Of a DNA stretch of 58,011 nucleotides, positions 1 through 58,011 are shown piece by piece (the first letter of the stretch is position 1; every line of letters begins with the position of its first letter). The position numbers and the translations under genes were made by a program. The stretch is from Bondarzewia mesenterica. Its lineage: Eukaryota; Basidiomycota; Agaricomycetes; Russulales; Bondarzewiaceae. The stretch spans positions 1 through 58,011 of the forward strand of contig SGPL01000174.1 in NCBI GenBank assembly GCA_004802705.1. Reading direction: 5' to 3'. Under the pieces are notes generated by a model. That model was not told the DNA's origin and did no database searches. It saw nothing but the letters and a program-made list of their open reading frames with translations.

Positions 1-1228
1 TGATCGATTGAATGTACTTTTCCTGCCTACGGCATGGCCTCATTATTTTCTGTAACATACATCATATCATATACTAATGGATTGTGNAAGTGGCAGAAGG
101 GAGGTGCTATGATGTTTTTAAGCCAAGTGTATCATTGACTGGGGGTGTACCATTGACCGGTCAAAAACTGTAATTGGATGGCAAACATTGGCATGGTCTT
201 CAGACTTCCGGCAAAAGTCGCCTCCAGTCAAAATACCAGCTGGATGATGTTCCGTGGGTTTGTGACTTTCTGCGGCATAGATAACTTCCAAAAGGTACGG
301 TCGTCGGTCACAAGGAAGGAAGAATGCAGAACGACCTAGAACGACTCATTCTGTGTTCAACGTGGTGAGGTGAGTGATCGTGTTCAACCCATAAACTAAT
401 AAATTATGGCTTCAGTGCTACTGCACTCTAACAAGCGCACAGCATCCTATGCTTCGAACTAATGAGGGGGACTACTTGGCGGTTGCGTGAGTTCTCAGCG
501 TACCTGTGAATGCTAAAATTGTCAATCACTGTCCTCTACTAAATTATCGTATCACTTCCCCTTTTCAGTGACCAAGGGAAGAGCGGGATGTCGAGGATCT
601 CGTCAACGGTCACACACTAACTCGCATACGTGGGACAGTTTTCCGGACGAAGGCTGCAGGACCAGTGTGCAGGGCACCATCGCCGTTCCATCCACCGTCA
701 ACTACATCATGACGCATTCACGGAGTGGCCTGTTATCTTCTAGGCTACTGTCTCGTCACGTTCTCGGCAGAATGGTCAATTCCAAAAGAAAAGACGGGAA
801 GAATACTACATAGTCCCCCTCCTAGCCGCCGATGAGTCAAAATCCCCTCGCAGGACAACGCACAGTCATCGACCTATTTCTCATCTGGATCCTTGCGCAG
901 GATAAGCATTCCTCTCCAGAACAGATTGAGCTGCGCGGTGGATGTGTTGCTTTCGGAATTGCCATGGGCTTTCCATCGAACAAAGACGACTGTCATCGGT
1001 GAAATTTCGAGGTGAGTATGAGATTGTATGTTATCAAGTATTGGTTAATAGGTCTGGGAAGAAGTAGAGGAAATAGACGTCGGAAATGTCGCCCGGTAGC
1101 TTTTGAAATTCAAGATGCTGGGGTGCATCCACAGAGATTTATAACCAAACAAAGTCATACAGCCTATATGTTCATCAGAGTGGTACATCGCTGAACAGCA
1201 TGAATTACTTCCGTCCCAAGCCTTTCTC
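1..1228. other. Intergenic, no gene recognised
   Basis: Only short unrelated reading frames occur here on either strand, with no recognisable domain, splice pattern or RNA gene. The right part is presumably the 3' flank of the minus-strand membrane protein gene that ends at 1229. Confidence 0.5.
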
Positions 1229-2696
1229 TTACCCTAACTCATGAGATAATGTTTCGTGAAATCGAATCGGAGCCAATTGCACTTCCTTCGAGGTGTCAAG
1301 ACGGGATTCCTCAACCTCCACAGAATTCGTGATGTGCACCACGATGGGTTGTCCCCGACCGTTGAGTGCACGAGCGCTGGAGATGGTCGTCGGTCCTGAT
1401 GTCATCGTCTCCGTAGAGCCTTCAAACGGGGCATTCCAAAAGGTGTCGATAAATGACTGGTCGACGCCAACAGGGTCTTTTTGTGACATTTTCAGTGCCA
1501 CAAGTCCGATAATCAGTGTGGAGTATATGCCCTGCCATAATGCATGAGTTGGTAGAGCGATGATATGTCGTTTTGAAGCTGCAAGGCACAGGAATGATAC
1601 GCACCGTGAGCTGAGAGATCATGTCGGTGGTGATGAAAATGCCGTGCGGTCCGATCCAGTAAACAATGAAGAAAACAACCTACGAGATCAGTTCATTAAT
1701 GTATATGCAATTCATTAGGCAGCAAGAGTACCCACCCAGGTCAAGCAATATAAAAAACCAGACTCTATAAGCAGGGCGAGGACCGCTCGGCTGCGCTTGC
1801 GAGCGACACTCGGAGTGCCATCTCCAGAAGTACGCCTGTACCACCTAATCACCCTCAGTAGCCATGCGTGAAGAGCAAAGCGCAAAATCGCTTACCTCCC
1901 TCGATATGCGACCAAACCGGTAGTGATGACATTCGTGGCGAGAGTAAGACAGTTCATGGTAAGATCCCAATGATACGACCGATACAGCAACACGGTCGAC
2001 ATGTGGGCTGCGCTCTGCTGGGCGCCGACAATCGCCACAGCTGCATTGAAAAGCGAGACATGTCATATGATCAGACTGTCAACATCTGATCTTGATCGAA
2101 TTTTTCTCACCTCCCGTCGCTAGCACAAGGATAACTGGGACAATGCAGACATTGATATTGAAGCTCCATAGCACGTAGGCACGCCATATAACAAGCGCAT
2201 CCGACAAAATGAACTGGGATGGTTTAACGAGACGGAAATTGGACACGAAGTAACAAGAAAATCGGGAAGACCCACATTTATTGCCGGAAGGTACAGTTTC
2301 GTGATACATAGTGGATCGGTGCCAGGGGATGATGGATCCCAATAAGTTCCTTTTAGGAAGCTGTTGTAGAATATCTTGATACTCAATCCCATATGGATTG
2401 TCGAGACCGAGAACATGACGACGGTCATCCCAAGGACGAAATTATGCACGAGCCTCACAGTGATACTTCGCCTTCTAAATCTGCGACTCCGATCGTTGAG
2501 AAACTCGGCGATGGAGCATACTCTAGGCGTACGCACAACAAAATATGCATAGACCCGGCGAAAAGGACGAAGTAGATGCCTTTATTCGCAAGGTCATCTT
2601 CGATAGATATGCCAATGTTAAGAAATTGTCGATGCACCCACCATATAGAATGGCCTCACAGACCAGGGAGGCAAAAAGTTCCGAGTCAGCCTCCAT
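1229..2696 (-). CDS. Agaricomycete-type seven-helix membrane protein, function unknown
   Basis: Eight exons can be joined in phase: 2696-2642, 2579-2537, 2480-2276, 2213-2111, 2040-1896, 1844-1736, 1679-1605 and 1531-1229, giving about 345 residues. The start gives MEADSELFASLVCEAILYG followed by YFVLFAGSM. Internal landmarks are ILSDALVIWRAYVLW, LATNVITTGLVAYR, VLALLIESGFLYCLTW and a last helix GIYSTLIIGLVALKM, followed by a hydrophilic cytoplasmic tail of about 80 residues. This order of helices is typical of a large family of uncharacterised integral membrane proteins expanded in mushroom-forming fungi. They resemble 7-TM receptors in layout, but no ligand or role is established to my knowledge. 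The phase consistency of all eight exons makes the model reliable. The function is not inferable. Confidence 0.85.
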
Positions 2697-3136
2697 CAAG
2701 ACAAATTGACGCTATGCACAAAGTGAAGAAGAAGGGAGGAATCACTTGTCCCCCCCCTTCGTAGCAACTTTACTATAAGTATCTCAGGCTGCGCCAGTGA
2801 CGTGATGATGGACCAGCGTGGACTGATGGTCGTAGAAAGCGGATCCAGTGAGAAGATAGAAGGTTGATGAAGACAAAGTTCCGATATCATCCTTCAAACG
2901 TGATGTCTCAAGACCAGTCGTGTACAAATTTGATTGAGACAATAACATAGCCGTAAGCAAGACTTTGACACCCGGTCTCTAGAATGCGGAACAACGTGAG
3001 CCAAACGTGAGCAGTTGCAAGCTTGAAGCTGAGCAGTAGTGACTCGAAAATGGCCAGGCCTGAACTTTGAGTAAACGGTCAGACAGGAGGATCCTGAGGC
3101 ACGAAGGTTGACGAGTGGCTACTCTGCCTTTGGGAG
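2697..3136. other. Intergenic between the 7-TM gene and the MITE-like element
   Basis: Presumed promoter and 5' leader of the minus-strand 7-TM gene. No other feature was recognised. Confidence 0.4.
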
Positions 3137-3592
3137 ACTTAGGCCCCGTTCGGTAGCACTTACTAAATCATGGTCTACTAGGAAAATGATGGTTCTGGCT
3201 AGTTTATTCCGCCCAATCCGGAAATATCTGGCAAACCGTTGGTTTCGAAACCTAAACCAAGCAATTCGTCCGTTCGGCAAAGTTCGTTGGCCGCTGTGTT
3301 GGTTGGACACGTCGAGCGCTCGCTCGCTGTCCTACACGCTCTACGCGTCCCCTTGCTTTTATTTCAACAACGTGTGCTCCTGATGTCAACCAGCCATCTC
3401 TGTATTATTTCAGAGTTGTTTCGAGCATGATGAAGGGTATCACGGAATTGCGTCTGTCCATCGAACATGTCAGGTGCTTGAAGGAGTAAGTTCCCACGGT
3501 CGAGGCTTTGTTCCGGCGCGTTCCCAGTTTGCCAAAACCAACGGATCTTAGTAGACCGTGATTTAGTAAGTGCTACCGAACGGGGCCTAAGT
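3137..3592. mobile_element. MITE-like element with 44-bp terminal inverted repeats
   Basis: The first 44 bases (3137-3180, beginning ACTTAGGCCCCGTTCGG) recur as the reverse complement at 3549-3592 with one mismatch. Weaker inverted similarity (TGGTTCTGGC against TGGTTTTGGC) continues about 30 bases inward. The element is 456 bp and has no open frame for a transposase, so it would be non-autonomous. The GGCCCCGTTCGG terminus flanked by TTA/TAA resembles Tourist/PIF-Harbinger type ends, which create TWA target duplications. Here the left flank is TTA and the right TAA, so the duplication is imperfect or misassigned. Superfamily assignment is an inference. Confidence 0.7.
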
Positions 3593-3888
3593 AAACGGTG
3601 ATGTGACTGAGTTTGTATTTGGTCTGTCACGTTATAGCAAGAAGTTGAGTTGGAGCTCCAGGTGCGATGATGATCACTGTTCTACATCCCTTATTATTAA
3701 CCTGTCACCCTTTGGTTGGCAAGGAGTATCGAGATTCTAAGGAGAGACATGTCTTGGAGTTGTTAACAGCATCGTGCCAACCCATTTGTCTCCCGAATGA
3801 TGACCTTTTGATTCTTCTTGACTAACTCAAAAAGGGCAGCTCTAGCGTGGTGCTTCTCTCTTGCGCTCTACTCACTGCAAGACCATCC

Positions 3889-4933
3889 ATGGCACCCAAC
3901 ATCGAGTACGTCCCTCTTAGGCGTCAGTCTAGCGCTGATGATCAGGAATACGGTGGCCTTCTTGACGATGAGGATACAGAGAGTCCAATCAAGCGATCTG
4001 GACGGACCGGGGCGGCGCAAACTTCCAGCATCTTTGACCTCCCGTTCCTCCTTAGTTGTTTTGCTTTCTTCGTGTCTCTTCTCAGCCTCAGCTTGACCGC
4101 GTATCAGTTTCTGGCTCCAAGCTCTCTGTTACGCACGCCGAGCGTGCAGCGCGTTTATGACATCAATGTCGACACCCTTCGTCGACCGAGTCTCTACATG
4201 GGCCTCGAGCGTGTCCCTCTCATCAGACTACCTCCTGATCCATCTCAGGGTGGCAACGCGGGTCACGGATCTGGAACGCATAATATATCAAAACCACAAG
4301 AGCCAGAGATATTGCCAGTAGGTCTCGGACGAGCAACTGCCATGGCACATACCAATTCGCTCAACCCGAGCACATCCTACCCGAACGACGGCTGGATACT
4401 CATCACCGAGCATGTACGTATTGATCTTCCATCAAGTGCATGTACTGACAGAGAAGCTGCTTCTCAGGATACAACTTTCCTCCAATTCGTCATGCCCTCA
4501 CCCGCAGCGTCTTCCTGCACGTTCCACATCTCCCTCCCTACGCGCGCGGCCCTCATACAATCGGCCAAACTTCTCACACTCGAGAATACAAACACTCCTG
4601 CTGGCGTCCCTGCTCTCGAGATCTACGCCGTCGACGCGGCCGACGTGGACTTCGCTCGGCTCACGTGGACGACACGACCGCCGCGGCGCGGTCTCATCGG
4701 TCGCGTTGACGCTGCCTTTGGGACGAACACTACGGTACCGAATTTCAATTGTGGAGGCGAACAGCTGACAATTGAACTGACGTGTGTGGGCGAGGGCTGT
4801 CGGGTCGAATATCGTGAGGAGGGGGGAGAGCCTGTCATTGGTAAGTCAATGGATTGATGCAAGGTGCCCAGTCCTTCACTAATTCATAGTTGTCTTTCAC
4901 GATGATGCAGGACTTGTGTTGGCAACGGCGTAA
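3889..4933 (+). CDS. Single-pass membrane protein with acidic N-terminus and lumenal beta-rich domain
   Basis: Exons 3889-4413, 4468-4840 and 4890-4933 join in phase and give about 313 residues. The start MAPNIEYVPLRR is preferred over the upstream in-frame ATG because the cytoplasmic N-terminus of this kind of basidiomycete protein usually begins with this type of peptide. Residues 1-45 are hydrophilic and acidic (EYGGLLDDEDTES). A helix near residues 48-72 (FLLSCFAFFVSLLSLSLTAY) is followed by a long extracytoplasmic part. The C-terminal half, with THIS/CTFHISLP-like strands and three cysteines, is reminiscent of the But2 C-terminal-like domain seen in fungal single-pass proteins. That similarity is from memory and tentative. 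The last intron could instead end at the AG at 4910, which would give a slightly different tail. Confidence 0.7.
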
Positions 4934-5191
4934 GGATTTTTGATGAAACGCTTTTCATTGACTTCACGATGTTCATCTGGAGGACAACTGTCAGGCTCGT
5001 TCGCAGACAAGGGACGAGTCTAGACAACTGTGTGTAAAATACCTAGCAGATTCTAATTAATACCAGCTCTTTCGATAGCTCAATATGCACCGTAGTGGAC
5101 ACAATGGAGGACATCATCACTCGTGTTCACTTCGACAATCATTTCTGTCTGATGTTGAACATTTGCGCCACCAACAAACTAACAATTGTCA
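4934..5191. other. Short convergent intergenic region
   Basis: 3' flanks of the plus-strand membrane protein gene and the minus-strand PPR-like gene. Nothing else was seen. Confidence 0.4.
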
Positions 5192-8100
5192 TCATTCGAT
5201 CGGGCCATTATCCAAGTTTCCATTCTTCATCCGACGCATAGATCTCTCTCTCGCTCTCGCGACCTCCTGACCCTCGACGTCCTTCAGAATCCCTACCACA
5301 ATCCTAGCTGCGACCGCGTCCCCTCGCACAAAGAACGCCTTGATGAACATCTTGTACAGCGGCCTCACATGTCTCACAAATTGCAACTTCTCCCCGTCTC
5401 TCACCGCCAACGGCACCGGGACTGGAACCTTCAACACCCCCGCCCCCTCCGCACGCGCCGTCCCAAATGGCACCTCCCCATCCCTCGAGTACCGTGACCC
5501 GCCAGGATACCCACACTGCACGAGATGGTCGAACAACATGCGAACCTGCGCGCCGTCGAAACCGCTCCGCCACCGCAACATCGCCTTGACCACAATATTG
5601 GTCGTCACCCGATCCGGGACGAAGCCGTGCTCGCCGGCCAGCCGCGCCAGCATCTTCATCACTTCCCTCGCGTTCTCCGCATCACGCCGACGCGGGCGCA
5701 TGGCGCAGCAATTCAGGATGATATTGCCGAGAACTCGCCGATCATCCGGCACCTTCAAGTGCGCATACACCTGCCGCCCGGCGTCGACTCCACGACTCTG
5801 CGCGAGCAGATGCAGCGCATGGCGCATATCGGCTGGACCCTCTTCCCGCTGAGGCCGTCTGAGCCATCGAAGCACCCGGAACCCGACTAATTGCAGCTTG
5901 CGACTGCCCGACGGTCCTCCGAGCTTCATTACACGACCGAGCGCGACGCCGAATGATCGCTCCATCAGCCCGCTACTGACACGCTTCGCCAGTCGACTCG
6001 ATCCCTCCTGTGCCAGCCTGACTAGAAGTCGACAGCGCCATCTGCGCGCATGCCGAGGATACGTGCCCTCGACATTCTCTACAAGCCGGAATGCCTTGCG
6101 AAACTGTCGATGCGTGACAAGAGTTCGGAGGATATTGTCGATGTGGGAAGGGGGGAAGTACGACGGCCTCGCAGACCGGATGCTCTGGAACGTGCTGAGG
6201 GCGACGGAGGAGCAGCCGGACGTGATAAGGGCGAGCAGCGCGTACGAAATCCTGCCGCGAAAGTGCGCCGGCGGGGCTTTGGACTGATATAACTCATGTA
6301 GTGCCTTGCTAACCATGTCCGCCAGCTCCAAGTCGATGTAACGATTCCCTGCCTTGGCCAGAGAAAGTAACAGCGCCCCGAGCACGCGCTCTCCCTCCTC
6401 CCCGACGAATCGGTATTTCGACTCGGCCAACAGAGGCGCGGCGAGGTCCATCCGACCCTCCGTGACCAGTCCGACGCAGATCGGGATGCTGACCTCCTTG
6501 GGAACGTCCAATCGGCCCGACCAAGCACGGAATAGCTCGTACGCCAGCGTTGCGTCCAGGTCCGCGAGCCTGACGAAGACATTCTTCATCAAATTCGCCT
6601 GCCACTGCGGGATCGCGATGAAGTGCGGCAAGGTGGAGACCACGTCGCCCCACGCGCGTTGCCCGCACATGACCGCGGCAACGATAAAGTCAACGGCGAG
6701 CAGTTGAACTTGCCGCTTCGCGAAGTCATCTCCGACGTCGAACGTCCAGAAACCAGTACCGCATAGGTGGAGACATCGCCGCCGCAGGTCATCATCCCGC
6801 GCACGGGCGGCCAGGCGAACGAACGAGGCGATCAAGGGTCGGATGATAGCCGGGTGGACCGAGCGGTCATCGTCCACAGCCTCGGACCACATTCTCCAAA
6901 CCCCGCGCACAAAACTTTGAATGTCGGGGGAGAAAGTCCTTGTGTTCCCCGTACGCTCAAGAATGGCCAGGACGGCGACGATGCGGAAGTCGGCGGCGAT
7001 CAGCGCCTTTTCATCCCATCCACCCGACGAGAACGCGGAGCCGGCTTGAGAGAGCATGTGGGTGTGGTGGTTGGCTAAGGCTAGTAGGGTGAGGTTGCGC
7101 CAGCGGATGGAAGTGGTGAAGAGTGGAGTGAGGAGGTCCTGTGCCTCTTGAACGGCCCACGCGTGGATCCGGTATTGAGCTGGAGTGGGCATGCCCACCG
7201 GGTAGTTGCGTGGAAAGATAGCTGTGAGGACTTGCCGCGTCAGGTCCGCCGCGCTGACGCACAACGCCGAATCCTCAGTGACGCCGCCAGAGAAGGAGGC
7301 AGTATTGTCATCAGATACCTCTTCAGACAGGCCATCGCTCTTCCCTTGCGCGATAACGGACATCCGACGCCATATTGCAGCAAGAAGTTTGTCCTTTGAG
7401 GGCTCGGGCACCGCAATTTTGTCTCCCATAATGATGTCCCAGAAAATGGTCATCAAGCCAGGGGGCAAGTCAGCATCTCGACTGAGGAAAGTGCAGAGCC
7501 AGCCCACGGCCTCAGTCGTGGCGCTCGGCCTCTGAAGCGACAGCAGCGTTCTGACGTAGGGTGCATGAACGTCGAGATCGGTGTGCTGCAAATCGGTGCG
7601 TAGATAGAAGTGTCGCGCTTTGGACAGTTTGCCTGAAGGCGAAAACGGTCAAAATTGGATAGTCCGGCGCGCAGGACCAAGTGAAATAAGTGGAAGTAAT
7701 ACGCACTTCCTTCTCCTGCATCAACCTCGATTCCATCTACACATGCCAACCTAGCCCTTAACAACCAGTAGTAATCCAAATCCAACAATTTCTTTCCCGC
7801 CTTGTTCTTATCTCTCACGAGATGCAAGATGAAATTCCACCATGGCCTGAAGGAGCGTTGGTCCATGTGGACCACGAAAGCGTTCGTGTGTGCAGATGGA
7901 GAGAAAGACCGGGGACCATCGCAGGCGGAGAGGGTACCGAAGAGGGAGATGAGGTCTGTCAGGCGCCGCGAGCTGAGCTTGGCGATGCGATCGAGAGGGA
8001 GGGAGAGGTAGAGAGCGCGGAGCGTATTGGCGGTGTGGACGGTGGGCGCGGGGGAGGTAAGGTTGTGCGGGGAAAGGAAGGCGTGAAGGACGTCGAAGGC

Positions 8101-8503
8101 GAAAGGTCTGCGGAGGCGATTGGATGAGGAAGAGGGGGCTTCGCGGTCACGGGCGCCGTCGGAAGGAGGTCGGACGTCGTCGGGCGGTGTGTCGACTTGT
8201 GGGCCTGCGAGAGCACCGACATCAAGTTCAGCGGAGACTACGGGCTGTCGGGACGAACGCGTTGGCTGTTGTGCAGGAGCACCGTCCTTAGCTACGCGTT
8301 CGTATGTTACAGGTGGGACCGCGTCTGACACGTGGTCGACACGGTTCGTGTTATGCCTGGCGGTATCGGACACCCTTCGAAATTATTATAGATTAAATGA
8401 AGAAAGAGACAGCGCCGCGAACGAATACGCACCGGAGGACACGCAAGGCGCTGGCGTCGTGCCCGCCCAATCTTCGGACGGTCGACAAACCCCATCGCAA
8501 CAT
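5192..8503 (-). CDS. Mitochondrial PPR-like helical-repeat protein
   Basis: Three exons join in phase: 8503-8433, 8374-7707 and 7632-5192, giving about 1059 residues. The short first exon encodes an Arg-rich amphipathic start (MLRWGLSTVRRLGGHDASAL), a typical mitochondrial presequence. A low-complexity stretch follows, then a long array of helical hairpins from about residue 110 to the end. In the C-terminal part, segments such as NIILNCCAM...AREVMKMLARL and VTTNIVVKAMLRWRSGFDGA have the spacing and hydrophobic pattern of pentatricopeptide repeats. PPR proteins of this size in fungi bind mitochondrial transcripts and help in their processing or translation. The exact target cannot be told. 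It is divergently arranged with RPP0, sharing a promoter of about 500 bp. The gene could be split differently at its 5' end, but the phase of the presequence exon supports this start. Confidence 0.75.
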
Positions 8504-9017
8504 TCCATTGCATAGGACCACGTTTGAAGCTCCTTGCGTCGCGTGTTGCCCGGGCTAACTTCAGCGCGCGACAAGTGAGCCGTCGACCAAATATGCGTGC
8601 AACGAAGACGACGACGGTGAGCAGGCCTCGGTGCTCGTTGTGCTCAACACACCGGACAGCGAGCGCGGGTCGCGCAACTTCGGCTGTTGCCGAGACTTTC
8701 CTGAACCTTAACTTTATTTCTCAGTATACCGTACATGCGAATTTGGTGCGCGTCTCGTTGTACACACTCATACTCACGACCAGTCGCCTTGAAAAATCCA
8801 TTGGCACCGAGGTGCGTTGTCTTTTTATTTCATTGGGTCAAGCGCGTTGATTTTGGGAGCGTTGCTGTACAGAGGTCAATAGGGAGGCACTAGTTACCCA
8901 CTCACTCAAGACTTGTATCCATAACTTTTGTTTTCAGTGAGTCTATTTCGGTATGGATCTGTGAAGAGCGGCTGTCCAACTTAGAGACTGGTTTGCAGAT
9001 ACCTAAATCTCACTACA
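8504..9017. promoter_or_regulatory. Shared divergent promoter region of the PPR-like gene and RPP0
   Basis: 514 bp between the two start codons. Pyrimidine-rich tracts lie upstream of RPP0 as expected for a ribosomal protein gene, but no specific element could be assigned with confidence. Confidence 0.5.
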
Positions 9018-10242
9018 ATGGGTGCCTCTCGTTCTGAAAAGGAGGCTTACTTCGTTAAGTTGAAGGAGCTTATTGCCAAGTATCGTGCGTGCGCAAATTG
9101 TATTTTGCCACTCGTGAAACCAAAACAGAGCCTCCACAGCATCGATCTTCATTGTCAACGTCGACAATGTCGGTTCCAACCAGATGCACCAGATCCGTGT
9201 CGCCCTCCGTGGCAGGGGTATCGTCCTGATGGGCAAGAACACCATGGTCCGCCGTGCGCTGCGCTCCATCATCGCCGAGTACCCCCTGCTCGAGCGTCTT
9301 CTCCCCCATGTCAAGGGTAACATCGGCTTCGTCTTCACCGCGAGCGAGCTCGCCGAGATCCGCGATGTCATCATCGCGAACAAGGTCGCTGCACCCGCCC
9401 GTGCCGGTGCATTCGCGCCAAAGGACGTCTCCATCCCTGCCGGCAACACTGGCATGGAGCCCGGCAAGACCTCCTTCTTCCAAGCCCTCGGTATTCCGAC
9501 CAAGATCGCGCGTGGTACGATCGAAATCGTGTCGGACGTCAAGGTCGTTACTGGTGGCTCCCGCGTCGGCCCGTCCGAGGCGACGCTGCTCAACATGTTG
9601 AACATCTCGCCGTTCACGTACGGGATGTCCGTCGTGCAGATTTACGATCAGGGCAACGTATTCACGCCCTCGATCCTCGATGTTGACGCGCAGGAGCTCA
9701 TCGACCGCTTCGTCTCGGGTATCAAGACGATCGCGGCGATCTCGTTGGCTCTCAACTACCCCACCATTGTGTCCGTCACGCACTCTTTGGTCAACGCGTA
9801 CAAGAACCTCATCGCCATCTCTTTGGCTACCGACTACACGTTCGAGGGTTCCGAGAAGGTGCGGACCTACTCAATTGCATTCCATCTTGTCTTTCCAGAG
9901 ATGTTCTATTTATTAACACACTGAAAATACTGAATGTCCAAGAGACACTGGTTGACCATTAACCTTCAATCTGATGGATCTTTCTTCCTTTTGTGATTAT
10001 GGCTTGCTCGAGCATACGCTGACGATTCGTGATTTAGGCTAAGGAGTTCCTGGCCAACCCCGAGGCATTCGCAGTTGCTGCTGCACCTGTTGCTGAGGCG
10101 GCGGCGGCGGCACCCGCTGCTGAGGAAGAGAAGGAAGAGGAGAAGGAGGAGTCGGACGATGACATGGTATGTGCTAGGACCTGCCTTGCCTGCGTGGACC
10201 ATTTTGAACGATTTTTTTCAGGGCTTCGGTCTGTTCGACTAA
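9018..10242 (+). CDS. RPP0: 60S acidic ribosomal protein P0
   Basis: Exons 9018-9084, 9140-9858, 10038-10166 and 10222-10242 give 311 residues, close to the usual 312-318. P0 forms the base of the ribosomal stalk, binds 25S rRNA with uL11, and carries P1/P2 heterodimers to recruit translational GTPases. The N-terminus [19 protein letters not shown] and the core [15 protein letters not shown] are diagnostic. The C-terminus has the Ala-rich hinge ([18 protein letters not shown]) and the conserved stalk tail ending SDDDMGFGLFD, with the last seven residues on a separate 21-nt exon. Codon use is strongly biased to C/G third positions, unlike many neighbours, as expected for high expression. Identification is certain. 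Confidence 0.97.
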
Positions 10243-10866
10243 GCTTGTGTTTGCTTTGCGGGCGTCCACTTTTATTGCAGCATCATGTTATCTACTGTCT
10301 CACGAGCAAAATGATAATTTCTGCGATCTGGGATTCGCGCATGAATTGATGTGAGTGGGACCTTGGATCGGTGCGACATCCGTGTTTGAACGTGCGTGAG
10401 TCTGCGTGAGTTGGCCGACGATGGAATGGGCTAGGTTGAGTGAGGGGTATCGCTCGGACGAGATTGCGAGAAAGATGGGGTCGTTACGTATTTCGAAGAG
10501 GGCCCTAGAGGGGCGATCGATGTGTGTGCGGGTCCGATTTTATACAGTTGCAGGAAGATTTGAGCAGTTTGTGCAAGTGGGTCGCGGATTGGTCGGGTTC
10601 GTGGATCGGACGGGCCGTATAATGGGAAGAAATACGAGTGATAAATGCAAAGAAAATGAGTGGGTCAATGTCGGAGGCCGTGACTGAGTCTCGAGAAGGA
10701 GCGTGACACGGAGAGGAACGGTCACAGATGACCCGCAGCTCGACAAAGTCGACTCCAGCTTTGCGCATTTCAAAGTACCGAGATCTGATAACCCCCTCTC
10801 TTCCTTCCTTTCATGCTCGATACTTAAGCTCTCAACCCACTCTTCGTTCTCCCAAATCCACTCACA
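10243..10866. other. Intergenic between RPP0 and TPS1 (tandem, same strand)
   Basis: 3' flank of RPP0 followed by the TPS1 promoter. The last 60 bases before the TPS1 start are pyrimidine rich. A CCCCTCT tract at 10793-10799 could act as a stress element, but this is weak. Confidence 0.4.
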
Positions 10867-13067
10867 ATGTCTGTGCAACCATCCCAACCACTCGCTACAG
10901 ACACTTCCACCCCCTCCCTTTCCGACCTTAACGTGGACAAGAACAGCCATCTCATCGTCGTCTCCAACCGTCTCCCCATCACCATCACAAAGGATGACCA
11001 GGGAGAGTATCACTTTAAGATGTCTTCCGGAGGCCTTGTCTCTGCCCTCTCCGGCACAAAAAAGTCCATGTCCTTCATCTGGATAGGCTGGCCAGGCTTC
11101 TACATCCCCCCCAAGGACCGCCCCGTCGTTGACCGCCGCCTCATGGACGAGTACTCCTGTCAGGCCGTCTACCTCGACGACGACGTCGCCGACCGTCATT
11201 ACAACGGCTTTTCCAACTCTATCCTCTGGCCCCTCTTCCATTACCACCCAGGAGAGATGAACTTTGACGAAGAGAACTGGCTCGCGTACCGTCAGGCCAA
11301 CATGCGCTTCGCCGAGGTCGTGCGTCAGAGGGTCAAGCCGGGCTCCATGGTCTGGGTGCAGGACTACCACCTCATGCTCCTCCCCATGTTCCTCCGCGGG
11401 CTCATCACCGGCGCCGAACACACCCGCGAGTTCACGGAGAACGAGCTCATGAAGATCACAGAAGGCGTCGAGAACGAGGATTTCCCCGTCTTTGGGAACG
11501 AGACCGTGCCCGACGTCAAGATCGGCTTCTTCCTCCACACCCCCTTCCCCAGCAGTGAGATCTACAGGTGAGCCTCCACCCACTCTTTCCCTCGACACTC
11601 GCCCACCGCGATCGCAAACTTTTTACGTGTCTGTCGTTGACCTTTCCTCGCGCGCAGGATCTTGCCCGTGCGGAGGGAGATTCTGCTCGGCGTGCTGTAT
11701 TCCGATTTATTGGGCTTCCACACATATGACTATGCCCGGCATTTCCTCTCCTCATGTACCCGCATCCTCGGTCTCCCGACCATGCCCAACGGCGTCGAGT
11801 TTGAAGGTCGCCTCGCACACGTCGGCACCTTCCCCATCGGCATCGATCCCACGTCGTTCACCGAGGTGCGGACTACCCTCCGCGATGATGTCATGTCCCC
11901 AGCGCCGTTTCCTTTTCTGACGTGCGTGTATGACAGAATCTGAAGAAGGAATCGGTAAAGAAGCGCATAGCCGCGCTCGAGCAACGGTTCAACGGTGTCA
12001 AGGTCATCGTCGGCGTCGATAGACTCGATTACATCAAGGGCGTCCCGCAGAANTTGCACGCGCTCGAGCTTTTNCTCACNCANCATCCCGAATGGATCGG
12101 CAAGGTTGACCTTCTCCTCCGTACTCCGTATGACGGGCTTTGCTGACGGTTTGCGGTTCTTTTCGTATGGTCTGATAGGTCGTACTGGTGCAGCTTGCGG
12201 TGCCATCGCGGCAGGACGTCGAGGAGTACCAGAACCTGCGCGCGACGGTGAACGAGCTCGTCGGGCGGATCAATGGACGATTCGGTACCGTTGAGTTCAT
12301 GCCGATTCATTTCATGCACAAGTCGCTCCCGTTTGACGAGCTGTGCGCGCTGTACGCCGTCAGCGACGTGTGCCTCGTCTCGAGCACGCGTGACGGGATG
12401 AATTTGGTGCGTCCTATTTCCTTCCCTTTGCCCTAGTCACTGACAGATCTCTCTTTTCATCTTTGCGCGATCGCGATCTTCTTTTGTTGATTCTCCATTT
12501 GGTTTTTGGTGGTAAGGTGTCGTACGAGTACATCGCGTGTCAGCAGGCGCGCCAAGGGGTGATGATCTTGTCCGAGTTCGCGGGCGCGGCGCAGAGTTTG
12601 AACGGGAGCATCGTGGTCAACCCGTGGGACAGCCAGCAGGTCGCGGACGCAATTCACGAGGCGGTGACCCTGGACGCGGAGACGCGCGCGGACAATCATC
12701 GGAAGTTGTTCAAGGTGCGCCATCCTTCTCCTTCCCCCCTATCCTTCATTTCTTCTTCTGTGCTTCGAGATGATAAACGAAGAGACGGTTGACGGCGCTT
12801 TTTATTTTATTTTAATCTTCACTCTCCCTCAATTGTGGGGTGCAGTACGTGACCAAGTACTCGGCGGCGTTTTGGGGCACGTCGTTCGTGCGCGAGATGG
12901 CCAAGTTGAACGTCGAGGACGTCGACAAGGGCGGCCAGGCGGAGCTGAAGCGAGAGGACATGGACAATGGCGTGGTGCAGCAACCTCCGCCTGAACCTCA
13001 GTCTGATCCACAGCAGGACGAGGATTGCGACGCCAGCGACGCGACTGCGCCCGACGACGATTCATGA
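10867..13067 (+). CDS. TPS1: Alpha,alpha-trehalose-phosphate synthase (UDP-forming)
   Basis: Exons 10867-11567, 11658-11865, 11937-12104, 12179-12406, 12517-12714 and 12846-13067 join in phase, giving about 574 residues. The enzyme (glycosyltransferase family 20) joins UDP-glucose and glucose-6-phosphate to trehalose-6-phosphate, the first step of trehalose synthesis in the cytosol. Diagnostic segments, in order: VVSNRLPI, FIWIGWPGFY, VQDYHLMLLPMFLR, GFFLHTPFPSSEIYR, GVDRLDYIKGVPQ, SSTRDGMNL and LSEFAGAAQSLNGSI. The UDP-glucose and Glc6P contacts in the R/K pair (GVDRLDYIKG) and the DGMNL/EFAG loop are intact. The C-terminal 45 residues form an acidic Pro/Asp tail not needed for catalysis. 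Four ambiguous bases lie in exon 3 (12053-12083), and the intron 3 donor (GTTGAC) is unusual. Identification is certain. Confidence 0.95.
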
Positions 13068-13703
13068 TCTCTCCGCCGTTTGTCCTTTCTTGTTTTCTTA
13101 TTCGTGTTTCTTCTCTCTGGGAATAGATTATGGGGGTCCTCTGTGCTAGATAGATCGCGACCGGGGAGTGGTGTTCGGGCAATGGGCGTGGGGTTTTTTC
13201 TATTATCCGTATTTTTTTCACTTAGCTCATGTATGTGTATGATCGATCGTCCGGTTCTCGTCTCATCTTTCTCGGCGCCGTTCGCTATTGTTGTCTGTCG
13301 TAACGTAGTGTCGTCGCTGTTTGCCCTTACTACATACATACACATACATATACACATGTACTCCTCCTCCTCGTCGCGCACGGGCTGTTGTCGTTATTTG
13401 TTGTCGTTTCCCTGGCTGCTGTTGACGTGTTGTATCGATTTTATGTGGCTCTTGGGTGGGTAATTTCTTTAGATGCACATACACGGTGCGATTTGCATGG
13501 CAAACACGTAGCAGTAGTACACTCATACAAGATTGTCGTTTTGTTGCTTCTCGGCGCTTCGATCGATGAGTGCTGAATACCGAGTTGTCAGCTTGAGGTC
13601 AAAGGTCGATAACCGCTGCGTGTGCACACCCTCGGCGAGTCGGCGCGTCCCCAATCCTGGCGCCCGTCCATCAGGTCATCAGGTGACCGTAAACAAGTTC
13701 CAC

Positions 13704-13736
13704 GTGATCGGAGACGCTCCCCGCGTCTCCGATCAC
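13704..13736. repeat. Perfect 14-bp inverted repeat with 5-nt loop
   Basis: GTGATCGGAGACGC at 13704-13717 is followed by a 5-base loop and its exact reverse complement at 13723-13736. It lies about 640 bp downstream of TPS1. It could be a protein-binding palindrome, a small element remnant or an RNA hairpin. Confidence 0.85.
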
Positions 13737-14085
13737 CTTCGGGACGTCTGCCGCCGCGTCGCCGATGTGTGTCGTTGCAACTTGGCAAAGAACAGCGCTC
13801 ACTCTCGGACAATGATATAAATCAGTGACATAGCTGATACATGAGCGCGGTGCGGGACACACGTAAGTCAGTTTCAAGTCGGACGGTTACTGTACTCCAA
13901 GTTGCGACGTGTGACGTGTTCTTGTTTGTTTTCTTTTGGCTGAGGGGCATTTGCGAAACGCGCGGTGCGCGATGCGTGTTTATATCCCGGCGCGGGTCGG
14001 CGTCTTGGCGACGGGGGGGGGTCTCAAATTCTTTTTTGTTTCGGTTTTGGTTTTGGTATTGCATCTTGCGTTTACTCTATGCATA

Positions 14086-14179
14086 TGTACTCGTGTACAT
14101 AGGTTCTCGGATTCTGGGGAATAGAGTTTCGTACGTACATACGCGATCGCTCCAGTAGGCTGTCAAACAAGTGGGGGTG
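14086..14179. repeat. 94-bp direct repeat, copy A
   Basis: Identical over 94 bases to 14521-14614. It begins TGTACTCGTGTACATAGG and ends GTGGGGGTG. Similarity with indels extends on both sides, so the repeat is the best-conserved core of a duplicated unit of about 430 bp. Confidence 0.9.
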
Positions 14180-14520
14180 TCTCTTATTTCTTGGTCCGCG
14201 CGTCGAGATTCGAGAAGAGAAGCGTGTACCGGATACGGTACCATCCAAAACGTTCAAACTTTCAAAATGTCGAGTACCGATGGTCCGAGAAGAACATGGA
14301 CATGGATCCAATTGAAGGCGAGACCGAAGTGTGGCCAGCAATGAGCATAGCCAGAAGGGGGTGTCGTATGACTATGCGTGTATTGAACTGTAACTTATAT
14401 GAGATCTTTGAGAGCTTGTTCCGACTCAAAACGTTAAGACTTCGACGAGGGGGGTCTCGTATTCTTTTTCGTTTTGGTTCGGTCTTGGTATTGCATTTTG
14501 CCCTTAACTTTATGTATGTG

Positions 14521-14614
14521 TGTACTCGTGTACATAGGTTCTCGGATTCTGGGGAATAGAGTTTCGTACGTACATACGCGATCGCTCCAGTAGGCTGTCA
14601 AACAAGTGGGGGTG
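14521..14614. repeat. 94-bp direct repeat, copy B
   Basis: Second copy, 435 bp downstream of copy A in the same orientation. The flanks also match copy A in pieces, for example GAAGTGTGGCCAGCA and GTCCGAGAAGAAC. Confidence 0.9.
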
Positions 14615-15463
14615 GTTTCTTATTTTTTGGGTGCGTGCTTGAGAAGAGAAGGACGTGGGTGGACGTCCAATTGCAAGCCAGTGCCATTGTACCATTGGTC
14701 CGAGAAGAACGTCCAAAGGCGAGACCGAGGCGTTTTTGAATCTGCGTGCGAGTCTGCGACCGGGTACGGTACGAAGTGTGGCCAGCATAGCCGGAAGGGG
14801 ATATCGTCCGCATGCGTGTATCGATATATCGATATCCTGAACTGTAAAAACTCTGTAACTCGTATGGGACCTCTTTGTTTCGAGCGACGGACTGCGCGTG
14901 TCGAGCCTGCTCGAGACGTCGAGACTCGGAGGCTCGGAGACTCGGGAAGCGCGAGCGCGAAAAGAGGCTGGCATCGGCGAACACCGAACCACAAATGTAA
15001 ACGGGGAGCGCACTGCGAACGGTCTGGAATCTGGATGTCTCTCGAGCGTTGCCTGAGGGAAGTGCGCAGGCGGGGAGACGGTTGCACAGTGAGTACATAC
15101 CCAAGCGTGAATACATCAGCATACGGGTCGAACGGGGTGTATCATGCACGAACAAGCATAGGTAGAGAAAAGGCCGAGTTGCTAGGGAAATGCTTCCGGT
15201 CAAACTATAAAAAGGGACACAAAAAAGAAAACAACGTCGAAAGCACGTCAGACGACACAGAACGAGACGACGAGACACGAACGATGGCATGAAATGATAA
15301 AAAAAAACGTCGCAGCTGTATATTGTATAATTAGCTGGTAAAAAAGACCCGTCCAATCGTTCCTACTAAAACAATCGAATTAGATGCCTGGCTCCTTCCC
15401 TCAGTCTCCGCAAGAAAAGTGAGAAAGACACGACGAGTATCCCGCGTCCGCTGAGCATTGTCA

Positions 15464-16678
15464 TTACTCCTCGTCCTCGCTCCCGTCCTCGCCCCCCTCG
15501 TCGTCGTTCGCCCCCTGCCCGCCCGTCCACTCGCGCTCCCATAATGGCACCTCGTCCATGTGTTGGAGCATCAGCGCCGGATGCCCGCGCGGAAGTGCGC
15601 TCCGAGCTCGTTGCAGTCGCGTGACGAGATTCTGTCGCTCCGACAACATCTCCTGCAAATAATCGATCGCTGAGAACCAGAAAAAAAAATCAGCAAGTCG
15701 GAAACAAAAAAAAGGCACATCGGTGCGAACGCGTTGCACATACTCTTCTGCAACACGATATTCTCGCTCCGCGGCCCCGCGCGTCCGTCCACCTTCTCCC
15801 CGTCCTCACTTGGCCCTCGCCCTCGACTTGCGCCTGCGCCCAGCAGCAGCCCCGGCGCCGCTCGCAGTCGCGGAAATAGCTTCGTCCTCGGCCCGGATGG
15901 CCTCTCGTAATGCAGGGACGGCTTCGCAGAGGGCCTCGTAACCCCTCCGGATGTTCGCGCGGCGTTTCTGCTCGGACTGGATGTGATTGGCTTTCTTTTG
16001 CGAGGGCGTGAGCAACGCGGCCTTACTGGACCCCGAGCCCGAGCTTGAGCTCGAGGGCCCAGAATCGCGTGGCGTCGGCGGCGTTGTGGAATCGGTCGTG
16101 GCCGTGGACGCTCGCCGACGTTTATGCGACACGGGGGGAGCTTCCGAGTCGTCGGAGAGGGTGCGCTTTGATGAGGAGGGGNCGGTNGAGGGGGGGTCGG
16201 TCGTGGAAGACGAGGACGAGGAGGGTCGAGGCGAGAGTTTCGAGTTGTGGGGCTGGGTGAGGGTGTGGTGGGGCGCGATGTGGGTGGGCGAGTTCACGCG
16301 AGGAGCGGTCTGACGACGAGACTGGAGAAAGCTGTAGAATGGGTTGGTAGGGGGATGCCGTTGCGAGGCGGAGGTGGAGGTGGCCGAGAGGGCCTGTGCA
16401 GAACGTTGCACGGATTTGAAGAGCGGGGGGAGGTTCTGGCAGGTTGCTGGTGGCCATGTCGGGGTGCTGGACGTGGAGGATTGCTGCAAGGACATCAGGT
16501 CTTTGGTTGCCTTTGTGAGGGCCTCTTTGCCGGGGGCGGGATGGGGGACCGGTATGTCGTCTGCGAGGAAAGACCATTCTGAAGCGTTGAAGAGGGAATC
16601 CGCGACGGTGTAGTCGTAGTCGATGGACGAGAGAAACGACTGGAATGCATGGGACTCTGAGGGGGAGAGGAGAGACAT
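15464..16678 (-). CDS. bHLH transcription factor with apparent frameshift in the loop
   Basis: Exon 1 is 16678-15744 and exon 2 is 15669-15464, a canonical splice giving KTIDYLQEMLSERQ. The N-terminal 210 residues are Ser/Pro-rich. The basic region and helix 1 are NHIQSEQKRRANIRRGYEAL, followed by a long Ala/Gly/Arg loop, then DGRAGPRSENIVLQKTIDYL as helix 2, as in Max/Mlx-like or INO4-like fungal bHLH proteins that bind E-boxes as dimers. The tail is acidic (GANDDEGGEDGSEDEE). Helix 1 and helix 2 lie in different frames: a TGA follows RARAK at about 15809-15811, and one base must be skipped there to join the frames. No intron of credible length repairs this. A sequencing or assembly indel is likely, since N bases lie nearby at 16182 and 16188. 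True inactivation is the alternative. Confidence 0.75.
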
Positions 16679-17236
16679 CGTCGGAGAGAGACGACCACAG
16701 CCAAAGAGCCCTCATGTGATATTCCCCACCGTGTTGTCCCCTGTTTGTCCCCTCGCTTGCCTGTTATGGGAATAACCCCACACTTTCCCCAGCTTGCTCC
16801 GGATGCCTCCGATCGCTGAGCTCACAAGACTCATCGATCCGGCCGGCGCTTGGGCAGCCAAACCTCCTCGGCCGACGCTTCAAAAAATCCCCTCTCCTTT
16901 CATCCTCCGCGATCCCTGCCGCTCATCCTGCCCCACACCCACCTCGCAAACTCAACTTCTCTTCTAGTGTATCGCAGTACAACCGCACAATCTCTCCGAA
17001 GTGCATCGGTCTTTGTTACGAGGGTGCAAAAAAAAGAAAGACAAAAAATCATCCAAGCCGACCGGCCCATGGTTGTCGCAAAGATAGACAAAAAACACTG
17101 CCGAAGACACGTAGTCTAAAGTCCTTCGACCCCGCATCGTGCCAAGCCCCCATCCCCCACTTTCTCTCAATTTCACCCCTCGCCCTCTGATCTCGCTCTG
17201 GCCCTTTCCACCCAAGTTGATTGGTTCAAAAGACCC
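16679..17236. other. Intergenic: bHLH promoter and 3' flank of the CaaX-protein gene
   Basis: 558 bp with no convincing gene. The short open frames on both strands lack recognisable domains. Confidence 0.4.
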
Positions 17237-18983
17237 TCACATAACGGTACAACCACTCCCACCCGCCTGGCGCTGCTGCCGCCCCTCAGTATCACTCGCC
17301 CGCAGCCGCTTGGCAGGTCTCGCATCAACCCCACCGTCATCGGAGTCTCGCGGCGCGCGTTGCCCCTCCACATGAACCTTCAACGAACCTGACTTCGGAT
17401 CGTCTGCCGTACCATCCATCCCTCGTCCGCGCTTCTGCGCAGGACGTCGCCCCATAATGCGTCGAACCTCTATCTTCTCAGCTGGCACGTACTCGCGTTC
17501 CCCACTCTGCGGGCCTGGCACGTCCTTGAACCCCGCGATTGCGGTCGCCCGTCGATCCCGTCTCTCCTGCATCTCAGCGTGCCACGCTCGGCATCGGACC
17601 TTCTGGTAATGAGTTCCAGGCTGCAGAACTATGGACCGATACCCTCCGACGTCGCGCTCCTTCAGAATTCGTTCGTACAGAGGTAACGCCCCTTCTCGAA
17701 GTCCCTCGTCAATCTCGTGTAGGTCCATCAACACGCTGTCCATGACGAGCGAATTCAGCGGGAGGTGTTTCGCGAGGGTCTGGCCCTGGAAGCTCGCCCG
17801 AGCCAGGTTCGCTGCGCGACGCGTATGGCTATTCGCGCTGGGCGTCTCGCAGCTTCCCCCAACGAAGCAAGCCTCCATCTCGAATCCCCACCGCCGAGCC
17901 GCCCTCCGCAGTAGCTCCAGCGCGGGAAACTCCGGGGCATAATCCGCGAAGCCGTTCAGATGCCATGCCGTGGGTACCGAGCAGACATGGAAGCGCACGA
18001 CGTGGTCCGTCCATTCGTCGGCCCAGCAGCAGACCGTGTCTAGAAGGGCGTGAAGCTCGGTGACCCGGGCTGCGGGGTGAGGAACAGAAAAACTCTTCTC
18101 GCCCTTGGTCCAACGGGAATCCGTGTAGGCGGAGGTGATGGCCACGCCGCCTGTACCAGACTGCGCCATGCCGACGTAGACGTCAACAACGGATGCGGGG
18201 GATGGCGACGAGATCGAAGATAATCCGCTCGGGGACGCGTATCCCGACCCTCGAGCGGGTCCAGCTGCAACGTCCTGCTTGGGTGATTTCAGGTATCGCC
18301 CTTTGCGAGGCACTCCCGGGTATAGCTGGTGCCATAATATCTCGAGGACGCCGTCCGGATCGTCAACAGAATGAGGAGCACAGTTCTCCGGACGTGTGTC
18401 GCCGTCGTCGGCATCTGCCATTGAGTGTGCGCAGACGAGATCTTGAGCCCTTCCGAGACGTAGTAGGCGGGACAGGTGCCTCCACATGAATTGCATGTCA
18501 TAATCAGAAGGAAGGGGACGGTCGAGGTCGAGTGTGGCATAGAGTATAAAGATGGGGCTGAGCCGGAGCCGGAGTAGACGATCAAGTGTATATCGCGGGT
18601 ATGGGAGGAGTTCTGAGACGAGTCGTTTGGCGATGGCAAATTTGGCTGTAGATACTAGTAATGACAGAGGACAATCAAATTTCGTGTTCACGATGACAAT
18701 AAGACACGAAGAACTACTCACAATTCAAACCGACGCGCTCAAACTGTATGTCAGACAATGGTACGACAGGGGCAGGACGCCATGCCCCATCCCTTGTGAG
18801 CCAGTCGACATTCAAACGAGCGTAAGTGCAGAGCGAGTATGCCCGAGATGGCCAGTAGGCATGAAATATTTGTTCTACATCTCCCCAACGACCGCTCCGA
18901 TGACAATTGGACAGGACGTTCAGCAGAACGTCTGGAGAAGACGCTGGTCGCCCTTCGACTGAAGACAATACGAGAGAAGGCAT
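17237..18983 (-). CDS. Unknown protein with CaaX-like C-terminus and possible degenerate RNase H-like domain
   Basis: Two exons, 18983-18722 and 18645-17237, join in phase (RVGLNS|KFAIAKRLV) and give about 556 residues. The exact start is uncertain. I do not recognise the family. Residues around the middle begin VVDVYVGMAQSGTGGVAITS, continue with TELHALLDTVCCWADEW, and reach FPALELLRRAARRWGFEMEA. This strand-helix order resembles the RNase H domain of retroelement polymerases. The first Asp and the Glu have counterparts, whereas the later two catalytic Asp positions appear lost. A basic nuclear-type stretch (GRRPAQKRGRGMD, PAKRLR) follows. The last four residues are CTVM, a CaaX motif suited to farnesylation. 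Function unknown. RNase H similarity is inference. Confidence 0.6.
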
Positions 18984-21085
18984 GATCAATGTCGCTGCTG
19001 TTCTCTGAGAAAGGGGGAGGGGGGCGGGTCGAGATGGTCGAGGCCGAGGTTATTGTGCGTGCGTGCGGTAGCAGACAAAAGCAAGGAGGGGGGTTGCTAG
19101 GCATGTACATACCTTTTGGTGAGCAATATAAAAATGGGCGCAAGCGTCTACGTTCCTCGCGCTGATGATTTCGTTGCGCCGTATCCGCAGGGAGGTCGGA
19201 GCTGCCTGGGGGTCGAGGAAAAACAAATTGTCACGTGATATCAGGGTGAAAAGAAGAAAAAAAACCCCAGTCGCACAAAAGAAAAAAAGAGACGGTAAAT
19301 ACGCACCCACCGACAGGAAAAGGGGAGCGTGACACTCTGGCCATCGGTTGGGGAAATACAAGATCCCGCGAGTCGCAGAGGTCCCGCAACAACACGAGGG
19401 TCGCCGTCAGTACGCGGCACAGGCCCCACACGCGTCCTCGGCTTGCAGAAGCACAGCCAACCTGCACAAAAACGTCGGTGGTATGATGTTCTCGATGCCA
19501 AGAGTCATTCTAGCGGTGTGCTCTTTCAACGTGGGCTCTGCCAGGTGGTATCGGGGCCCTGAAAGTCCAGCGGCGTATCGCCCTGAAAGAACTGCGATCT
19601 CGATGGATTTAGCTTAGCGCATAGCATGTTAATGTGGTAGCCTGCGGCCGCGCAAGCTGTTCGGTTGTATATGGTGAAATGGAATCGTCAGATGGACGGT
19701 CAGCCCGCAACCCCGAGTCCACGCACATCATGGTCCTGTCAGTTGGTCAACGACGTACCTGAGAACATAGGGGACACTTCACCCGTGAAAAAACGCGTGT
19801 AACTGGATTATATGATGGAAGGAACGAGTTGTGATTGAACAAAACTTGGATGGAACGAGCGTCGAGCTGTGACAAAGTGTCACCGTGACGGGGACATGGT
19901 GTCGCGATTGAAGAACGTGGACCAGCGCGACACCTCCTACAACTTGTGAGAGAGCAGGCGTCTTTTACGAGTTGCCCAATCGATCCCGCGGGCGACGAAC
20001 GTAGCGCTCCCCACATGTTCCTGCACCTCCCACTGTGCCAGCATAACGTCCTGCGCCACTTCGTTTGGAGATATAAAAACTCACCCGTGCGAATTCAGCT
20101 TGCTCCAGGGCGTTGCAGAAGGATTGCGGGAAGCAATCATAAATGCCGCAACACATGCATCCTTCAGCGTAGCTCTCGCAGACTTTGTCCTGAAGTCATT
20201 ATCATGAGCTAAACCACAATGTGTACGTACCGCTCAGCAAAATTCCACTCGGCTGGCCATCTAAGGGGACTCCCCATAGACATACATACTTTCCATATCG
20301 GCATTGAAGCCGGCCTCGACGCGACAGACATCCTCCCAGAGCTTCGCTATCGCCTTCGGGATGCTTGAGCATCACTTCCTAGCTCGTCGAAAAGTCCGCA
20401 GTGAGAATCTTTTGAATCTGCTCACCTTCATAAATGAACGGAATCTGAGCGGTATTCTTCCCGTCCTTGCCTGTGGAATTCCCCGATATCCCGATGAGAA
20501 TGCGACAACTATTGCGCGCGTAGACGAGANGTAGTGGACGGCGATGACGTCGCGCTCGATTTGGGTGTAAAACGCTGCACGTNAACGTTCTCTTCGATAC
20601 CTCTCAATGTCGAGGCGACATGGGTTAGTTTAGTAGATGCACGCCGAGAATTCGTGCCGCCGCTTCAGGGATTCAAAGCATAGAGTGCTCCGCGCTTGTT
20701 TGCGGGTCGAACGCNAGTGCTCACCTCATCATGTTGAACACGTCCGGGCCAAAAGAACCATTCTATACGTNACNGTATCTTCCTTTTCAATTCCTTGTTC
20801 GGGAGCACGTAAACGGTATCCCAGGGTTTAAGCGTCATTGACGACACCTTGATCCAGTTCACGCCATATACAAACGTCGGTGGACGAGGCGGAGAGAATT
20901 ATGACCAAGAGGAGTGCCAGGTGCTATCAAAGTATGCAAATAGTAGAGTCTGAGTTGAGTCCACTTCAAGAAGCGGNGGTCAAGTGAGCCNGCCAGGAAG
21001 TTCTCACGCCTGCTAATCCAGAACTTCCGTCCAAGTCNCCTCCCCGAAGCCAATTTTGAGTACTCGAGTCCAAACGCGGACAGCC
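18984..21085. other. Unresolved 2.1-kb region with fragmentary minus-strand coding potential
   Basis: Many short open stretches on the minus strand look protein-like, for example AKLWEDVCRVEAGFNADMES near 20330, SYAEGCMCCGIYDCFPQSF near 20140 continuing in phase through a GTGAGT intron into DVMLAQWEVQEHVGSATF, and KSIEIAVLSGRYAAGLSG near 19590. They cannot be chained into one consistent model, several N bases (20530-21115) interrupt frames, and no family is recognised. It may be a decayed or badly sequenced multi-exon gene. The right end must also hold the TAN1 promoter. Confidence 0.25.
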
Positions 21086-22364
21086 ATGAGTGAGAAGANA
21101 CGAGGTGGTCAGNGNAACGATAGAGGAAAACGAAGATATCGCCATGTAATCTCTCGCTGCGGTAATTTTACCCACCACACTGACTCTTATTCGATATGCA
21201 GGATGGAACGCCAATTTGGGGGAAACGGTCAATAGACGGACCTGGCGTTTGGGTCAGCTGCGTGAAAGGCAAGGAAAAACAGACTGTGGGAGAACTTTAT
21301 GATTTGTTCGACCAGGTATGTGGATTTTTTCCTCGTTGGATAACCTGCTGATTTGACTCTGTAAGCTCGCTTCGGAAATGTGGCCGGCAGAAGACATTNC
21401 TGCCATCGCAGACGACGACGGGGAGGGTGTAGGTATAGGTGATGATACAGAGGAAGATCTTGAGAAACAACTTGCCAAGGAATTAGCATCTATCAAGAGA
21501 CCCAGAAAGGAGCAGAGGTTTGGTATGCTGCGTAATGATATGTTCCCGTTATTTGCTCATGCGCGTCCTCTTTGCTTTCCAGCTAACTGTCAAACAAACA
21601 CACCCTGTGGTAAGTTCCGCGGACCGTCACTCAAACTTACCACACCATGCCAATGATTTTTCCGCAAGTCGTATTTATTTCGTGTAAAGCGCCGATCGAT
21701 CCTGTGAAGCTCGTGCTCAAGCACATAGATAACGTCGAAACCACGGGGGTCACGCACACAAGGTAAAATTCCTTTACGAATCACACCGCAAAGTCTCACA
21801 AATCTCTTAGATACACGCAGCGACTTACACCAGTTGCTGGGTCATGCGTCGCCAACGTCCCAGAAATACAATCTCTTTTTAGACGTATCCTGAGCGACTT
21901 TGTTGCTGATAATCCCGATACCATGTATCGTGTAAGCCACCTTTTTTTATTTTCTTCGAAGTCGATCTCAACGGCGGGATCGAATTTACAGTACAAAATC
22001 GAGCTTCGTTCGCGAAATCACAACACCATATCACGGCAGCGCTTGATNGATGCGATCGTAACATGTGTGCCCGATGGATACACGGTAGACCTCGAAGATC
22101 CGGAACTTTTCATCCTGGTCGAAGTCTTCAAGGTAGGTTTATGATCTTCAGATGACCCTTGCAACTAATTCATGCCCGTGAAACGCGGTTCAACAGAGTG
22201 TCTGCGGTATTAGTATTGTGCGGGATTACTACGAACACCAGAAGTTCAACGTTATGGAGATCGCAAAGNCAAAGAACGAGGTTGAAAACTTCGAGAGCGG
22301 CGAGGGGCGTTTGAATGCAAAAAGATTTGAAGAAAAGGTCCCGGTAGATGTGGGCGCGGATTGA
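21086..22364 (+). CDS. TAN1: THUMP-domain tRNA acetyltransferase adaptor (TAN1/THUMPD1)
   Basis: Eight exons join in phase: 21086-21145, 21202-21315, 21366-21522, 21583-21609, 21669-21762, 21811-21931, 21992-22132 and 22197-22364, giving about 293 residues. TAN1 binds tRNA and works with the Kre33/NAT10 acetyltransferase to make N4-acetylcytidine at C12 of tRNA-Ser and tRNA-Leu. The N-terminus is basic (GKRRYRH) followed by DGTPIWGKRSIDGPGVWVSC and KGKEKQTVGELYDLFDQ. The middle has RLTPVAGSCVANVPEIQSLF. The THUMP domain spans roughly residues 165-260 (SRNHNTISRQRLIDAIVTC, VDLEDPELFILVEVFK, SVCGISIVRDYYEHQKFNV). Exon 4 is only 27 nt. Ambiguous bases occur in exons 1, 3, 7 and 8. Identification is secure. 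Confidence 0.92.
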
Positions 22365-22721
22365 CCTGTATCTTGTAGAGTACTACCCATGCACCATTGG
22401 GTTCAAAAATTCAAAAGATAAATAGTAGGATGGATAGCCAAAAACGAAATAGGTTCGGCCCAAACCCTATCGCAACGCGAGAGTTGGTACGAGACTAAAA
22501 AAAACGAAACACACTGCGTTCCTTCTTAGTTGCCGCATTTGGCACACTTGCATCTTGCTTGTTTGGTTGGTGTTTGCGTGAAGCACACCAGGTTCAGCAA
22601 ACACCACACAGTGCAGACAACGGTTTTACGCGCGCCTCCATAGACTATCATCTCACCGCGCTAGATATCACTCTCAGTTTACCTCCAATTCATCTCAATT
22701 GACTTTGAGACTACCATCACT
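22365..22721. other. Intergenic between TAN1 and CAP2
   Basis: 357 bp, TAN1 3' flank and CAP2 promoter. No element was identified. Confidence 0.4.
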
Positions 22722-23857
22722 ATGGCTGATCTCGTGGACTGCATGCTTGACCTCCTGCGTCGGCTTCCACCTACCCAGATCGAGGAAAACGTATCAGCAC
22801 TCGTCCAGATTTGCCCCGACTATGCGGACGATTTGCTCGGGAGCGTGGATCAGCCGCTCAAGCTGAAGGTGGACAAGGCGACGGGTAAAGAGTACCTGGC
22901 TTGCGACTATAACAGGGATGGCGAGAGCTACAGGTACATACCCACATCCTGCGAATCCATCTTGAGACGGCCTATAGCAGGACTGAAGATATTGAAGGTC
23001 ACCGTGGTCGAATGAGTATGATCCACCACTCGATGATGGAACAGTACCATCACCGAAACTTCGAAAGCTGGAGATATTGGCAAACGAGGCATTCGACACA
23101 TACCGGGAGATGTACGCATGCTGCCTTGCACGGGTGACGCTCTTATTGACCCGTGCATGCATTTTAGGTACTACGAGGGCGGTGTGTCTTCGGTGTTCTT
23201 ATGGGACCTTGACGACGGCGGTTTCGCGGGTGTCGTGTTGCTAAAGAAGAGTACGTATCTTGATCTCCAACAATTCTCGCGATGAACTCTCCCTTATTCT
23301 GTGTTTACGAAATCTTTTATTGATGAACCAGCTCTGAACTCGACATCCTCATCCGAGCCATCTGGTAGCTGGGACTCCATCCATGTATTCGAAGCTGCAG
23401 AACGCGGGCGACAGGCGCACTATAAACTCACTTCGACGATTATGCTGCAGCTGGTCACAAAGCGAGGTAATGAAGAGATTTCAAGTAATGCGGATTCGGG
23501 CAAGGAGGGGAACAGATGGAAGCGCGAGGGTGAGGTCAGTCTGAGTGGAAGCATGACGAGACAGGTACGGAAGCTCTCGTCCTAGAATTTTCTGTAAGGC
23601 AACAGTGCTAACGAGTTCTTCCTACTTCGGGCGCACAGACAGAGCAGGATCATTCATTGCAAGACGCGAATTCTCATATCGCGAATACCGGACGAATGAT
23701 CGAGGAGATGGAGATCAAAATGCGTAACCTCCTACAAGAGGTGTATTTTGGCAAGACACGTGATGTCGTGTTTGATCTCCGTAGCATTGATAACCTAGAG
23801 AAGGCAAGAAGGCAGCGAGAACTGCAGAAGGAGCTGGTTGGATTTATCAAACGTTGA
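22722..23857 (+). CDS. CAP2: F-actin-capping protein subunit beta
   Basis: Exons 22722-22933, 22998-23111, 23168-23250, 23332-23564 and 23639-23857 give 286 residues, the normal family size. The protein pairs with the alpha subunit to cap barbed ends of actin filaments, in cortical patches and in dynactin. Diagnostic segments are [77 protein letters not shown] and the C-terminal tentacle region [19 protein letters not shown]. The [11 protein letters not shown] junction fixes the first intron (acceptor at 22997). A fungal insertion of about 30 residues ([18 protein letters not shown]) precedes the MTRQTEQDHS region. Identification is certain. Confidence 0.96.
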
Positions 23858-24214
23858 ATAGTCTGGGTGTTACGTGAAGCAATCAAGGGCTTGTGTGATA
23901 TCCGGTCGAATAGCATTGATTTCGCATCCATAAAACCGTGACACACCTAAGCGTAATATCTGGGGGCACATCATCGTGCGCAGTTACATCGGGGTTGTGT
24001 TCTCACACACGAGCCCGGTGTAGGTAAGATGTTATTGCGCGGTATATCACCGAGTCAATGCGTTCATTGCAAACCTTAAGAAACCGATCATTGCTCGTGA
24101 CGGGGCGGAATCAGCTCGCATATGGAAGGTACAACAATGATGTTCATAAATGCTACAAAAGACTCTATACACATGTGCGCGCGATGAAAACCCGCATAAG
24201 TTACGGTACACTCT
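23858..24214. other. Convergent intergenic region between CAP2 and PPIL3
   Basis: 357 bp between two convergent genes. No other feature was seen. Confidence 0.4.
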
Positions 24215-25023
24215 TCATAATCTCAATTGCTCGTCTGCAATTGGGTTCGCATGAATAGTGACCTGAGAAGATAGATAGGAAGAGCATGCGTAGTCAATGA
24301 GAAAGCGGTGCACATAGAGGTGGGGAGATCAGACGTACACTTGTCAGTCTGAGTTCCGTAAGAGGTCTGTTTTTGTTGGTCACCGGGATACGTTCCATCG
24401 CATCGAGGGTAGAATCAGCGCCATCAATCACTTTACCAAATATCGTATACTTCGAGTCAAGGTGTGGCTGTTTGGCATACGTGATGAAGAACTGGGATTT
24501 GTTGGTATCCGGGCCCGAGTTAGCCATGGCCACGACACCGCGCGCGTTGAACTGCAAGGGAACATCAAAGGTGATAGATGCTGTTAGTCAGTGTGAACGC
24601 GCCCGAAGTAAGCGATGACTGTACCTTGAGCGTGGAGCGAATCTCATCAGCGAATGGTTTGCCCCATATGGACTGCCCTCCCTTGCCTGTACCCGTAGGA
24701 TCCCCACATTGGATCATGAAACCTTTGATATTGCGGTGAAAAATGGTGCCATCGTAGGAGTTGGAAGCACACAGCGCCAAGAAGTTCTGAAGTGACTTCG
24801 TCAAAAAAGAAACACAAGGCAGCTGTGCTCAAAGTGTGTTACTTCAGCAGTCTTTGGCACTGCTTCACAGAAAACTTCAATCTAGAGGCTGTGAGTAAAC
24901 AAGGCGCTACTGACGCAGAGCAAGACAATGATAGGCACCTTGAGGTCCCCGAGGGTTGTATGGAGAGTGACTGACTACGTGGATTAGCAAATAATTGTTA
25001 CTAAAGGGAGAAGAACAGACCAT
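24215..25023 (-). CDS. PPIL3: Cyclophilin-type peptidyl-prolyl isomerase, PPIL3 type
   Basis: Six exons: 25023-25021 (ATG alone), 24974-24939, 24881-24843, 24786-24625, 24551-24339 and 24262-24215, all in phase, 166 residues. The product begins [20 protein letters not shown], includes [19 protein letters not shown], and carries [18 protein letters not shown] and IFGKVIDG. It ends [15 protein letters not shown]. These match the small PPIL3 class of cyclophilins found in spliceosome-associated fractions. The catalytic Arg (FHR) and the Gln of FMIQ are present, so isomerase activity is plausible. The initiation codon is separated from the rest of the reading frame by a 46-bp intron with a GTCTGT donor. 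Without this exon no in-frame ATG precedes the conserved start, which supports the model. Identification is certain. Confidence 0.93.
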
Positions 25024-25206
25024 ATGTCAATGAAGAAAAAAGTGTAAATAAAGGAAGTTGTTGACGGGTGAGACGCGGTGTTGTGAGTCTGACGCGCGCG
25101 CAGATAGAAGATTTCACGTGACATTATTATGTAATGTTAATGGCCTATTAAACCTGTCCATCCATCATCTCTCTTCCCCTTTACCATCACCCCCGGTCCC
25201 CCTCCC
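25024..25206. promoter_or_regulatory. Divergent promoter of PPIL3 and the G-alpha gene
   Basis: 183 bp between the two start codons. A TTATTATGTAATGTTAATGG tract at 25125-25144 and a pyrimidine-rich stretch precede the G-alpha start. No specific factor site is assigned. Confidence 0.5.
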
Positions 25207-27311
25207 ATGATACGAACTCACCGTCCCTCCTCCCTCTACTCCCAGGATGACCCTCTTGCCTTTGTCTTACGGCCCCCTGAGACAGAAACGGAGGGAGACA
25301 AACGGGCGAGGCTCCAAGCGGAAGCAAATGCAAAGAATATCTCGGACGCTATAGATGAGGAGCTCAAACTGGAGAAGAGAAAATATGACAAGTATAGGCA
25401 GGACGTCAAGGTACGCGCATATCAAGGACTCGATCTGAGGGGGGGGGTTCATGATTTTTCTTGCTATTGCTCCGTTTTCTAGCTTCTGCTCTTAGGACAG
25501 GCCGAATCGGGAAAGTCTACGCTCCAAAAGCAATTCCAGCTCATGTATGCCCCAGAGTCGTTGGACAAAGAACGACTCTCTTGGCGGATCGTGATATATT
25601 TTAATGTAGCACGATCCGTCAAGCGCTTACTGGATGTCCTCGAAGCATATGAGGACAATCCTGATGATGAGTCTACCATGGCCGAAGGAGCTGAGAATAC
25701 GTCGAACTCAGACCACGAATTTTCTCGTCCTGGTGGATCAGGTATCCTACTAGGTGGCAGGGACGGGTCTCCGTCTCTAGGATCATCGCCACACGAGTCC
25801 TCTATGCTTTCACCCGAAAGCGGCCCGACTTCAAAATCTCATGATCAAGCCAAATTTATTGCTACACTTCGCCTGCGTTTATCTCCTCTTGTTTCGGCTG
25901 AAAGGGCACTTGCTGAACGTCTCAGTGGGGGCGTTCAGGTGGTCGGATCTGGCAAAGGCAGCGTGTTCGTTCGACGTGGTTGGCAGTCCTCCGCATTCGG
26001 GACGAAGCTTGGGAAGAGCAGAAGGAGTTTGAGCTCTGTAGGTAGCGGACGTCCGAACAGTCGGACTGACAGTCGGGCCGGAACTCGTGCCAGCGTCGAC
26101 GACAGCGCAAGCGCCTCATTAGTCGTCATCGATGAGGTTGTTGAAGAAGTTGCCCGTATTCTGGAGGTTTGTCAAGAGGATATCAAAAGCCTCTGGGAAT
26201 GTGAGGCCGTACAGAAGTTGATCCAACAACGGCGTTTGCGGTTGGAGGAATGGACAGAATTGTGAGTAGATCAATTTCTTCTGATCATGTTGTCTGGATC
26301 CTTAGCCAGTATCTAACCCTCTTTTCAGTTTCTTAAGTGACATTGTTCGTATTTCAGCCCGCGGCTACGAGCCAACTATAGGTATCAGCTTTTTTATTCA
26401 AAGTTCCCGTATCAATAGCTACTGACAACGCTCGCTCAGACGACATCCTTCACGCTCGTATTCAGACCATGGGCGTTGCAGAGCACACATTTGAAGTACC
26501 GCTTCATGGAAAGTCCGTCACATGGCATCTGTTTGATGTTGGAGGTGCCAGAGGACAGCGACACTCATGGATCCCGTACTTCGATGATGCGAACGCGATA
26601 ATTTTTGTGGCACCAGTCAGCGCCTTTGATCAGGTTTGTTTAGAGATCTTTTCACGTCCGGTGGTCCTGACATGATTCATTCATTTTTAGTACCTTGAGG
26701 AGGACCCGCGAACGAACAGAATTGACGACTCGTTGCAACTTTTCACGCAAATCTGTTCGAATCCGCTTTTGAAGAACGTTCATATGGTGTTATTCTTGAG
26801 TATGCCTTTTTCTCACTCGCCGGCCATTGATCGCTGTTGACTAATAAGTGATTAATAGACAAGACTGATGTTCTGAAGGCAAAGTTAGAAAGTGGCGTGC
26901 GTGTGAACAGATAGTCAGTGCACAGTCTTCTGCGTCCCTTGCTCAAATCCAGCGGTATTCACTCCTTCCTGATAGCATCACCTCCTATGGTGATCGACCC
27001 AATGAGTACGAAGCTGTTCTGCAGTACTTCCGCTCGCACTTCCTCCAGGTACACCGACGGAATAATGAGCAGAAGCGGGTGCTATATACCCACTTCACCA
27101 GCGTTGTGGTGCGTTACGTTGTACACCCTTTGTTGATAAAATCGCTCATTTTAATGCCCGCATCAGGATACTAAAACCACTCGCAGCATCATTGCCAACG
27201 GTGAGACCAGTTGTTTTTGCCATGACTGGTATCAATGGATTGATCCTTGTACCGCATATAGTTCGCGATTCCATTTTCCGCGGCTACCTCAAGTCCGCGG
27301 CTCTCGTGTAG
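25207..27311 (+). CDS. Non-canonical G-protein alpha subunit with large insertion
   Basis: Nine exons (25207-25410, 25483-26261, 26329-26381, 26440-26633, 26691-26799, 26859-26913, 26976-27108, 27167-27200, 27262-27311) give about 536 residues against the usual 350. G-alpha subunits couple 7-TM receptors to effectors. The P-loop GQAESGKST, switch I ARIQTMGV, switch II FDVGGARGQRHSW, NKTDVL and the C-terminus VRDSIFRGYLKSAALV are recognisable. A Ser/Gly-rich insertion of about 150 residues sits in the helical domain. Two oddities stand out. The switch II Gln needed for GTP hydrolysis (DVGGQ) is Ala, although the switch I Arg is kept. The N-terminus is MIRTHRPSSLYS, lacking the MGxxxS/C lipidation signal. 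The position of intron 6 was chosen to give VNRYITSYGDRPNEY. The protein may be a slow or nucleotide-locked G-alpha, or one that relies on other factors. Confidence 0.9.
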
Positions 27312-28063
27312 GCTTGCAGTCGCCAGTTGTCCAACGAACTATCAAGTCACAACCTCCCATTTTCCTCGTCTCAATGCATGAACATTGCTCTCTACATTGC
27401 TTCTTGTTGATTTCAACCACTGTGTGTACGTTTAATTATTCGATTTTTGGAGTCTCCTGCTTCCGTCTTTCTGGTCGTTTGTATACTCGCGGCGCATCGC
27501 GCTTGCTGTCATCATAGCATCGTGGTCCTATCGTGTTGTTTTATATCATCACTGCCGGCATTAATGCTTGGTACGATCATTGTCAGATTCATACCCGGCG
27601 CTCATGTTCTTTACTATACTCTGTCTTTATCGCTATTCATATAAAATTATTCATACCCCACCCCCTTGTTCCGGTTTTGATGGAGTTTTGATGTATTTGT
27701 ATGGTATCATCATCAGATGTAATACGACTCGATTGTTCATTTATACGTGCATACAACCGTGCCATGAGGCAAGTGAGGCAGTGCTTAGATAGGGCATCTG
27801 CTGATTTAGGCAGCAAAAAAACGGATTTCGGTGGTTGGAGAGGAATGAAAGTTCAGCATCTTTTAAATGGCCATACACGACAAGCGTTGGCTTTGTTCGG
27901 CTTCGAAGGATGAGACTCACAATAAATATGGTTGAATAAACGATCTCGTTGCTTCGCGCCCAGTATCGAGGGTGGCCGATCCCTGACGGGCGCAAGGAAG
28001 TCTTTCAGTGACGGCGATGATGTCGATGTGCGGGTAGGAGCGCCGTTCGGAAGCTATGCCTTT
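27312..28063. other. Convergent intergenic region between the G-alpha gene and ASA1
   Basis: 752 bp, AT-rich, with short open frames only. Two 3' flanks are expected here. Nothing else was recognised. Confidence 0.4.
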
Positions 28064-29783
28064 CTACCGTTTGCCCCCGAAGTCCATCAACTCCCATATG
28101 GCGACCCGTCCGTCCTTACCGCCGCTCACTAACCACCGTTCCCTCCTTTCTTTCTCCGCAGCAGTCATTTCGTCGTCGGAGTCAAATTCCAAGTCTGTCT
28201 GCTGCCCTTTTATTTCCTCCTTCAAAGACTGATCCGCCGGACGCGCCCATGCAAGTGCCTGAGCGTTATCTTTGTGGTAGACAAGTGTGCCTAGGGGCTT
28301 CAGGGTTTTTGTGGAGTAAAGTCTGATCCTGTATAAATCGAAGGAGATCAATTAATGTAGATTGGAATCAAATGGAAGGGGACGAAAAACACGTACTTTC
28401 CGTCCCAGCCACCCACGGCACAGACCCGTCCGTCATCACGCAAGACGATGGAGCCATTCCCGGGGTGCTTTGTCCGGTGGGCTGAGCACGAAGTACTTAC
28501 GCTATTGGCGTCTATATTTAATGCCTGAGGAATATGAGCATACAAGACCGTCAGACGCATCGACTGGCCATTTCCAGCCGATTTGAGAACAGTATACAGA
28601 ACTCACTGCGAGATCGTAGCGCACGATGATGTGATCGGCGGAGACGGACAATGCAAAGTCGTATTTGATTGAAACCGCCATAGCCATGACTGGAATCATC
28701 ACATAGCAGGCGGATCAAGGCAAAAAAAAAAGAGTACAAGTCAGCTGTCATTGCGTACAAACAAGATCCGGGACAAACTCGTACCGGATTCAACGTGCAA
28801 CTTCGCAGTCCAACAACGCGCCCATCCTATGCCTTCAACTGAGCGCTCCTTATCAGCACGATACTGCCACATCGCCACGCTGCCATTCTCGTATGATGCG
28901 AGCAAGCGAAGACGTTTAAAACGGCTCTCTGAGTGAGAGGAAGAAGGCTCGGATGAGGTGCCTTCAGGCATGAGGTGCATTGACATGATGATCCCTGGGT
29001 GAGATGAGACGATGAAGATGATCCTCTCCCGTGCGCTGAGAAATTAGTGCATTGTTCGATCATACCAGTGGCATTTTTCACTCCTCTTCCATCGGTGCCT
29101 GGCATAATAGGAACATCGAGTTGCCCCTTGCCAATGGCGGCATGCAGTCGCTCTCGGGAAGGAAGGACCCATATGTCTGCCTTCATGTCATCACGAAAGT
29201 CGGCGGAAAAAAACGATCAGACTATCATTCATATAAATCGAATTTTAAAGGAGGAATCCGCACCAGTGACGACTCTATTAAATTGGGTACAGCGATCAGC
29301 GCCCGCTTCTCAGCAGTTTGATGCGGTTCGTCTAATTGAAGTAAAGAAAACCGGCAATAATTCAACGCATTCACGTCCATAGAATATGCCAAAGATGGCG
29401 TCGGCAATCCAGGAAGAGACGCTGATTCTCCAAGCACTGAGGTAGCCTGCTTAGGCCGATCCCACACATGTAGCTTATGGTCTCTGCTGTGACTATAGGA
29501 GTAGCGTGCATGCGCAAAACATCAGCACCGTGGCGGATGGCAGCAGAATTGATCCATGCACGAACGTGATCAGTTGTTCACCCCATTCTTGGATACCTAA
29601 AACACCGTCGGTGTGCGCTTGCCAGGAAGCCAACGCGCGTAGTGAGCGCGTCGAGGTGATGACGACGAGACCGGATGAGTCGCCGGAGTAAATCCGCTCG
29701 TTGTCTTCAGAAAGAGCTATAGCGCTTACTGATGATGAATGCGAGCGGATTAGATGTATCGGCGTGGGTGGTAGAGCAGACAT
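28064..29783 (-). CDS. ASA1: ASTRA-associated WD40 protein
   Basis: Seven exons, 29783-29566, 29492-29264, 29180-29066, 28994-28785, 28689-28607, 28524-28397 and 28328-28064, join in phase into about 415 residues. ASA1 (related to vertebrate GNB1L) is a WD40-propeller subunit of the ASTRA/TTT chaperone complex that matures PIKK kinases. The N-terminus MSALPPTPIHLIRSHSSSV opens the first blade (IYSGDSSGLVVITSTRSLRA). Later blades include RDHKLHVWDRP, LLASYENGSVAMWQY, ALSVSADHIIVRYDL, GRVCAVGGWDGKIRLYSTKT and the closing SGGKDGRVAIWELMDF. An acidic insert (DLEFDSDDEMTAAEKERR) lies before the last blade. An upstream non-ATG extension was rejected. ASA1 rather than another seven-bladed protein is chosen on the PTPIHLIRSH start and the short terminal strand. 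This is fairly certain. Confidence 0.88.
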
Positions 29784-30379
29784 CTTGTTTGTCTTCCAAA
29801 GCGACCTCCTCAGAACTTGTTGAACGCGAGACCAATGCGGCGAGACGAGACTGCGAGCCGGCTTCACACATGACCATCAATTCAAATCACGTGGACATCG
29901 ACGCGTTCGACAAAACAGGAGATACACACTACCAAGCGGGTATACAAATGGTTTGACAATAGTCAAACAGGGCAAGCGCGTAAGGAATACTGCCACAATA
30001 AATTCTGTACCGAGATAAGGCAGGCAAGCATCGCGAAAAGCACGAAAGCATGAAACGTTACACCTGACTATGCATGGTAGCGATCACGGCGGAATGTCAT
30101 CAAGACAATAACGGATGCGAAGAGTAAATGGGTATGTGTCGCAACTGCAGCGAGAGAAAAGAGACCGTACATATAGACATATTACGAGCAAATGCAGAAA
30201 GATATTGCAGTTGAGAGAGGAGGGGTTTAAAAACTACACTTCGAGCAAGGAGGACCAAAGCTCCACGAGAGGCGTGAACAGACGATGTTCAACATCATGA
30301 GCAAGAAAAAATGGGAGTGCGCAGACAAACGACCCCTGTGTGAGATGGGGGAAGAAGAGGGGAGGGGGGAACCGGGAGA
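29784..30379. other. Intergenic between ASA1 and the SH3 membrane protein gene
   Basis: 596 bp: ASA1 promoter and 3' flank of the next minus-strand gene. No element was recognised. Confidence 0.4.
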
Positions 30380-31319
30380 TTAGAAATTCGACCATGAAAC
30401 AAGCTCGTCTCTAGATGAGAATCCAGGACCGGCATCCATCTCCACGGTCACACCCAAGCTGGAGCTACGCATGGGGCGCGAGGCCTTGAGGCCTTTGATA
30501 GGCTTGACGAATACCCAGGCGGGCACGGCACCCATCTCGATGTCTCCAGACTTGAACACGCTGTCGCGTCCGACGATGCACCAGCCATCGTCAAACGACT
30601 GCACGACGGTGATTTTCTCTCCAAGATTGATGACGAGCTCGTCAGGGAGCACCGGGTTAAACAGCTGGCGGACCTTGCGTTTCTCGACGCCGCGGCTCGA
30701 AGACGAGGTGCTGAAGGCGGAGGCGGTGGACGAGCGTTTATCGAAGCTCATGAAGGAGCTGCGACGGGGAGAAAAGTCTGCGGTGAGGAAGGAGACGGTA
30801 GATACGGGGCGACCGGAACTGGAGTTTGATGGGGAGTGGCCGGAGATACGGGGAGGGTTGAGGGAAAATGAAAATGGTCGCGTAATAGTTCCGATATCCT
30901 TGTGGTACTGGATAATTTCTTCCTTCGTCGCGTCGGGGCGTACAATTGACTTATTCGGCATGACAATAGAGCGGCCAATTTGTGTCCTGGAGAATACATT
31001 GGGGTTGGACGTGCTATGATAGCGTGTTCAATACCAATGGAAGAATTTTGGAGACGCGAACAACTCACACAGTCGATGCCTCCTTTTCGTCTTCCCATTC
31101 CTTGACGATACCCTTGACAGTAAGGAAAGCACCATTCCTCTCCTCCTTCCTCTCCTTCTGGCTACGCTTTCTGTAAAAACGGATGATCAACCATGCAACG
31201 ATGGCAAGGACGATCACGCCGGCAACGGAAAATCCAGCGATAACCACGGGAGTGATTTTGTTATTGGAGTTATTGGTGGTGTCGCGAGAAAACAGGGTAT
31301 GAGGCGTGTAAGGTGCCAT
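30380..31319 (-). CDS. Single-pass membrane protein with cytoplasmic SH3 domain
   Basis: Two exons, 31319-31069 and 30986-30380, give about 285 residues. Residues 1-20 are a short Asn-rich ectodomain. ITPVVIAGFSVAGVIVLAIV and the following residues form one transmembrane helix near residues 22-45, and a basic juxtamembrane patch follows (FYRKRSQKERKEERNG). The middle is Ser/Pro-rich. The C-terminal SH3 domain starts KVRQLFNPVLPDELVINLGE and continues VVQSFDDGWCIVGRD, GAVPAWVFVKPIKG. The ALYDY-like and WW motifs of a normal SH3 are altered, but the W of DGWC is there, as is the PAW/PxxY-like end. The layout (TM plus C-terminal SH3) resembles yeast Fus1 and other polarity or fusion scaffolds. 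No orthology is claimed. Confidence 0.82.
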
Positions 31320-32094
31320 GGCGGAATGAGTGGGTTCCGTTTGCCTTACCTGGGGAGGGCGTTTGAAGTCGGTTAAAAGAGTGGATATATGAAAGAATGT
31401 GGATTTGCAGAGACGCTACAGTTAACAGTCGTGAATTGACACCCTGTCAAGATATCTGGTGGTGTGGCTCAGAAAAAGTTGTTAGGCAGAACAAAGCCTG
31501 AGACTGAGGGCCAAAGAGAGACCAACCAGATGAAGGGGGAGGGAGGAGAGAAAGAGATAGATTCGTATCGTTCAACCGGGAGACATAATCTCGGAACCTG
31601 TATGTTCCCAAATTGTTCCCAAACGATTGATTACTTACCGGATGCGGCAGCCCACGTGGTTATCACAATTAATGACATCTCAGATTCATCTCCTTGAATC
31701 TTGTCGCAGCCAATTCTCACCGCCAACTAGACCTACTTACGATTTAGCTCTAATTCTCTTGTACGACCTCTTCATTTAGTGAGAACCCTGTGTAAGAAAA
31801 ATTGCGACATAGGACATGTCTGTCCATATGGGTCGGGCATTATCTTCACCATTGCCTTGACAACTGTAGAACATAGCCGTGGGCCGATTAACACAATTTG
31901 ACAGGCACGAAATTATAAATCAGTCACCTTCAGGAGCCAAAGCTTCCCACTCTTGGCAAACTAGCACATGAGATTCAAAGCAATGGACCATGAAGTCAAA
32001 ACGCAGAATGGGCATGCGTTGTTGTCCATATTAGCATGAGCTACTGTATATCCAGAATAAAGTAAGTAGATTATGTTCGGTGAACTTCATGATA
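31320..32094. other. Intergenic between the SH3 protein gene and the sugar transporter
   Basis: 775 bp with no credible gene. It contains the SH3 gene promoter and the 3' flank of the transporter. Confidence 0.4.
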
Positions 32095-34712
32095 TCATTC
32101 TTCTCCAGCTACGAGCCCCTTGATCAGATCATACAAGCCCAGGTCTCTCTCGATCTGCGGCGACAGCGTCTCAACATTCAAAACCGCAGCACCAATATGA
32201 TTGTCGAAGACAAATGCACGTACCTGTTTCTTCAGTTGTGCGTCTTCCAGCCCCGCCGATGATCTGAATACAGCGTCAATCTCCTCGAGTGAAACATTGG
32301 CAGTCTCGGGGACAACGTAGGTTGACCACAGATACGCAGCGAAGCAAGCGCATGCGAAGACCATGAAAGTGCCGCTAATAAGATGGATTTTGTGTTTAGT
32401 TACAGTGATGGTCATCAACAACACGCTGTATAAAAGCGACGTACCTAGCCGAAATCTCCATCAACGCTGGCGTCACCAGACCGATCAAAACTACCGAGCG
32501 CCGGCCATAAGTTGTATACGCCAATAAGCAATATTTTACCACTCACAGTTATTGAGCCAGACGGAGGCAGTTGAGAGAGAAACGCCCTTGCTTCGCATTG
32601 ACAGAGGAAATACCTCACTCGGTAGGACCCATCCGACAGGGCCGAAGCTCATACCGTACGCAGCAATGAACAAGTACAGGCAGCTAATTCGTGGACATCA
32701 GCTATCACGATTGCCCAAGGCTAGTACTGAGCAGAACAATGTGCATACCAAATCGACACTGTGGCGGCTACCGAGTGCTCAGTCCAATTACCACCAAACT
32801 CGTAGACCTATTCATCGACCGAGTATTAGTTTAATCCACAGCGACGAAGTAATGATTTTCTCACGAGCAGACTAACAGCCAGATGTGAGCATGTCATCAT
32901 CGCACTGCCAGCTCTCAGAAGTGGTTTCCTTCCTAAACAGCCGTGAGTCGCGAATGACAGGCAGCGGTGGAAGACAGTATACCCCATTGGTCGATGTAAA
33001 GGATAGCTGGAAATACGGCGATAAGTTGGACGACGTTGATTCCGCCAGCCACCAGTAGATTCACAGTACTGCCGGTCAGGCCCAGACTCTGCAGAAGCAT
33101 TGGCCTGATAAAATCATGTATGAACGAGTGTGAACCACACAGGTAAGGATGATGTAAATACCCGTAGTAAATTAATGCATTGATCCCGCTCCACTCTGCG
33201 GATGAAGATCAACTCAAGTTAGTTGCCAATCGAGGAGTACGCACGTTGGAAGAACATGATCAAGACGCCGACAAGTGTTCTATCTATATACTTGTGATCA
33301 AAGAGTCTCGCCCACGCAAGCGCTTCATTGCGAAGGCGATTCTTGTCGTCCGTCCCAGTAGTCTGTTGAATGAGATCCGCTTCAACCTGCATCTCCAGCA
33401 ATTCAATCTACAAGCCAAACGTCAGCAACTGACGAAAACAACGCAGTTTGAAGATGAACCTGGAGTAGCGGGTCACTTGTAGACTCTTGGGAGGAGCGAA
33501 GCCGGAGCTTGGCCAAAGATGCAAGTGCTTCGTCGTTTTTCCCTCGATACACAAGAAGGCGAGGTGAGGGAGGGAGAAAGAACGATCCGAATGCCAGGAG
33601 AATCCCTGGGACTAGTTGCAGTCCTAATGGGACACGCCATGACAGGCTTCCAACGACTGTAGTCAATTGAAATCAGACACGAGTCGTAGATACTGAAAGG
33701 TAGCAGGTGGAATGCTTCACGCACTGTTGCGGGTGAAAAACCCTGTCCAAAAACCGATCACGCACCCGAGTACTATAGAGAATTGCTCAAGAGACATGAG
33801 CGATCCTCGGACTTCGGGTGGGCTGATCTCGGCCATGTAAAGTGGAGAAAGCATGCTGAAGCACCACATTCAATGAACTGCTGTAGATGTTAGAATTTGA
33901 GACAGAACCGACCTCAGTGCGCCAACGCCAAATCCGCCAATTGCTCTGCCCAAGACAATTTGGCTGAGAGACTTCGCAAAGCACTGTAACGCAGAACCTA
34001 TGCAGAAGACGACTGTACACAGCGCCGAATATCCGCCGGCATATAATCTGTCAAATATTCAGGAGACGACTGTGCACTACTTAGGATACGCACCACATGC
34101 GAATACTATAGATGTGCGCCGAGACACTCTATCTGCTAAGATACCACAGAGCAACGCTCCAAACAAACAGCCCAGCTCCAGTACCGCCGCTAAATGTTGA
34201 AGATTGGATTCCAGTCTCACACGTGTATCGATATTATCGAGACTGTTGTGAATACTCACTCATCAATCCCTTCTCCCAAGACCCGATAGGCCATCTTTGG
34301 ATAAAGTCGGTCATCACGAGCACGTTCGCGATGACGCCTTGGTCATATCCAAAAGTAAGACCGCCTATAGATGCGAATATCGCGCATCTGAATACGTAAG
34401 AGTTGTGCAGGAGACCCGAGAGACCCGTCGGTCCATAGGCGTAAGTGTAACCTTCACCGTCCGGATAGACGGTGAGCGTCCCGCCATGAGGCGTCGCGAG
34501 AGTCAAACCGGTCGTCTCCGGAGAAGTGAGGAGAGGGTGTGACAGCGAGTCTGGTTCAGAGTGCGCGCCGTCAGTGTCTGTGGCATCAGAGGAGAGCGCT
34601 AGGTATCCATCTGGTCGGCTTGGAGCTGTCTGCGATCAATAAATGTCAGTACACACCAGAATCTGACGCAGATTCGTCTCAGAGAGGAAGGGAACAAAGA
34701 AAGACAGACCAT
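32095..34712 (-). CDS. MFS sugar (hexose-type) transporter
   Basis: Fourteen exons join in phase to about 610 residues: 34712-34710 (ATG only), 34629-34260, 34189-34090, 34047-33913, 33855-33725, 33656-33460, 33407-33245, 33195-33162, 33104-32983, 32932-32877, 32807-32749, 32683-32547, 32490-32445 and 32374-32095. It belongs to the sugar porter family of the major facilitator superfamily in the plasma membrane. Motifs: FGYDQGVIANVLVM in TM1, ADRVSRRTSIV loop, LGRAIGGFGVGAL, PPSPRLLVYRGKNDEA, QQWSGINALIYYGPM, DQWGRKPLL, PSEVFPLSMRSKG and VPETANVSLEEIDAVF (the PETK-like end of TM12). A hydrophilic N-terminal extension of about 75 residues precedes TM1. The substrate cannot be decided. The first coding exon holds only the ATG, with a GTCTGT donor. 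The TM core is certain, the start less so. Confidence 0.85.
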
Positions 34713-35673
34713 ATGCTACGAGAGGAAAAATCGTGTGTCAATGAATGAAAGATTGCGAATCGCGAGTACTGTCTTAGAGAGACGGGGACTGCTGAGTTAC
34801 TGTTCGGCGCTCGGTGCGCTGAGGCATATCAGCGGGAGAGCACGTGCCATTACGTTGGTTCCGAGGTTCCGCAACTCCGAGACCCCGCTGATGTATAGCC
34901 TCAGGGAGACAGGAATCTGGAGGTGTTCGCAAGGTGGCAGGCGAATTGGAAGAGATTGAATAAAGGAGATGGGGTTGTGTGAAAGAATCACTGCTTAAGT
35001 CATTTCCACACTGCAACTTCAACCCTGATTCGGAGCCTGGAGGCCCCTAGACGATCCATACCGACTCGGAGCACTGAGTACAGTACTTCACAGAGCTACT
35101 GATACGGTACAACGGATTTTTTTTTTGGAAAACATGACCCTGAACAGGCCAGTATGAAGTGCTTAAAACAAGTTGGCAGTTACAAAGGGACACAGTCTCT
35201 GCTCTCACAGATAAAAAGTATAGTCAACGATATCGTATTGATCGAGCATGCCGCCAAAGGACGGCGCGCCCGTACAGATCAATAAATAAATTAAGAAATA
35301 GCAGAGCCTTTGAAGAAACATAGAAAAGTATAGAAAGAAATACGCATTGCGGCGACAAAGTTCAAAAGGTCGAGCACAAAGTCAAGCGTTAGGAGCTGAG
35401 AGGGGAGCGACGGAAGGTCGATGCCGGATCGTGGGGACGTGAGCATGCGGGTCGAGAACGAAGGAATGGCATGGACAGTCGAGATATATGCACAACAGCG
35501 CTAGGATTGCGCAGGAAAGGGAATGGAACGACGACGGAAGGGGGGAACGACGGAACAAAGAACGGTCGACTGGAGGTCAATGGCGAGCAGATGGGGAGGG
35601 CGTATAGCCAACAAGAATTCAAGAAAGCTCGTGTCACAAGCGCAGAAATACAGAGAAAAACCCTCTCAACCTA
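34713..35673. other. Intergenic between the sugar transporter and the NPF membrane protein
   Basis: 961 bp: promoter of the sugar transporter and 3' flank of the next gene. A T10 run lies near 35118. No gene was recognised. Confidence 0.4.
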
Positions 35674-37041
35674 TCAGACCGCCTTGGGAGTAGGCGGCGG
35701 CATGGGGAAAGAGTTCATAGTCTCACTCGCCGGGGTGTATAATTCCGAATTGATTGATGGCTGCATGGACGCCCTGCTCGACGCATTTCGATCTCCTGCG
35801 GATGAATTGTCCGGAATGCTCAACGCAGCGATAAGCGACTGAATAGCGTGGTTGTTCGGGGCCGGGCGAATGGTATCGGCATCACTGTTGCTGGAGACCG
35901 ACCGCGTCTTGACCGACGAACGCCGCGAGCGAGGCGACCTGACTGAGTTGGCGTCGGCAAAGGGATTATGAGTAGTGGTGGCCTGAGCGTTGAAGAATGG
36001 ATTGGCCACACTCTTCCGGCGCTGGACTTCATCTGCGAAGGGGTTCTCGTCCCGGTCCGATTTTTGAATTTCATCGTGGACCTCGGGCGCATCGGCGATG
36101 TCCATGGTCAGAACTTCGGCGGACTCCCAACGGTGCAGCGTGGACGTCGTCGCGGGTGGCGTTTGCCTCGCCATGACCGTGGTCGGCAGGACACCGCTGT
36201 CCGACATGCGCACTGACCGCAGTGACAGGAATGAATCATCACCGACAGTCTCACCATCCCACGAGATAGCAGGTGCTCCATCAACCCTGCCCATGAAGGG
36301 CCGCTCGGGCGCTTTTGCAAATTCTTCGGCGAGCTCGGGGTGATATTTGGCGAAATTCGGCATCGTGGACATGTCGAAGTTATCGTGGCCCTCGGACGGC
36401 GTCCCTTTCTCGTCTGACACTGTGCGCATGCTGGGCGTTTTGTGGAACATGGAAAACTTGTCACTCTCTGCTGATTTATCCACGTTCTTCTCTGTATTTT
36501 GGCCCCCCATGCCTTCCCACCGATCCTCATCGTCACCCAGCCTACTCCACGGCTCCATTCGGGATCGACGACGTTCGTCTTCCCCAGTAGCATTGCGAGC
36601 AGTTGATGGCGAAGTAGGTCCGCGAACGCCCCGTTGTCTGGGCTTGGGAGCTGACCGTTTGAGATACCATAAGACAATTAGAATGAGGATGGCAAGGCCG
36701 GCAAACACGCCAACGCAGATGCCAACGACAGTGCCGGTAGATATAGACGTGCTGCCTGACGTAGAAACGGAGGCCGCCGCGGAGGTGGAAGGGGCAGATG
36801 AGGTTGTAGATGTTACCGGGGTACTAGAAGTGACTGTGATGGCACCGCCTGAACCGAAAATGAGAGGGACGGAATCAGTCGCTATTACAGCTCCAGCCCC
36901 ATTTGTGACAAGCAAGGGAGCACTGGTAGCTGCAGCACCAGCAGAGGCAGTGATCTCTGCACCAATGCCATCGGCAGATGGAGCAGCAGGTAAGGTGTCA
37001 GCTGCCTGACGTTTGACAAGGTGTTTGGGCGCAATGTGCAT
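35674..37041 (-). CDS. Single-pass membrane protein with three cytoplasmic NPF motifs
   Basis: One uninterrupted frame of 455 residues. The first 100 residues are Ala/Ser/Thr-rich (heavily O-glycosylated in such proteins), and there is no strong signal peptide (MHIAPKHLVKRQAADTLP). A helix at about 105-128 (VVGICVGVFAGLAILILIVLWY) is followed by a basic KRSAPKPRQRG. The rest is cytoplasmic, acidic and Ser-rich. NPF tripeptides occur in ENPFADE, ANPFFNA and HNPFADAN within about 35 residues. NPF motifs bind EH domains of endocytic adaptors (Eps15/Ede1/Pan1 type). A possible reading is a cell-wall or surface sensor subject to endocytosis. The family is not recognised by name. It is next to the SH3 single-pass gene only by way of the sugar transporter, so no direct link is implied. 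Confidence 0.75.
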   Translation of the reverse strand: MHIAPKHLVKRQAADTLPAAPSADGIGAEITASAGAAATSAPLLVTNGAGAVIATDSVPLIFGSGGAITVTSSTPVTSTTSSAPSTSAAASVSTSGSTSISTGTVVGICVGVFAGLAILILIVLWYLKRSAPKPRQRGVRGPTSPSTARNATGEDERRRSRMEPWSRLGDDEDRWEGMGGQNTEKNVDKSAESDKFSMFHKTPSMRTVSDEKGTPSEGHDNFDMSTMPNFAKYHPELAEEFAKAPERPFMGRVDGAPAISWDGETVGDDSFLSLRSVRMSDSGVLPTTVMARQTPPATTSTLHRWESAEVLTMDIADAPEVHDEIQKSDRDENPFADEVQRRKSVANPFFNAQATTTHNPFADANSVRSPRSRRSSVKTRSVSSNSDADTIRPAPNNHAIQSLIAALSIPDNSSAGDRNASSRASMQPSINSELYTPASETMNSFPMPPPTPKAV

Positions 37042-38140
37042 TTGGGCGGTATTGATGGAAGGGCGACGGAATGGTACAAGGAGTGGAATGGATCAATGAG
37101 TGTACAGAAACTGCCACACTGTGGGACTGTTTCGATGATAAATAGCGCGATGAGTGAAAGACGACGACAGACGCTGCGCTGGCCAAGATTCCGCCAAAAG
37201 AATAATAGCATGAGCGGCCCATTTTTTGAGTGACAGGAATGTAGGGGGGCAGGACATACCGATTACGGGGAAAGTGTCATTCAACAACGATGATAGTGCA
37301 AGAACTTGAAGGCCTTCAACGAAGAGCAATGGACGGTACGAATAGGTAGTAACTCAACACCGTCGGAATTTTTGATTGAATCTCGTCGACGTGGAGAGGG
37401 ACAGTCTCGTGTTATTGCGAGTAAGTATTTGTCCACAACCAAACAGCGAACTCGAAGCGTCGTGCGCTTTGCCGGATTCATCAATTCTGTTGGCAACAAC
37501 AGTTGCGCCTCCGCCGGCCGCCGCCGTTGCTATCCCGGCCTACGGTCCGTGCGGCCCGTCAAAACAATGTTGTCTAGAGATTTTCCGAACTTGCTCTCGC
37601 TCTCAGTCCTCCAGTCGATAGTTATGCAACACCAGCGCACTAACACCAATATACCCGACTGGCTTGGTCAAGCTCTCCACCTTGCCGTCACCTCGCGACG
37701 TTTAGCAGACAACGTTTGGATACCTGACACTCTAAATACGCAGTATACTCGACTTGTGTCAATGCGCACGGCTATCTAGAGACTTGGTCACCAGTCTGAC
37801 TTGACACTGTTCGAGTTCATTTTTTTTTTCTGGCGATGACAGCCAAGCATTCGCATTGTCAAGTTAAGTAAAAGTCTGTTAGCTAGCTTCTTAAATAAGT
37901 AATATGGTCTTCACAAGTTTTGTCGGATCCCCTCGCCTGACTAACGCCTACCAGAGTTTTCCATACGTAAAAGGCTTAACACAGAACGTCAACACTGAGC
38001 TTACCAACCGCGAGAGCATTGCTGAGCAAGCCAGGGGCAGCCGCTCTTCGAGATGCGATAAATAGGTTCGAACATAGTTCTTTCTGCTAAGCTCAAGTCG
38101 CACCTCTCACTTACAGGCAGCCTCTCACCAAATTCTCGCG
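37042..38140. other. Divergent intergenic region with one doubtful open frame
   Basis: 1.1 kb between the divergent NPF protein gene and the NmrA-like gene. A 157-codon plus-strand frame at 37306-37779 lacks a recognisable domain, and an alternative frame overlaps it. It could be chance or a small lineage-specific gene. A T11 run at about 37819 lies nearby. Confidence 0.4.
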
Positions 38141-39663
38141 ATGTCCCCATCCACAACGCATATCCTCATAACCGGCGTTACAGGTAAGTCACGCCGACGT
38201 CATTTATACCTGTTCCCCGCGTTAAACGCTCAGCACTCAACCCCCGCTTCTTTGACAATCTCCTTCCGGGTCAGGTTATATTGGCGGATCCGTCCTGCAG
38301 CGCCTCCTAAGCCATCCCAAGTCGGATACTTTTCAGATTACCGCGTTCTTGCGGAACGAGGAGAAAGCGAAGAAACTGCATTCCGTCGGCGTCAAGACTG
38401 TGATCGGGTCTTTGGATGATCTTGACCAGCTCACAGATCTCGCTGCCGCGGCGAACGTGGTCATTCACACCGTCAGTCGAGTGTTTCCTTACTATGTTAG
38501 GTTTATATCGCGCGCTTACAGACAAGTTTGGCTTAGGCCGATGCGGACCATCTCCCCGCAGCTAAGGCCATCCTGAGCGGCATTAAGCAGCGGCACGAGA
38601 AGACTGGAGAAGTTCCTATCCTCATTCACACTGTAAGCGTTATCCCTCCCGCCCGTCCCTTGTTCGTTCCAAGTTGAACTTGTGTCTTTTGTTTCAGTCT
38701 GGAACGGGTAAGTCGGTTCATCTAAGCATCATGACTTCAAAGATCGTGGCTCTGAGACATGCTGTATATGTGAAGGTGTTCTCACGGATGACGCTGTTGG
38801 TGATAAAATCACAGACAAAATTTACCACGATTCTCGACCCGAGGAGATCGAGTCATTGCCAGACACTCAGATTCATCGGAACGTCGACTTGGAGATTGTC
38901 AAAGCTGATATAGAGGGTGAAGTTTTCTTTCCGTACACAGAAGTGTTCAAGCTAAATACTGGTCTATATAGGCTATGCTCGCACGTTCATCGTACTACCG
39001 TCGACGATTTACGGTATCGCAGAAGGATCTCTCGTCGACCTTGGAATTCAAAACCCGTACTCGATCCAAATCCCTTACATGATCAAAGCGTCTCTCGATA
39101 GAAAACGTGCAGGCGTAGTCGGAGAAGGCAAGAACTTCTGGCCAAATGTCCATATAGCTGAAGGTCGGAGCACTCTCCTCGATGTCAACTAGATTTTCTA
39201 ACCCTCTCCTTACTGTGCATTTTTCTGAACTGACAGTGGCGGATCTATTCATCGTGATTTTGAGTGCTGCGCTTGCCGATCCGCAAACTCCGCACGGTCG
39301 CGAGGGTTTCTACTTTGGCGAGAATGGCGAACATGTTCTGTACGATATCTCGAAAGAGATTGGCAAGGCTATGGTCGAGCTCGGTTTAGCAAAGAGCTCG
39401 GAACCGACTCCATTCTCTCCTGAAGAAAATCAGAAGTACTTCGGGGTATGTTCCGGTACCACACACATCTTACTACGAAACGTACTGATAGATTGATTTC
39501 GTAGGGCACGTACCTCGGCACGAACTCCCGTGCACGGGCGGAGCGCGGAAGAGCACTAGGATGGAAACCAGTCAAGACGACGAAGGACATGTTGGCCAGC
39601 ATCAAGCCGGAGGTGGAGATCATTGTCAAGTTGTCGAAGAGCTATCCTCAACCGCCTGTGTGA
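38141..39663 (+). CDS. NAD(P)-binding reductase/epimerase, NmrA-like atypical SDR
   Basis: Eight exons join in phase: 38141-38183, 38275-38471, 38537-38632, 38698-38707 (10 nt), 38776-38916, 38972-39163, 39237-39445 and 39505-39663, giving 348 residues. The glycine-rich nucleotide loop is ITGVTGYIGGSVLQRL near the N-terminus, followed by TAFLRNEEKAKKLHS and IGSLDDLDQL. FIVLPSTIYGIAEGS and the region up to VADLFIVIL form the catalytic half, and ALGWKPVKTTKDMLASI is the typical C-terminal GWxP segment. Such extended SDRs act as NAD(P)-dependent reductases, epimerases or redox sensors in the cytosol. The YxxxK pair is not obvious, so atypical is appropriate. The substrate is unknown. The 10-nt internal exon completes ILIHTSGT. 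Confidence 0.88.
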
Positions 39664-39913
39664 ATACCGGAGCTAATTAGTAGTATGCATTGTATCGCTA
39701 TCCTTGTGTGTATGATATGTACGTATTCCTGTCATCTCTATGTACTGATACTATAAGTGAGGAACGTTCAGTGATGAATGTTGGATGAGTCTCGGAAATG
39801 ATCGATTAATGAAAGACCCTGCCATGTTCTTGATTCAGACCGACCCATATGGAGGAAATATGCATCAACCGCCGGAACGTGGGGAATGAGAAGGGCATCT
39901 AGAAACCCAAACC

Positions 39914-39950
39914 TTCTCCTGACAGAGTGCTGCGGAGCACTCCAGGAGAA
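39914..39950. repeat. Bulged 15-bp hairpin
   Basis: TTCTCCTG (39914-39921), a 3-base bulge, GAGTGCT, loop GCGG, AGCACTC and CAGGAGAA (39943-39950) form two stacked perfect stems of 8 and 7 bp. It lies 250 bp after the NmrA-like stop codon, possibly in its 3' UTR. Confidence 0.8.
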
Positions 39951-40082
39951 CTCCAGAGTACGTTTAGTTTACAGATTCGAACGTGGCGAACGCGACTATT
40001 GGACAACTGTTTCGAATTCAACAAATATATGAGCCTACCATTAGCCTACTACAAAGTACCAGGAAGAAAGCCGGCGACTAAA

Positions 40083-40432
40083 TCAAATCCGCGGACGCTC
40101 TGAGCTTGATTCAGGCACAGCGACGGAAAGTTCATTATCTTCAAGCTGCCGTATTCTTAGGTATGCAGGCAATGCACCAGGAGGAAGTGGACATGATAGC
40201 GGACGTGGGATCCACGAGTGGATTCTGTTGAAGAGAGCGTGATGTGGGTGTTGTTTAATTTGGCACCGCCTTCTCGACATTTCCGGGTTGCATGGAGACG
40301 CATTGTCGCATAAAAGGACAAAAGGAGTATTATTGGCGCTAAAGTGGTCACAAAGGGAAACCGGAAGTCGTGAGCAGCGGCGTCATGTGAGCCGCTGTGA
40401 TTGATTTCGAAAGACGACTGATCAGTGATCAT
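40083..40432 (-). CDS. Possible small single-pass membrane protein
   Basis: From the ATG at 40432 the frame gives MITDQSSFEINHSG, then a hydrophobic segment VTTLAPIILLLSFYATM. A second frame ending LEDNELSVAVPESSSERPRI with a stop at 40083 looks like a C-terminal tail. The two frames overlap at 40157-40280, and I found no intron that joins them in phase, so the model is incomplete. Codon usage does not decide it. It could be a chance open frame. Confidence 0.3.
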
Positions 40433-40738
40433 GATTCTGTCTTCCAGCGCTTGAGACGTTGGGCCAGTCGATCTCACATATATGTAAGTACAACATGGAG
40501 GCGCTAGCAACGCTTGTTACATATAAGTTACAGGACCCCCATCTTACCAGCTCCCACCACTTGTCGAATCCCCACTCGTCCCGAGCTTTACTCCTAACAA
40601 AACTCGCGAAGCGAGCTCACAGTTTGGACAGTCCTGGCGGCGTGCATTGGTTTTTTTTTTTAATCTGGAGTTTTCTCAGTGCATCTTGTGTATTCTGCCG
40701 CACCCCTAGTCACGCCATCCCCCCCCTGACTAGCCTTA

Positions 40739-43700
40739 ATGCCTGCTTCGTCTGGGTCATTCGTGCCCAATCGGCAGTGGAACCAGCAGGCGTCGTATAA
40801 CTTCGATACGTCCGAGCAGGTTGGTGGAGACCAACAGTTGTACGACCCTTCTACCGTTCCGTCCAATTCGTCATTCAACTACCCTTCATACACCGCCTCT
40901 CAACTTTCTTACACCTCTGGCCAGCAGCCTCATCCATCTCAGTCACAAACTCAATATGCACCGTACAGAATCGATGGGTACGCGGAGCAGCATGGTACGG
41001 CCCAGCCTATGCTCTCACAGCCTCATAGCTCCTCGAGGAGCACTGCACCCTCATTTTACCCACAGGCGTCGTTACAGGCTTACCCTGCTCATCTTCCACC
41101 GTCATACCAGACTCAGCCAGCGCCGTCTGACAGCCAAATGAGCATTCCTCACCGGCCGGCGCTAGTCTTAGCTCCCTCCTTTGTATCTTCTCAATCGTTC
41201 ACCTCTTCCTCGCAGACTCCTTCCTCCGGTTTCCAATCCTCCTCTTCCGCGACATCTTCGAATTTTTCCCCGTACAATTTCCAAAGCCATCCCACAGGTG
41301 TCCCGTCGCATCCCCAAGACTTGAATTCCTTGCATACGACGTCGGGAGACCATGCCGAAGGGACGTTGCATCCATACAAACGTCAACGTTCCGAGGAGGT
41401 TTACGATATTGATGGAGAGGATGGAAATGGAAGCGCGGGCCTCGAGGCCGAACAAGCTCTCCATATGGAGGCTATTGCGCCGGGTTCAGCGGAGGAACCC
41501 AGGTTGAAGAGAGCGTGTACACGGTGTAAAGGGCTCAAGGTACATTTTCGGCGAGATCCTACTGTCTGGTTCCTCATCTCCATGCCCTCTATTGACCCAA
41601 ACGCGACGCCAACAATAGGTCCGATGTGACTTCAAAGATGATCAGGACTCATGTGAACGCTGTCTGAAGGGGACCCACGAGTGTGTGATTCCTGGCCGCA
41701 AAAAGAGACGTCCACCACCGTACGTATTGAACTTTTTCCTTAATTACATTATCTCACAACTAATCCGCCAATCTATTTACTGCATCTCCCTTGGTACGTA
41801 CTCAGAAAACGCGAAGTCCTTCTGAACAAGATCCGTGAACAAGCGACCCAAATTGCTGACCTCATGTCTCAACTTGAGGTGGTGCAGAACGCGGACCGGA
41901 ATACTTCGCGCCTCGCCAACGCTCTCCCGCAAGATCTCGCACGTTCGTCACTGAGCTCGCCGGGCAGCCTGACGCTGTCAAGCACTTCGGGTGATTATCA
42001 GTCTTCATCTTCCCAGATCTCTGTCACCGATACGCAAACGTCGCGCGAGAACCTGGAGTGGATCGCCGCTGCTCGCCGTAATCTCGAGGCCTTCGGCGGG
42101 TTCATCGGGATGGGCGGGGCGAATATGAGTCGGAGTCTGTTTACGGAGGAAGATCCCGAGGACTCGTCTTCAAGCGAGGATGAGTATGGTGTTCATGTAC
42201 AGGACACGGACAGCGATGAGGAAGACGAGGCAGTGGCACGTGCGAGGGAGCTTGTACGGCGCGCCGAAGCGCCAGCAGGGCACATTCCGAAGAAGCGGGA
42301 CCCAGGAGGAACGAGTGGAAAGGAGAAGATGTCAAGCATCCCGACAGAGGCCAGCCCGTTTGGGCTTATGGCGACGCTCAGTGTAAGGCAGCCGAAGACT
42401 AAGCGATCGAGTAGTGTTGTTAGTGATAGGCCAGATGTAGGTGTCGCAAATGAAGACTTCTTCAGGCCAAGTGAGTCGTACTCGATTCATCTTTTCCATC
42501 GTGGTATCCGGAATGTTAATGACAGCCCTCCGCTCCAGCGTTCGATCCGGGGTCTATGAAGATGAGCCTCTACCAACATGCGCCGCAGATTCTGAAGAAG
42601 AACATCATCACTCCTGCGGAAGCTGAGAAGTTGTTCAAAATGTAAGCTGCTCTTCTTGCTTCCAGATTCGGCTGACTTACCTTCGCGCCCATTTCAGATA
42701 CTTTGACTGGATGAATATATCTGTTTCTCTTCTTGATCCCGTACTCTACACAGCTCAGCAAGTACACGGCCGGTCCCCTTTCCTATTCACTGTTAGTAAG
42801 TTGACGAATGCCCTCTACCCCAGTCGTAACAATTCTCATCTAATTCTGTTGCTCTAGTTTGCGCCATCGCATCTCGGTACTATTGTGAGCGTCCAGACCT
42901 CTATCCCACACTAGTCGAATATGCTCGTCAAGAAGCTGGCGCTGCCTTCACTGGCGGGCCGAAGCGTGTCGAGACTGTGCAAGCCTACATTCTTCTGAGT
43001 CTCTACCCCATCCCAGCGCAGCGCTGGGACGAAGACCGGTGTTGGATCTACCTCGGGCAGGCCATCCGCGTGGCGCTTGACATGAATCTCTATCATCCCA
43101 ACACAGCCAAGCCGCAGAACGAGCAGCACGCACGAGAGATGCTCAATCGCACACGTGCATGGCTGAACTGTTTCAACCTGGACAGGTCGATGGGTTCGCA
43201 GTACGGCAAGGTCGCCGTGATCCGCAATTCGGACTACGTCGCGAATCACTCGACACTATGGTGGGAATCATCCAAGTACAATATCGAGGCATTCGACATC
43301 CATTTATGCGCGTACAACGCCGAGTTGAGGGTCATGTACGACTTTATGGGGAAGGTATATAGCGACGTCAACCATCCAACTGGGCTCAACAAGGTAAGCG
43401 CAGGTTCGACCCTCGACTCTGCTGGGGTTCATCGGTTCGATGACATTTGCCGTTCTGGTCGCTAGGAAATCGATATCGAACAGCTTGCAACTGAAACGGA
43501 TGACAAACTGCAGTCGCTGAGGACGGAGTGGTTCGCTCGGCTGGCCAAGATGGATGAAACGAACGCTCAGCATCATTTCCGTACCGGTCTTCTTCGGCTG
43601 GCATACAGTTACGCTCGCCTGATCACTCTTTCCTACGGATTCCAGCATGCGTTCAGCAAGAGTGACGCCGAAGATCACACACTGTTGACTAGGGTGAAAA

Positions 43701-44635
43701 CTGGTTACAATCACGTTTGATGCCTGCTGATGCTGAATTTGGGTATAGTGCATTCGGGCCGCTTCGGATGTCGTGAGTGCCATGGTGGATGATATTGGGA
43801 TCCCGAGCCAGAGTAGGGGTCTAGTGATTCTCAAAATTGAAGATGTGACTGATCGTGCTTCTAGGGATATACTTGCGACACGGACCTGAGGCCCAAACTG
43901 TGTTTGTTGCATTTGGATGTACATTTTTGATCAAGGTGTGCTCCTCATGATAAGTAGTTATCTTCGTCAGTTGGTCTGACACAAACAATAGTTGTTGCAA
44001 CCAAAATACACTCGCTATATCACCCCGGAGCGTCGGAAAGAAATTATAGACGTCGTTCAACGTGCAGTCGACTTCCTCAATTCTCCGGACATTGCTATCG
44101 ACGACCGCCACGTCCCGCGCCTCTACTCTCGTTTCATCGGGGGGCTACTCGAGAGTGTCCGAGACCAGTCAAGCAGTACTTCACCGCACCGGCTTTCTCA
44201 ACGCATGAGTACAAAGGCAAAANCTTCGCCGCCTGTAACACCCGACAACGAACAACAGTTCCTGCCGACTTCTATGTCGTCTTTAGCATATCTTGGCCAC
44301 CCACCGTCTCAATTAGCCACGGCGGTCAACCCTCACGCCCTCGTCTCATCCGGGGCAGATTATTTCCTGCAGGTCCCTCAGAACACCTTGGATGCTGGGG
44401 CATTGGGCATAGCAACTTCGGATCTATTCCGTCAACCATTGCCATTCGAACCTGAGTTCTTGCAGTCGATTCAATCGCTAACGTCTCTTTCGGATATGAT
44501 GCCTGGTGAGCTTTTTTTATACTTGAGCACTTCGGTTTGGTGTCTGACTTGCATCCAGGATTCGGTTGGATGGATCAGATGCCGCCATTGGACAACGCGC
44601 TTCAGCCAGCTGGCATGATTGGGTTTCAGTACTGA
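40739..44635 (+). CDS. Zn2Cys6 fungal-specific transcription factor
   Basis: Eleven exons join in phase: 40739-41539, 41619-41719, 41806-42470, 42539-42641, 42698-42795, 42858-43393, 43466-43693, 43749-43812, 43865-43935, 43992-44505 and 44559-44635, giving about 1085 residues. A Ser/Tyr/Gln/Pro-rich N-terminal region of about 250 residues is followed by the binuclear zinc cluster RACTRCKGLKVRCDF...SCERCLKGTHECV, with six Cys in C-x2-C-x6-C and C-x2-C-x6-C order, a basic GRKKRRPPPKR linker and a coiled coil (LLNKIREQATQIADLMSQLE). The Fungal_trans middle homology region lies around residues 575-810 (YFDWMNISVSLLDPVLY, AYILLSLYPI, WIYLGQAIRVALDMNLY). An acidic stretch and a Gln/Pro tail follow. 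It would act in the nucleus as a pathway-specific regulator. The target is unknown. One N at 44223. Confidence 0.92.
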
Positions 44636-44955
44636 CTCGATATTTTTGGTTTTTATTATTATAAACGTTTTACTCTTGTGCTTATCTTGATACAATACTT
44701 GCAGAAGACACGAAAACTTTCACAATCCTCTCATTGAACTCTCAAGACAAACATATATCTCGGTGACTAACGTTAACATCATCTGAGCCCTCGTATAATG
44801 CTTCGCGCAGCCGAGGACAAAGCCCTTCGTGCTTATGTCGTTTGGACGATACAGCAACACCTTTGCAGACAAGCTATCGCAACTCACTCCACGCTTCTAA
44901 CAACAAAGAGATACATGCAAGATGGTGATAAGCATCTACGCATGTCGAAAATGGT
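44636..44955. other. Convergent intergenic region
   Basis: 320 bp between the stop codons of the transcription factor and the ABC transporter. Nothing else was seen. Confidence 0.4.
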
Positions 44956-47900
44956 CTAGTCTAGGGACTCTGCTACTACATACAGATCCCCGCTTTTTTC
45001 TATCTCCTCCAGCATGATATTACTGCGGTCACACATGCCACGGAACACACCGTCTCCTCTCTGGAATAAGGCCGTTGGTGTATCAAACTCCTGTGAATTT
45101 ATCAGTTTTTCTCCTGCCAAGATCTACTGATAAAGCCAGGAACATACCGCAACTTGGCCCTCGTTGAGAACTAATATACGGTCATATGATAATATTGTCG
45201 TCAGGCGGTCTGGGAGACAAGGATGAGCTCATGGGTCATAGTGCGGTAGTCGTAGGAAATAATTCACGAGCTATGCAAAGAAGAGTGCGGTCGTGGAATT
45301 GTGTTTGAATTGTCCTTTGTATCTTGCTATCCGTCTCTAGGTCCACCGACGCGCTGTACAAAAGTCAAGTTCGATCGAATGCCTTCATTTTATTAAGGTT
45401 TCTGAGAATTGACGTGGCTTCATCGAGCACGACGACCTGGCTATTTTTCACCAATGCGCGCGCAAGGCTGAGAAGAGATCGTTCGCCGACACTGAGATTG
45501 GCACCTTCGCTTTCGATGACGGTGTCCAAGTCAAACCGGCTGACACAAGCCAGGGTGGTTTCGCCCGTTGAGACGTTATCAAGCGAGCTGTTATTGCTTG
45601 AGGAGACCAAGTATGATCGTCGGAGGGCGTCCCATAAATGCGCGTCATCGTAGAGAGAGGGGGGATCTAAATTCGAGCGGACAGTTCCTGAAGCATGGCT
45701 TGCTGAGTATATCGCACGAAAGACATCATTAACCATCTTACCACTGAACAAAAGAGGCTCAATGAGTCCAAGAAAAGTTGAGTACGCGCAGGACAGCTTC
45801 AATGAATTGGATCCACTTACATCTTGAGGAATTATGGCAATCTTGGAGCGCAAATCCCTCAGCCCCAGAGTAGAGATATCGATGCTGTCAAAGCCACTGG
45901 TTATACACGCTCTCTGCTTTTCACATGGGAAATGAAGCCCACCCATCGACACTGATAGATCCAGAGTTCAGCTCCACGATGAGGTACAGCACCATCATCA
46001 ACGATGACTTTCCTGCCCCAGTCCTAGACAACTCGTTAGCATCAAAGGGCTTTAGAGTCTGTCAACGTACCTTCCAACTACTCGAATTTTTTCCCTGGCC
46101 TTGATGCTAAGCGAGACACTGCGGAGGATGTTTGGCAATCCTTGTCTGTAGTTCATGCTAACGTCTGTGAACTCAATCGCGCCGTTCGAGAGCCATTCAG
46201 GTGGAGGCTTGACATCCTCCTTCTCATACGGTGCTTCCCGAGCGACTGCGTCCCCTTCGCTGTAATGAACAACTACACGACAGTAGTTGACGTCAGCTTC
46301 AAATCACTTGAGCATATCGATTTGTTCGTACTTCTCTCAACGGAGCTCATATAATTCTGAAAAGGCCTTCAGTCCGTAGAGTTTGAGCTAATTTAGGAAT
46401 AAGGCCTACCTCCACTTCGGCCGACTGTCGAGTCAATAGTCCACAGAGCTGGGTGAGCGTCGCTGGCATGGATTGTTATTAAAATCAACGAGGAATCATA
46501 GTATGAAACTTACTTGTGTAAGTCAAAACGAGGCCAATTTGAGCTGTATTCAGAGCTGAAGCCCCGGCAACGGCAAGCATGGCGACCTACGTAACGAAAG
46601 GCTTGAATGAGAATGAGCGAAAGGATACATGAGTGAACGGGGATGAACAATGAACACCATGCAAGCCCCGAGAAAATCGAGTCGAATAGCGAGCCATCTG
46701 TCAAGATGTCAAGTCGGACACCAGCTTTAGAGCATTAAATCGACCACCTCTGATTTGTGACCGTCAAGAACAACGCTCGATTTTCCAAATCGATGTAGTA
46801 CGTGTTGCCTTTAACGAATCTAGGCAGCTCTCCGTAGCTGCGTATGGTCGAGAGTCCTGTCAAGGACTCCGAGAAGTGAGCGTAGAGAACAGAGCGTAAC
46901 ATGGCATCTGTCCGTGAATTCAGCAATAGAAGGGTCTCGGTTTCTGGACACAACTGACGAAGTCGCTTCAGCTCGCGCGCGCTTTCTCTGTAGAATGCTG
47001 CGAATTAACTGTAGCCGATGAAGATAGCGAAGGCGGCAATGACTGAAAGGTGATAAGACTCCTGAGAGGGATCATCGGAAACCAATAACTCACGAAAATA
47101 GGGTTCCAATATCGAGATGATCACAACGACGCCGATAACATTAGCCAAGGTGATAGCAACTACAAAGAATTATGGATAAGCATCCCAGAAAATGTCTCAT
47201 CAGCTGTATGCCTTACAGAGTCTCATAGGTACTGAGTTTATCACAGAGTTCAGCTCTGATCCTCTCCACTTAATCTGACTTAACCATGCATCCGTGCTGC
47301 ACGTGACATTGCATCTGCAGAATATAATCCACATGTACATCCAATTGAAGTCCTTCCTATCACCCTACATCACAAGTCCTCAAGCAAAAATGCTAAATAT
47401 GAAAAATTAAAGGAAACCAGATACCCATTCATTTGCTGCTACCAGTGCCCACCAACAGGTGATCATCATAAGCGAACAGCAAAAAAAAAGAGATAAGTGA
47501 TCCCCCGACGACATAAGCCAGTAGTGCAGCGGCAGAGTCATCGCGCCCCCGGGTTGCAAGCAGAGCCCGAGGGACAAGGGCGGCAAAAATAAGATAACCA
47601 AGAATGAGGGCGGTGCCCTCATAATAGTGGTTAAACTATTAAGAACAGATACTACACTTGATCTAAGCCAAAAGGCCAGAGTGGTAAGGATTTACGAATG
47701 TCTGGAGAGTCGTTTTATAGAAAAAGAATCGCGCACGGACCGGAAGATGCAAAGCAAACATGGTACGGGGACCACGAGGAACGCGCCGACGCGCCTGAAT
47801 ATTGACGTGGAAGACACGTGTCGGTAGATTAGTCATGTCACGTGATGGAAGCCATCCGAGTGGCTCAGGCTGAGCGTCAAAACGTTGCTCTGAAAGGGGT

Positions 47901-50900
47901 TTCTAAAGGTTTCTAACGGTGACTACTGCAAGAAAGTTGCATAGAATACGAAGTTTCACACAGGTATGTATCATATGTTTTATTCTTCGCGATGTAGAGA
48001 GTCCCAAAGTTACAGACGCCGACGCGACTTGACGCAGCGGCTTTCGACTTTGTAAGTACTCGCGTGACTCATGAGGACTTCATAAGCCGAAGTTTTCTGG
48101 CTTAGATCAAGTGTAGTATACAGAGGCCCGCGAGGTCTGACATGGACACACACTAGACGCCTGAGAATTGTAGCACAGCTCATAACTACGACGCTGCAGT
48201 CAAAGTAAGTACTTTATGTTAAATCGTCCGACTGCCGCAACATAAACTCACACCACTCTGCCAGTGGAAAAACAATCCGAGTCGAAGAAGGATCGGGAAG
48301 AGAGAGAACACGCACACGCGTCACAGATCAACAAAAAAAAAGAAATTGACCATTGCACTACACTGAAGAATATCATATACCGTAAAAATGTAAATACAAA
48401 ATCGACAGGGTACGAGGGAAAACGCGCCATCGCCACCGCATTACCAGCCTCTCATAGATATGTATATACCATCGCTCGACACTGAGGCTATCTCAACATA
48501 TTCACACTGTATACGCCCAATCGCCACGCCCACGCTCACTGCGCCATCGTGGTATAGCTCGGTGGCGGCGGCGATGTTGGGCGGCTTGAGGTGGGGTTCG
48601 CGTAGTAGGCGCCAGCACCCGGCGCGCTGTACGTCTGTTGCTGGAACGGAGGCGTAGGCAATGTCACCTGGGGTTCGGGGTGGTACGCCGCGTACTGCGC
48701 GGACGGTTGTTGTGTGGTTATGGGGGTATATTGCGTCAAAGGCGGAGCGTACTGCGCGACTGGCGATGACGAAGAAACATATGGAGCTGCTACTGCTGAT
48801 GGGTATTGAGCTCCAGCCGCTGAAGGAGGCTGATAATATGCAGTCACTGCCGCACCACTCGTCTGTGGCGATACTGGCACTGCCGCAGCGAATGCCGGAG
48901 TCGGGGGGGCTGACATCTGCTCCGGGACATATGGCACGTACGGGTTCGACGATGATGTCTGACCACGCGTCGCTGTTGGGGTATATGCGGTAGTATTCTG
49001 CAAAGTGGCTGGCGCCACTTGTATCTTGATAAACCGCGAAGGAACGGCTTACCAGGCAACTGATTGTCAATGGCTATGAAAGCACTTGGGCATTAGTTTC
49101 GACGAAGTGGATTACTGCGCTGACAATACGAGACATACAGTCGAAGTCTTTGCCGAACACACTGATGATTCGGCCTAGTGGCTACAATCATGACCGTAAG
49201 AACTGGTCGCGATCAAATGTCGAACAACGAACGTACCCTGGTATCGAAGAATGACATTGGAGCGAAGGAAATGTTTCTGAGAACATGATGGTGCAGATTT
49301 TGAGAGACATGGAATGACAAGACATCCATCGAAAGACCTCTGTTGAAGCATGTTAGATGATCTGAGTGTGTATAAGACGGCATCGACGTACAAAGCAAAC
49401 GTAAAAAGGGCTTGTGCAATACCGAGGCAGGCATAGAGCGTCTGGTAGAAAGATGATGGGCGATTCCATCTACTGCGAGGCTAAAGTCAGTATGAATTTT
49501 GCGGATAGGATCCGGTCATGTACTTCGCTGGCCACCAGACCAATGTATACGAATTCATAAGCTGACTTCCTTGCATGAGGACCATGAACAGAATGATCAA
49601 GGCCCAGTGATCAAGCCATTTCCCGCCATGAGATACGCCCAATTGACTTGGTGAAAAATGGTAAGAGGAACATCAGCACGAGATAAATCCGAAGTATAAG
49701 TGAGGTCGTACTTCTCCAAGGCACCGAACCCGTCTCCCGCGTCTCTGCAACGACCAGCCTTCCCTCGAGTTTCCCAGAACGCCCGTCATTTTTCTGCTCC
49801 AACTTGCGCCTCACTTCCCCGACATCTACTTTCTTGACCGTACTTTCCTTGTTCTAATCTTGCTCTTCCTGCTGCTCTGTTTGTCCGCCACCGAACTCCC
49901 TGCTGAGCCGAGCAAACTCGCCGCTGCGAGCCAGAAGTTCTTGATACGTCCCCTGTTCAGCGACATGGCCATTGTTGAGGGCATAGATGTAGTCGCACTG
50001 GGGAACGAAGTGCAGTGCATGCGTCACGAGAATGACGGTTTTGCCTTGTCCACGGAGAGCACTAACGATGGCATTGGTGGAGAGAGAGCGACCAACGTGC
50101 GCGTCGATTGTTTTGAATATATGAACGGTGGTGCTACGAGGATTGTATGATAGACTTGCCGGCTGAGAGGGGATCGTCGAAGATGACGATATCGGCGTCG
50201 AAGTACAAAGCCCGAGCAATACTCACCTGTGACATCGTGCATAAGTATTGTAGACACTAATCGTGAAGGGATTCGTACCCGTTGCTTTTGTCCACCGCTG
50301 AGGTTGATCCCCTTCTCCCCAATCTACAATATGTTGTGATTCCAACTCAGACTTCGCACAAAGGCGCAGACGCACTAACCTCAGTCATATCACCACCAGG
50401 AAGCACCTCCAAGTCTGTGAGCAGACAGGCATATTCAATAACCTTCCAGTATTTCTCCTCGTCGAACGGCTGTCCAAACAAAATGTTGTCTCTCTAAGAT
50501 ATATTGTCAATATAAACATATCAGGGAGCTACAAGAGAAAGGCCGTACGAGGGAGGCATTCTGCACCCAAGCAGTCTGCGGACAATATCCCACTCGTCCA
50601 CCAAACGTGACCTGCCCGCTCACCTTCCTCATTTCCCCAATCAAGCCTTGCAGAAGACTTGACTACTCGCCCCAAGGTAAATGAAACGAGTCAGCCTTCC
50701 CAGATTTCTTCTCAAAACGATCTGTTGTAAAAAAAAAACACGTACCTTACCACTTCCTACGGGTCCCACAACGGCCGCGATTTCCCCCCTAGGAATTTCC
50801 ATTGAAACATTCCGCACCTGGAATGGCCGTCGCTGCACAGGCAGGGTGTCCACCGAAACATCAACGGTCTGTTTCTCCTTGCCGCCCTTGCCATCATTCT

Positions 50901-53380
50901 TCTCGTCCGCAGCGCGGCCTTCCTCCCACTCGAACGTCGCATCCACCACTTTTATCCCAAGCTCCTGCTCGAGAACAGTGGTAATCGGCGTCTCGGACAT
51001 CGTCTCCGCGCTGAACACGTTCGCGACACGGACGAGGGCGTTGTCAGCGTCTGTGATGGCAGAAAGCGCGCGCGGGAGGAACATCATAGGTTGACGGAGA
51101 AGCTGATCACGATGAGATTGAGAGATTCGTGTCTTGCAATCAGCAGAAAAAAAGAGAAAAAAACTTACCTGGAACAGACTGAGTGACGAGAATATGATGG
51201 CGGAGTCGAACTCTTTCGACGTGGCTGTGTACATGACGAAGGACAAGCTGGCTGCGAGAACGGGGATGGAATACGCAAACGCGATGCTAGAGTTCATAAA
51301 CTGAGGACGACGTGGTAAAAATGATCGTCCGGCATGATAGACGTACTTTGCAGACCGGGCGTTCTGGATCTTCCTCACACCCTTAAGTTCATTTTTACGG
51401 ATGTGGAAGATGCGTTGCAAGAGCGGGAGCTCGTACGTGAAATACTTGACCACGCGCATCGCTCCTTTGCGCATCAAAATAAGGAAATTTTAAACCAAAA
51501 TTCCTTATAGAGCCATAACCCGGGCATTGCGCCTACCTAGAACCTCCAAGAGAAGCCTTGCCCGACGATCTGTCCATTTCATGGACTCTTTGCGGATCTT
51601 GAATTGCATGGCATGACGCGTTCCTGAAGGGGTGCGATGAAAGGAAAGAGGGAGAAGCCAGCGAGAGCTGAAGGGCCAAGCCAAGCGAAGAGTATAGAAT
51701 TGAGATGTGAAGAAAGAGATGAAAGCCAAGATATGAACGACTTACTTGGACGCAAAGGATGATAAGACAGACAATGACCTGAACAGGCGCAGTCCATGCT
51801 AAAATGTGTGGTGTTCAGCACAGAAAGGGTAATCTCACCAAACATAAGACAAACCAGCATGCTTCAAAATTATGACAAAGTCAGGCATAACTTCAGTTCA
51901 AGCCTGCAATATCGCGAGCTAGACAGTGACTCACAAACCATTGCGCGCAAGCATCCACACGGCTGACCTACACTCAACAATTCGTTCTGGATCGATAACC
52001 AAAAGTGGTGCGAAGACACGTACGTCTGATGATATATGATTGACGATCTCTGCATTTGACAGTTGGGTCCGCGCCTTTGGCGTGAATAATCCGCCGCGTT
52101 TGTAAATACACGACGTGAGCGCACCCCGCGCGAGCACGCCCGTCGTCATAGAGCGCCAGAAAAACTGATGCGTAAACGCACATATGTTAAGTCGATCGGA
52201 TGCAAACATATGATACCCTTGATGACTGTATGAATATACCTGGTGCTGGCACACACTCGTGAGAGCCGTAAGGCAGAACAGGCCGATGGCCATTCCGACG
52301 CCTCGCCTAATGTTAGGCGGCTTTTTGCCTTCGCCTTGTGCTGCGAGAGTTTCTTTCCCGAAGTTGATGATAGCCTAGACGGTGCTCGACTATGAATAAG
52401 CAAATCGTCAAACAAGGTAACAGTGTGTAACCTTGACGAGAATAGGGCCCATGAGTTGCACAACATTCCCCAGCACCTGCAAAGGCGTCTTCTTTAGCAC
52501 TCATCACGGAAATAGCAGGGAAAACGAGACACAGACCTTGAAACACCCACCAATCCAGAAGCTCCATCCAAACATATCATTCAAAGCCCACGCGAGACTC
52601 GCCTGTTTTCTCCCTCCACGTTCTCTCCAATCCGCCTCGAGGGCTTTCCGCCGCGCTCTTCGTCCGCGTCCATGGCCCAATGCGCGAACGCTCCACACCG
52701 TACGTCTCACTACGCCAGGATTAATTTCACCGCTTGCCAGTCGCGCATTCCAGTCTTCGGCCTCTTGCATGCGACGAGCCCATGCCTTGTCGAACATTTC
52801 AGAAAGACCATGAACTTCACGAGACTCGTCAAGTTTCCAGAGATCAGTCGCCTGCAGTGTGCGTTGATACCCAAGAACCTACAAACGAAGGTAAGAAGCA
52901 GTGAAGCTTGACGCAAGAACTGGAGAAGTACCATAATGTCATTAATCCATGTGTATGTCAACTGCGATAAGATAGACGTGTTGACAAGCGGGATGACCTA
53001 TCGCCGCGAATCAGCTTCTGTGACAATACTGGTCGTAAAATATGGACAAGAGACGTACTTCTGCCTCATCCAAAGATACAGGAGCCGGCGGAGGTGGGTT
53101 CTTAGGCCGCCTATATAAAGCAATAAGTGACCAACGCGTCGATGCCGCTGAGGCTGGACCGACAGTGCGAGGCGGTCAAGTCTGGCATCAGGACTCACCA
53201 GAGCTGCCACCATCTGGTACGAAACCTGGATCGCTGCACACCAGTTTCCAGATTCACCTTTGGCGAGTTCTTGTCCTGGGTTACTACAGGCAGAGACACT
53301 CCTTTTTTTCTCGTCCATGCCCAGTTATTGAAAGTGAATAAAGGATCGTGCCCTTCAGTCCAAGCCTTGCCCACGCGCAT
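44956..53380 (-). CDS. ABCC-type (YOR1-like) ABC transporter, possibly decaying
   Basis: A full-length two-TMD two-NBD transporter of the multidrug-resistance (ABCC) family, closest in layout to yeast YOR1. The N-terminus is near 53380 (MRVGKAWTEGHDPLFTF). VIPLVNTSILSQLTYTWIND lies at about 52990-52930, and DLWKLDESREVHGLSEMF follows. NBD1 has Walker A VVGPVGSGK (about 50750), the signature NLSGGQKQR (about 50285) and Walker B IVIFDDPLSA. TMD2 starts near 49640 (WALIILFMVLMQGSQLMNSY) and reaches GRIISVFGKDFDSIDNQLP at 49053. It continues PMRLFAITLANVIG after a 1821-bp intron (47232-49052). NBD2 has RTGAGKSSLMMVLYL, LSVGERSLLSLARAL and VVVLDEATASVD, ending at 44956. Lesions: an in-frame TAA at 47005-47007 and a lost AG acceptor near 50108. 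Position next to the NIS synthetase suggests siderophore export. Confidence 0.85.
47495..47688 (-). ncRNA. U2 spliceosomal snRNA
   Basis: The minus strand reads GGCCTTTTGGCTTAGATCAA followed by GTGTAGTATCTGTTCTTA, the near-universal 5' domain of U2, including GUAGUA that pairs with the intron branch point. A stem-loop TGAGGGCACCGCCCTCA follows, then the Sm site ATTTTTG, then GC-rich 3' stem-loops. The 5' end is placed about 12 nt before GGCC by analogy. The 3' end is approximate. A TATA box lies about 25-31 nt upstream. This is a functional-looking gene nested in an intron of the ABC transporter on the same strand. Confidence 0.93.
47713..47719 (-). promoter_or_regulatory. TATA box of the U2 snRNA gene
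   Basis: TATAAAA on the minus strand, about 25-31 bases before the predicted U2 5' end, the expected spacing for an RNA polymerase II start. Confidence 0.7.
48098..48119 (+). pseudogene. 22-bp U2 snRNA fragment in inverted orientation
   Basis: TGGCTTAGATCAAGTGTAGT plus AT is identical to the U2 5' domain but on the plus strand, about 410 bp from the intact gene. No Sm site or stem-loops follow, so it is a remnant. Confidence 0.85.
48536..48997 (-). pseudogene. Orphan terminal exon of a Pro/Tyr-rich protein
   Basis: After a TTTGCAG acceptor at 48998 a frame of about 153 codons runs to the stop at 48536. Its composition is strongly biased (VPYVPEQMSAPPTPAF, AQYAPPLTQYTPITTQQ) and it ends PPPPSYTTMAQ, with a PPxY motif that binds WW domains of Rsp5-type ligases. 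The preceding exon of the ABC transporter is out of phase with this frame, so it is not an alternative end of that protein. No upstream exons are present, so it looks like a displaced 3' gene fragment. A simple low-complexity chance frame is possible. Confidence 0.45.
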
Positions 53381-54071
53381 TCCGCCCACCCACTTAAGTA
53401 CGTAAATTTCCTACGAGCTCTCGTAACCTTCAATCATCATCGATGGTATTGACGTATGGCAGCTCAAAGTCAGATCCTCCTGAATCAATAAGCAAAGCCG
53501 GACCACGCAATGTCCGACCGACTCGAACACGGACGGTGGGTCTCGGGTACACGCAGTCAATCAGAGGGTAACAGGTACCCAGACCAATGTGGCGAAAGCA
53601 CCTGTGGTGCTTCTAGTGCATGTGAAGAGGGTCAAAGAGAGAGCGGATGAGGATGTTCAAACGGTTGTATTCGTTTCAGAATGGGGTTGTTTCGCCACCA
53701 TGGAGAGCGGGGACGACAAGGCCCGGAAAAATATATGCGGTGTGACGGAAAAGAGGAAGAAAAAAAAGGAGTTCCAGATGGAGAAGGAACAGGTCCACGC
53801 AAGGCTACGCAAGGGCTCGCATGAGTCGCGTCGAACTTCCTGTCACCACAAAACTTGCCAAGCGTTGTGATGATTACAGGCCAAATTTTCGGCGCGTCGC
53901 CAGGCATTTGGGGCTAAAGATTATCAGATAACTCTTAGATAACTTTGCCATAACAGTTGATCTCTCTGATCTTTCCAATTCCCGGATCCAGATTCGGAGC
54001 CTCTCCCAATTCATGTCCGTTGAAATCCTTTCCCTCGGCGAGTCTCACAGACCCGTCTCACACGTTCCACA
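53381..54071. promoter_or_regulatory. Divergent promoter of the ABC transporter and NIS synthetase
   Basis: 691 bp between two start codons. It holds a palindromic GATA-type site at 53921-53931 and another GATAA at 53938-53942. Short open frames in it are not convincing genes. Confidence 0.7.
53921..53931. promoter_or_regulatory. Palindromic iron-GATA-factor site
   Basis: TTATCAGATAA contains ATCAGATAA on the plus strand (53923-53931) and ATCTGATAA on the minus strand (53921-53929). Both fit ATCWGATAA, the consensus of fungal iron regulators of the SreA/Urbs1/Sre1 family. It is about 140 bp upstream of the siderophore synthetase start. Confidence 0.7.
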
Positions 54072-56351
54072 ATGCCCATCCTAGGATCTCTTCCCCCAGC
54101 GCAGCGCGCTGCCTTTGCGACCTCTGCCCGTCTCTTGTCCTGCCTCGTCACCGAGTCTCTCGTCCGTGCACTCTTTATCCCATTCGAGGGTTTCGAAGCT
54201 GTCGGCGTCTGCGTCATTCTCTCCGGAAGCACTTCGAAGAAACAGCCGAAAGAATGCCCGACATACTCGTCTGATGACCTGTTCGCCATCATCCCTTTGA
54301 GACACATTCCGGTCTTCAAGCATGATGAGTCCGACTCCCGAGGTCACGAAATCGGATTGCTGGATCCCCTAGACATGCTGCCGCTCGTTTTCGAGATCGA
54401 CAGCTTCGACAGCGTCGGCTCTACCCCTGAGGTCAGGATCTATCTCTGCGCAGAAGAGTTCATACTTGATTGAGTCGTTGTGATGTTGAACAGCACGCCG
54501 ATCTGTCTGCAGCAATTCTGCGCAAGCTCTCCGGGTCTGGCTGGTCTATCTCTAATTCAACAACGCTCACCGTATCGACGAGCCCGGTTATTCTCTGGAA
54601 TAAGTTTGGGATCAGTGTTGGCCTCGATCCCGCCCTGCGTGCCGATATTTCAGAGGAATTCGCCAGCGCTGTAATTTGGCAGAAATATTCCTACGAGCAC
54701 CCTGCGCGTGCCCCATCCCTCACTTCTCCCAGTATTGACTGGGAGCAATCTATTGTCGAGGGACATCCCACGCACCCAGTATGATTACTTTCTCTTGTAA
54801 TTGCGTTCGAGAATGGCTAAGCTCTCTGATTCACAGATGCACAAAACCCGTGCCTTTCTATCACCAATCCCAACAATAACTCCTGGGACCTATGACCTTT
54901 ACAACCCACGCGTTCGCCTCGTCGCCCTCCCTCGAACGAGCTTAAACATCACCGGAGACTTCGAAAATGATACCAAAGACGTGCTCGATGGCGCTGCCAA
55001 GAACGCAAAGAAACCGCTTGACGTTCCCGAGGGCTTCGTTGTCGTTCCGGTGCATGAGCTTCAAGTATACCATATTCAGGAGAAGTTCCCAGAGGCAAAG
55101 ATCTATCCCGAGGAGTTCAGCGTGTCTGCGCGAGCGCAGCAGAGCATCCGGTTTGCACCCCCCCGTCCTCCCTTCCTCCCTTCGCTCTCAAGTTTTTCAA
55201 TTTACTGACGCGTTATTCTTTAGGTCTATGATCCTCCCAGGCACGCTCACCAACACGTCCCTTAAACTCGGTGTCGGCATCAAGCTGACTTCGGCCGTCC
55301 GAACCATTTCCCCCGCGTCTGCGTACCTCGGCCCGCGATTCTCCTCGCAGGTCGTTCCCGCGCTGACTATGAATCACAACATCCTCACGGTTGCGAAAGA
55401 GCTCTCAAGCGTCGTGCACAATCACCCCGATAATGAGATCGCGAAGCACTGCGCAGCGATCGTCCGGGAGTGTCACGAGAACCTGAGTGAGGAACAGCGT
55501 GGAGAACGGTTGATCGTATGCACTTCTCTGGTGGAGAGCGGCCACGAGGGCCAGGACGCGGAGAATAGCGTGCCAAGTGTTGTTCGCGTTTTTCGTCTGG
55601 ACACTGAAGAGAAACGCCTTGCTTGGTTGGACGAGTACGTATTCCTCTCCCTTCCCTTTTTTCCTTCTTAGTTCCTAAGCTCACTCGTGGCCAATATCGC
55701 ACAGGTTTGTCCGCGTATTTTTCGCGGCCTTCCTTCCGCCCATGCTCATCAACGGTGTCGGCTTCGAAGCGCACCCGCAGAATACCCTCGCGCGATACAC
55801 CCTCACCGACCCGCCCCGACTCACGGGCTTCATCATCCGCGACTTTGGAGGCCTGCGCGTGCATCCGCCGACGCTTCTCGCCTCGACCGGTGTTGCGCCT
55901 GACATTGCGTCTGGACACTCCATCATCGCGGACACGATGGACGATGTCTACGCACGCATGTACCACACCGTCGTGCACAACCATCTGCAGCAACTCGTGC
56001 GCGTACTTGACCTGCATTACAGCGGCAAGGGGTGGGACGTCGTGCGCGCGCGGTTGAGGGAGGCAGTACCGAGCGGCCACCCGCTGGAAAAGGCCTGGTT
56101 AGACGAGGAGGCGAAGACCGTGCCAGGAAAGTGCTTCTTGAGGATGAGGATGGTAGGGATGTATAGACATGTCAGTTATTCGTTCTTTTCCTCCCTCTTC
56201 GCGCTTGTCCTTTCACAACTGTTGACTCTGTATCTTTGTTGATCTCGGACAGCACCTGCACTACCCATTCCCGAACCTCTTGCTTCACACCGGGGTCAAA
56301 GAAAACAGCTTGCCCGTAAGCCCTACAGAGGAAAAAGGCAAAACAGTCTAG
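54072..56351 (+). CDS. NRPS-independent siderophore synthetase (IucA/IucC family)
   Basis: Six exons, 54072-54431, 54494-54778, 54837-55150, 55224-55634, 55705-56170 and 56253-56351, give about 644 residues, the usual size. Family members adenylate a carboxylate (often citrate) and couple it to an amine or hydroxyl group to make a siderophore without a peptide synthetase. Landmarks: AAFATSARLLSCLVTESLVRA at the N-terminus, EGHPTHPMHKTR (ATP-binding loop, split by intron 2), GVGIKLTSAVRTISPASAYL, TMNHNILTVAKELSS, INGVGFEAHPQNTLARYTL, GFIIRDFGGLRVHPPTLL and YRHHLHYPFPNLL. All expected basic and His contacts appear retained. In fungi the rhizoferrin synthetase of Rhizopus is of this family. The product here is unknown, and the bacterial-type origin suggests an old transfer. 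Its divergent ABC transporter and GATA site fit iron regulation. Confidence 0.92.
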
Positions 56352-56521
56352 GCGCTCTAGATGAGCCAGTTTTAATCTAGGGTAGGGAGAAACCCGAGGG
56401 TGATTTTTCTTCTTCTCTGTCGTAGGAAGTCGCATCACTATGAATCTGTAAGCGCAGCTACGCAAACTTGTACATGTACTTGAACTCGGCTTGGACAGAG
56501 AATGGAAGAAAACGGAATTGG

Positions 56522-57700
56522 TCAAAGGAGATCGTCGGATTCTTGAATAATTTTGTTCGAACGTTGCGGTAAGACCTGATCCAGGTTGGCGGGACCGCTT
56601 CCTGCAATGGTGCCTCCAATGCCTCCCACATTCGACCGGGATCGAATAGGCCCTTGGACCTCAGTAGAAAGATGAAACCATCGACGAACGTCGGAAAAAT
56701 CGGACGTAGTTGTCAACAAAATGCTGGGATCGTGCATGCGTCTTGTGTCAGGGGAAAGATTATGTCCGGACACTGCGAATCGCAAATGCCGACGACCTAG
56801 CACGTATTCGGGAAACCCCGTGGCAGTCGAAGCTCCTCACGACCGATGAGTGTATAAATATTGTAGAAGGTTACCGACATTAAGTACACGCATCCCATTC
56901 GATCGAAGACTTGGCAGGAAACTTTTTTTTGTTGTTGCACAGAACGATCCATGGCTGCTGTGGGGCTTACCTACGATCTCGGGGCACGGTATGCCGTGGA
57001 GTCAATAAAGCTATAAGAGATGAAGGTTCAAGAATCACAGGAAGGTTTGGTTAGTTTGAGACGTTCCTTACTTCTTTCTGGGGCGAGGAAGTATAATTGG
57101 AATTGCCATCAGTTTCCGCCGGACTCGTTTGTTCTGATGGACTATTCAATTTCAATGACGCACCACCAAAATTCGTCGTAGCGTGTCGTCACACAATCAG
57201 GAGCAAAAGGAGACGCGAAACATGCACGCCAAGGAACTCCGCAGCCTCCATGAAGGCGCTGGGTACTAGGTACTCGCAAGCTACATGAGAATCAACAACA
57301 GAGGAAGGAACGTTCAAAATTTCTACATCGGTGCGCGGCCAGCTTACCAGGACCGTGGGATAATAAAGAGCGTTAATGGAGTACCAAGCGGCGACCCTCT
57401 TCAGCATGACGAAGAAGGATGAGTTTAATTGTGAGGAATGAATAGCCAATATCGCGACAGCAAAGCTTAGCGATTCGGGCAGTCGGATGGCTGGGAAGGT
57501 CGATGGCGCAGCACAGAAGCCCCATATTGCACCGTGAGCTATGTGAGGGTGGTGTGATCTGAGACGTGTATTACTTCACAGCGTGAACGAAGTTGAATGG
57601 CGCACAGAAAATGCTGACGACTCCTACTTACCGGAGAAAAACGTGACAAAACACGGCTGACAGTTGCTCGTACATGTGTGAGCATGTGCAGTGATCAAAG
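56522..57700 (-). CDS. Unresolved multi-exon gene, probably a membrane protein
   Basis: Pieces on the minus strand look coding: PAIRLPESLSFAVAILA and FFVMLKRVAAWYSINALYY near 57490-57360 (hydrophobic), FGGASLKLNSPSEQTSPAET ending at a GTAAGG donor near 57066, and a last piece ending RSNVGGIGGTIAGSGPANLD...IIQESDDLL with the stop at 56522. I could not chain all of them in phase and the start is unknown. A basidiomycete membrane protein with a hydrophilic tail is the simplest reading. It lies tail-to-tail with the siderophore synthetase and has an iron-GATA-type site upstream (57864-57872), so membership in the same regulon is possible. Confidence 0.35.
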
Positions 57701-58011
57701 GGGTAGATGACGCTAGACAGAATAACAAGGAAGAGGTGATGCTAAAGAGAGGTAATGCTAAAGAGAGGTAAACGACGATGGGAGACGGTGAGAGGGTAAA
57801 CGGCTGTAAACGGCATCTTAGGGAAGATGATCAATCTCGTGGGTCGATAGATAAGATCAAATCTTATCAGATGGGAAAGCTAGCCCGCTTGTAGATCATC
57901 ATCATGACACCGACCCCTGCTTCAGCCTGCGATCGATGCCCTCTAGTCGAGTCCGAAAGTATATTTACCACTTCAAAGGCAATGGCCCATCCCTACCCTC
58001 TCGATTTCCCT
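57701..58011. other. Right edge, presumed promoter of the unresolved minus-strand gene
   Basis: Contains a short tandem duplication GGTAATGCTAAAGAGAGGTA near 57737-57770 and the GATA inverted repeat. No gene was seen before the window ends. Confidence 0.4.
57850..57872. promoter_or_regulatory. GATA inverted repeat with iron-type site
   Basis: GATAAGAT (57850-57857), CAA, ATCTTATC (57861-57868) form an exact 8-bp inverted repeat. TTATCAGAT at 57864-57872 is ATCTGATAA on the minus strand, the iron-GATA consensus. It is upstream of the unresolved minus-strand gene. Confidence 0.55.

What the first reader, a model, noticed from the sequence alone, without database searches (positions are those of the whole stretch)
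53381..57872. Candidate iron-regulated NIS siderophore locus in a basidiomycete
An IucA/IucC-family siderophore synthetase is divergent from a YOR1-like ABCC transporter, with a consensus iron-GATA site between them and a second one beside the next gene. Synthetase, exporter and shared iron control in one place would form a compact siderophore system. NRPS-independent siderophore synthesis is well known in bacteria and in Mucoromycota (rhizoferrin), but I know of no characterised basidiomycete case.
Basis: partly seen in the sequence, partly recalled or inferred. Interest (0 to 1): 0.87.

Follow-up and report, generated by a model that had tools for sequence, protein, structure and literature searches.

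The report
Paired mushroom citrate-siderophore synthetase genes
A wood-decay mushroom carries one half of a conserved pair of IucA/IucC-type enzyme genes that would likely make a citrate-based iron-scavenging molecule under predicted iron-responsive control, while the transporter gene beside it is broken in this genome; similar gene pairs are already in print for other mushrooms, but their product is still unknown.

Summary
The gene is real: an intact 644-residue IucA/IucC protein (NIS1; deposited as EW146_g4489 of Bondarzewia mesenterica). The two types form two supported clades and share a contig in 45 of 74 named NIS2-type rows compared. Both predicted structures match bacterial NIS synthetases, best the citrate-using AcsD. 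The iron-GATA idea gains support: ATCWGATAA lies 140 bp before NIS1 and 280 bp before NIS2, occurs seven times around FTR1/FET3 of this genome, and an SRE/Urbs1-type GATA factor is encoded. The ABC neighbour fails as exporter here: its frame is broken at several places and a repeat sits in an intron. Its linkage to NIS genes is seen in relatives, but the same transporter also occurs in lineages without a listed synthetase. Family searches found no siderophore NRPS or ornithine monooxygenase, so this pair may be the only siderophore route. Adjacent mushroom NIS pairs were published in 2022: a known, uncharacterised kind. Substrate, product, regulation and export remain untested.

The parts
54072..56351 (+). 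NIS1, IucA/IucC-family synthetase gene, 644 aa, six exons (54072-54431, 54494-54778, 54837-55150, 55224-55634, 55705-56170, 56253-56351)
   Evidence: model; identical to deposited EW146_g4489; PF04183 residues 201-423, PF06276 residues 453-610; pLDDT 92.4
53921..53931 (.). palindromic iron-GATA site TTATCAGATAA, 140 bp upstream of the NIS1 start codon
   Evidence: motif rate; the same 11 bases stand at C621:9964 near FTR1
53381..54071 (.). 691-bp intergenic stretch between the divergent ABC and NIS1 gene models
   Evidence: the ABC start is that of my own model and is uncertain
57864..57872 (-). second iron-GATA site (ATCTGATAA on the minus strand), 280 bp upstream of the NIS2 start codon on the joined path
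57806..58011 (+). end of the contig, 206 bp identical to the NIS2 promoter at C108:35409-35204; NIS2 itself is at C108:35062-32636 (minus), 666 aa, deposited as EW146_g4821
   Evidence: identity; NIS2 model and deposited protein
44977..53380 (-). YOR1-like ABCC transporter gene, disrupted: frame changes inside conserved exons near 51.6 and 49.6 kb, in-frame stops in a linker exon (within 49713-50108) and in a later transmembrane exon (within 46702-47157); the 5' end is uncertain
   Evidence: translated comparison with Heterobasidion P0198; Pfam; deposited model EW146_g4488 is 987 aa, with PF00664 as its only listed Pfam domain
47346..49023 (.). multicopy repeat lying inside an intron of the ABC gene

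Best explanation
NIS1 is one member of a conserved pair of intact IucA/IucC-type synthetase genes (NIS1, NIS2) that is predicted to make a citrate-based polycarboxylate siderophore and likely to be repressed by an SRE/Urbs1-type GATA factor when iron is plentiful, whereas the ABC transporter gene beside it is disrupted in this assembly. Predicted working: each enzyme activates a carboxylate with ATP as an acyl-adenylate and joins it to an amine. One paralogue would add the first citrate to a diamine or amino-acid amine and the other the second citrate, giving a rhizoferrin- or staphyloferrin A-like product; this division of labour is inferred. Under iron starvation the GATA repressor would leave ATCWGATAA upstream of both genes and of FTR1/FET3. 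Export would need another transporter; an apparently intact relative of the ABC gene exists on contig C57, but its role is untested. Shown here: gene models, domains, predicted folds, clades, motif positions, the disruption, and the regulator's finger and cysteine layout. Inferred: adjacency of NIS1 and NIS2 in this species, substrate, product, order of steps, regulation and transport.
Against: No expression or chemistry data. The NIS1-NIS2 adjacency in this species rests on a 206-bp contig overlap plus relatives; as assembled, C108 has a repeat next to NIS2 instead. 29 of 74 NIS2-type rows had no same-contig NIS1 row, and in Russula compacta, R. earlei and Lactarius deliciosus the two types lie on different contigs, so tight linkage is not essential. 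The structural ranking may partly reflect ligand state: the IucA entry 5jm7 scores only 27.1 and 27.5, no better than type C enzymes, and by sequence the best PDB match of NIS1 is AsbB. In Armillaria, siderophore signal was seen whatever the added iron (PMC10700112, abstract) and the main biosynthesis proteins were not detected in proteome or secretome (PMC12973365, passages), which does not favour simple iron repression there. Rfs of Rhizopus needs no second enzyme (PMC10700112), so two synthetases are not required for rhizoferrin.
Confidence: 0.65

Rival explanations
1. The two paralogues act separately: each makes its own carboxylate product (for instance NIS1 a rhizoferrin-like compound by itself, as Rfs does), and the pair is a tandem duplication kept for two products rather than two steps.
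For: Rfs makes rhizoferrin alone (PMC10700112). Each type also occurs without the other on the same contig in part of the rows (29 of 74 NIS2-type rows unmatched), and the one Armillaria row listed is NIS2-type (P0116).
Against: Pairing on one contig across Russulales, Agaricales and Phallomycetidae rows (orders from recall) and 17 positions with clade-specific residues, several beside conserved motifs, fit a kept division of labour better.
Confidence: 0.3
2. The whole reader model holds: NIS1 makes the siderophore and the adjacent YOR1-like ABCC transporter exports it.
For: ABC and NIS rows share a contig length in 21 of the 29 Russulales/Agaricales ABC rows entered, Bondarzewia's own included, and carry consecutive locus tags in Bondarzewia, Tricholomella and Tetrapyrgos. 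In other species the exporter role remains possible.
Against: In this genome the ABC frame is broken and a repeat sits in an intron. In Peniophora sp. CONT, Dendrothele bispora and Mycena maculata the ABC row and the NIS rows are on different contigs. The orthologue tree follows fungal orders and includes Polyporales, Boletales, Hymenochaetales and Heterobasidion, for which no NIS row was among those listed.
Confidence: 0.08
3. The synthetases serve a non-siderophore role, for example making a citrate amide that does not work in iron uptake.
For: No product is known, and the IucA/IucC assignment is by homology only.
Against: The best-matching folds are siderophore synthetases and the promoters carry the motif that marks the iron-uptake locus of the same genome.
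Confidence: 0.1
4. The 206-bp identity is a true duplication of a promoter, and NIS1 and NIS2 are not neighbours in this species.
For: As assembled, C108 continues past the shared stretch into a repeat, not into the window.
Against: The identity is 100% over non-coding DNA between genes 43% alike, and it ends exactly at the contig end, as an assembly overlap does; several relatives hold the two with consecutive locus tags.
Confidence: 0.2

Closest known systems
Adjacent IucA/IucC core gene pair of Agaricales (Hypholoma sublateritium, Coprinopsis cinerea; split in Stropharia rugosoannulata), PMC8874372 (passages)
   Same: Two IucA/IucC + FhuF genes side by side; H. sublateritium and C. cinerea rows are in both my NIS1-type and NIS2-type lists
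   Different: Russulales host; broken ABC neighbour; iron-GATA sites examined here
NIS Cluster 1 of Armillaria and other Physalacriaceae, PMC10700112
   Same: IucA/IucC gene with ABC transporter genes nearby; an Agaricus bisporus cluster is named as similar
   Different: One synthetase in that cluster as described, with C2/MRP-like and Frag/DRAM/Sfk1 genes; I recognised no C2 gene by eye among the C108 models (no Pfam test was run on them); the Armillaria protein listed is NIS2-type (P0116)
Rfs, rhizoferrin synthetase of Rhizopus/Mucor
   Same: Fungal IucA/IucC synthetase; six exons reported for Rfs (PMC10700112), as in NIS1
   Different: Rfs works without a second synthetase; no Rfs sequence was compared here
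SfaB/SfaD of staphyloferrin A
   Same: Two related type A' synthetases for one citrate siderophore (type from PMC10700112; the two-step roles are recalled)
   Different: Bacterial; not compared by sequence here
AcsD (achromobactin) and IucA (aerobactin), type A NIS synthetases
   Same: Best structural matches of both models
   Different: 14-18% identity; bacterial; the best sequence match in the PDB is AsbB instead

Membership tests
NIS synthetase superfamily (IucA/IucC) | PF04183 plus PF06276 in one protein | tested here: met
   both proteins above both cut-offs
NIS synthetase superfamily (IucA/IucC) | overall fold of solved NIS synthetases over nearly the full length | tested here: met
NIS synthetase superfamily (IucA/IucC) | conserved ATP/carboxylate site motifs (GHP.HP, S.R, K...R, E.H.QN, RD..G, late K; functional labels recalled) | tested here: met
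   a lysine of the first motif (46 of 48 NIS1-type rows) is arginine in 36 of 36 NIS2-type rows
Type A / A' (citrate-using) NIS synthetases | nearest relatives are citrate-using enzymes | tested here: inconclusive
   structure favours AcsD and ATP-bound IucA, NCBIfam best is FslA far below cut-off, but one IucA entry ranks low (5jm7) and the strongest sequence match in the PDB is AsbB
Type A / A' (citrate-using) NIS synthetases | adenylates citrate | not testable with these tools
   needs enzyme assay
Rhizoferrin synthetase (Rfs) | groups with Rfs in a tree | not tested
   no Rfs sequence was obtained; PMC10700112 reports that cluster-1 proteins group with it
SRE/Urbs1 iron-GATA regulon | ATCWGATAA in the promoter | tested here: met
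   motif source PMC2610380 (passages)
SRE/Urbs1 iron-GATA regulon | genome encodes a two-finger GATA factor with a four-cysteine region between the fingers | tested here: met
   C465; layout from PMC2848559 (passages)
SRE/Urbs1 iron-GATA regulon | transcripts rise when iron is scarce | not testable with these tools
   no expression data
YOR1-like ABCC exporter | full-length open gene with two membrane and two ATPase domains | tested here: not met
   frame changes and in-frame stops against the Heterobasidion protein; parts of the domains are still recognisable. RNA evidence for unusual splicing is lacking

The most novel reading that the evidence does not exclude
In Bondarzewia a two-enzyme citrate siderophore system has replaced the widely conserved basidiomycete hydroxamate (NRPS plus ornithine monooxygenase) pathway, runs under the same SRE-type iron switch as reductive iron uptake, and has outlived the decay of its ancestral ABC neighbour.
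Probability: 0.35. Interest if true: 0.68.

Novelty: new member of a known kind. Interest (0 to 1): 0.5.

Why it matters
The mushroom siderophores named in the passages I saw (coprinoferrin, basidioferrin and a Ganoderma family) are NRPS hydroxamates. A conserved, iron-linked NIS pair in mushrooms would add a carboxylate class, and a species in which the NRPS route was not found would be a clean place to look for its product. The broken transporter also warns against reading gene neighbourhood as export function.

Tried and rejected
Rejected: a single-synthetase locus (NIS2 found); the ABC gene as a working exporter; the two PF13434 hits as ornithine monooxygenases (they look like Baeyer-Villiger/FMO-type proteins by eye); the three Condensation-domain hits as siderophore NRPS (two aminoadipate-reductase-like genes on C136 and C460 and one acetyltransferase-like, judged by eye).

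Weak or failed: the tree with bacterial outgroups had very long branches, and the Actinomycetospora frames I took look wrong, so I use only the fungal tree for the split (both quick trees). No Rfs sequence was reached: one search listed 120 of 220 proteins and one search listed 120 of 126, and every named row shown is, to my knowledge, an agaricomycete. My small gene finder fits the NIS genes well but gave an untrustworthy ABC model; the C57 paralogue model is from the same finder. Promoters of other fungi could not be fetched, so the GATA sites are not tested for conservation. Absence of the NRPS route rests on six-frame family searches of a draft assembly in 844 contigs. The frame changes in the ABC gene are read from translated alignments; unusual splicing is not excluded without RNA, but the in-frame stops lie within aligned exon sequence.

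Counting limits: one search used 74 named NIS2-type rows of the 120 listed and a typed table of named NIS1-type rows. Unnamed rows, the query, the fused Amanita phalloides row and one named row (P0118) were left out of the NIS2 side, and some lower NIS1 rows were left out of the other, so 45 may be an undercount. One search used 29 of the 120 ABC rows (those I take for Russulales and Agaricales); the other 91 were not entered. A shared contig is read from equal contig lengths and is not adjacency except where locus tags are consecutive.
Full report
What is there. The window is the whole contig C84 of a 33.09-Mb fungal assembly. Its synthetase gene matches the deposited protein EW146_g4489 of Bondarzewia mesenterica exactly. 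Six exons with regular splice sites give 644 residues. Pfam finds IucA_IucC (99.4 bits, cut-off 25) and FhuF (51.8 bits, cut-off 25.2).

The second synthetase. A PF04183 search of the whole genome found two places, one here and one on contig C108. The latter is NIS2 (666 aa, EW146_g4821), 43% identical to NIS1 over 625 columns. The last 206 bases of the window are identical to C108:35409-35204, just upstream of NIS2, and the identity ends exactly at the contig end. On the joined path NIS2 starts 1,801 bp after the NIS1 stop, in the same direction; between them I found only two minus-strand frames of 71 and 72 residues and no gene model. On C108 a repeat abuts the same stretch, so the assembly is ambiguous there and adjacency in this species is inferred.

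Relatives. The named rows listed by searches with each protein are, to my knowledge, all Agaricomycetes (120 of 220 listed; 120 of 126 listed). Locus tags are consecutive in Hericium (g1072/g1073), Hohenbuehelia (003560/003561), Tricholomella (009540/009541), Sphagnurus (003703/003704), Asterophora (002797/002798), Clathrus (004880/004881) and Sphaerobolus (37525/37526). Against this, 29 of the 74 were unmatched. Among them are Russula compacta, R. earlei and Lactarius deliciosus, where the two types lie on different contigs, and Armillaria, for which the one row listed is NIS2-type. A quick tree of 84 fungal rows splits the two types with SH-aLRT 100, and 17 positions differ between the clades in at least 85% of rows on each side. 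An outgroup tree was not reliable.

Enzyme class. AlphaFold models are confident. Foldseek's first 50 rows for each are all NIS synthetases. VIA-align 2 ranks AcsD, ATP-bound IucA and SbnC above AsbB, DesD, AlcC and IucC for both, but another IucA entry (5jm7) scores no better than the latter group, so ligand state may weigh in. By sequence the best PDB match of NIS1 is AsbB. The citrate (type A) reading is favoured but not settled. NCBIfam's best family for both is FslA, far below its cut-off.

Iron control. ATCWGATAA is the motif of the Aspergillus SreA regulon, and in-vivo sites of Ustilago sid1 fit it (PMC2610380, passages). In this genome it occurs 732 times against 223 for the reversed control. 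It lies 140 bp before NIS1 as a full palindrome and 280 bp before NIS2. As a positive control, the 11.4 kb around FTR1 (PF03239) and a FET3-like gene (recognised by eye) hold 7 strand-hits at 6 places where 0.25 are expected, including the same 11-base palindrome. A gene on C465 has two GATA fingers around a four-cysteine stretch, as described for SRE, Urbs1 and Fep1 (PMC2848559, passages). In Ustilago, Urbs1 governs both the permease/oxidase genes and siderophore genes (PMC10672361, passages). No expression data exist here.

The transporter. The ABC gene is the orthologue of a Heterobasidion ABC protein. Translated comparison with that protein shows frame changes inside conserved exons near 51.6 and 49.6 kb and in-frame stops in a linker exon and a later transmembrane exon. 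A multicopy repeat (47346-49023) lies in an intron. The deposited model has 987 residues and no listed ATPase domain. NIS1 next door is free of such damage, which speaks against poor base calling. In relatives the ABC gene is often linked: 21 of 29 Russulales/Agaricales ABC rows entered, Bondarzewia's own included, share a contig length with a NIS row, and Tricholomella has ABC, NIS1, NIS2 in a row. In Peniophora sp. CONT, Dendrothele bispora and Mycena maculata the ABC row is on another contig than the NIS rows. The orthologue tree follows fungal orders and includes Polyporales, Boletales, Hymenochaetales and Heterobasidion rows, for which no NIS row was among those listed. An apparently intact relative lies on C57 (model of about 1,400 residues from my own gene finder). 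So the transporter is an old neighbour, not a proven partner.

Other siderophore routes. The coprinoferrin and basidioferrin clusters each have an NRPS and a lysine/ornithine monooxygenase as core genes (PMC12617850, passages). Family searches here found only aminoadipate-reductase-like and acetyltransferase-like Condensation hits and FMO-like monooxygenases (judged by eye). The NIS pair may thus be the only siderophore route of this species. This is a negative result in a draft assembly.

What is known. PMC8874372 (passages) reports adjacent IucA/IucC core genes in H. sublateritium and C. cinerea, and expression of the genes of both clusters in S. rugosoannulata mycelium. PMC10700112 (outline and abstract, parts 1-4 of 8, section 25 and a word search) describes two NIS clusters in Physalacriaceae, with ABC genes in cluster 1, type A' placement and siderophore signal irrespective of added iron; the words tandem and GATA do not occur in its main text. 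PMC12973365 (passages) did not detect the main biosynthesis proteins in Armillaria. In the listings I saw no purified basidiomycete NIS enzyme or product; the library lacks most subscription papers.

Verdict. The locus is a member of a published but uncharacterised kind.

Noticed in passing
window 47346-49023: Multicopy repeat (77-92% alike over its longer matches elsewhere in the genome) inside an intron of the ABC gene, leaving the flanking exon ends in place.
   Followed up: partly
C108:35410 onward (L004): A repeat with ambiguous bases abuts the NIS2 promoter; its end recurs at 77-100% identity on several contigs, suggesting a mobile element and a possible mis-join.
   Followed up: partly
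C621:8146-14732 (L047): Two FTR1-like genes and a FET3-like gene with seven ATCWGATAA strand-hits in the 11.4 kb examined, a dense iron-GATA locus.
   Followed up: partly
C465:12718-13632 (L049): SRE/Urbs1-type GATA factor with two fingers and a four-cysteine stretch; two further ATCWGATAA hits (14679, 14862) lie upstream of its fingers, so it may regulate itself.
   Followed up: partly
C136 and C460: Two aminoadipate-reductase-like (LYS2-type) genes in one genome, nearly alike by eye over the frame seen.
   Followed up: no
P0002 (Amanita phalloides), P0191 (Asterophora parasitica): Deposited models that seem to run NIS1- and NIS2-type parts together (1089 aa), or NIS2 with a C2 domain (1130 aa); real fusions or annotation joins.
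   Followed up: no
window 42830-43465: Open frame with a fungal-specific transcription factor domain (PF04082), part of a gene next after the ABC gene.
   Followed up: no
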